DNA of 30,332 bases from a virus. This document shows, piece after piece, positions 1 through 30,332 of this stretch. The notes below the pieces were generated by a model that was given only the letters and a program-made list of their open reading frames with translations, was not told the DNA's origin and searched no databases. The first letter of the stretch is position 1, and each line of letters begins with the position of its first letter. The DNA lies in the IMG/VR virus record IMGVR_UViG_3300006104_000010, positions 1 to 30,332 of that record. One strand, given 5' to 3'. Made by a program: the position numbers and the translations under genes.

Positions 1-80
1 GTCGTGGACAATCGCAGTTTCTCCCTCACTCGTTGATAAAGATGTAACCGTCCCAAAGGGATTGGTAAAAGAGGCAGGCC
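1..80. repeat. Terminal direct repeat, left copy (circular-closure overlap)
   Basis: Bases 1-80 are identical to 30253-30332. An exact 80-base match at both ends, together with a reading frame that stays open across the join, is what an assembler leaves when it reads around a circular or circularly permuted molecule. The unit genome would then be 30252 bp. A genuine short terminal repeat of the virion DNA is less likely, because the repeat falls inside a tail-region coding sequence rather than beside the terminase genes. Confidence 0.95.
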
Positions 81-114
81 ATTCTTCCCCAAAACTAATC
101 GACAGAGCTGGCAT
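1..114 (-). CDS. N-terminal part of virion structural protein (rest at 29038-30252)
   Basis: The ATG is at 114-112, and the frame reads off the left edge of the window (first residues MPALSISFGEEWPASF). Joined through the 80-base overlap, the frame continues without a stop into the minus-strand frame ending at 29038. This gives one protein of 442 residues. The start lies 12 bases after the stop of the 187-residue tail gene, and no Shine-Dalgarno sequence is visible. See the entry at 29038 for the body of the protein. Confidence 0.85.
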   Translation of the reverse strand, partial: MPALSISFGEEWPASFTNPFGTVTSLSTSEGETAIVHD

Positions 115-126
115 GATGAATTATGT

Positions 127-690
127 TTAACCTATGGCCCAGACTCCTTGCCACGATCCATCATACGCATTGATCTGATTGGCAGTGAGCGAAACGATAC
201 CCCCTGCGATATTGTAAATCATCCCTCCCTTGTAAAGTCCTAGTAATACATCAAATCCGGTGGGGAAATCATTGGAAGCTGGGGTTTGTTTATCAGGAGC
301 TGATGTATCGACATTAATTGTCACTGACTGAACAACCCCTCCGCTTGTGTCAACTGTTGCCTTGGCATACCAAAGGCTTGTGGAATCGACCGTGAAACTT
401 TCAAACATATTTTCCGGCATGATTCCATTGACCGTACCCGGCCAGAGGGTGAGCGTCGGGGCTTCTGAAGTTCCCCCTAGGGAAATATCAAACGGAAGCT
501 TGGGAAATGAAGGAGAAGCTGAATTGCCAGCGATATTCAGCGTGGTTCCACCAGGAGCGGTGGTCACTGTGTATCCGGGGCCCTTCTGGAGGATGACTTC
601 ACGGAAGTTACTTTCAAGGATCGAGGCAATCCGATCCCATGCTCCAGGGGTAAGCATCCCCGCTCCGGTCATGCGAGGCAGAAGACGCAT
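127..690 (-). CDS. Putative tail-tip protein, unknown function
   Basis: This is a 187-residue protein. It starts four bases after the stop of the upstream 229-residue gene and ends 12 bases before the next start, so it belongs to the late tail operon. Roughly the first 35 residues look helical and basic (MRLLPRMTGAGM...). The remainder is Gly/Ser/Thr-rich and apparently beta-structured, with segments such as TVTTAPGGTTLNIAGNS. I do not recognise a family. Its position three genes before the collagen-like fibre and directly after the tape-measure module suggests a distal tail or baseplate component. There are no cysteines or membrane segments. The function is inferred from position only. Confidence 0.7.
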   Translation of the reverse strand: MRLLPRMTGAGMLTPGAWDRIASILESNFREVILQKGPGYTVTTAPGGTTLNIAGNSASPSFPKLPFDISLGGTSEAPTLTLWPGTVNGIMPENMFESFTVDSTSLWYAKATVDTSGGVVQSVTINVDTSAPDKQTPASNDFPTGFDVLLGLYKGGMIYNIAGGIVSLTANQINAYDGSWQGVWAIG

Positions 691-693
691 GGC

Positions 694-1383
694 TTAGAAT
701 CCGAAGTGGCTACCACTTCCGCTGGTGTAGTGATAAAGGCTATCCGACCAACCCTTCAGCCCTGAGGCTCGCAATTCATAGCTGTTGCGCCATTTTGAAG
801 TATTCAGAGATTTTGAACTGGCTCCGGTAAGCAACCAGTTGGCCGAACCTGAAAGAGTTGGAAGTGTTACCGAATTGAATGATCCCGTGTAGACTTGACC
901 CACGTTGGAAAGATTCACGATGGAAGATTCCACAAGCGTCACATGAGCCGTGACGGTAGGATTCAGGTATGAATCGACCCCCCAGAGGATGAATTGAGCA
1001 TACCACCCCAAGGGAGTCGTGGCTCCGGCGGTGACCAATGCTTGCCAGCCGGTCACTGGATCAGCCGGGGAAGCTTCAGCTTTGGAAATGGCGGTGAGAT
1101 CGGAAGAAGACAGAGCATGGTCTCCTCCACTGGCAAAAATCGGATGGGTAATCAGCGGTTCCGTGGAGCAGGAGGAAGTGATTTCGATGTTTTCACCGGA
1201 ACCATCGGTTCCGATTTCCTTGTAGGAGACAACATACTTTCCAGCGGTGTACGATTTCTGGATATCGTAAGCATCTGCTGGAGGTGTCGGATAGGTATCA
1301 AAAGCCTCCTCCGTGGTGCTGGTAACATTTTGACCAAGCGAGGAGTCGAACTGAATCGTCGTGGAAGTGATCGTGGAGGCCAT
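694..1383 (-). CDS. Putative tail protein downstream of tape measure
   Basis: This 229-residue protein starts with ATG nine bases after the tape-measure stop, with no Shine-Dalgarno sequence. It is rich in Ser, Thr and Gly with alternating hydrophobic residues, which suggests beta structure, and ends in a Gly/Ser/His-rich tail (SGSGSHFGF). In lambda-like siphoviruses the gene after the tape measure encodes a distal tail or minor tail protein, so a distal-tail role is the natural guess. I do not recognise sequence motifs that would confirm it. It has no enzymatic signature. Expression would follow the late operon. Confidence 0.7.
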   Translation of the reverse strand: MASTITSTTIQFDSSLGQNVTSTTEEAFDTYPTPPADAYDIQKSYTAGKYVVSYKEIGTDGSGENIEITSSCSTEPLITHPIFASGGDHALSSSDLTAISKAEASPADPVTGWQALVTAGATTPLGWYAQFILWGVDSYLNPTVTAHVTLVESSIVNLSNVGQVYTGSFNSVTLPTLSGSANWLLTGASSKSLNTSKWRNSYELRASGLKGWSDSLYHYTSGSGSHFGF

Positions 1384-1392
1384 GAGATGGTT

Positions 1393-2913
1393 TTATTGAG
1401 CAAATGCGGCGGCTGGAATTGAAGAAACGGCACCAGGAGCGCGGGAAGTATTCTCTGCGATCTTTTGCAACAATCCGCTTTGACGGCGATTCTCGGCCAA
1501 GATCGGATTGTCTCCAACCATCGCGGAACGTCCGCCGCCGCCAACCTTTTCCAAAGAATCGGCGATGATGGAGAATTTGTTGGATCCAATGTCTGAAGCA
1601 TCAAAATTGCCAGATGGAATGGAATACTTGGAATTTGCATCCGCCCGACCTTCCTCGTTGGCTTTTTGGGTCAGTGGTGTCGCTTTGAAAGCGGGTGAAT
1701 TCTTAATGATGTCCCCAATTTTTTTTACCAATTCGGCAGTAGCATCTGCTTCGGCACCCTTAATGCCTTGCCTGCCAAAATTTCCCTGTTCATCAATCCC
1801 ATTGCCAAGAAATCCTCCCCTGACAAGTTTTAGATTTTCCGCGTATGCTTGTGAAAAGGTTTTATCTTGGCTGCTTTTGTCCAGGAACTTTTCCACCATC
1901 GTCATGATTCCTGCTTGAGCTTTGTTATCCGAAATACCAAACCAACTGGAATCTTTCGAACCTTTCGCACCGGAAACAGCTTTGCGAATCTCATCTCCAA
2001 ACCGCGAAGCCAGATCCAAAAGTTCCAATCCCAAAGGCTTTAACAAAGTCGGACTAAATGCCATTTCTAAAAGGGAAATGGTGACTTCGGTCAGTTTTCC
2101 AAATTCATCTTTCCAATCGGTTGAAAAATTGCCGATGACATTGCCAAATTGTTGCCCCCATGGGGAAAGATCGATTTTTTCAAAATCTTCGATGACTTTA
2201 TGGAGAGCTGGAATCGACGTGGAAGCAACTCCCACAAAGAATCCCGAGATTTTTTGACCAACGTGCGAAAGCGCTTCGTTCGCTTCTTTAAAACTGGCGG
2301 CATTTTCTCCAAGAAGTTTGGCCGTATTTGAAACATTTCCAGCATTTTGAAATGACGGGGAATTAAATACTGCAAGAAGCTCTGCCCCACTTTTACCAAA
2401 AATCTGCATCGCTACAGCAGCTTGTTCTGTTGGGTTGCCGAGTTTGTGAATGGAAGCGCCTATTTGTTCAAACGCCTTGTCAGGAGATTCATTCGCAAGA
2501 GTCCTGGCATCGAGGCCAAGGGCATGAAGAACAGATGCCGAACCGCCGCCGTTAACAGAAGCGGCAAGATTTTTTTGCATTTTGGCAACTGCTGGGCCGA
2601 TCTTTTCAGCTTCAACCCCAGAATCCTTGAAAGCCATGCGGAGTCCGTAAAGGTTTTCGACGGCAATGCCGGTTTTATTGCTAAGTTCCTGCATCTCTGT
2701 CCCAAGCTCCAAGGCACCGTGGAGTCCTTCCATGATGGCTCCCACAGATCCGACGGCTGCCACAACTTTTGCGATGGGGCCAAGCAATTCGCCGAATCCT
2801 TCCTTGCCCATCTTGGCTGTTTCTTCCTTAACAGCACTTGTGGCCCTCTTGAGCGATTGTGTCAGCGGGGCGATGTCGAGACCGAATTGAGCTAAAAGGG
2901 ATTCGTTAGCCAT
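1393..2913 (-). CDS. Tail tape measure protein
   Basis: This 506-residue protein sets tail length and is carried inside the tail tube until injection. The evidence is its position right after the frameshifted tail chaperone and a basic minor-tail protein, and a largely helical, Ala/Lys/Glu-rich composition. The N-terminus resembles TMP families (LFGxDxxPLxxSL-type opening, here QFGLDIAPLTQSLKRA). Hydrophobic stretches occur near residues 47-70 and 225-235. The length predicts a tail of roughly 75 nm if the usual ~1.5 angstrom per residue holds, which is shorter than lambda. The start is ATG with GGAAAG just upstream. No lysozyme or peptidase motif is visible. Confidence 0.88.
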   Translation of the reverse strand: MANESLLAQFGLDIAPLTQSLKRATSAVKEETAKMGKEGFGELLGPIAKVVAAVGSVGAIMEGLHGALELGTEMQELSNKTGIAVENLYGLRMAFKDSGVEAEKIGPAVAKMQKNLAASVNGGGSASVLHALGLDARTLANESPDKAFEQIGASIHKLGNPTEQAAVAMQIFGKSGAELLAVFNSPSFQNAGNVSNTAKLLGENAASFKEANEALSHVGQKISGFFVGVASTSIPALHKVIEDFEKIDLSPWGQQFGNVIGNFSTDWKDEFGKLTEVTISLLEMAFSPTLLKPLGLELLDLASRFGDEIRKAVSGAKGSKDSSWFGISDNKAQAGIMTMVEKFLDKSSQDKTFSQAYAENLKLVRGGFLGNGIDEQGNFGRQGIKGAEADATAELVKKIGDIIKNSPAFKATPLTQKANEEGRADANSKYSIPSGNFDASDIGSNKFSIIADSLEKVGGGGRSAMVGDNPILAENRRQSGLLQKIAENTSRAPGAVSSIPAAAFAQ

Positions 2914-2931
2914 CTTTCCAAAGGTTAAAAG

Positions 2932-3618
2932 TCAAATCCCACGAACTTTAAATCCGGGGTATTTTTGGGCCACATCAGCGATTTTTTTGAACACCCCCGA
3001 CCGCACATTTCGGTGGTAATATCCGACACGACCATTAATTGCCTTGAGCAAAGCAGCACGGCCTCCTCCCCGGACGGCTGCGCGGGTGAAATTCTCAATA
3101 AGGAATCCAACTTTGAAAGCCGTCACTTTCCGGACATGGTTGACCTCATCGGAAAGCACTTTTCCATTCACCATGGATTTGGTGACGTATCCGGGAGGCG
3201 TTTTTGGCAAAAGGATGCCCATGCGTTGCGCCAAAAGCACCCAAGAGCGTTTGGCCGTTCCGATTCGACGTTTCAATTCAGCTTCTCTCTGTTCGGAAGT
3301 CATCTGAATCCATGCCCAGATATAATCGGGGTAATGGTGGCGACCACTTTTGCCAGGGCCGACAAGATAAGCTGTTCCCTTGGCTAACGAGGATTGGGGA
3401 TGCTTGGCAGGAGACGGTTCGCGTATAAAAACCCATTTTACTAGGCTTTTTTTAATGGAATTTTCCGTGGCTTTTGGCGTGTTGGAAACGGCAGCAGAAA
3501 GTACGCTTCCGATTTCGGCTTTGACCACTTCTTCATAATTGACGCCGGTGAGTCGTGCCATCGCTGCCACGGCGCGGTTAAAGTTCGTGGTATCGATTGT
3601 GAGGCCGGTCTTACTCAT
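2932..3618 (-). CDS. Basic minor tail protein (tail completion-like)
   Basis: This is a 228-residue protein from the preferred ATG at 3618, which overlaps the stop of the chaperone GT frame by eight bases. ATG 3621, one codon earlier, is equally possible, with GAGG just upstream of both. The open frame extends to 3639. The protein is strongly basic (many Lys/Arg, for example RREPSPAK-like and GGGRAALLKAINGRVGYYHR stretches) with a helical N-terminus. The fold is reminiscent of lambda gpZ / HK97 gp10 tail-completion proteins, but this is a resemblance, not a recognised motif. Its position between chaperone and tape measure is unusual for gpZ, which normally precedes the tube protein. The stop TGA lies within a TTTGAC junction motif. 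Confidence 0.72.
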   Translation of the reverse strand: MSKTGLTIDTTNFNRAVAAMARLTGVNYEEVVKAEIGSVLSAAVSNTPKATENSIKKSLVKWVFIREPSPAKHPQSSLAKGTAYLVGPGKSGRHHYPDYIWAWIQMTSEQREAELKRRIGTAKRSWVLLAQRMGILLPKTPPGYVTKSMVNGKVLSDEVNHVRKVTAFKVGFLIENFTRAAVRGGGRAALLKAINGRVGYYHRNVRSGVFKKIADVAQKYPGFKVRGI

Positions 3619-4227
3619 CATTATCATCCTCGGTGACAAATGACCGGGCGAACTCGATCAAATGGTCGATCTGCTGCGGAACGGGAGCACTGGGCTGCAC
3701 GGTCCAGATATCGTGTGACCGAAGCGCGGCGTGGTAATAGGCATTCACCCGATAGACGGGCAGCTCCATGATCTGCGACTCGGAAAAGCCGCCCTCCTTC
3801 GCAAGCGTGAAAATCAGGCTCGCGAGCGACGGCGGCTCAAGGAGTTTGGGGGGGGCGTTTCCTTACTGGAAGCCGCCCCCGGCTTTGGCTCGACCTCGAT
3901 CTGTGTTTCTCGTTCCAGATTGGTTACCTCGATAAACCATTCAGCGGCTGCGCGGAGATCCTCAGAGGTGAGGGTTTCCAGAAAAGCGTCCTTGTCCACC
4001 AGGTAGGAATTGCGGTTGAGCGTATTGATCGCCACACGCTCAATCGGGGCCGCAATGAGGTAGATGAAAGCAAAGAGGATCTCCTCATTCTTGTCGGCTT
4101 CATCGAGTTCGAGCCAACGGAGGATGCGGGAGAGCTTGAGTTTTACTCCATTGCTGTAAGGTCGCACCTTGACCCCGCCGATGATTGGTTCCCCCTGGTA
4201 GAGGCGTTCGTTGAGTGATTCGGTCAT
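3611..4227 (-). CDS. Tail assembly chaperone, -1 frameshift product (gpGT-like)
   Basis: On the minus strand eight consecutive C residues followed by AAA (3855-3845) form a slippery run near the end of the G frame. The zero frame reads ACG CCC CCC CCA AAC and stops at 3814. Slipping back one base after the second CCC opens a frame with no stop for 79 codons, to TAA at 3611. The resulting fusion is 205 residues. The added domain carries FSESQIMELPVYRVNAYYH, typical of T-domain helices of siphovirus chaperones. The next gene starts overlapping this stop, not the G stop, which supports use of the frame. The frame is directly readable; the efficiency and exact slip codon are inferred. Confidence 0.85.
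3814..4227 (-). CDS. Tail assembly chaperone, short form (gpG-like)
   Basis: This 137-residue zero-frame product ends in a basic tail (SLSRRRSRA). Its place just before the tape-measure module, its acidic helical body (ELDEADKNEEILFAFIYLIA) and an out-of-frame extension after a homopolymeric slip site match the lambda G / GT arrangement. There, the short protein coats the tape measure and the fused T domain recruits tube protein. Residues 1-126 are shared with the long form. The start ATG has no Shine-Dalgarno sequence and lies 12 bases after the preceding stop. Confidence 0.85.
   Translation of the reverse strand: MTESLNERLYQGEPIIGGVKVRPYSNGVKLKLSRILRWLELDEADKNEEILFAFIYLIAAPIERVAINTLNRNSYLVDKDAFLETLTSEDLRAAAEWFIEVTNLERETQIEVEPKPGAASSKETPPPNSLSRRRSRA
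3845..3855 (-). other. Slippery sequence for -1 ribosomal frameshift (C8-AAA)
   Basis: The plus strand shows TTT followed by eight G residues, so the mRNA carries C8 then A3. Every proline codon position allows re-pairing one base back (CCC to CCC). It is the only place where the G frame and the long T frame can be joined. A poly-C slip site differs from the G-GGA-AAG heptamer of lambda. Confidence 0.8.
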
Positions 4228-4239
4228 GGAATAAAGAAA

Positions 4240-4704
4240 TCAGCGCTGGAAGTAAGCGAGGAGCTTGTCGGTTTTTTCCTTCGGCTCATTCGGATTGATC
4301 TGTGCGAAACGGCCACCCTTACGGATTTCCACCAAGGGAGGCGTTTTCTTAATGTGGTCGCGCAATCCGGAAAGCTGGATCTGGTAAGCTCGCATGAAAG
4401 CGATGGGGTGATCGGAATTGGCGGCGATCCATTCCAGATCGTTCCAGCGGCGGGTGAATTCCGAGGTGCTGATCTCCTCGGTAGTTCCATCGGTTAAAAA
4501 GAACCTAAGAGGCTTTTCCTGAAACATCCATACGGCGGTTCTGCGGGGAGTGCCGTCGGCATTTTCTCCCACGGTGTCGCGGAATCCATCCGGTGCTAAA
4601 GATCCCCCGGAGGCGATAATCGCGGCTGCGAGGTGGGTATTGGGAGAAGAAAGGGGCGATCCGTCGCCCTTAAAAAACGTGAATTTCTGGCCTGTTTTAA
4701 TCAT
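4240..4704 (-). CDS. Hypothetical tail-region protein
   Basis: This is a 154-residue protein between the paralogous small tail genes and the tail chaperone. It opens with MIKTGQKFTFFKGDGSPL, has a central beta-rich segment (TAVWMFQEKPLRFFLTDG) and ends in a charged helix with several Lys. I do not recognise a family. Genes at this location in siphoviruses often encode tail terminators or tube-associated proteins. The start follows a 50-base gap after the previous stop that contains a small GC hairpin (4723-4738, five-base-pair stem) without a T run. No Shine-Dalgarno sequence is seen. Confidence 0.7.
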   Translation of the reverse strand: MIKTGQKFTFFKGDGSPLSSPNTHLAAAIIASGGSLAPDGFRDTVGENADGTPRRTAVWMFQEKPLRFFLTDGTTEEISTSEFTRRWNDLEWIAANSDHPIAFMRAYQIQLSGLRDHIKKTPPLVEIRKGGRFAQINPNEPKEKTDKLLAYFQR

Positions 4705-4754
4705 AAAATGAATCGTTGGTGACGGGGAATCTGCCCCGCCTCAGTGTAAAATTC

Positions 4755-5081
4755 TTACGAAGCGCCGGGGAACCACTTGCCGCTCCACTTGTAGGACTGG
4801 AAATCGTCGGACTTTTCGGTTTCGCTGTAAGAATCGATGATGATTACTCCACCAGTAATGGTGGAAGGGAGGTTGGAGGAACCAACTCCGAGGGTGACGG
4901 AAGGGTAGGCACCGGCTCCCTCGACGGTAAATTCACCCGTGGGATCGAAAGTGGAGGCAGTAGAGAAAGCGCCCGCGTAATCCTGAAGGACTTTTACCTC
5001 GGTTTTCTGCGAGGTGGTGACCTTGGTGATGACTCCGGAGGAGATGCTATTGATTCCGATAGATGCGGTAACGGCGCTCAT
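4755..5081 (-). CDS. Putative tail tube protein, paralogue 2
   Basis: This 108-residue protein is clearly related to the neighbouring 105-residue product. They share the MSA..IGI.S start, GV...VTT....EVK, a Gly-x-Gly-x-x-P turn, and a final SYSETEKSDDF...W segment matching SVDESNTDFPDW. The composition is Gly/Ser/Thr-rich and likely all beta. It sits directly upstream of the tail chaperone, where siphoviruses encode the tube protein. The size is small for a tube subunit, so a tube-like or head-tail spike role is also possible. The start ATG is six bases after the upstream stop. Confidence 0.75.
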   Translation of the reverse strand: MSAVTASIGINSISSGVITKVTTSQKTEVKVLQDYAGAFSTASTFDPTGEFTVEGAGAYPSVTLGVGSSNLPSTITGGVIIIDSYSETEKSDDFQSYKWSGKWFPGAS

Positions 5082-5087
5082 ATTTTT

Positions 5088-5405
5088 TTAGCTCCAGCTC
5101 TGGGCTTCGATGGACCAGTCGGGGAAATCGGTGTTGGATTCGTCCACGGAAACCGAGGTGACGACCGCCGTGCCGCTGGTAATCGCAGAATGCGCGGCGA
5201 CGGTGGAAAGGGGGGCGATGCCCTTTCCCTTTGCGCTGATCTTGGTGGTCACCATCGGGAGTGTTCCTGCCTGGACGGTAACGCCGGAGGAATTCTTGAT
5301 GGTCTTGACCTCAATGGATTTGTCCGTGGTGACTTCGTTCAGGACGCACCCTGTCGGGGTCGTAATCAGGGATCCAAGAGAAGAGATGCCGATGGTCGCG
5401 CTCAT
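5088..5405 (-). CDS. Putative tail tube protein, paralogue 1
   Basis: This 105-residue product is the first of a tandem pair with the gene at 4755-5081, separated by six bases. Both proteins have the same order of motifs, indicating duplication followed by strong divergence. It is beta-rich, with a single Cys near residue 19. The start ATG follows a 23-base junction that contains TTTGACA right after the upstream stop. A structural tail role is inferred from position and from being present twice. No signature of a particular tube family is recognised. Confidence 0.75.
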   Translation of the reverse strand: MSATIGISSLGSLITTPTGCVLNEVTTDKSIEVKTIKNSSGVTVQAGTLPMVTTKISAKGKGIAPLSTVAAHSAITSGTAVVTSVSVDESNTDFPDWSIEAQSWS

Positions 5406-5428
5406 TTCACTTGTGGATGTGTGTCAAA

Positions 5429-5830
5429 TCACTCCGTGACGCCGATGATGACCTTGACCTCGGCAACCCATGAGTGCTCGTGCTGACTCATGGCGGTCTC
5501 TTGTTGCCAGATCCCAGCAAAGGAGGCCTCGCTCGTCGGCCAATGGGCCGTCAGGTATTCGGAGGTAAGGTTCGTCCGCAAGGTTTCCAAGGCCGTGACG
5601 AGCGCGGAAAGCTGGGATGATCCAAGCAATGCCGGGGAATCGATTTTGATATCGACGTTGGCTTTGTACAGGTTCCCGACGACGTGCTCGAGCTGCTGCA
5701 CCCCTGCGATGAGGTTTATAGACTCGGGGGTGAGTTCCTGATATCCGGTGCCAGGATAAATCGGAGTGGAAGGAAAGGCCGATGCGGTGAGTGCGGCTAC
5801 CAAGGAGGTCTCTACGGTTAGGGGGTTCAT
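5429..5830 (-). CDS. Putative tail completion / minor tail protein
   Basis: This 133-residue protein is translated from an ATG that overlaps the upstream stop by one base (TAATG), implying coupling. It begins MNPLTVETSLVAALT, has a proline-turn YPGTGYQEL and a C-terminal strand-rich part (HSWVAEVKVIIGVTE). Size and location, between the connector and the tube paralogues, match gpU-type tail terminators or small tail completion proteins. The call rests on gene order, since no diagnostic residues are visible. Confidence 0.7.
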   Translation of the reverse strand: MNPLTVETSLVAALTASAFPSTPIYPGTGYQELTPESINLIAGVQQLEHVVGNLYKANVDIKIDSPALLGSSQLSALVTALETLRTNLTSEYLTAHWPTSEASFAGIWQQETAMSQHEHSWVAEVKVIIGVTE

Positions 5831-6150
5831 TATTCGCGGATGGCTGTGACGAGGACTTCCGCTCCAAGTGCTCCATTGCCGATCTCGGCGGTCTCGATGC
5901 GGAAGGTGAGGTTCTGAGCCACGAGCAGGATGGCCGTGCCGAGCGAAGGCTTCGGGAATCGGGCGATGGGCCAGCGCACACGGATGGAGCGGTTGGTCTT
6001 GAACCCTCCGAATTCCAAATCCATCTGGGGTGCCGGGGTGCTGACGAAAGCATTGAACGTCGAGCCGCTAATGGTGACCGGAGTCCCGAGGGTGTCGGCG
6101 ATCTCCCCGGCGGCTTGGGCGCGGAAAGCAGCGACGGCGGCGGGATTCAT
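5830..6150 (-). CDS. Putative head-tail joining protein
   Basis: This is a 106-residue protein immediately after the capsid gene and its terminator. It opens with an Ala-rich helix (NPAAVAAFRAQAAGEIADTL), then beta strands, and ends IETAEIGNGALGAEVLVTAIRE. In lambda the equivalent position holds gpFII, the head-tail joiner. Similar size (lambda FII is 117 residues) and small beta-rich architecture support the analogy, but it is an inference from order and length. It would be expressed by read-through of the terminator at 6187-6212 or from a separate promoter not identified here. Confidence 0.68.
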   Translation of the reverse strand: MNPAAVAAFRAQAAGEIADTLGTPVTISGSTFNAFVSTPAPQMDLEFGGFKTNRSIRVRWPIARFPKPSLGTAILLVAQNLTFRIETAEIGNGALGAEVLVTAIRE

Positions 6151-6180
6151 ATCAGGAGAATCGGTGTCAAGTGATGACCA

Positions 6181-6212
6181 AAAGAAAGGGGCACCCCTTT
6201 CGGGGTGCCCCT
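6181..6212 (-). terminator. Rho-independent terminator after major capsid gene
   Basis: An 11-base-pair perfect stem (6187-6197 with 6202-6212) closes a four-base loop. On the minus strand it is followed by TTTCTTTT. It lies 26 bases past the capsid stop and reads in the direction of the late operon. It probably reduces transcription into the tail genes, so capsid protein is made in excess. Confidence 0.85.
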
Positions 6213-6237
6213 GGCTTGTGGGAGGTCGTCTCTGGGA

Positions 6238-7143
6238 TTAGAGAACGATGGTCTTGAGAGCCGATCCGTCTGCTGCGGCGCTGCCGAAGGCCACGTCGAA
6301 GGAGGCGCTGAGGCTGCGGCTGGCGAGGGATCCCCAGACGTTGAAGTTGATGTTGATTCCGAGGTCGGGAACCTCGATCACTTCGCTGACCTCGAGGAGG
6401 TTCTGAACCGAAGGATCCACATAAGGGATCGCAGCGGCCATAGCCAAAGCCTCGGGGGAGGCAACGAAGCCCTTGATGGTGTGCGTCGTGCCGTTGAGGT
6501 TGCTGTCGGAACCACCGGTGATCCCGTTCCAACGGTTGTTGTAGCTGACGGAATCGAATCCGTAAGCGCCTTTGGCATCTTGGTCGATCGAGAATCCGCT
6601 CTGGGGCAGGAGGTAACTGTAGTAGCTGCCATCCAAGATGAGGTGCTTCTCAGTACCGTTCTCCAAAGCGGCCCAGAGGGCGGGCAGGGCGGTGGTGATG
6701 AGGCTGTTACCAAGCACGCCACCGGAAGCCACGGTGATCGCCGAGCTGTAGGTCGGTGCACCAAAGGTGGTGGTGTTGATGGGGGCCAGGGCGGCGTCCA
6801 TGATGGCGTTCGCCAGGGCGCGGAGCTGGACCTTCATGATCTGCTCAAGGCGGAAGCCTTGGTTGATCTGCTGGCTGGAGAGCTGGAACTGGCTCGAATA
6901 GTGGGTCATGGTTACGGGGCTGTTCGTCAGGGTGGTTCCGGAGGACTCGAAGCTGGTCGGGCTGCTTACGACGGCATTGGCCGAAGTGGCGACTCCGACT
7001 TGGAGCTTGCGGAGGGGATCGACAACATCCGAAGAGAAGTCGGTGGCGAAGTTCTTGAGGGCCGCAAGTTTGGCCTGGAGAACCGTGATCGTCTGCTTGG
7101 TCGCGGTATCCACGACCAGTGAGCTGCTAAACGTGTTAGACAT
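6238..7143 (-). CDS. Major capsid protein
   Basis: This is a 301-residue protein located after the protease/scaffold gene and followed by a strong terminator, as expected for the most abundant head protein. It forms the icosahedral shell. The sequence is Ala/Ser/Thr-rich with a helical N-terminal stretch (TVLQAKLAALKNFATDF) and a beta-rich middle. The C-terminal part has LNGTTHTIKGFVASPEALAM, like capsid proteins of the HK97-fold type. No HK97-type N-terminal delta domain is obvious, consistent with a separate scaffold. The 27-base gap before ATG is C/A-rich with no Shine-Dalgarno sequence. Confidence 0.85.
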   Translation of the reverse strand: MSNTFSSSLVVDTATKQTITVLQAKLAALKNFATDFSSDVVDPLRKLQVGVATSANAVVSSPTSFESSGTTLTNSPVTMTHYSSQFQLSSQQINQGFRLEQIMKVQLRALANAIMDAALAPINTTTFGAPTYSSAITVASGGVLGNSLITTALPALWAALENGTEKHLILDGSYYSYLLPQSGFSIDQDAKGAYGFDSVSYNNRWNGITGGSDSNLNGTTHTIKGFVASPEALAMAAAIPYVDPSVQNLLEVSEVIEVPDLGININFNVWGSLASRSLSASFDVAFGSAAADGSALKTIVL

Positions 7144-7170
7144 GGTGTTTGGGTTTGGGGTTTGGTGTGG

Positions 7171-7713
7171 TTATTTCGCGACCGACTTGGCCTTGAAAAG
7201 TGTTTCCTTGTGTTTTTCGAAAAAGGCAAGACGCTCCGGGCCTTTCGGCATGGATGCGTACTGTTCCTCGATCGATTTCGGGGCGGCCTCGGCATGGGCC
7301 ACCGGAGGAAGAACGTCGGCTGCGGAAAGGCCCATGGCCTTCTTCGCGGCGGCGTGGAGGGCGCGGAGCTTTTCCAGCTCGGCATCCTTGGCGGCGACGG
7401 CGCGGGCGAGGTTGCAGATCTCGGCCTTGGCGGTGGCAAGTTCGGAGACGGCATTTACGGCGTTCGTGATCGCATCGGCCATGGCCTTGGGATCTTGGGG
7501 ATCCTCGGCGGGAGTTCCCTCAATCTTCTCTTCGAGGTGCTTCACTTCCTCGACGACTTCGCTGGCGACCTTTTCGATCTCTTGCTCAACCTTTTCGATG
7601 AGGGGCTCCTCGGGAGCAGCGGGAGCGACGGGAGCTTCGACAGCACCGGCGTCCGGTGCGGCCTCCTCGGCAACGGGAGCGAGGATTTCTTCCACGGGGG
7701 CGTTGTTTTCCAT
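7171..7713 (-). CDS. Candidate internally initiated scaffold protein
   Basis: Within the protease gene, Met204 (ATG 7713-7711) follows GGAAGAAAGCCAAT, one of the few purine-rich ribosome sites in the late region. Translation here would yield only the scaffold half (start MENNAPVEE), the same arrangement as lambda Nu3 inside C. The coding frame is identical to the long protein. The site is seen in the sequence; its use is inferred by analogy. Confidence 0.5.
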   Translation of the reverse strand: MENNAPVEEILAPVAEEAAPDAGAVEAPVAPAAPEEPLIEKVEQEIEKVASEVVEEVKHLEEKIEGTPAEDPQDPKAMADAITNAVNAVSELATAKAEICNLARAVAAKDAELEKLRALHAAAKKAMGLSAADVLPPVAHAEAAPKSIEEQYASMPKGPERLAFFEKHKETLFKAKSVAK

Positions 7714-8322
7714 ATTGGCTTTCTTCCGGTTGTCAAACCGTGCCTCAAAACGCGCCTTAAGATCGCGCGGGGTGAATTTGGCCGTGACGGCGGTCTGGGG
7801 GGTGATGCCGTCGATGAATCCGAAGGTCAGCGCGTCGTCGGCATCCATCCAGGTCTCCTCATCGAGCATCTCGCTGATGACGTCGGCATCCATGCCGGTC
7901 TTCTTGCTATAAATGGCCAGAAGGCTTTTCTCGAACTTCTCAAGGACATCGGCATCCTTGCGAAGGTCGTCGGCGTCTCCGGAACTCATCATCTGGGCCC
8001 TATGAATCATCATCATGGCTCCGTCGGCCATGTAGGTTTTGTCGGCGGCGCAGGCGATGACGCTGGCCATGGAAGCGGCCAATCCATCCACATAGGCGGT
8101 GAAGCCTGCGGCATGGCGCTTCAGCGCGGCGATGATGGCCTGACCGTCGACGATGGAACCTCCGGGGGAGTTGATGCGGAGGTTGATGTGCTTGCCGTCC
8201 TGTTCCTTGAGGTCCTGGACGAAAGCCTTGGCATCCACACCCCAATCTCCGATCTCATCATAGATCTCAACATCGACGGACTGATCGGCTTGATTAGTGA
8301 AGGAATACCAGGAATTCGACAT
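7171..8322 (-). CDS. ClpP-type prohead protease with C-terminal scaffold domain
   Basis: This 383-residue fusion has ClpP-fold protease residues in about the first 185 positions. NSPGG is at 51-55 (oxyanion strand), the nucleophile Ser84 is in GLAASMAS, and His107 is in MMMIHRAQ. The residues beyond 200 are Ala/Pro/Glu-rich and coiled-coil, typical of a scaffold that fills the procapsid and is later degraded. This matches lambda C/Nu3 and related protease-scaffold fusions. An internal ATG at 7713 preceded by GGAAGAAAG could start a free scaffold protein of 180 residues. The gene follows the portal gene and precedes the capsid gene. Confidence 0.92.
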   Translation of the reverse strand: MSNSWYSFTNQADQSVDVEIYDEIGDWGVDAKAFVQDLKEQDGKHINLRINSPGGSIVDGQAIIAALKRHAAGFTAYVDGLAASMASVIACAADKTYMADGAMMMIHRAQMMSSGDADDLRKDADVLEKFEKSLLAIYSKKTGMDADVISEMLDEETWMDADDALTFGFIDGITPQTAVTAKFTPRDLKARFEARFDNRKKANMENNAPVEEILAPVAEEAAPDAGAVEAPVAPAAPEEPLIEKVEQEIEKVASEVVEEVKHLEEKIEGTPAEDPQDPKAMADAITNAVNAVSELATAKAEICNLARAVAAKDAELEKLRALHAAAKKAMGLSAADVLPPVAHAEAAPKSIEEQYASMPKGPERLAFFEKHKETLFKAKSVAK

Positions 8323-8352
8323 GACCGTGGCGGCTTGTCAAATGTCTCCCCG

Positions 8353-9858
8353 TCATTCGCCCTGTGGGACGGTCTGAGCTGGGATAGGCGATCCCGGAGC
8401 GGGTGGGAAGATCTCCTGGGCGGTGAGTTCGACCCCTTCCTCCTTGGCGATCTCGGCTATCATCTTCTTCCGCCGGGCGGCGGCGCGGATGATGTCCTCG
8501 TCTTGTTTATCTGAATCCAACCCCTGCAAGGCGTAGTACCTCTGAGGGCTGATCTGGCCGCGCAGGAGGAGATCGCTCATGAGGCGGCCATCACGACCGA
8601 AATCGACGGAGAGGTCGCCTTGGCCCGGCGTCCAGGAGCATTTATACCAATCGCTACCATTTCCCGGCATGGGGAGGCGACCGGCCTCGATCTCCTGCCA
8701 GACCCAGAATTTCCAGAAAGGGGCGGCAAAGCTGTGGATCAGGATGTCTTGGATCCCCTTGATCATCACAGAGGCTTCCTCGAGCGCCCAACGCACCCCG
8801 GCTCCGCCAGTATCCATGTCGAAGAGGAATTCCTTGGAGCAGCCGAAACCGCAGGCGATGTCGGTCATGAGGACTTCGAGGAAGTTTTTGAAATTCGGGG
8901 ATGGGTGGTTATTCGCGAAGCTCTCGATCTTCTCCCCCGGCTTGAGCTGGGGGATGACGGAGGAATTCATCATCGAATCGAGCGTGTAAGTATTCGTCGG
9001 GGAGCTACCGGTCTGTCCCTGATTGAGAGGGCCAGCTCCGAAGGCAAGATTTCCCGCCTCGGGAGAGGTGACGACGAAAGCCATTTGGGCGCCAATTTTC
9101 TGCGAGGTTTTCTCGTAGCTGAGGCTCTCGGAATAATCTTGAAAATGGTTGAGGCTGGGGGCGAACCACGAGGGGCTGCGGGTGTAGCCGACGCGGTAGG
9201 CGCGACCGACGCGGTTAATCTGACCGGCATCGATGTCGATAAATTCCTCGTAGTTCCGAGGGGTCTTCAAGACGCGGACTTCGAGGGGCTTCCCATATTC
9301 ATTGACGCGGATGCCATCCTGCCATCCATCGGCTTCGGTGGCATTCCCCGATCCGACGTGCTCGCCACCGATCAAACGGAACATTCCGCGACCGCTGGAG
9401 CTGAGGGTGCGCTGCCAAAAGACATCTCCCGCGATGGCCATCTGGGAAACCAGAAGGCGGGGAACTTGGCTGAAATTCACCGATCCGGCCACATCGACAC
9501 CGGGAGCCCATGAGGTGGCATCGTGGAAGGCCTCCTCTGCCATGCGGTTCCATTTGTCATCCGAAGTGCGGGCCTGTGGCTTGAGCGGACCGACGAGCGC
9601 GGCGACCTTATCAACGGCTCCTTTTGCCAGACCAATATTGTTATAGAGCCAGAGGGCTTTCCGCTGGAGTTCGTACCTTGTTCCGCTGGCGAGTTCCTTC
9701 TTCGCATCGACGCCGGTCGTGTAGATCCAAGCTCGCTGGGGATTGTACCTCCAGCTTCCCTCGTAGGAGGCATTGGTGGGGAGGGATTTTTTCCGACCGG
9801 CTCCGGGGCGGGCACCACCCCATGACTTGACTGAAACTTGATTCTTTTTAGAGGCCAT
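8353..9858 (-). CDS. Portal protein (lambda gpB family)
   Basis: This 501-residue portal forms the dodecameric ring at the capsid vertex through which DNA is packed and to which the tail attaches. The opening is basic (GARPGAGRKKS). The core shows the lambda-portal pattern of an R(x)nNPxAxG-like segment (RKALWLYNNIGLAKGAVDKVAALV), a GDVFWQRTL strand, FRLIGGEHVG, and a late conserved region with GFGCSKEFLFDMD. Length and neighbours (small joiner upstream, protease downstream) agree with the lambda B-C order. It starts with ATG 20 bases after the upstream stop, and the junction contains TTTGAC. Confidence 0.92.
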   Translation of the reverse strand: MASKKNQVSVKSWGGARPGAGRKKSLPTNASYEGSWRYNPQRAWIYTTGVDAKKELASGTRYELQRKALWLYNNIGLAKGAVDKVAALVGPLKPQARTSDDKWNRMAEEAFHDATSWAPGVDVAGSVNFSQVPRLLVSQMAIAGDVFWQRTLSSSGRGMFRLIGGEHVGSGNATEADGWQDGIRVNEYGKPLEVRVLKTPRNYEEFIDIDAGQINRVGRAYRVGYTRSPSWFAPSLNHFQDYSESLSYEKTSQKIGAQMAFVVTSPEAGNLAFGAGPLNQGQTGSSPTNTYTLDSMMNSSVIPQLKPGEKIESFANNHPSPNFKNFLEVLMTDIACGFGCSKEFLFDMDTGGAGVRWALEEASVMIKGIQDILIHSFAAPFWKFWVWQEIEAGRLPMPGNGSDWYKCSWTPGQGDLSVDFGRDGRLMSDLLLRGQISPQRYYALQGLDSDKQDEDIIRAAARRKKMIAEIAKEEGVELTAQEIFPPAPGSPIPAQTVPQGE

Positions 9859-9878
9859 GACTTGATTTCGCAGTCAAA

Positions 9879-10184
9879 TCAAGTCGCCGACCATGCTCCG
9901 CGCCAATCGGGCTTCGATACCAGATTGCGGGATTGCGGGAAGTAGATTCCGCGATCGATGATAAGTTCCTCGACGGCTGTCAGGAGCAGCCACTTCGGGA
10001 AGCTGACTTCTCCGGAAGCTCCGCCCCCGTCCGCCGTGGTGGAGGTGATCACCACTTCTTCGACGGCTCCGCTATTGTAAACCTGATCTGCAAGGGCCAA
10101 GAGATCTTCATTCGTCGAGCGACGATTCAGATACATCTTGATTCCTCTTACTCTGTCGTCATCGGGTGTCGCGTCGCGGGCCAT
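9879..10184 (-). CDS. Small head-completion protein (gpW-like position)
   Basis: This 101-residue protein lies between the large terminase and the portal, exactly where lambda encodes gpW, a small protein that stabilises the filled head and prepares tail attachment. The N-terminal half is helical (DLLALADQVYNSGAVEEVV). A Gly-rich turn (ADGGGASGEVSF) separates it from a second helix (WLLLTAVEELIIDRGIYF) containing Trp. The sequence itself does not match gpW closely, so the functional call depends on gene order and size. Confidence 0.7.
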   Translation of the reverse strand: MARDATPDDDRVRGIKMYLNRRSTNEDLLALADQVYNSGAVEEVVITSTTADGGGASGEVSFPKWLLLTAVEELIIDRGIYFPQSRNLVSKPDWRGAWSAT

Positions 10185-10207
10185 GGAATCAAGATGCTGT
10201 CAAAGCA

Positions 10208-11941
10208 TCACCGGCGCTCGCGCAGGATCGCCCAGGCGACGCAGTGCAGCTTCGTACAATCGCCGTAGTGATCGCTCTCTACTTTCTTCCAAGCGAACGG
10301 GGTCGATCGGCTGTTTTTGTTCTCGATCAGCATCTGACCCGAATGACCGGCGATGAAATCGCGGGTGACATCCTCGGGGAAGTGAAGCAACGGAGGGAGT
10401 TTCTTTTGGATGCGGTCGAGGTAGAGGTGGGTTTTCCAGGTATGGTCGCTGTAGCTGAAAAGGACAATGCCCATGCCCGGCAGCGGGCTGGGGTGGAAAG
10501 GTTTGAACGTGCTTTCGGCGCCTTTGGACGGGTAGTAGAGGTTATTCGACCGGGCGCAGATGGAATACACGCGCTCGCTGTTGAATCCGCTGTCTATTAA
10601 TCCCGCGATCGGTCGAACCTGACCGACGCCATTGGGCATGAGGTATACGCGGGCGGCTAGGAAGGTGTCGCTGACCAGCTCGTCGACCTCGGCGACCTCT
10701 CCCCAATCGATGACCCAACTCTCGCCGGTCGCGATGCGGGCTTCGACGGTCCAGTGGGTGCGCGTCCCTCCCGGATCGGCGCAAAGTGTCAGGATGGGAG
10801 CCTGTCCATCGATGACGGAGGCGGGCGGTATCTGGCGCTGGCGATAGCCGCCACGGAGATCGAGGAGGCTGTCGTCCTTAATGGTGGTGGCGCGGTCTTC
10901 CCAAGGTAATCCGAGGTAGGTGTTGTAGAAATCGTGCAGGCCGCCGGGGCTGTCGCGCTTCTGAAGGAAGAGCTTGGCCAGTTCTCCCCAAGTTGACTGG
11001 GGAGAATACATGGCATTCAGATGGCAGGAGATGTGGTCGCGGGGTGCGGCTAGATTCCCCTGGATCCATCGGCCACCGGCGACGAGGCGGCGTTGAATTT
11101 CCTGAGACCAGAGTCCCCCGCACTTCTCGCATTGATACATCGCCGAATCGGCCACACCGTCCAAATCCCATGCCCCGTCCGGACCGCGCAGCTCGTCAGA
11201 CCATTTGATCTGCTCAAACCGTAGGTGTTGCCATTTCCCGCAATCGGGGCACTCGACGTGGAATCGGTGTTGGCTGCCAGCGGTGAACTGGCTGTAGATG
11301 GCGCCGGTCGCCACGGTGGGGGTGGATACCAGGACGCGCTTGCAGATGGATCGGTAGAAGTTGGTTCGGGCCATCGCCAGCTCGAGGGATGGTGCCTCGG
11401 TGGCGGAGGCGTCGGGCCATTTGTCCACCTCGTCGCAGAAAAGGTAACGGGTGGGGCGTGAAGCTAGATTGGCCTCGGAATTCGATCCGACTAGCTTGAC
11501 GGTGCAGCTTTTGAACTGCATTTCCGTTTTCTTGAAAAGATCGGGATCGTCGGGAAGCTGTGACCGAAGTGCCGGGCAAGATCGGACGCGGGGAATCAGC
11601 TCACGCTCGGACCAGCTTTTGGCATTTTCGGCGGTCGAAGTGACGTAGAGAATGGGACCGGGATCCTCGGCGACGGCGTACTGGATGAGATTCGCAAGAA
11701 GGGTGGTTCCGCCGATCTGGGCGCTTTTCACAAAAGTGATCTGGCGGATTTTTCGGTCACCAAACCAGAAATGGAGCTGGCGGAGGTACGGGGTGAAGTC
11801 GCAATTAAACCGACCGGGGCGAGGGGAGAAGCGAGCGTCGATGACGATCTCACGCTCCGCCCATGTCAGCGGATCGGGGCGTTCCCTGGGCTCCCACATG
11901 GAAGCCAGATCAGATTCAAGTCGCTGGAGTGCCGGTGACAT
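10208..11941 (-). CDS. terL: Terminase large subunit (GpA family)
   Basis: This packaging motor and nuclease is 577 residues from the preferred ATG at 11941; the open frame reaches 12040, inside the small terminase gene. It has a Walker A-like VKSAQIGGTT (residues 71-80), Walker B YLFCDE (166-171), and a Cys pair set CPDC (231-234) and CEKC (271-274) of the GpA type. The nuclease region has Asp in LCADPGG and LIDSG. The start overlaps the small terminase stop by 26 bases, implying coupled synthesis. GpA-family terminases cut at cos sites in lambda, but the end type here cannot be read from an already closed assembly. Confidence 0.95.
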   Translation of the reverse strand: MSPALQRLESDLASMWEPRERPDPLTWAEREIVIDARFSPRPGRFNCDFTPYLRQLHFWFGDRKIRQITFVKSAQIGGTTLLANLIQYAVAEDPGPILYVTSTAENAKSWSERELIPRVRSCPALRSQLPDDPDLFKKTEMQFKSCTVKLVGSNSEANLASRPTRYLFCDEVDKWPDASATEAPSLELAMARTNFYRSICKRVLVSTPTVATGAIYSQFTAGSQHRFHVECPDCGKWQHLRFEQIKWSDELRGPDGAWDLDGVADSAMYQCEKCGGLWSQEIQRRLVAGGRWIQGNLAAPRDHISCHLNAMYSPQSTWGELAKLFLQKRDSPGGLHDFYNTYLGLPWEDRATTIKDDSLLDLRGGYRQRQIPPASVIDGQAPILTLCADPGGTRTHWTVEARIATGESWVIDWGEVAEVDELVSDTFLAARVYLMPNGVGQVRPIAGLIDSGFNSERVYSICARSNNLYYPSKGAESTFKPFHPSPLPGMGIVLFSYSDHTWKTHLYLDRIQKKLPPLLHFPEDVTRDFIAGHSGQMLIENKNSRSTPFAWKKVESDHYGDCTKLHCVAWAILRERR

Positions 11942-12521
11942 CGGGGGCCGGTTCCTTTTGGTTCCATGGAGTCGAGGACGACGCGGCAGCCAGCTCACGG
12001 AGGATGGCGACCACCTCTTCCCTGACGATTTCGGAAACATCCGAAGTGGAATCGATGCGCGCTGCCAGCACGTCGGGGAGGTTTTCCATGAGTTGCTTGG
12101 CCATTGCCATGTTACCCAGGATGAATTCGGAGACTTTGGAAACCTCGACCAGCTTTCCGGAAGCGGTAAAAAGTTTCAGGTTGTTTTCTGAGACGAGCGT
12201 CCAAAGCTTGTGGGCTTCGATGGAGGCTTTCAGAAGAGTCGGGAGGGAATTCATGTCGCCCCTGGCTTCCGCCTGATCACAAAGAACGGAAAGACGAGCG
12301 TGGCGCACCGCTGCGGCCTGCTCGGTTTCCTCCGGCGTCATCGGTTTTGAATTGGCTTCGGGTCGTGCGAAGGAAAACTGGGAATCCTGGGCACGGGATC
12401 GAAGGAAATCGCGCCAGCGAGGATCGTCGAGGTTGCGCCAGTTACGAACCGCACGCACGGAAACGGAATGTACCTTGGCACATTCTTCAATCAAGGCCGC
12501 TTCGTGACGGGATTTCCGCAT
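11916..12521 (-). CDS. terS: Terminase small subunit (putative)
   Basis: This 201-residue DNA-recognition subunit overlaps and precedes the large subunit. The N-terminus has a helix-turn-helix-like segment (ALIEECAKVHSVSVRAVRNW), as in Nu1-type small terminases. The middle is helical (oligomerisation) and the last 25 residues are a flexible Ser/Thr/Pro tail that could contact the motor. The start ATG is preceded by AGGAAGTC. A 13-base motif repeated twice lies directly upstream (12541-12575) and could be a packaging-related binding site. Function is assigned by position and HTH, not by close sequence recognition. Confidence 0.82.
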   Translation of the reverse strand: MRKSRHEAALIEECAKVHSVSVRAVRNWRNLDDPRWRDFLRSRAQDSQFSFARPEANSKPMTPEETEQAAAVRHARLSVLCDQAEARGDMNSLPTLLKASIEAHKLWTLVSENNLKLFTASGKLVEVSKVSEFILGNMAMAKQLMENLPDVLAARIDSTSDVSEIVREEVVAILRELAAASSSTPWNQKEPAPDVTGTPAT

Positions 12522-12540
12522 GACTTCCTAGGAATGTCAA

Positions 12541-12576
12541 AGGAACGGAAAGGAAGTGATCGGGAACGGAAGGAAT
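12541..12576. repeat. Two GGAACGGAAaGGAA direct repeats upstream of terS
   Basis: The plus strand contains GGAACGGAAAGGAA followed by GGGAACGGAAGGAA within 36 bases, just 20 bases before the small terminase start. Short direct repeats beside terS are common as terminase recognition sites (cosB/pac) or as leader elements. Either role is a guess. Confidence 0.5.
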
Positions 12577-12763
12577 GTAGGTAGTTCCCTAATGTATGCC
12601 ACTGATGCGCTAAAAAACATCGGGGACGGCAACTGCCGAGAGAAATTTTATTCTGCAAAAGATTCCTTACCGGGGTGGGGTGGCAGGCAACCTCGATTTT
12701 TCCCCCAGATGTCTCAACACGTTTTTAAGAATACATCAAAACGATCTCAGGGTTTTAACCATC

Positions 12764-12791
12764 TACCTGCCATACCTACCACTACCTACCA
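12764..12791 (-). promoter_or_regulatory. Operator array: three TGGYAGGTA boxes at one-turn spacing
   Basis: On the minus strand three 9-mers lie in tandem: TGGTAGGTA (12791-12783), TGGTAGGTA (12781-12773) and TGGCAGGTA (12772-12764). Start-to-start distances are 10 and 9 bases. They begin just downstream of the -10 box at 12799-12804, covering the expected transcription start. Further copies stand at 12937-12944 (minus), 12854-12862 (plus) and, with one change, 12681-12689 (plus). They look like repressor or activator sites controlling late transcription; replication iterons are an alternative. Confidence 0.6.
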
Positions 12792-12798
12792 TTAAAGT

Positions 12799-12828
12799 AT
12801 TATAGAATAGAGAGATATGAAGAGGCAA
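12799..12828 (-). promoter_or_regulatory. Probable promoter for the packaging/head operon
   Basis: The minus strand reads TTGCCT (12828-12823), 18 bases, then a perfect TATAAT (12804-12799). It lies in AT-rich DNA in the only long gap before the small terminase and points toward it. The spacing is one base longer than optimal, which suits a regulated promoter. The 5' leader to the small terminase would be about 270 bases. Confidence 0.6.
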
Positions 12829-13001
12829 GTAGGGTTAACGCACCAGAACGCCGTGGCAGGTAAACGCATCCAACCAGACCATGATCAGTTATTACCCGAT
12901 CCCTTTTGATCAATCACCTCACGAATCACCCCCTCGACCTGCCATCATGATTTTTGAATACAAAGGGTGCGGGTAGGCATGTTGCCACTAACTAACCAAA
13001 G

Positions 13002-13034
13002 AAAAACCCCGTGCATGGATTGCATGACACGGGG
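13002..13034 (-). terminator. Rho-independent terminator of the replication operon
   Basis: CCCCGTG-CATG (13007-13017) pairs with CATG-a-CACGGGG (13023-13034), with one bulged base and a short loop. On the minus strand the stem is followed by TTTTTC. It starts 24 bases after the ATPase stop, in the right orientation. Confidence 0.85.
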
Positions 13035-13058
13035 ATTTAATTGAAGGGAATAGAACGA

Positions 13059-14156
13059 TCAGACGATCCGATACTTCCGCGAGTTATGGTTCCCGATTCG
13101 TTCAAACTTGATCGGGCAGTCACCCTGGGCAAAGCGGAAGATCCGGCCATTGTAGGCACGGAATATCTTACCCATAGCGGATCGGCTCTTCGGCCAGATT
13201 TCAAACTCCCTGGTCTCCTTGTCGATCTTCCCATTGATGTGATCGGCAAAGAGATTCTCCTCCCGGCAGATCCAGATCAAATCATCGAACCCTATGCCAT
13301 CGCGGCACTTAAGCTCAATGGCGTCACGGAATACCCCGGCATCCATCTTCGTGACCAGAGTCTTCATGTCGGCACCATCCTGATCTCCAAACTCATCCGC
13401 ATCCATCCTCCGCAACGGAGAACCGAATCCAGCATGCTCCACGATCCCACCGATCACTCGGGACCATTCTTCAAAGCCCACAAGCCTCTCGGTGCCTTCA
13501 GGCATACCAGCATCAGCCCACGCCTGGATCAGTGAGGCCAGCGCCGAGAGAATCGAATGCCTGATCTCAGGCCGCTCCAGATACCCATCGGAGATCGGAT
13601 GCTTGATCTTACGAGCCTGCGGATCCGCCTCAAGGTTGAACAGATCCACGAAAAGCATGCGCCCCATCAGATCGGGGGAAACCTCCGCCTGATTGCACGA
13701 GAACATCACCATCGTGCGCTTCTGAATCTCAAAGGTACGGTTCCCACCCATCCGCCGACCGGAATGCACCGAGGACGTTGCAAAGGCCTCAAGAGCAGCT
13801 CCCTCGAGCTTGTGACGGATATTGTCGAATACCAAGGACTGATACCCAGCCAGCACGGCAGAATCGAGAACCTTAGCCACTTCTTCCTTTTCTTCCGGCA
13901 GCGCCATCATGCGGCAGTACCCTGTGATAGGAATCTCCACGATCTTGATCAGGAGGGATTTACCCGAGCGTGGTGAGTTGGCATTCCAGCAGAAAAACGG
14001 AATTTGACCGGATCCATCGATCACAAGGAAGCGCGAAACCATCGCCGCAATCTGAACCGAAAGCGACCTCCCACCATCCTCGGCAAAGGGGAACTCCGAC
14101 AGCAGATCCCGAAGGAACTTCGTCGCTTGGGGTAGGGGAACGATATCGTAATTCAT
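13059..14156 (-). CDS. Replicative helicase-type ATPase (C-terminal half of a split protein?)
   Basis: This 365-residue P-loop ATPase is the last gene of the early operon. Walker A is NSPRSGKS (60-67, Lys66), Walker B-like LVFDN (108-112), and a sensor-like MFSCNQ strand precedes MGRMLFVDL. The sequence around residues 12-30 (TKFLRDLLSEFPFAEDGGRS) matches the linker found inside longer primase-helicase proteins of phages and plasmids, where it follows a GPGYD-type segment. That segment is the end of the separate 290-residue protein at 15196. The start ATG overlaps the previous stop (ATGA) behind AAGGAGGCGAA, a start site duplicated 350 bases upstream. It likely unwinds DNA at the phage origin with SSB. 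Confidence 0.82.
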   Translation of the reverse strand: MNYDIVPLPQATKFLRDLLSEFPFAEDGGRSLSVQIAAMVSRFLVIDGSGQIPFFCWNANSPRSGKSLLIKIVEIPITGYCRMMALPEEKEEVAKVLDSAVLAGYQSLVFDNIRHKLEGAALEAFATSSVHSGRRMGGNRTFEIQKRTMVMFSCNQAEVSPDLMGRMLFVDLFNLEADPQARKIKHPISDGYLERPEIRHSILSALASLIQAWADAGMPEGTERLVGFEEWSRVIGGIVEHAGFGSPLRRMDADEFGDQDGADMKTLVTKMDAGVFRDAIELKCRDGIGFDDLIWICREENLFADHINGKIDKETREFEIWPKSRSAMGKIFRAYNGRIFRFAQGDCPIKFERIGNHNSRKYRIV

Positions 14157-14167
14157 TTCGCCTCCTT
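14146..14167. repeat. 22-bp direct repeat, copy 1 (start site of ATPase gene)
   Basis: This is identical to 14496-14517. On the minus strand it contains the Shine-Dalgarno AAGGAGG, the overlapping stop/start ATGA and the first codons (MNYD). It marks the downstream boundary of a 350-base unit that carries one small gene. Confidence 0.9.
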
Positions 14168-14506
14168 CAACTTTTGAATCTCGTTCCGGAATCCGTAAGA
14201 TTCGTGATACCCACCTTTCAGATTAAGCAGATTGCAAGCTCGGCTTGCTATATCCTGTAGCTTTTCGAATGCCTCACGAAACCTTGCGACCTCTGCTTCT
14301 AACTTATGATTCATTTCTGCTACTGGTTCGCAGGCGTAGCACGATCCTTGGCATCCTCTTTTATAACGCTCAATTTCTGCTTTTGATGCGGCGTTTTCCT
14401 CACGAAGTCTTGCGATTTCGTTATTTAACATGGATTCGATATCGTGTTCGTCACCGATCCATTCATCATGCTTACTTTTTAGTTTGTTGTTAGTGTCGTA
14501 ATTCAT
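14153..14506 (-). CDS. Coiled-coil protein with Cys pair, cassette gene
   Basis: This is a 117-residue protein from ATG 14506, chosen because AAGGAGGCGAA precedes it and the upstream gene stops at the same ATGA. The open frame continues to 14548. It is rich in Glu, Lys and Arg with heptad-like helices (NNEIARLREENAASKAEIERYK), then CQGSCYAC, then another helix. It closes with the same GluAlaLys-stop that ends its upstream neighbour. The DNA is visibly more AT-rich than adjacent genes. The gene lies exactly between two 22-bp repeats, so it looks like an inserted unit. Function unknown. Confidence 0.8.
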   Translation of the reverse strand: MNYDTNNKLKSKHDEWIGDEHDIESMLNNEIARLREENAASKAEIERYKRGCQGSCYACEPVAEMNHKLEAEVARFREAFEKLQDIASRACNLLNLKGGYHESYGFRNEIQKLKEAK

Positions 14507-14517
14507 TTCGCCTCCTT
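14496..14517. repeat. 22-bp direct repeat, copy 2 (start site of coiled-coil gene)
   Basis: This is an exact match to 14146-14167, spaced 350 bases. It provides the ribosome-binding site and start for the coiled-coil gene and the stop of the 116-residue gene. Confidence 0.9.
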
Positions 14518-14853
14518 GCCTTGGGCCACCATCGCACGGGACATCCACTCATCACGATCCTGTGCCGTGGTGTGGGCATCCCTTCTGAGGGCAGCCAGCT
14601 CCTTCTCCAGCTCCCGTGCCAAGGCAACCAGATCCCCATGATTGTGGAATGAATAGAAGACAGCATCCGTCCTCGGCGTCTCCGATTGCCTGATGCGGCG
14701 CTCCTGATCATCACGCACTTCATCGGCACGCTCCCATCCATTCTCCCAGCCACGCTGATAGCCCTCCTTCACACGCTCCTCCGTGCTTGGCAGCGTCCCG
14801 TCGGGATTCAGGAAGCGGATCCCTTCACTATTCCAGTATTCTTCGGAAGTCAT
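14503..14853 (-). CDS. Hypothetical early protein
   Basis: This is a 116-residue acidic, mostly helical protein translated behind AGGAGGACTAACG. It contains WENGWERADEVRDDQERR and the phrase SETPRTDAVFYSFHNHGDLVALAREL. The SETPRTDA-x(n)-LARELE pattern is common in small phage proteins of unknown function encoded near recombination and replication genes. It follows ssb by 23 bases. No catalytic motif is apparent; a role in early DNA metabolism is a guess from context. Confidence 0.78.
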   Translation of the reverse strand: MTSEEYWNSEGIRFLNPDGTLPSTEERVKEGYQRGWENGWERADEVRDDQERRIRQSETPRTDAVFYSFHNHGDLVALARELEKELAALRRDAHTTAQDRDEWMSRAMVAQGKEAK

Positions 14854-14876
14854 CGTTAGTCCTCCTAGACTGCTGG

Positions 14877-15182
14877 TTAGAATGGAATATCGTCCTCGGC
14901 GATCTCCGGCGACGTGGCACGGGTGATCGGGGCCGCAATCGGCGTCCTGGTATCGGCGGCACGAGGGGTGAAGATCGTGAAATTACCGATGATGGGCATC
15001 TGGAGATCAGGATTGGCATCACGCTCCTCCTTGGAGAACCCCTGCTTTACGAATCCATCATAGCCGAACTCATCCCGGCCATTCTTGTTCTCGATCAGGA
15101 CCAGATCTAGGTAGTTGTGCTTCTTCCCCCGATAGAGACGATTCTTATCGATCAGGTTGGTTTTGATTTTAACGGTAATCAT
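14877..15182 (-). CDS. ssb: Single-stranded DNA-binding protein-like
   Basis: This 101-residue protein ends in EDDIPF, the acidic tip by which bacterial-type SSB proteins recruit partners. The N-terminal 70 residues are strand-rich with basic and aromatic positions (KIKTNLIDKNRLYRGKKHNY), compatible with a short OB fold. It is shorter than cellular SSB (about 170) but usual for phage versions. It probably coats single strands at phage replication forks with the neighbouring helicase genes. The start ATG has a C/A-rich leader and no Shine-Dalgarno sequence, unlike the other early genes. Confidence 0.78.
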   Translation of the reverse strand: MITVKIKTNLIDKNRLYRGKKHNYLDLVLIENKNGRDEFGYDGFVKQGFSKEERDANPDLQMPIIGNFTIFTPRAADTRTPIAAPITRATSPEIAEDDIPF

Positions 15183-15195
15183 GGTGTCAGGTGTT

Positions 15196-16068
15196 TTAGG
15201 TGGTGGGTTGGGTTGTTGGTTTGGGGTTGAGTGGTTCGATCAGGATCTGCGAGGTGGCGTCATAGCCGGGGCCTAGCCACTCCAGCTTGTTCTCCTTGCG
15301 GAGGATCGGCAGCTCGATGCGGGAGATCATCCGGAGGGGACGTTGCTGCTTGCGGAATTCATGCGAGGTCAGGACCGCCGAGGCGACCATCTTCCCCATC
15401 GACTCGTAGCCTTTCTCGTAGGTCGTTTTCCCGTCATCGCCCTTCTTCTTGATCGACCTCCAGAAAAGACAATCCTTCTCCACATAGGTTCGGAAGCTGT
15501 CCGAGTTCAGATCCTCCATGCGGTCGCTATGGGGTTGCAGGACCACCGGCACGCCATCAAGGAGGAATACCCCGTTGCGTGAGCAGACCGCCCCGACATC
15601 CCGGGCAAAATCCGACAAGATCCGATTCACCCGTGGCAGCTCGATCTCCTCTCGCAGCACCGGGTTTTTATCCTCTAGGGCACCCAGCGCTGCGGCGGCC
15701 TCCTCGGCAGTCAGATTGCCATCCTTCAGCCTCTGGGCGATGGCCGACTTAGCACGACGGGCATGGCAGAGTTTCAGCGACTCCAGGGCAGATTCGATCA
15801 CGCCCCAGGCATCCATGCCTGGAATGACGGCGGCAGGGCCTCCGACGAAATCGAGACGGCCCGACTCCATCAGCGCCTGCGTGATCGTGATCAGATTGGC
15901 AGGACGCCCCTTCTGTTCGATCTCACGGGCATGGAGGAAAATCTCCGCACAGATTGGCGAAAGCCAATCCGGTGAGAACCCCTTCACCTCCGCAACCTGC
16001 CGACTTCCGTTGGCGACGATCCATCCCCGCACCAGATCATCGGCGCGGGGGTCAGTATATTGTTCCAT
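15196..16068 (-). CDS. DnaB-N-like replication protein (N-terminal half of a split helicase?)
   Basis: This is a 290-residue protein. Residues ~5-115 resemble the DnaB helicase N-terminal domain (LITITQALMESGRLDFVGG, then VIESALESLKLCHARRAK). The remainder resembles the middle of phage primase-helicase polyproteins, ending EWLGPGYDATSQILIEPL just before a Pro/Thr tail (NPKPTTQPTT). No P-loop is present. In related long proteins this region runs directly into a FLxDLLxEFPFAD linker and an ATPase, which here starts the gene at 13059-14156. The start ATG is behind GGGAGGAATTAGAAAG. It probably works together with that ATPase. Confidence 0.8.
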   Translation of the reverse strand: MEQYTDPRADDLVRGWIVANGSRQVAEVKGFSPDWLSPICAEIFLHAREIEQKGRPANLITITQALMESGRLDFVGGPAAVIPGMDAWGVIESALESLKLCHARRAKSAIAQRLKDGNLTAEEAAAALGALEDKNPVLREEIELPRVNRILSDFARDVGAVCSRNGVFLLDGVPVVLQPHSDRMEDLNSDSFRTYVEKDCLFWRSIKKKGDDGKTTYEKGYESMGKMVASAVLTSHEFRKQQRPLRMISRIELPILRKENKLEWLGPGYDATSQILIEPLNPKPTTQPTT

Positions 16069-16105
16069 TCTTTCTAATTCCTCCCTGTGGGTCTAGCGAC
16101 CCGTG

Positions 16106-16366
16106 TCAATTCGTGAACTTCACCTGCCAGACATGCGGCTCAGGCCATCGGTCATCAGGATTCAGACAGACAATCTCGTGACGCAGATGCCGCTTCATCA
16201 CATTCAGGATCTTCACGATTAGCGATGAGGCTGCATACCGTTCACCGGCAGTGCAGGTAGCCCGAAGGGGCTTGGGGAATAATCCCTTCAGCTCCTCGGG
16301 AACTCTCGTGATCTTGGCCGTGGCAAAATTCCCCGGCTTATCGGTCGTAGTGATCTCAAAGGTCAT
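16106..16366 (-). CDS. Hypothetical early protein
   Basis: This is an 86-residue protein that starts one base after the preceding stop. It has a beta-rich start (FEITTTDKPGNFATAKITRV), a basic middle with a single Cys, and a C-terminal WPEPHVWQVKFTN. It is not recognised. It is placed directly upstream of the DnaB-N-like gene, so a replication-associated role is plausible but unproven. The stop is followed immediately by a TTGACA junction motif. Confidence 0.7.
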   Translation of the reverse strand: MTFEITTTDKPGNFATAKITRVPEELKGLFPKPLRATCTAGERYAASSLIVKILNVMKRHLRHEIVCLNPDDRWPEPHVWQVKFTN

Positions 16367-16367
16367 T

Positions 16368-16574
16368 TTATTTCCGAAATACAGACCTGTATTCTTTGAG
16401 ATCAGAAATTACCTCATCGACCCCACGCAATAAGCACTCTTCAGGACCTCCTTTTTCAAAAAAACTAATGGTTGCGAGAAGCTCGATTGCAATAGTCCGT
16501 AATTCACAATCCCATACAGACATCCCATATTTTTCAAAAATACCTTCTAAAATCTCATGTGTTGGGGCACTCAC
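16368..16574 (-). CDS. Small AT-rich early protein
   Basis: This 68-residue protein starts at GTG. The GTGA overlaps the stop of the 159-residue gene and is preceded by AAGGAGGTGCGAA, so the start is well supported. It is acidic and helical (EILEGIFEKYGMSVWDCEL...). The gene is more AT-rich than its flanks, similar to the coiled-coil cassette gene at 14153, suggesting later acquisition. No family is recognised. Confidence 0.75.
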   Translation of the reverse strand: MSAPTHEILEGIFEKYGMSVWDCELRTIAIELLATISFFEKGGPEECLLRGVDEVISDLKEYRSVFRK

Positions 16575-17050
16575 TTCGCACCTCCTTCCTTGCTCAGGAG
16601 ATAATCGTAGAATTCCACCATCGGACGCAGCAGCTCACAGGCCTTCTTCCGGTCTGCACTATTCCAGCGATCCACGGCAACCTTCCGACGCCAGATGTCG
16701 AAGGACTGACGGATCCCCTCGATCGTCACGATCGCGGTCCCCTTGCCGAGACCTTCATTCAGCTTCGGCTTCTCCTCCGCCTGGGGAAGGCCGAGCTGGA
16801 GCTGAAGCTGGGAATCGATCTGCTCAATAGTATCCTCGACGAACTCCTCGCCATACGCCTTTTCGCCGTATTCCACCCACTGCCGCATCCAGAGCGACGA
16901 GCACTTCTTGGCCACGCGGATCCGGTATCCGATCTCGAAGTATTCCTGACCTGACAGCACCTCCGGCAGCACCAGCCCATCCGGGCGAAAATACCCCGCA
17001 GGCGTCATCTCTGTGGAGGTCACTCCCTCCTGTTCGATTTCTAATGTCAT
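16571..17050 (-). CDS. Hypothetical early protein
   Basis: This 159-residue protein starts behind GGAGGAAAAACAACG. An N-terminal strand-rich part (EMTPAGYFRPDGLVLPEVLSG) is followed by a long helical segment with Trp residues (SSLWMRQWVEYGEKAY) and a second helix pair ending LLSKEGGAK. The last codons double as the ribosome site of the next gene. It is not recognised; possibly a DNA-metabolism accessory, judged only from its operon. Confidence 0.75.
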   Translation of the reverse strand: MTLEIEQEGVTSTEMTPAGYFRPDGLVLPEVLSGQEYFEIGYRIRVAKKCSSLWMRQWVEYGEKAYGEEFVEDTIEQIDSQLQLQLGLPQAEEKPKLNEGLGKGTAIVTIEGIRQSFDIWRRKVAVDRWNSADRKKACELLRPMVEFYDYLLSKEGGAK

Positions 17051-17077
17051 CGTTGTTTTTCCTCCTAGTTGTTGCCG

Positions 17078-17575
17078 CTAGGCCCCCCGGCGGCGGTTGA
17101 GTTGAGCCTCCCGAAATGTTTCCCGACTGCTTTCCGACTTGCGGAACTTCGTCACCACGACCCCGAGGATGTCGGCGAATCCCACGACGTAGTGACTCAC
17201 CAGGGCGCGGGTTACACCCAGCTCCCGAGCGATCTCCGCCTGCGACTTCTTCCCATTGAGCTGATCCAGACCAGCGGCAAAGGCCAGCGCATGAACCATC
17301 ACGGGGAGATTCTTCCCCTGAAGCAGGAACGCGATCACCCGGCCAAAGGCCTCCCGATGCTCCGTGGCCACCTTCTTCGACTCCTCCTCATGCCACGCCT
17401 TTACACGGAGGGCGGCAGCAGGGGTGATCCCGAGCAGATCGGCGAGGATCTCCTCCTCTCGATCAATCTCGGCAGCCATATCAGGCTCATAGGCCTTCTC
17501 GAACGAATCGCCCACCCAGGCACGGAACGCACCATCGGGCGACGCGGAGACACCGCTATTATGAGGGAACATCAT
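17078..17575 (-). CDS. HTH transcription regulator, putative
   Basis: This 165-residue protein has a clear helix-turn-helix at residues ~109-130 (KKSQAEIARELGVTRALVSHYV), of the sigma-region-4/ParB type. About 85 mostly helical residues precede it and a basic C-terminus follows (KFRKSESSRETFREAQLNRR). The start overlaps the upstream stop by ATGA. It is the only strong classical HTH in the early operon, so it is a candidate activator of late genes or a replication initiator that binds repeats. Both possibilities are inferred. Confidence 0.78.
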   Translation of the reverse strand: MMFPHNSGVSASPDGAFRAWVGDSFEKAYEPDMAAEIDREEEILADLLGITPAAALRVKAWHEEESKKVATEHREAFGRVIAFLLQGKNLPVMVHALAFAAGLDQLNGKKSQAEIARELGVTRALVSHYVVGFADILGVVVTKFRKSESSRETFREAQLNRRRGA

Positions 17576-17901
17576 ATCGTTTTTGGATTCAGACCGAGTG
17601 ACGTGCGGATCCGGCAGGCCTTGTGCCCCGTCAAATCACAGAGAAGCTGGAGACCGGTGCCTTTCAGGAACCGGAGCAGCTCGTAGACCTCCGTGGCCGA
17701 GATCATCCCGTCCACATGATTGATCGCGTAGTTCGCATCACGGCAGCGGCTATACCGGCGACGCCCCACCTGGGCGACATCGGCAGGCTCTCCCTTGATC
17801 ACGATCCCCTTGCGTTCAAAGATCTTGTAGTCATCCACCGCCTGCTGGATCACAGCAGAGAGCAGACCCACCAGCGCATCATCCTCGGTCGTTTGCTTCA
17901 T
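17572..17901 (-). CDS. Hypothetical early protein
   Basis: This 109-residue protein starts at an ATGA overlap with the previous gene's stop, with AGGAGG 12-13 bases upstream. It has helices at both ends, a central basic and Cys-containing stretch (VGRRRYSRCRDANYAINHVDG), then a helical ELLRFLKGTGLQLLCDL and a basic end. The tight four-base overlaps at both ends show it is part of the translated early operon. No family or catalytic signature is recognised. Confidence 0.75.
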   Translation of the reverse strand: MKQTTEDDALVGLLSAVIQQAVDDYKIFERKGIVIKGEPADVAQVGRRRYSRCRDANYAINHVDGMISATEVYELLRFLKGTGLQLLCDLTGHKACRIRTSLGLNPKTI

Positions 17902-18083
17902 CGGATGCCCATGGCCTCCTGCTTGCGGTTCTCCATCCGGATCGACTTCGCCTTCGACGAGCGACGCAGGCCAGAGACAGCACCCCCGCGCTTACCTAGG
18001 AACGAGCAGGCCGCATACCAGTCGCAGCCATGATCACGCATCACCGAGCGCACCTTAAGTTCCCATCCGAGAGGCTTATTCAT
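17898..18083 (-). CDS. Early microprotein 5 (basic, 61 residues)
   Basis: The start ATG at 18083 is set by the GGAGGTGTCC junction that also ends the upstream gene (eight-base overlap). The open frame upstream to 18179 lacks such a site. The protein is basic (pI visibly high): KPLGWELKVRSVMRDHGCDW, then GKRGGAVSGLRRSSKAKSIR. It could bind nucleic acid. It is the last of five small genes with the same coupling signal. Function unknown. Confidence 0.75.
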   Translation of the reverse strand: MNKPLGWELKVRSVMRDHGCDWYAACSFLGKRGGAVSGLRRSSKAKSIRMENRKQEAMGIR

Positions 18084-18288
18084 GGACACCTCCCGCGTGG
18101 GCGATCTCCTCGATCCGGGACATCGGACGCACATCGAGGTGCGCCAAAGCCTTCCAGCACTGCTCCTCCTGATGACCATGCATCGGGCAGAGATGACGCG
18201 GCCCTACGACCACGCAGGCGATCTCCTCGCACCCATCTTCTTCGCACCGGACAAATACACCGGTGGCGGATCGCAGCACGCCGATCAT
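18076..18288 (-). CDS. Early microprotein 4 (zinc-ribbon-like, 70 residues)
   Basis: The start ATG at 18288 directly follows GGGAGGTGGGCG; the longer frame to 18384 is rejected because another gene occupies it. It contains C-x4-C-x4-C then a PxHxCPMHGHxxxxC segment, a plausible metal-binding cluster (CEEDGCEEIAC ... LCPMHGH). Small Cys/His proteins like this occur in host-takeover regions. No specific partner can be named. Confidence 0.72.
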   Translation of the reverse strand: MIGVLRSATGVFVRCEEDGCEEIACVVVGPRHLCPMHGHQEEQCWKALAHLDVRPMSRIEEIAHAGGVHE

Positions 18289-18377
18289 CGCCCACCTCCC
18301 TTTCGCAGGAAATCCCATCCGATGACAAAAAGCGTCACCGCTGCGAGTCCGGCATAGAATCGTCCCAGATCGCTCAT
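18285..18377 (-). CDS. Early microprotein 3 (30-residue single-span membrane protein)
   Basis: ATG AGC at 18377 follows GGGAGGTGCCCG, and the 30-codon frame ends at a TGA overlapping the next ATG. The residues are MSDLGRFYAGLAAVTLFVIG followed by a short basic tail ending GGGR. The central ~17 residues are hydrophobic, so one membrane span is predicted. It is recognised only through the repeated junction and the strong ribosome site; no family known. Confidence 0.68.
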   Translation of the reverse strand: MSDLGRFYAGLAAVTLFVIGWDFLRKGGGR

Positions 18378-18589
18378 CGGGCACCTCCCACGATCTGATC
18401 GATCACCGAGCCGACCTTTGGCTTATTGTCAGGAGAGGGGTAGACCGTCGAACGGATCTTCAGACCCGTGGAACGCTGGAGGGATGCCTTCTCCCATCCC
18501 GTCACACGGGAGTACCAATTCCAGACCCGACTCCAAAGCGAGGGACGCACCGATGCCAGGGCGGCATCCAGGCATGGATCCGTGCTCAT
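18374..18589 (-). CDS. Early microprotein 2 (71 residues)
   Basis: The start ATG at 18589 is preceded by GGAGGTGGCCG and overlaps the upstream stop; the longer frame to 18637 has no ribosome site. The sequence has a Trp-rich segment (SLWSRVWNWYSRVTGWEKAS) and ends VGGAR, whose codons form the ribosome site for the next gene. The Trp/Arg-rich amphipathic stretch might associate with membrane. Function unknown. Confidence 0.72.
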   Translation of the reverse strand: MSTDPCLDAALASVRPSLWSRVWNWYSRVTGWEKASLQRSTGLKIRSTVYPSPDNKPKVGSVIDQIVGGAR

Positions 18590-18693
18590 CGGCCACCTCC
18601 GATCTTGGAAAACAATCCAGCCAAAAGACCGGCACACTCCTCACGCCCGATCCAAAGGACCAGCGCCATCACGCCGAAAAAGATGGCGATCAT
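18586..18693 (-). CDS. Early microprotein 1 (35-residue membrane protein, operon head)
   Basis: The first gene of the leftward early operon starts at ATG 18693, preceded by GGGAGGTGCCCG. The 35 residues begin MIAIFFGVMALVLWIG, a strong membrane span, and end FSKIGGGR. The longer frame to 18783 would extend into the attP region and lacks a ribosome site. Such tiny membrane proteins at the head of early operons often act on the host envelope, but that is only a suggestion. Confidence 0.7.
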   Translation of the reverse strand: MIAIFFGVMALVLWIGREECAGLLAGLFSKIGGGR

Positions 18694-18785
18694 CGGGCAC
18701 CTCCCAAGGCTTGCGCCTGTGCTGTAATTCCTGCACACTGCCTGTCCAATCGATGAAAAACTACAGCTCCAAATTCCCCACAATT
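18694..18785. other. Leader between attP and the early operon
   Basis: These are ninety-odd bases with no gene. The early leftward promoter should lie here or within attP, but I see no convincing -35/-10 pair. A CCACAA-T-TTGTGG palindrome (18778-18790) overlaps the first integrase arm repeat and could be an operator. Confidence 0.45.
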
Positions 18786-18952
18786 TGTGGAACTTGTGTG
18801 GAACCGAGTTGTAAATCGTTGATTTAGACTAGAATAAACTACCCTGTGGTGTAACGGTAACATTGTTTTGGATGGTTTTGGGGTTGGTTTCTCTCTGTAG
18901 GGTTTGTTTTTTTTTACTTTTTCTCTCTCTTTTGTGTGGAACTATGTGGAAC
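18786..18952. other. Probable phage attachment site (attP) with integrase arm sites
   Basis: Four identical TGTGGAAC boxes lie in two pairs: 18786-18793 and 18797-18804 (11 bases apart), and 18935-18942 and 18945-18952 (10 bases apart). Between the pairs lies a tRNA-like sequence at 18840-18862. Paired, helically phased repeats on both sides of a tRNA-identical core, directly upstream of an integrase gene, is the lambda-type attP arrangement (P arm, core, P' arm). A small palindrome TAAATC-gtt-GATTTA (18812-18826) lies in the P arm. The repeats are seen; the role is inferred. Confidence 0.75.
18840..18862 (+). other. tRNA-like 5' fragment (probable tRNA-Gln), candidate attP core
   Basis: The 23 bases read as a tRNA 5' end: a seven-base acceptor half starting with T (TACCCTG), then TGGTGTAACGGTAACA. 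The latter fits U8, a D-stem with four pairs, A14, G18-G19 and A21. TTTTGGA, which fits a Gln (TTG) anticodon loop, follows a few bases later, but the anticodon stem and T-arm do not form, so it is not a working tRNA. It most likely matches a host tRNA gene used for integration. Confidence 0.6.
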
Positions 18953-18961
18953 TCTTGAATC

Positions 18962-20155
18962 ATGTCCTACCTGATCAAGAAAAAGAGGTCGCCGTACTGG
19001 TATCTCCGCAGCCGTGATTTGGAGACGGGGCGATGGGTTGAGAAATGCACGAAGCTCCGTCATGACGATGCGAAGGAATCGGCGAAGGCGATGAAGGAGG
19101 CCGCCAAGGCCACGACCGGCGAGGTGATTGCCAGACCCAGGCAAGGGGAGAATTTCTCCGAATGGGTTCCCGACTACATTCGCCAGCATTACGAAGGGAA
19201 ACCGCTCACGCAGCTCCGCAACCTTTATTTCTGGCGCACGATCCACGTCTTCCTCCACGAGAATGGCATCAGGCACCCCCGCGAGATCCGCTATGAGCAC
19301 GCTGCGGCCTACATGGCGTGGAGGAAGGGACCCGATGGCAACAACGCCGCCCACAACACGGCCCGAAACGAAGTGAAATTCCTCGCTTTCCTCATGAGCG
19401 AGGCGATCCGAAGGGAGCTGGCCGAGCGCAATCCCATCGCCCTTGCACGCATCGAGCTGGCTCCTGCTAAAGCCAAGAGGGAAATCTCCGACGCGGAGAT
19501 CGCGGCCTTCCGAAAGGAGTTTGAAAAGGAGGAGTCGTGGATGGGAACGGCCTTCGAGTTGCTGATCAATCTCGGTTGCCGATTCACCGAGGCAAGGGTG
19601 TCCAAGGAACGCATCGATTTCGACCGACTGACGATCCAACTCACCGATTCCAAGCGTGATGCCCTCGATCCGAGGAAATACTTTACCGCGCCAATCTCCG
19701 AGCAGTTGGCGACCTTCCTGAAGACGATTAACTGGTACGACGGACACACCATGCCGGTTCCGACCCGCATGATGAACCGAAATTTCAATCGGGCGCTCCA
19801 TCGTGCTACTCCAGGCGTGACGAGTCATTGTTGCAGGGTTTCCTTTATTTCACGGTGCCATCGAGCCGGGCTCTCCGAGCACGAAGCGATGCGGTTGGTG
19901 AATCACTCGACGAGGATGGTCCACCGGCTTTACTCGAAGCTGAACGTCGAGGACGCACGGACCGCGATGATGAAGGTGCCTTTGCCCCCGCCTCCTGGGC
20001 GAGGAACTGCCGTACCCAGCGAAGGGTCGTCTTCTTCCCGAAAAAAGGGCAGCCGAGCTTCTTCAGCCCCCCGAGGTCGACAGGGGACATCCCGACGAAC
20101 TCGGAAAGATGCCGGGGGAACTCGAGGCGGTCGGGGTCGATCTGCGGGATCATAA
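18962..20155 (+). CDS. int: Tyrosine-family integrase
   Basis: This 397-residue site-specific recombinase would insert and excise the phage at attP. The catalytic residues are readable: Arg207 (LGCRFTEAR), Lys231 or Lys239 in the beta-hairpin, His289-x-x-Arg292 (SHCCR), His315 (VNHST) and the nucleophile Tyr324 (HRLYSKL). The N-terminal ~170 residues carry arm/core-binding domains. The catalytic fold ends near residue 340. The last ~58 residues are low-complexity Pro/Arg/Gly/Ser and lie antisense to the conserved domain of the excisionase-like gene, suggesting the original stop was lost. The ATG is 10 bases after the last arm repeat. Confidence 0.95.
   Translation: MSYLIKKKRSPYWYLRSRDLETGRWVEKCTKLRHDDAKESAKAMKEAAKATTGEVIARPRQGENFSEWVPDYIRQHYEGKPLTQLRNLYFWRTIHVFLHENGIRHPREIRYEHAAAYMAWRKGPDGNNAAHNTARNEVKFLAFLMSEAIRRELAERNPIALARIELAPAKAKREISDAEIAAFRKEFEKEESWMGTAFELLINLGCRFTEARVSKERIDFDRLTIQLTDSKRDALDPRKYFTAPISEQLATFLKTINWYDGHTMPVPTRMMNRNFNRALHRATPGVTSHCCRVSFISRCHRAGLSEHEAMRLVNHSTRMVHRLYSKLNVEDARTAMMKVPLPPPPGRGTAVPSEGSSSSRKKGSRASSAPRGRQGTSRRTRKDAGGTRGGRGRSAGS
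19845..20153 (-). CDS. Putative excisionase / HTH protein nested antisense in int
   Basis: This is a 102-residue frame from ATG 20153 (an in-frame GTG at 20162 is the alternative), wholly inside the integrase gene on the opposite strand; its start codon overlaps the integrase stop. Residues ~13-55 look like a real winged/excisive HTH (HLSEFVGMSPVDLGGLKKLG, then TTLRWVRQFLAQEA), similar to Nu1/MerR-type excisionases. From ~60 on it is Ser/Arg low complexity opposite the integrase active site. It lies 15 bases after the leftward RHH gene, forming a two-gene unit. Excisionase is inferred from location and fold. Confidence 0.65.
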   Translation of the reverse strand: MIPQIDPDRLEFPRHLSEFVGMSPVDLGGLKKLGCPFFGKKTTLRWVRQFLAQEAGAKAPSSSRSVRPRRSASSKAGGPSSSSDSPTASLRARRARLDGTVK

Positions 20156-20168
20156 AAAACACGGGATT

Positions 20169-20321
20169 TTACTTTTTCGGGGTGCCGTAGGTTTTCTTGA
20201 TCGCCTTACGGACGAGGTCGGCGACCTTGAGATCTTCCTGCGCTGCCAGCCTGCGGAGGTGCATGATTACTGGCTCGGCAACTCGCACATTGATTCTTGA
20301 TTCCTTAACGATTCCGTTCAT
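20169..20321 (-). CDS. Ribbon-helix-helix repressor, leftward (50 residues)
   Basis: This short gene runs from ATG 20321, with AAGGG just upstream, to TAA 20169. The sequence ESRINVRVAEPVIMHLRRLA followed by AAQEDLKVADLVRKAIKKTY has the RHH pattern: a short basic strand, helix A, a turn and helix B with the LVRKAI motif. Length and charge match Arc/CopG-type DNA-binding dimers. It is divergent from a second RHH gene and cotranscribed with the excisionase-like gene, suggesting the Cro-like arm of a lysis-lysogeny switch. The family assignment is by pattern; the regulatory role is inferred. Confidence 0.75.
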   Translation of the reverse strand: MNGIVKESRINVRVAEPVIMHLRRLAAQEDLKVADLVRKAIKKTYGTPKK

Positions 20322-20418
20322 GGAGCCCTTTGTGCCACGAATGGCGCCAACGTAGCAAGCAAAAATTTAAGCAAAATGATTATTTGATTTTGTGACCGAA
20401 GGGGGCACATTGTGCCCT
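20322..20418. promoter_or_regulatory. Divergent control region between two RHH genes
   Basis: This is a 97-base AT-rich spacer between divergent DNA-binding genes, so it must hold two opposed promoters. I can see many A/T tracts (20355-20390) but no unambiguous -35/-10 pair. TTTGTGCC (20329-20336), half of the palindrome at 20403-20417, sits close to the leftward start, so both starts are flanked by the same half-site. Confidence 0.65.
20403..20417. promoter_or_regulatory. Palindromic operator GGGCACA-T-TGTGCCC
   Basis: A perfect seven-base inverted repeat around one central base ends one base before the rightward RHH start codon. Binding here would block that gene's initiation. Similar short palindromes are typical targets of RHH dimers and tetramers. 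Confidence 0.75.
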
Positions 20419-20637
20419 ATGGCATTAACCGCAATGATACGCGCCAAAGTGGAACCTTCCATGAAGGCAGAATTAGAACGCCTTGCTCGCGAAGAAGGCC
20501 CGGGGGTAACCGTTTCTGATTTAGTCAGAAGGGCTGTCCACCATGTTTATTTTAAGGAAAAGGTAACGCTTTACCCCTTGGAAGAGATTTCAGCCCTCCG
20601 GGCGGCTGAGGAACCCAAAAAGTCGAGGAAGGGCTGA
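20419..20637 (+). CDS. Ribbon-helix-helix repressor, rightward (72 residues)
   Basis: ATG 20419 is preferred over an in-frame GTG at 20392, because the operator palindrome would otherwise be coding and because AGGGGG stands 13 bases upstream. It begins MALTAMIRAKVEPSMKAEL followed by a helix, a Gly-Pro-Gly turn and VSDLVRRAVHHVYF: strand, helix, helix as in CopG/Arc/RelB-type proteins. The C-terminal ~25 residues are charged and could mediate interaction. It is the candidate lysogeny repressor or its antagonist. The next gene on the same strand follows after 48 bases. Confidence 0.75.
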   Translation: MALTAMIRAKVEPSMKAELERLAREEGPGVTVSDLVRRAVHHVYFKEKVTLYPLEEISALRAAEEPKKSRKG

Positions 20638-20651
20638 TTTTAGCCTTCCCC
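20624..20651 (+). terminator. Hairpin overlapping the rightward RHH stop
   Basis: GGAAGGGCT pairs with AGCCTTCC around a GATTTT loop with one bulge. No T run follows on the plus strand, so it may attenuate transcription into the membrane protein gene rather than terminate fully. Confidence 0.4.
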
Positions 20652-20685
20652 ACCGGATGCCGTTTGTATCACGAATAGAGACATC

Positions 20686-20904
20686 ATGGGAACCATTACA
20701 AAGACCGGAAAGTGCAAGGTTTGTGAAAAGCAAAGCCGTTTTGAAAAGCAAACCCCTGCCCACCTCGTTCATTTCATCCTGTCGCTGGTTACAGCCGGAG
20801 CGTGGCTTCTTGTATGGATTCCCGTCACCTTATGGAAAGGGATGCACGGTTTCCGATGCGTGAATTGCGGATCCAAACCCGCATTCTCCACTTGGCTTCA
20901 CTAG
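20686..20904 (+). CDS. Zinc-ribbon membrane protein, candidate lysogeny-expressed gene
   Basis: This 72-residue protein has C-x2-C near the N-terminus (Cys10, Cys13) and C-x2-C near the C-terminus (Cys58, Cys61). They are separated by a hydrophobic helix HFILSLVTAGAWLLVWIPV. The two Cys pairs could complete one zinc site with both ends on the same face. The layout, a split zinc ribbon around one span or hairpin, recurs in small phage and bacterial proteins. It lies behind the rightward RHH gene on the same strand, the expected place for prophage-expressed functions such as superinfection exclusion. It converges with and overlaps the minus-strand peptidase by four bases. Confidence 0.68.
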   Translation: MGTITKTGKCKVCEKQSRFEKQTPAHLVHFILSLVTAGAWLLVWIPVTLWKGMHGFRCVNCGSKPAFSTWLH

Positions 20905-21153
20905 CGCTCCACGCGCCGCCATCCGTCGAGCCAAAGAAGTGCGGAAAGTCGGTTGGCGTAAGCGATCACGTCGATCTCGGGGGCGTCTGGCAGGAGAAGG
21001 TGAAGCCCCTCATGAATCACGGTATCGAGGCGTTCACGGGGGGCCTTGCGGTGCCACGACGATCTGATCCGGGGCGATGGCAAGGCCCATCGCTTTCTCT
21101 CGTCCCAACTTCCTTTCTGTCAGCTTGAGTTTGCGAGGAAGTTTTTTAGCCAT
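20901..21153 (-). pseudogene. HExxH (SprT/Zn-peptidase-like) gene with +1 frameshift
   Basis: The ATG at 21153 overlaps the upstream stop (ATGGCTAA) and encodes MAKKLPRKLKLTERKLGREK, typical of short phage metallopeptidase-like proteins. This frame ends at TGA 21034, directly after a run of six C. In the +1 frame the sequence continues RERLDTVIHEGLHLLLPD (HEGLH zinc motif) to TAG 20901. With five instead of six C the protein would be a continuous ~83 residues. It is either a real mutation, a sequencing error or a programmed +1 shift. HExxH proteins of this type have unknown substrates. Confidence 0.7.
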
Positions 21154-21331
21154 CGATCTCCTCCTGAATGCGGAGCCTGATCATGTCCATGAAGTCATCG
21201 AGACGCATGGATAGCTCGTCGGGATCGCTGGTGATGCAGCGCAGGCGGAATGGTAGCTGAATGCCCTCGATCTTGACCGCCAGATCGATGTTCCAATCGG
21301 TGCGGGGGCAGCGTGGGGCGACCGTGCTCAT
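21146..21331 (-). CDS. Hypothetical small protein
   Basis: This is a 61-residue protein between two overlapping neighbours (ATGA with the upstream stop, eight bases with the downstream start), so its frame is reliable. It contains two or three strands (DWNIDLAVKIEGIQLPFRL) and an acidic helix (DELSMRLDDFMDMIRLRIQ). No family is recognised. Its context is accessory genes after the lysis cassette. Confidence 0.72.
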   Translation of the reverse strand: MSTVAPRCPRTDWNIDLAVKIEGIQLPFRLRCITSDPDELSMRLDDFMDMIRLRIQEEIDG

Positions 21332-21642
21332 GCTTTATTGAAATGCCAGACGGCCAGACATCCACGGCCCACATGGATGCGAAACTTTTTCCGCTGAAGG
21401 ATTCCCTTGTTCAGAAGGTGGGTGACCCGTGCGAACATGGTGGTTTTTGCCACCCCAGCCATTTTGGACATTTCCTGAATTGTCAGCCATCCTTCGGGAA
21501 CCTCGTCAGGAGTTCCCATGCCGTTGGATTCGGAGAGGATCTCCATTAACCAATCATTGGCCGACTTGGGCGCGGTTTTTTTGATTGCAGGCTTCTTTTT
21601 CATCATTGGAATTCGGTTATTCCCTAAAAAGGGAGACGCCAT
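21328..21642 (-). CDS. Winged-helix-like DNA-binding protein
   Basis: This 104-residue protein starts from ATG 21642, which overlaps the phosphoesterase stop and has AAGGGGAAG upstream. ATG 21606 is an alternative, giving a start with MMKKK. After a Lys-rich leader the sequence reads LTIQEMSKMAGVAKTTMFAR followed by VTHLLNKGILQRKKF, a helix-turn-helix and wing as in MarR/ArsR-type or replication-relaxase-type regulators. The C-terminal strand is VGRGCLAVWHF. It may regulate late or accessory genes; target unknown. Confidence 0.75.
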   Translation of the reverse strand: MASPFLGNNRIPMMKKKPAIKKTAPKSANDWLMEILSESNGMGTPDEVPEGWLTIQEMSKMAGVAKTTMFARVTHLLNKGILQRKKFRIHVGRGCLAVWHFNKA

Positions 21643-22379
21643 CCGTGGTCTTCCCCTTCGGATGGTCCGGTAAAAAGCCAGACTTGGGATGCAGGGTTTT
21701 TCCCTTCACGGATTTCAGCGGCGACCAATCCCATCCCCCATGCCATTGTAGCCCGGCGATTTGAAGCGTAGGTCATTTCCCGCTTTCGAGTCAGGGTGCC
21801 GACGCAATACCCGTGAGAAAGTTTCATAGTGCGCCCTGGTGCCTGCATCGCTCGATGCGTGTGGGCAAAGACAACCTTGCCCCCGTAGGCTTCAGCCATA
21901 TCTCTTGCCGCCATCTCATTGTAAAAAGTGCCGTGTGTGAACATTACGTCACCGATCATCAATTTTTGATAAATGCCATCGTAGGGAATGACCCGTGTTC
22001 CCATTTTGGCGCAGGCTTCTTCGATATGATGCAACGCACGGGCCGAAGCGTATGCGATGACAGCATTCGGGGAATTGGAAAGATGGGTGAGACGTGCCTC
22101 ATGATTGCCATATAAAAAGTAATCGGCTTTTAGCTCTTTCAGGAACATCAGCCCCCCGTCGATGTCAGGAGCTACTGGCTCCGCGCTATCGGCATCGATT
22201 CCGCGAGCTCCGGAACGGAATGCCGCCGTGTCGATGGCATCACCGAGGTGGATCGTGATGTCGGGCTTGAATTTCTTTTTGGTTTCCAGCGCAGCGGCGC
22301 GAGCCTTCCCACAGATATGCTTTCCATGCGAGCAGCCAAGAGCCAACACCTTGGTCCATCTCGAAACAATCGCGGCCAT
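21624..22379 (-). CDS. Calcineurin-like metallophosphoesterase
   Basis: This 251-residue enzyme has phosphoesterase metal motifs in order: LGCSHGKH near the N-terminus, HLGDAID, LYGNHEARL, MFTHG and FAHTHRAM. The first motif shows Cys-Ser-His where most family members have Asp-x-His, so one metal ligand may be replaced or taken from elsewhere. Phages encode such enzymes near replication or lysis genes; they may act on nucleotides, RNA/DNA ends or phosphoproteins, and the substrate cannot be told. The start ATG is three bases after the preceding stop, with AGGG upstream. Confidence 0.9.
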   Translation of the reverse strand: MAAIVSRWTKVLALGCSHGKHICGKARAAALETKKKFKPDITIHLGDAIDTAAFRSGARGIDADSAEPVAPDIDGGLMFLKELKADYFLYGNHEARLTHLSNSPNAVIAYASARALHHIEEACAKMGTRVIPYDGIYQKLMIGDVMFTHGTFYNEMAARDMAEAYGGKVVFAHTHRAMQAPGRTMKLSHGYCVGTLTRKREMTYASNRRATMAWGMGLVAAEIREGKNPASQVWLFTGPSEGEDHGWRLPF

Positions 22380-22382
22380 GCT

Positions 22383-22715
22383 CTAATCCCTCGGATGAGG
22401 GCGGGGATGGGGTTTGGGGGGACGATCCCCGGCTAGGTAATCGAGGATTGTGGCGGCCATGCCGAGGGTCATGGCGTCGTCCTCACGCATCATGTGGGCG
22501 AGGGAACGAATGGAGAGTAGGCGATTGCGGAGGTGGTGCGTATATGCCACCGAATCAATCACCTCATCGCGGAGCTGATCGGCGTACCATGATGCCCCAG
22601 CGGTAGGGAATGCCGTGTTGTGCTCCCGTTGGCCTGCCTCGTACTTGGATCGGCCTGCGAGATACGCCTCGCCCCAGATTTCCTGCGAATCCTCTTCTGG
22701 GGTCATGTAGGCCAC
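22383..22715 (-). CDS. Hypothetical protein
   Basis: This is a 110-residue protein, starting at GTG 22715 or ATG 22706. It is mostly helical and acidic (EEDSQEIWGEAYLAGRSKYE) and ends with a Pro/His-rich tail (DRPPKPHPRPHPRD). It resembles small phage proteins of the kind often annotated as host-interaction or dATP/dGTP-related factors only loosely; I do not assign one. It leads directly into the phosphoesterase gene. Confidence 0.7.
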   Translation of the reverse strand: MAYMTPEEDSQEIWGEAYLAGRSKYEAGQREHNTAFPTAGASWYADQLRDEVIDSVAYTHHLRNRLLSIRSLAHMMREDDAMTLGMAATILDYLAGDRPPKPHPRPHPRD

Positions 22716-22725
22716 GGCTAGGGCC

Positions 22726-22833
22726 TCATGTCAAAGAAAGCAAAAGGTAGGGGGGAGGTTCAGGTCGCTCTGCCCACATGTCGCGGACAGCCCTCAATGC
22801 CTCCCCCGATTGATGCTGGGATAGGTATGCCAT
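22726..22833 (-). CDS. Possible small ORF (35 residues)
   Basis: ATG 22833 is preceded by GGGAG ten bases upstream. The frame encodes MAYLSQHQSGEALRAVRDMW and a Pro-rich end, stopping 11 bases before the next gene start. The frame is open back to an ATG at 22896 (56 residues) without a ribosome site. Charge pattern and spacing are gene-like, but evidence is thin. Confidence 0.35.
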   Translation of the reverse strand: MAYLSQHQSGEALRAVRDMWAERPEPPPYLLLSLT

Positions 22834-22896
22834 AAGGCACCGACTCCCGCGCTGGAACCGCCGAAGCGATCCCGTATCTCCTCCTACACGGAGCAT

Positions 22897-23057
22897 GAGG
22901 CCCGCTTTGGTAGGTGAGATGAAGAAATCACCCTGCCGGGAGATTCCGAGACTGCTGGCGTGTCAATTTTCCGATATGGCGCTGGCATCGACATATCCAA
23001 AAAACGTGTCGATGTTTTGCATGTTTCGCGCCATGTGCTTAAAAATCGACGTTTTCT
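22897..23057. other. Intergenic region with inverted repeat after the muramidase gene
   Basis: This non-coding stretch follows the lysis cassette. CATCGACA (22986-22993) and TGTCGATG (23007-23014) form a perfect eight-base inverted repeat with a 13-base A/T-rich spacer. The plus strand continues TTTTG, so it may be a weak terminator or an operator. No convincing promoter is seen. Confidence 0.5.
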
Positions 23058-23633
23058 TTACGCGAGGGAAAAAGCCGATTCAATAGCCGTGATCCGGGCG
23101 AGCCAGCCAGCCTCAAACTTTTCATCCCGAGGCGTCCGGGCGATGATTTGGCGATATCGCGTGCGGCTTTTGGCAAGGAAAGCACGGGAAAGGTCATCCG
23201 CAGGGATCGACCATGCAGCGCGGACGGTTGCGGGGCCGATGACGCCATCTTCCTCGATCTTGCCACCATAGTCATTAATTGCGGATTGCAGCATGACCTC
23301 ACAGCGTTCATCCCCCTGATTGGTTCCTTGGATAAAGAGAGCCGCGCCTACGGGGAAGGGTAGCTCACAAGAGCGAAGGCGATTCCATTCGGGTTCGTAA
23401 GCTGCAACGACGGCCTGTGGCGTTGGATCATCAAAAGGGAAATCGGGGTGGGATGCCTCGTCGATGCCAGCAAAGGTGCGTCCCCCCGAGTCACCGGGGA
23501 CGCATTCCATCCGGATGGTGACCCCGTCCTCTTCAAAAGCGCATTCCAACGGCAGAAGCACCGACATCGCTTGCCGAAATCGTGAAGGGCAGGCCGCGAT
23601 ATTGGATGCCGCGATGATGTCGGCGATTTTCAC
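23058..23633 (-). CDS. Endolysin: GH108-type N-acetylmuramidase with PG-binding region
   Basis: This is a 191-residue cell-wall hydrolase. The N-terminal half follows the GH108 pattern: a catalytic Glu in LPLECAFEEDG, then VPGDSGGRTFAGID, the DxGGxTxxGI motif. The C-terminal half shows AINDYGGKIEEDGVIGPATV, the INxxxxxxxxxDGxxGPxT signature of the PG_binding_3 region found with GH108. It cleaves the glycan backbone of peptidoglycan after the holin opens the membrane. The start is GTG overlapping the holin-like gene stop. It has no signal peptide, so it needs a holin. Confidence 0.9.
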   Translation of the reverse strand: MKIADIIAASNIAACPSRFRQAMSVLLPLECAFEEDGVTIRMECVPGDSGGRTFAGIDEASHPDFPFDDPTPQAVVAAYEPEWNRLRSCELPFPVGAALFIQGTNQGDERCEVMLQSAINDYGGKIEEDGVIGPATVRAAWSIPADDLSRAFLAKSRTRYRQIIARTPRDEKFEAGWLARITAIESAFSLA

Positions 23634-23923
23634 GATGCAGGGGGTTGATTCCGCGATGCCAGCACATCTCCGCCGACCTCGATGCCCTTTTGGAGCGTCT
23701 TACCCGTGACCGCGATGCCAAAGATCGACTTCAGGAGATCAGCGACATTTTCGGGAAGATCAAAAGGCTTCCCGTGGAAATGTGACCAGAGGAAATACGA
23801 GGTGATTTCCAGCGTGGAAAGGCAGACGCAGGCCGAGGCCACCACCACGATCAGCCGGATGGCGGAATCAGGCGTCCCCTCCGAAAGGATCGACCTGAAC
23901 CATGAGAGAAATCGTTCGATCAT
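23630..23923 (-). CDS. Holin-like membrane protein
   Basis: This 97-residue protein is joined by ATGA overlaps to its neighbours. It has one clear hydrophobic helix (LIVVVASACVCLSTLEITSYF) and a second weaker one (LLKSIFGIAVTGKTLQKGI), with short charged ends. Size, membrane topology and position next to the muramidase fit a phage holin of the small class. The specific class cannot be decided, and another membrane protein upstream is a competing candidate. Confidence 0.75.
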   Translation of the reverse strand: MIERFLSWFRSILSEGTPDSAIRLIVVVASACVCLSTLEITSYFLWSHFHGKPFDLPENVADLLKSIFGIAVTGKTLQKGIEVGGDVLASRNQPPAS

Positions 23924-24366
23924 GGGATGAGGTGTGCCAGATTAGCGACGACGAGCCGCCCTATGGCATAGGCAAAAAGCAATGCAGCAGCATAAGCCGC
24001 AGCGACGCCGATGAGACCCCAAGGGAAGGGAAATTCCCGAAGCATAATTCCCCCGAACAGCGTTCCTGCCCATGCCGCAAAGGCGATGGCAAAAAGGATT
24101 AGCATCGAGTCACGTTCCTTGGCATTTTCTGTGGCCTCCTTGGCCTTTTCCTCTTCCTGCCGCATCAGGGTGGCATTGGCAAGGGTCAGGGTGGCATTCT
24201 CATTGCCAAGATCGGAAACCGTGGCTTGCGCCTTTTGGAGTTGCGCCTGCTGCTCGATGGCCCATGCGGTGATGTTTCGGAGTCCCTGTTGCTCTTGCGG
24301 CGTCAATGCAAAGCAAAAGGCACCTTGCATGAAGAAAACGGCCAGAATGCAAAACGTGGTTTTCAT
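23920..24366 (-). CDS. Membrane protein with signal peptide and coiled coil, lysis cassette
   Basis: This is a 148-residue protein. It has a cleavable-looking signal (FCILAVFFMQGAFCFALT), a helical segment rich in Gln/Ala/Glu (WAIEQQAQLQKAQATVSDLG) up to ~residue 80, then two membrane spans (ILFAIAFAAWAGTLFGGIML and VAAAYAAALLFAYAIGRLV). An external coiled coil anchored by spans recalls spanin-type proteins, but the order is reversed relative to Rz. It stands directly downstream of a lipobox protein and could form a two-component disruptor of the outer membrane, or be a holin regulator. Confidence 0.72.
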   Translation of the reverse strand: MKTTFCILAVFFMQGAFCFALTPQEQQGLRNITAWAIEQQAQLQKAQATVSDLGNENATLTLANATLMRQEEEKAKEATENAKERDSMLILFAIAFAAWAGTLFGGIMLREFPFPWGLIGVAAAYAAALLFAYAIGRLVVANLAHLIP

Positions 24367-24596
24367 CAGTGGGATTGCAGGTATTGGCTTTCGGCTTCAA
24401 TTTTCTGGGAAAGCGACATGGAAGAGGAAATCGCCGACTGGGCATTTACCTCATCCTGTGACGGGGCGACCGGATGCGTGGCGCATCCAGAAATGAAAAA
24501 ACAGATCAGCGCGATCCGAGCGCAAATAAAAACGTGGCAAACATTTAGCCACCACCAGCGGACGCCAAGAATGAGGGCATCAATGAGATCGTTCAC
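24366..24596 (-). CDS. Small lipoprotein (Rz1-like outer spanin candidate)
   Basis: This 76-residue protein starts at GTG. Hydrophobic residues ICARIALICFF precede a lipobox ISGC with the lipidated Cys at position 38. The mature ~39 residues are Ser/Glu/Gln-rich and helical. Phage-encoded short lipoproteins in lysis cassettes are usually outer-membrane spanins. The neighbour at 23920 could be its inner partner. The N-terminal extension before the signal is long (about 20 residues), so the true start may be internal. Confidence 0.7.
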   Translation of the reverse strand: MNDLIDALILGVRWWWLNVCHVFICARIALICFFISGCATHPVAPSQDEVNAQSAISSSMSLSQKIEAESQYLQSH

Positions 24597-24616
24597 GCCA
24601 TGAGGCGCGAGTCAAA

Positions 24617-24814
24617 TCACTTGCGTAGGTTTTTCCAGATCGTGACTGCCGAGGCGCAAATGGAAAAGACCGCTGCCGTCAGGGAGACGCAGACCGCGAT
24701 ATCCTGAACTGCCGGGTGGGTTTCAAGAAGGGAAACCCCAAGAAAAGCCAGTGAGCACCCCGCCGATATTACTGACCCGGCAATGCCAGGGAAAACGTCG
24801 GCGGAGTGGTTCAT
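24617..24814 (-). CDS. Two-span membrane protein (possible holin)
   Basis: This 65-residue protein has two hydrophobic segments (AGSVISAGCSLAFLGVSLL and IAVCVSLTAAVFSICASAV) and a basic end IWKNLRK. That is a class II holin-like plan, so it competes with the 97-residue protein for the holin role, or the pair acts as holin and antiholin. It is the first membrane gene of the lysis group. No Shine-Dalgarno sequence is visible before the ATG. Confidence 0.72.
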   Translation of the reverse strand: MNHSADVFPGIAGSVISAGCSLAFLGVSLLETHPAVQDIAVCVSLTAAVFSICASAVTIWKNLRK

Positions 24815-24826
24815 GGGTGGATCTGA

Positions 24827-25024
24827 TTACTTGCTGAAACGCAGGTTCAGGACTCCGGTGCCATCAGGCTGAACATTGATGGCGAGGGCCACCATGTTGC
24901 TGAGGTCAGGCTCGCTGGTGGGCAGCGAGAGGAGAGGCTGGAGTGCAACCTTAATGGCTGTGATGTCGGCAGCGGCCAGTTTGGCAGCGGCGGTGATGGG
25001 TTGGGTGGTAACGGCGATTGCCAT
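24827..25024 (-). CDS. Hypothetical small protein
   Basis: This 65-residue protein lies between fibre and lysis genes. It is Ala-rich and helical at the start (AAAKLAAADITAIKVALQPL) and ends in strands (NVQPDGTGVLNLRFSK). It may be a small virion-associated or fibre-assembly protein. The ATG has a C/A-rich leader (CACCCACCTCACATC) with no ribosome-binding motif. Confidence 0.68.
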   Translation of the reverse strand: MAIAVTTQPITAAAKLAAADITAIKVALQPLLSLPTSEPDLSNMVALAINVQPDGTGVLNLRFSK

Positions 25025-25132
25025 GATGTGAGGTGGGTGATTCCCTTATGGTGTCCGTCATTCTTTCCAAATCGATGTTGGAAAAAGCGATGGGGTTGAC
25101 TTTTAGGGGTTCAACAAGGAATCGGTGTCAAT

Positions 25133-27619
25133 TTAAGCAATCTGAGTTCCGTTCCAATAAAGGTTGGTTCCGTCGGTTGTCAGGCCAGAAGATCCCGTGG
25201 TTGCCGCAAAAAGAGAAGTGGCGTTTAGATTGCCAGCATAATCAATCGTTACAGTTCCGTTTGCAAATTGAGCTTCTCCTTGGCCTGCATTATTAAATTG
25301 AATCCCTTCCTGCATGTAAAAAGCATTTGTGCAAAGAAGATTTCCGTAAGCGGTTAGATCACCTCCAGAAAATAGAGAATTTGCACTAAGGTTTCCGCTT
25401 GAATCAATAGTAACGCCACCATTGGAAAATGAAGCGGAACCGGTTCCTGCATCAAGATAAAATACTTCTGCACCTGCTGACGGAACTGGTGCGGCATTCC
25501 CACACACACCTCGAATTGAACCATATCCGCTGTGTCCACCGTCTATATAAATGCCACCATTCCCAGCGTTGCTGCCATTGGTTTGATAATTTCCAGCCAT
25601 GAAATAGGCTTGACCATTGCTATCAACGCCAAAAACAGTTCCAGCGTTGTTTGGTGAAACTACTTCTAGGGAACCTTCAGCAAATAAATTGTTTATATAA
25701 TCAAAGTGTCCTGCGGTGAGTGTTGAAGTATTAAAATTCCCGCTTCCGTCACTTGTAATTTGACCTGCATCAAGAGAAATAGAGTGACCCGTGCCTTGTT
25801 GGGTTCCATAAATGTACCAACCAATTCCACTTTGGATGGTAATGCCACCATTGGGGTCTAAATATCCTTGGCAATCACCGCCTCCCCATGCAATCGAATT
25901 TCCAGCAAAGAAATCTCCATTTGTGTTAAAACTAAAACCATAGCCATTGGCTGAAGGATCTGATGTTCCAAACCAAGCAGATCCATCAGAATTTAACTCA
26001 ATGTTTGGAGAACCACCTCCGTCATTTGAATTTCCCCCAATTTGCAACGAATTAAGGTACCCATTGGATTCACGATCAAGCATGAGGGATCCGCTGTAAC
26101 CATTAAATATATTTCCCAGTGAATCTATGATCGGGATATTTGTTGAATCTGTATTAGATGCATACAATGCATCAAAAACTATTTGGCTAATGTAAAAACC
26201 ATCCCCGTTTGCATAATATGTCCCGATACTTCCAGCAGAACTTCCAATTCCATTAACAGAAAGATTTCCACTGCCATCAATCGTTGCGGCTCCATTGGCA
26301 AATGAAGCGGAGCCGGTTCCGCATTCTATCGACCATGTTGTGTGTGGGTTGAACCCATCGCTATCGTATTCTGTATTCCCACTTATTTCTCCAAATCCTC
26401 CTGTTCCTCCTCCAATATGGATTCCGTAATAAGCATCTTCCGATGCTCCCTCAAATGCCCCTGCGCCAAAAAACGCGGTTCCATCCGGATTGATATACCA
26501 AAGTGTTCCTGAACCGTCCCCTCCGGACAAATTAGAAAGAGTTCCATTTGTAGAAAAATTTCCGCTTGCGTCAATAGTAGCATTTTCATTGGCAAATGAA
26601 GCAGACCCATCAGAATTTAATGCCCCAGCCATTTCACCGAACTGCAATCCATTTGAAAAAATAGGGTCGCTCGTCGGATCAAAAACTGTTGTCACATATC
26701 CGGCGTCGTTGGTGAATTCGGAAATGTTGTCAGTCCGGTAGGCAAATCCCGCATCGTTGTTGGCCTGTGAAAGGTTCTGCCCGGAAATGCTTGTCAGATA
26801 TCCCTGCGCCGTCACCCATGATTGGGTCGCATAGCTGGAAAGCGCCGTGGCAATCTGCGAGGCCACCGCACTGCTGGTGGTATAAACGGAAGAAAGAGCC
26901 GAAATGGCAGAAGAAAGTGACGCAGATGTGGCGTATTCGCTCAATGCGCTACTAATCGCCGAAGAAACCTGAGATGCTGTCTGGTAACCATAGGAGGTGA
27001 TGGCGGATGTGACCTCCGAGGCCGTCTGATATCCGTAAGTTGCAATCTGAGAGGCCACCGCACTTGTGGTGGTATAGATCGAGGAAAGAGCCGCAATAGC
27101 GGTTGAGATCGAGCTAGAAAGAGTGGAAGGGCTGGTCGGGGTGTAGCCGAGTGCCGCAATGACGTTTGCCGAAGTCACTTCGGCATCGTTTCCAGCGGGG
27201 CCAGTAGCTCCGGTGGCTCCAGTGGGGCCAATTAAGGAAGAAACAGAAATCAGATTCGTCCATGCAGAATCCCCTTGATGCTGCCATTGGATATATCCAC
27301 CCGAAACTTGAAGATTAACTGATTCACCATTGGTTCCATTTTGACCATTGGCTCCCGCTGCTCCCGTTGCTCCAGTAGCTCCGGTAGCTCCAATTAAAGA
27401 AGAAATGGAGATCAAATTTGTCCAAAAAGAATCGCCGACGTGTTGCCATTGGATATAGCCGTCCGAAACTTGCAAATTGACCGATGCACCAGGAGATCCC
27501 GAAGTTCCAGCCGGTCCTGTAGCTCCTTGTGGCCCTTGCGGGCCAACGCCCCCGCCTTGCACAACGGAGGTGATATTGGGGCCTGATGGCGTGATGACTA
27601 CGTCAATCGTGTCGCTCAT
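25133..27619 (-). CDS. Collagen-like tail fibre
   Basis: This is an 828-residue receptor-binding fibre candidate. Three Gly-x-Y blocks lie near residues 25-45, 75-95 and 125-145 (for example GPQGPQGATGPAG). Between them are two copies of a ~29-residue module, GYIQWQHxGDSxWTNLIS, known from phage tail collagens. A helical Ala/Ser region (165-280) follows. The rest is a long beta-rich region in which SFANGxxTIDxSGNLSxNG-type repeats recur at least four times. No S74 chaperone domain is seen at the C-terminus. The start is TAATG-coupled to the upstream gene. The DNA is notably AT-rich. Confidence 0.9.
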   Translation of the reverse strand: MSDTIDVVITPSGPNITSVVQGGGVGPQGPQGATGPAGTSGSPGASVNLQVSDGYIQWQHVGDSFWTNLISISSLIGATGATGATGAAGANGQNGTNGESVNLQVSGGYIQWQHQGDSAWTNLISVSSLIGPTGATGATGPAGNDAEVTSANVIAALGYTPTSPSTLSSSISTAIAALSSIYTTTSAVASQIATYGYQTASEVTSAITSYGYQTASQVSSAISSALSEYATSASLSSAISALSSVYTTSSAVASQIATALSSYATQSWVTAQGYLTSISGQNLSQANNDAGFAYRTDNISEFTNDAGYVTTVFDPTSDPIFSNGLQFGEMAGALNSDGSASFANENATIDASGNFSTNGTLSNLSGGDGSGTLWYINPDGTAFFGAGAFEGASEDAYYGIHIGGGTGGFGEISGNTEYDSDGFNPHTTWSIECGTGSASFANGAATIDGSGNLSVNGIGSSAGSIGTYYANGDGFYISQIVFDALYASNTDSTNIPIIDSLGNIFNGYSGSLMLDRESNGYLNSLQIGGNSNDGGGSPNIELNSDGSAWFGTSDPSANGYGFSFNTNGDFFAGNSIAWGGGDCQGYLDPNGGITIQSGIGWYIYGTQQGTGHSISLDAGQITSDGSGNFNTSTLTAGHFDYINNLFAEGSLEVVSPNNAGTVFGVDSNGQAYFMAGNYQTNGSNAGNGGIYIDGGHSGYGSIRGVCGNAAPVPSAGAEVFYLDAGTGSASFSNGGVTIDSSGNLSANSLFSGGDLTAYGNLLCTNAFYMQEGIQFNNAGQGEAQFANGTVTIDYAGNLNATSLFAATTGSSGLTTDGTNLYWNGTQIA

Positions 27620-27972
27620 TATTCGGAATAATTAGGGGAAACGGTGACGGTTCCGACGACGACTTGAATAGGTTCGCCACCATTCGTGGTCACAAAGATG
27701 TCATGAAAAAACGTGGCGTCTGAGGGAAATGGAAGGGGCAGCGTAGCGGTTTGCACTCCAGTCAGGGAACGGGTAATGATCCCGGATGTCGCGGGGGATG
27801 AAATCGTGACAGTGAAAGAAGCCAGAATCCCATAGCCGAACGATGCAGGGCCGCGACGGATTTGGGAAATGACCGTGGCATCCGTCAAATCAATGGCAGA
27901 CCCATCAGAGTGCGTCAGATTGATCGTGTCCTCATAGAACTGACCTTGGGTGATGGTGATGGGAACGGCCAT
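27619..27972 (-). CDS. Baseplate/fibre adaptor protein (BppU-N-like)
   Basis: This 117-residue all-beta protein opens ITQGQFYEDTINLTHSDGSA, then IDLTDATVISQIRR. The DGxxxDLTxAxVxxxIR pattern is found in the N-terminal domain of baseplate upper proteins and similar fibre adaptors. It precedes the collagen fibre and is translationally coupled to it, so it probably links the fibre to the tail tip. Homology is judged from the pattern only. Confidence 0.72.
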   Translation of the reverse strand: MAVPITITQGQFYEDTINLTHSDGSAIDLTDATVISQIRRGPASFGYGILASFTVTISSPATSGIITRSLTGVQTATLPLPFPSDATFFHDIFVTTNGGEPIQVVVGTVTVSPNYSE

Positions 27973-27987
27973 GCCGTAGGTTTATTG

Positions 27988-29007
27988 TCAAAGAGGCACA
28001 AATTGCTGCTCTCTCTGACGCAAGTGACCAAAAAAAGCGGGATCCTGCTCGTGCCATGCGCGGTGATGGACGATTTTATCGCCACGGCGCTTGATATGGT
28101 CACAAACGACATGGGGGACGCAGGCAATACGGAGGCCTGCTGGCTTCCAGCGGGACCAGCATAGAAACAAATCTTGAGTCCCAGCCCCGGTATAGGCGTT
28201 GAAGTCGGCAAGTTGTAGGGCGCGACCAGAAAGCAGGGTACACCCTAGCCCGCACCAATCAGATGGCACGACGGCTCCGAGACCGATACCAGGATAAGCG
28301 TGCTCCATCCATCCACGGCGACGCCAGCCATGTTTTGCCGTGACTTCCCAGATATTCCCATCGGGGGGCGATTTCTTCACCCATTCGCGGAGCCGCCCCA
28401 TGCGTTTCATTTCACGCTGAGAGTCAAGGGTCGATAGTCGAGGGTCGAGGGCTTTGATCCGTTTCTCCGTCTCATCGAGGAGGAGCTTCAGACGGGGCTT
28501 GAGCTTCCTCTCATTCGGCAGGAAGTCCTCGGCGATCTGGTGGCGATGGTCGCCGAATCCCCCGAGAAAGAGTCCGTTCGGATAGGTAGCGGCGGCGATG
28601 TGGTAGTACGGATCCCCCACGGCATCGGGCATCTGGAGCGTCCACTCTAGCACCCGGAGGGCATTAGCAGTCGGGATGGTGTCGCTCTCGACTGACCAAC
28701 ATTGATCCGACTTGATCCTCCGGGCAAATTCAAAAGCCGCTCCCTGGAGTCGGGCGATCCGGATCTGGGCTGCCTCCTTGTAGTCCTTGGCATCCTCGTC
28801 GATTGGGAGTCTTAGGGTTGTAATCTTCCACCCTTCGGGGAGGTGTCCTTTGGCGAACTCCTCGGCCTTTTTCGATTCCTCACTCTGATCGGTGGAAAAG
28901 ATGAAATGCGCCTCGGCGTGGTGGCCTGCTGCGGTGGCGATGGCGCGGATCAACTGCGGCCATGCGTGGAGGTAGGAGCGCGTCGCAGCAGTGACAATGG
29001 ATATCAT
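27988..29007 (-). CDS. Putative glycosyltransferase (GT-A-like)
   Basis: This 339-residue enzyme may transfer sugars onto virion or host targets. It starts with a Rossmann-like ISIVTAATRSYLHAW strand-helix. Residues 105-110 (SVESDT) sit where GT-A enzymes carry the metal-binding DxD, and a late conserved-looking VPHVVCDHIKRRGD segment could supply the C-terminal His. The internal segment at residues ~187-197 (ALDPRLSTLDS) is encoded by four 7-base repeats and looks like an inserted repeat. Placement inside the fibre module suggests virion decoration. The fold assignment is moderate. Confidence 0.7.
   Translation of the reverse strand: MISIVTAATRSYLHAWPQLIRAIATAAGHHAEAHFIFSTDQSEESKKAEEFAKGHLPEGWKITTLRLPIDEDAKDYKEAAQIRIARLQGAAFEFARRIKSDQCWSVESDTIPTANALRVLEWTLQMPDAVGDPYYHIAAATYPNGLFLGGFGDHRHQIAEDFLPNERKLKPRLKLLLDETEKRIKALDPRLSTLDSQREMKRMGRLREWVKKSPPDGNIWEVTAKHGWRRRGWMEHAYPGIGLGAVVPSDWCGLGCTLLSGRALQLADFNAYTGAGTQDLFLCWSRWKPAGLRIACVPHVVCDHIKRRGDKIVHHRAWHEQDPAFFGHLRQREQQFVPL
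28421..28450. repeat. Tandem 7-bp repeat (GTCGAGG type, four units)
   Basis: The plus strand reads GTCAAGG GTCGATA GTCGAGG GTCGAGG. It is translated in frame in the glycosyltransferase as LDPRLSTLDS. Units of this kind (CTCGAC...) are scattered through some Verrucomicrobiota/Planctomycetota genomes as far as I recall. Confidence 0.7.
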
Positions 29008-29037
29008 GGGGATCGTTGCCCCATGAGAATTGTCAAT

Positions 29038-30332
29038 TTAGCACAGATAGTAGGTGCCTGCAAATTCTCCTGATGTTGTGGTATATGCCACTGTGTCAGT
29101 GGAGTAAGTTGTTGGTGGATTGTATAAAAATGGACCAATCACGATATTCGCACCATCCGTGATGGAAAAGGTGGAGGAAAATGTAGAACCCACGGAAAAA
29201 GTTTCCGAAGTCGTTGAATCAGAAAAATTGGAAGTGATACCAAGGCGGCAATTTTGACCGGCGACCAGTGAGGCAGTCCATTCTTGACCCCCTGAAAGCG
29301 TCCATTTTTGTTGAGAAGAATCAAGGGTTGTTGCCTGAGAGCTTGCGGCTGTTGAATCAACTGAAAGAGTCATTGCAGAAGTTTTCCATTCAGTTCCAGT
29401 GCCATTAGTCGCAAAATCAGTGGTGGAATAGATGAGAATGGAACTATCTGATATTTTGAAAGTGTAGCTTTCCCCGTTACCAAATCTACCAGTTGTAAAT
29501 TCGGTAAAACTAACAACATTCAATACTTCAGGATGGATGGAAGAACAGAGTGGAATGGCAGGATTGATTGATTGTCCAAACGTATCGGATAAATCATAAA
29601 CTAAAAATGGATAATCTGAGATTCCGTAAGTTGTCCCAACAAAATCAATCCCGACGGTCACATAACCACCAAAATATATCGGTTTGTATCCAAGTGAGGA
29701 AATGGTAACCGTGGTTTCCGATTCCTCAATATATCCACCTTCCACATTAAAATCCGAATCAGAAGGAACAGTCACAACATAGTAAGAAGGAAACGATGTT
29801 GTTTTTGTCGTTAATAGAGATGACGAGTAGTCAAGTTCTGAAATCGTGCCAACGGAATGAGTTCCAACACATTCCGTGAATGTTCCGCAGAGTTTATAAT
29901 TGCTTGCCCGCGTGGATGTGGGTTCATTCGCGCCTGAAAATAACTCAAATGTGCTGTTGGAAGTGACCACCGTAAAGGTTTCCAAACTATTACTGGAAGA
30001 AGAAGTGGATTTTGTACTGTAAGAATAGCTGGATGTGTTGCCGTTATTAAATGATGAGGAGCTTTTCGTCGTGGTGTAAAGATCCCAAGTGATATTTCCC
30101 TCCAGATTATAATTGGAAAGATAATCAGTGGAAGTGGTGGAAGGAGTAACAAATGAAACTGCAAAATCTAAATTTAAAGGCGCAAACTGATCCCCGTCCC
30201 AACTCACACTCCCGGAAGCACTATAGGTGGGTGCAGGGTCTGTATACGCTGTGTCGTGGACAATCGCAGTTTCTCCCTCACTCGTTGATAAAGATGTAAC
30301 CGTCCCAAAGGGATTGGTAAAAGAGGCAGGCC
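29038..30332 (-). CDS. Virion structural protein, C-terminal part (N-terminus at 1-114)
   Basis: This is the main body of a 442-residue protein once the circle is closed (114 down to 1, then 30252 down to 29038); bases 30253-30332 repeat its N-terminal codons. It is very rich in Ser and Thr (runs such as SSSFNNGNTSSYSYSTKSTS), beta-strand alternation is strong, and charged residues are few. No enzyme motif is visible. Its position after the tail-tip genes and before the glycosyltransferase, adaptor and fibre suggests a tail-tip or decoration protein. The dense Ser/Thr content would make it a possible acceptor for the neighbouring glycosyltransferase. It ends TAA, followed by ATTGACA. Confidence 0.82.
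   Translation of the reverse strand, partial: PASFTNPFGTVTSLSTSEGETAIVHDTAYTDPAPTYSASGSVSWDGDQFAPLNLDFAVSFVTPSTTSTDYLSNYNLEGNITWDLYTTTKSSSSFNNGNTSSYSYSTKSTSSSSNSLETFTVVTSNSTFELFSGANEPTSTRASNYKLCGTFTECVGTHSVGTISELDYSSSLLTTKTTSFPSYYVVTVPSDSDFNVEGGYIEESETTVTISSLGYKPIYFGGYVTVGIDFVGTTYGISDYPFLVYDLSDTFGQSINPAIPLCSSIHPEVLNVVSFTEFTTGRFGNGESYTFKISDSSILIYSTTDFATNGTGTEWKTSAMTLSVDSTAASSQATTLDSSQQKWTLSGGQEWTASLVAGQNCRLGITSNFSDSTTSETFSVGSTFSSTFSITDGANIVIGPFLYNPPTTYSTDTVAYTTTSGEFAGTYYLC
30253..30332. repeat. Terminal direct repeat, right copy
   Basis: This is an identical copy of bases 1-80. Removing it gives a 30252-bp circle in which every boundary-crossing frame is intact. Confidence 0.95.

Follow-up and report, generated by a model that had tools for sequence, protein, structure and literature searches.

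Phages of the lambda type have overlapping xis and int genes that are read from one strand. Excisionases with a MerR-like winged helix-turn-helix (wHTH) fold, such as Pukovnik Xis (4j2n), TorI (1z4h) and RdfS (8dgl), are small wHTH proteins encoded beside a tyrosine integrase. Another comparable arrangement is that of the AlpA-type regulators and excisionases of phage-inducible islands, also small wHTH genes located downstream of int; according to PMC11773190, alpA is needed for the excision of the EcCIMP1 island. A review of antisense coding overlaps indicates that in overlapping genes of viruses the domains may be positioned so that they do not coincide (PMC7457138).

The DNA considered here, called the window, is a 30332-base IMG/VR virus record that contains terminase, portal and endolysin genes. 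At its integrase locus a small wHTH gene is convergent with int and overlaps it in antisense, which distinguishes it from the MerR-like wHTH excisionases, and its sequence is too divergent for a library match. For the AlpA systems, the EcCIMP1 passage of PMC11773190 mentions no overlap of alpA with int in antisense, and the sequences of their proteins do not match that of the window protein. The domain of one gene lies opposite an unconstrained part of the other, as in antisense overlapping genes with segregated domains (PMC7457138); in contrast to other segregated overlaps, both products are folded, a single functional module is proposed for them, and many phages have kept the pair. Searches of the open literature turned up no paper describing int and xis as a convergent pair in antisense. 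The features of the locus are as follows.

10208-12040: large terminase
11916-12521: small terminase, beside the large terminase (PHROG 57, E 1.2e-5)
18783-18952: probable attP, located 5' of int (paired 11-bp direct repeats and a tRNA-like block)
18962-20155, plus strand: tyrosine integrase, 397 aa (PHROG 1 integrase, E 1.6e-35; 20-relative alignment; AlphaFold2 fold to residue ~337)
19982-20155, plus strand: residues 341-397 of the integrase, a disordered tail that crosses the wHTH domain in antisense (pLDDT <50; inverted codon periodicity at 341-366; shorter homologues)
20063-20065, plus strand: TCA (Ser368) at the position of the int stop TGA of relatives (codon comparison)
19845-20153, minus strand: wHTH gene for a putative excisionase (102 aa if started at ATG 20153; stop 19845; alternative start GTG 20162)
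19983-20153, minus strand: conserved wHTH domain, residues 1-57 (alignment; AlphaFold2 pLDDT 87; pN/pS 0.08-0.42 within groups)
19845-19982, minus strand: C-terminal tail of the wHTH protein, facing H315 and Y324 of the integrase (within-group pN/pS of 1.5-4.0 in the minus frame)
20169-20321, minus strand: small ribbon-helix-helix (RHH; CopG/Arc-like) gene that immediately precedes the wHTH gene (PHROG 876 transcriptional repressor, E 3.4e-4)
20392-20637, plus strand: second, divergent RHH gene (PF01402 RHH_1, E 4.7e-5, above the family cutoff)

The integrase and the gene on its opposite strand

The integrase is catalytically complete: R207, K231, H289, R292, H315 and Y324, which form the R-K-H-R-H-Y set of tyrosine recombinases, are invariant in the 20 aligned relatives. 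In the AlphaFold2 model the protein is ordered up to a helix at residues 329-337, and residues 349-391 and 393-395 have pLDDT values below 50, in agreement with the first-pass annotation, which had placed the end of the fold near residue 340. Within groups of relatives, the pN/pS ratio of this fold is 0.11-0.33. Beyond it, at residues 341-366, changes at codon positions 1/2/3 in the window's subgroup are 6/21/4, compared with 171/123/372 upstream. Because the codon-position periodicity is inverted there, it is the wHTH frame that governs this DNA, and the integrase tail is its passenger.

The minus-strand ORF is a real gene whose domain is under purifying selection. Residues 1-57 are modelled as a wHTH (mean pLDDT 87) with helices at 13-20, 24-33 and 44-56 and a short hairpin, the arrangement of a MerR-like winged HTH, and the consensus of the aligned domain is IDPDRLxFPxxLAxxxGLSxNEIxxLKRxGCPFFGRKTTLRWVRxFL. 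Within groups, pN/pS is 0.08-0.42 in this domain and 1.5-4.0 beyond residue 57, so that both frames of the pair are selected; the selected domains of the two proteins abut and do not coincide, and signs of constraint by both frames on shared bases are confined to the window's subgroup. The earlier claims of a genuine wHTH gene on the strand opposite the 3' end of int, and of conserved domains each facing the tail of the other gene, are therefore borne out by selection in the gene's own frame, by the confident fold, by 37 further contigs and by the position of the wHTH tail opposite H315 and Y324. The excisionase- or Nu1-type HTH domain that had been proposed for the N terminus is supported as a predicted fold by the model and its structural neighbours.

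As regards these neighbours, VIA-align gave Z scores of 5.3-6.9 for phage terminase small subunits and Nu1, the nearest fold, 5.6 for Pukovnik Xis, 5.3 for TorI and 4.1 for RdfS; the top matches are packaging proteins, and Z values below 8 may reflect a common arrangement. Foldseek returned no significant match to the model (E-values ~1). Direct searches with the window protein against Pfam, PHROG and PDB sequences gave nothing credible, tblastn found no match in the INPHARED phages, and in plasmids only matches with E ~5 were obtained.

Related to this strand, another minus ORF of 304 aa (18914-19828) lies antisense to nearly all of int in exact codon register, and comparable frames of ~290-340 aa are seen in many relatives. 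It was rejected as a gene, since in that register only TTA, CTA or TCA would stop the frame, and it is probably a by-product of the lack of these codons in int.

Conservation of the pair and origin of the complete overlap

A scan with the integrase C-terminus yielded 80 related phage loci, 26 of which carry a wHTH gene of the window type. Scanning with the wHTH alignment raised the total to 37 contigs besides the window, including three Verrucomicrobia metagenome-assembled genomes (MAGs), and in all 37 the gene is next to the integrase, convergent with int and overlapping its 3' end. The remaining, distant integrases (27-33% identical to that of the window where aligned) have a different-looking small wHTH gene at the same place, and one or the other gene is found at the int 3' end in 78 of the 80 loci. 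The two exceptions are L072, which is truncated at the end of its contig, and L046, which is without the gene; around 4230-4520 of L046, both the wHTH and RHH genes are absent and the next HTH gene abuts int. A single antisense phase occurs in 115 of 115 locus records (some contigs being counted twice), with open-frame overlaps of 83-377 nt. Homologues sharing the ~397-residue end and lacking a conserved minus frame were not encountered: most end earlier, and the minus frame is conserved wherever the close integrase clade is found.

The divergent counterparts were first chosen by position. Common descent with the window family is not supported by sequence, because the profile-profile comparison gave a probability of 2%. 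In the largest divergent group, pN/pS is 0.12-0.31 in the domain and ~1.45 in the tail. An NCBIfam search of these counterparts gave nothing useful, and one of them, outside the largest group, matches PHROG 66 'excisionase and transcriptional regulator' (E 1.1e-5); the family search that had been advised for the minus frame thus found no significant match for the window protein itself and one for a positional counterpart. Among 388 genomes from the phylum of the Chthoniobacter MAG, the wHTH gene was detected only in that MAG; another genome encodes a distant integrase and shows no detectable wHTH match in the stretch examined.

The RHH genes at 20169-20321 (minus) and 20392-20637 (plus) are divergent, recur in many relatives although not in all, and constitute a possible repressor pair. 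A scan of 18600-21400 for sigma-70-like promoters found no sites.

Complete containment of the wHTH gene within int occurs only in the window phage and one 98%-identical relative (L002). Codon comparison among relatives showed that the TGA ending int, when read on the other strand, falls within CTC AAG, which encodes Leu-Lys in the wHTH protein. In the window and L002 the Leu30 codon has changed from CTC to CTG, which is silent on the minus strand; because of this replacement, int reads TCA (Ser368) and gains 30 residues, up to a TAA (20153-20155) that overlaps the ATG of the minus gene. Both substitutions between the window and L002 in the overlap are silent for the wHTH protein and non-silent for the integrase, and the length of the integrase tail varies among homologues. 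Complete containment is consequently a derived state, reached when a substitution without effect on the wHTH protein removed the int stop. The first-pass annotation had described the minus gene as lying wholly inside int, with the start codon of one gene overlapping the stop codon of the other; both descriptions hold for the window phage and L002, and neither is the conserved state, since it is here that the ancestral int stop was lost.

The tail of the wHTH protein shows a different behaviour in the window's subgroup. In most relatives 171 third-position changes of int fall opposite this tail, close to the median of 180 for upstream stretches, and the tail looks unconstrained. In the window's subgroup, 16 such changes are found over 40 codons, compared with at least 40 in any upstream stretch. 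The change point fits best at int codon 287, which precedes the minus stop (~codon 295) by eight codons. Over int codons 287-335 (~19820-19966), third-position changes in this subgroup are lower by about threefold. This suppression may reflect a functional wHTH tail, another DNA element or chance in few lineages. Judged from these substitution patterns, the wHTH tail is mostly a passenger of the coding for the integrase active site, except perhaps in the window's subgroup.

Attachment site and host context

In phage Mx8, attP lies inside the 3' end of int. Such a location was rejected for the window, where the repeats and the tRNA-like block sit 5' of int: the block CCTGTGGTGTAACGGTAAC (18843-18861) is flanked on each side by a pair of 11-bp direct repeats (18783-18804 and 18932-18952), and the probable attP extends over 18783-18952. 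The tRNA-like block is common to relatives, whose direct repeats differ in sequence and keep the same layout. Distant relatives have instead a block resembling a tRNA 3' end upstream of int. On the prophage-bearing contig of a Chthoniobacter flavus MAG (L117, 9168-9490), the host gene prfB (release factor 2) is located within ~315 bp upstream of the int start, and a sequence like the 5' half of a threonine tRNA lies between prfB and int.

Function of the wHTH protein

The product of the minus ORF is best read as a small wHTH protein of the MerR/excisionase type, and most probably as an excisionase (Xis) or recombination directionality factor (RDF), encoded convergently and in antisense to the int 3' end. 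This function rests on fold, position and linkage, because the window protein has no Pfam or PHROG match and Foldseek gave E-values around 1. According to this reading, the wHTH protein would act together with Int at attL/attR and favour excision, and transcription of its gene would run antisense into int, lowering int expression whenever the wHTH gene is on. Both the excisionase activity and the antisense control of int are inferred.

The main alternative, appreciably less probable, is that the protein mainly controls transcription at the lysis-lysogeny switch, in the manner of Cox, AlpA or Cro and together with the RHH repressors, any role in excision being indirect. It draws on the RHH genes that flank the wHTH gene in the window and many relatives, on the same fold in MerR/BldC-type regulators and on the title of PHROG 66, which names both activities. 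However, the RHH neighbours are missing in L018, L028, L106 and L117, yet the wHTH-int pair stays, and the linkage is to int rather than to regulators. Linkage also counts against a packaging (Nu1- or small terminase-like) DNA-binding protein: although the top structural matches are small-terminase DNA-binding domains of phages and 6hn7 (pathogenicity-island packaging redirection), the gene is not beside the large terminase, where a separate small terminase is already present. It is because the phage has its own small terminase and the linkage is to int that a recombination directionality factor is favoured, and a packaging role seems highly improbable. A spurious antisense frame is hardly credible: long antisense frames do arise by chance in G+C-rich genes, as the 304-aa example in another frame of int illustrates, but the wHTH domain reaches past int in nearly all relatives, is under purifying selection in its own frame and has a confident fold.

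A separate question is whether the overlap has a meaning of its own. That it has none, and represents convergent genes placed tail to tail with drifting stops, has about an even chance of being correct and is compatible with the excisionase reading. The tails behave as passengers, both in the high pN/pS of the wHTH tail and in the inverted periodicity of the integrase tail; tail lengths vary, and containment arose by silent stop loss. Against this, the arrangement and the antisense phase are constant in all relatives found, and the window's subgroup shows a deficit of wobble changes in int opposite the wHTH tail. The opposite extreme is rather doubtful: an obligate antisense int/xis module in which one stretch of DNA encodes the integrase active site and, on its complementary strand, a selected tail of the excisionase. 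In such a module the two genes could not be transcribed efficiently at the same time, the phage would be either integrating or excising, and in the window's subgroup even the part of the wHTH protein that faces the active site would have a function.

Antisense overlapping coding genes seldom have comparative backing, which is provided here by dozens of phage contigs, and the locus offers a clear case in which the stop codon of one gene was lost via a silent change in the other. If the wHTH protein is an excisionase, these genes would supply excision factors for poorly known Verrucomicrobia-associated phages, and two genes and one attP would make up a compact switch.
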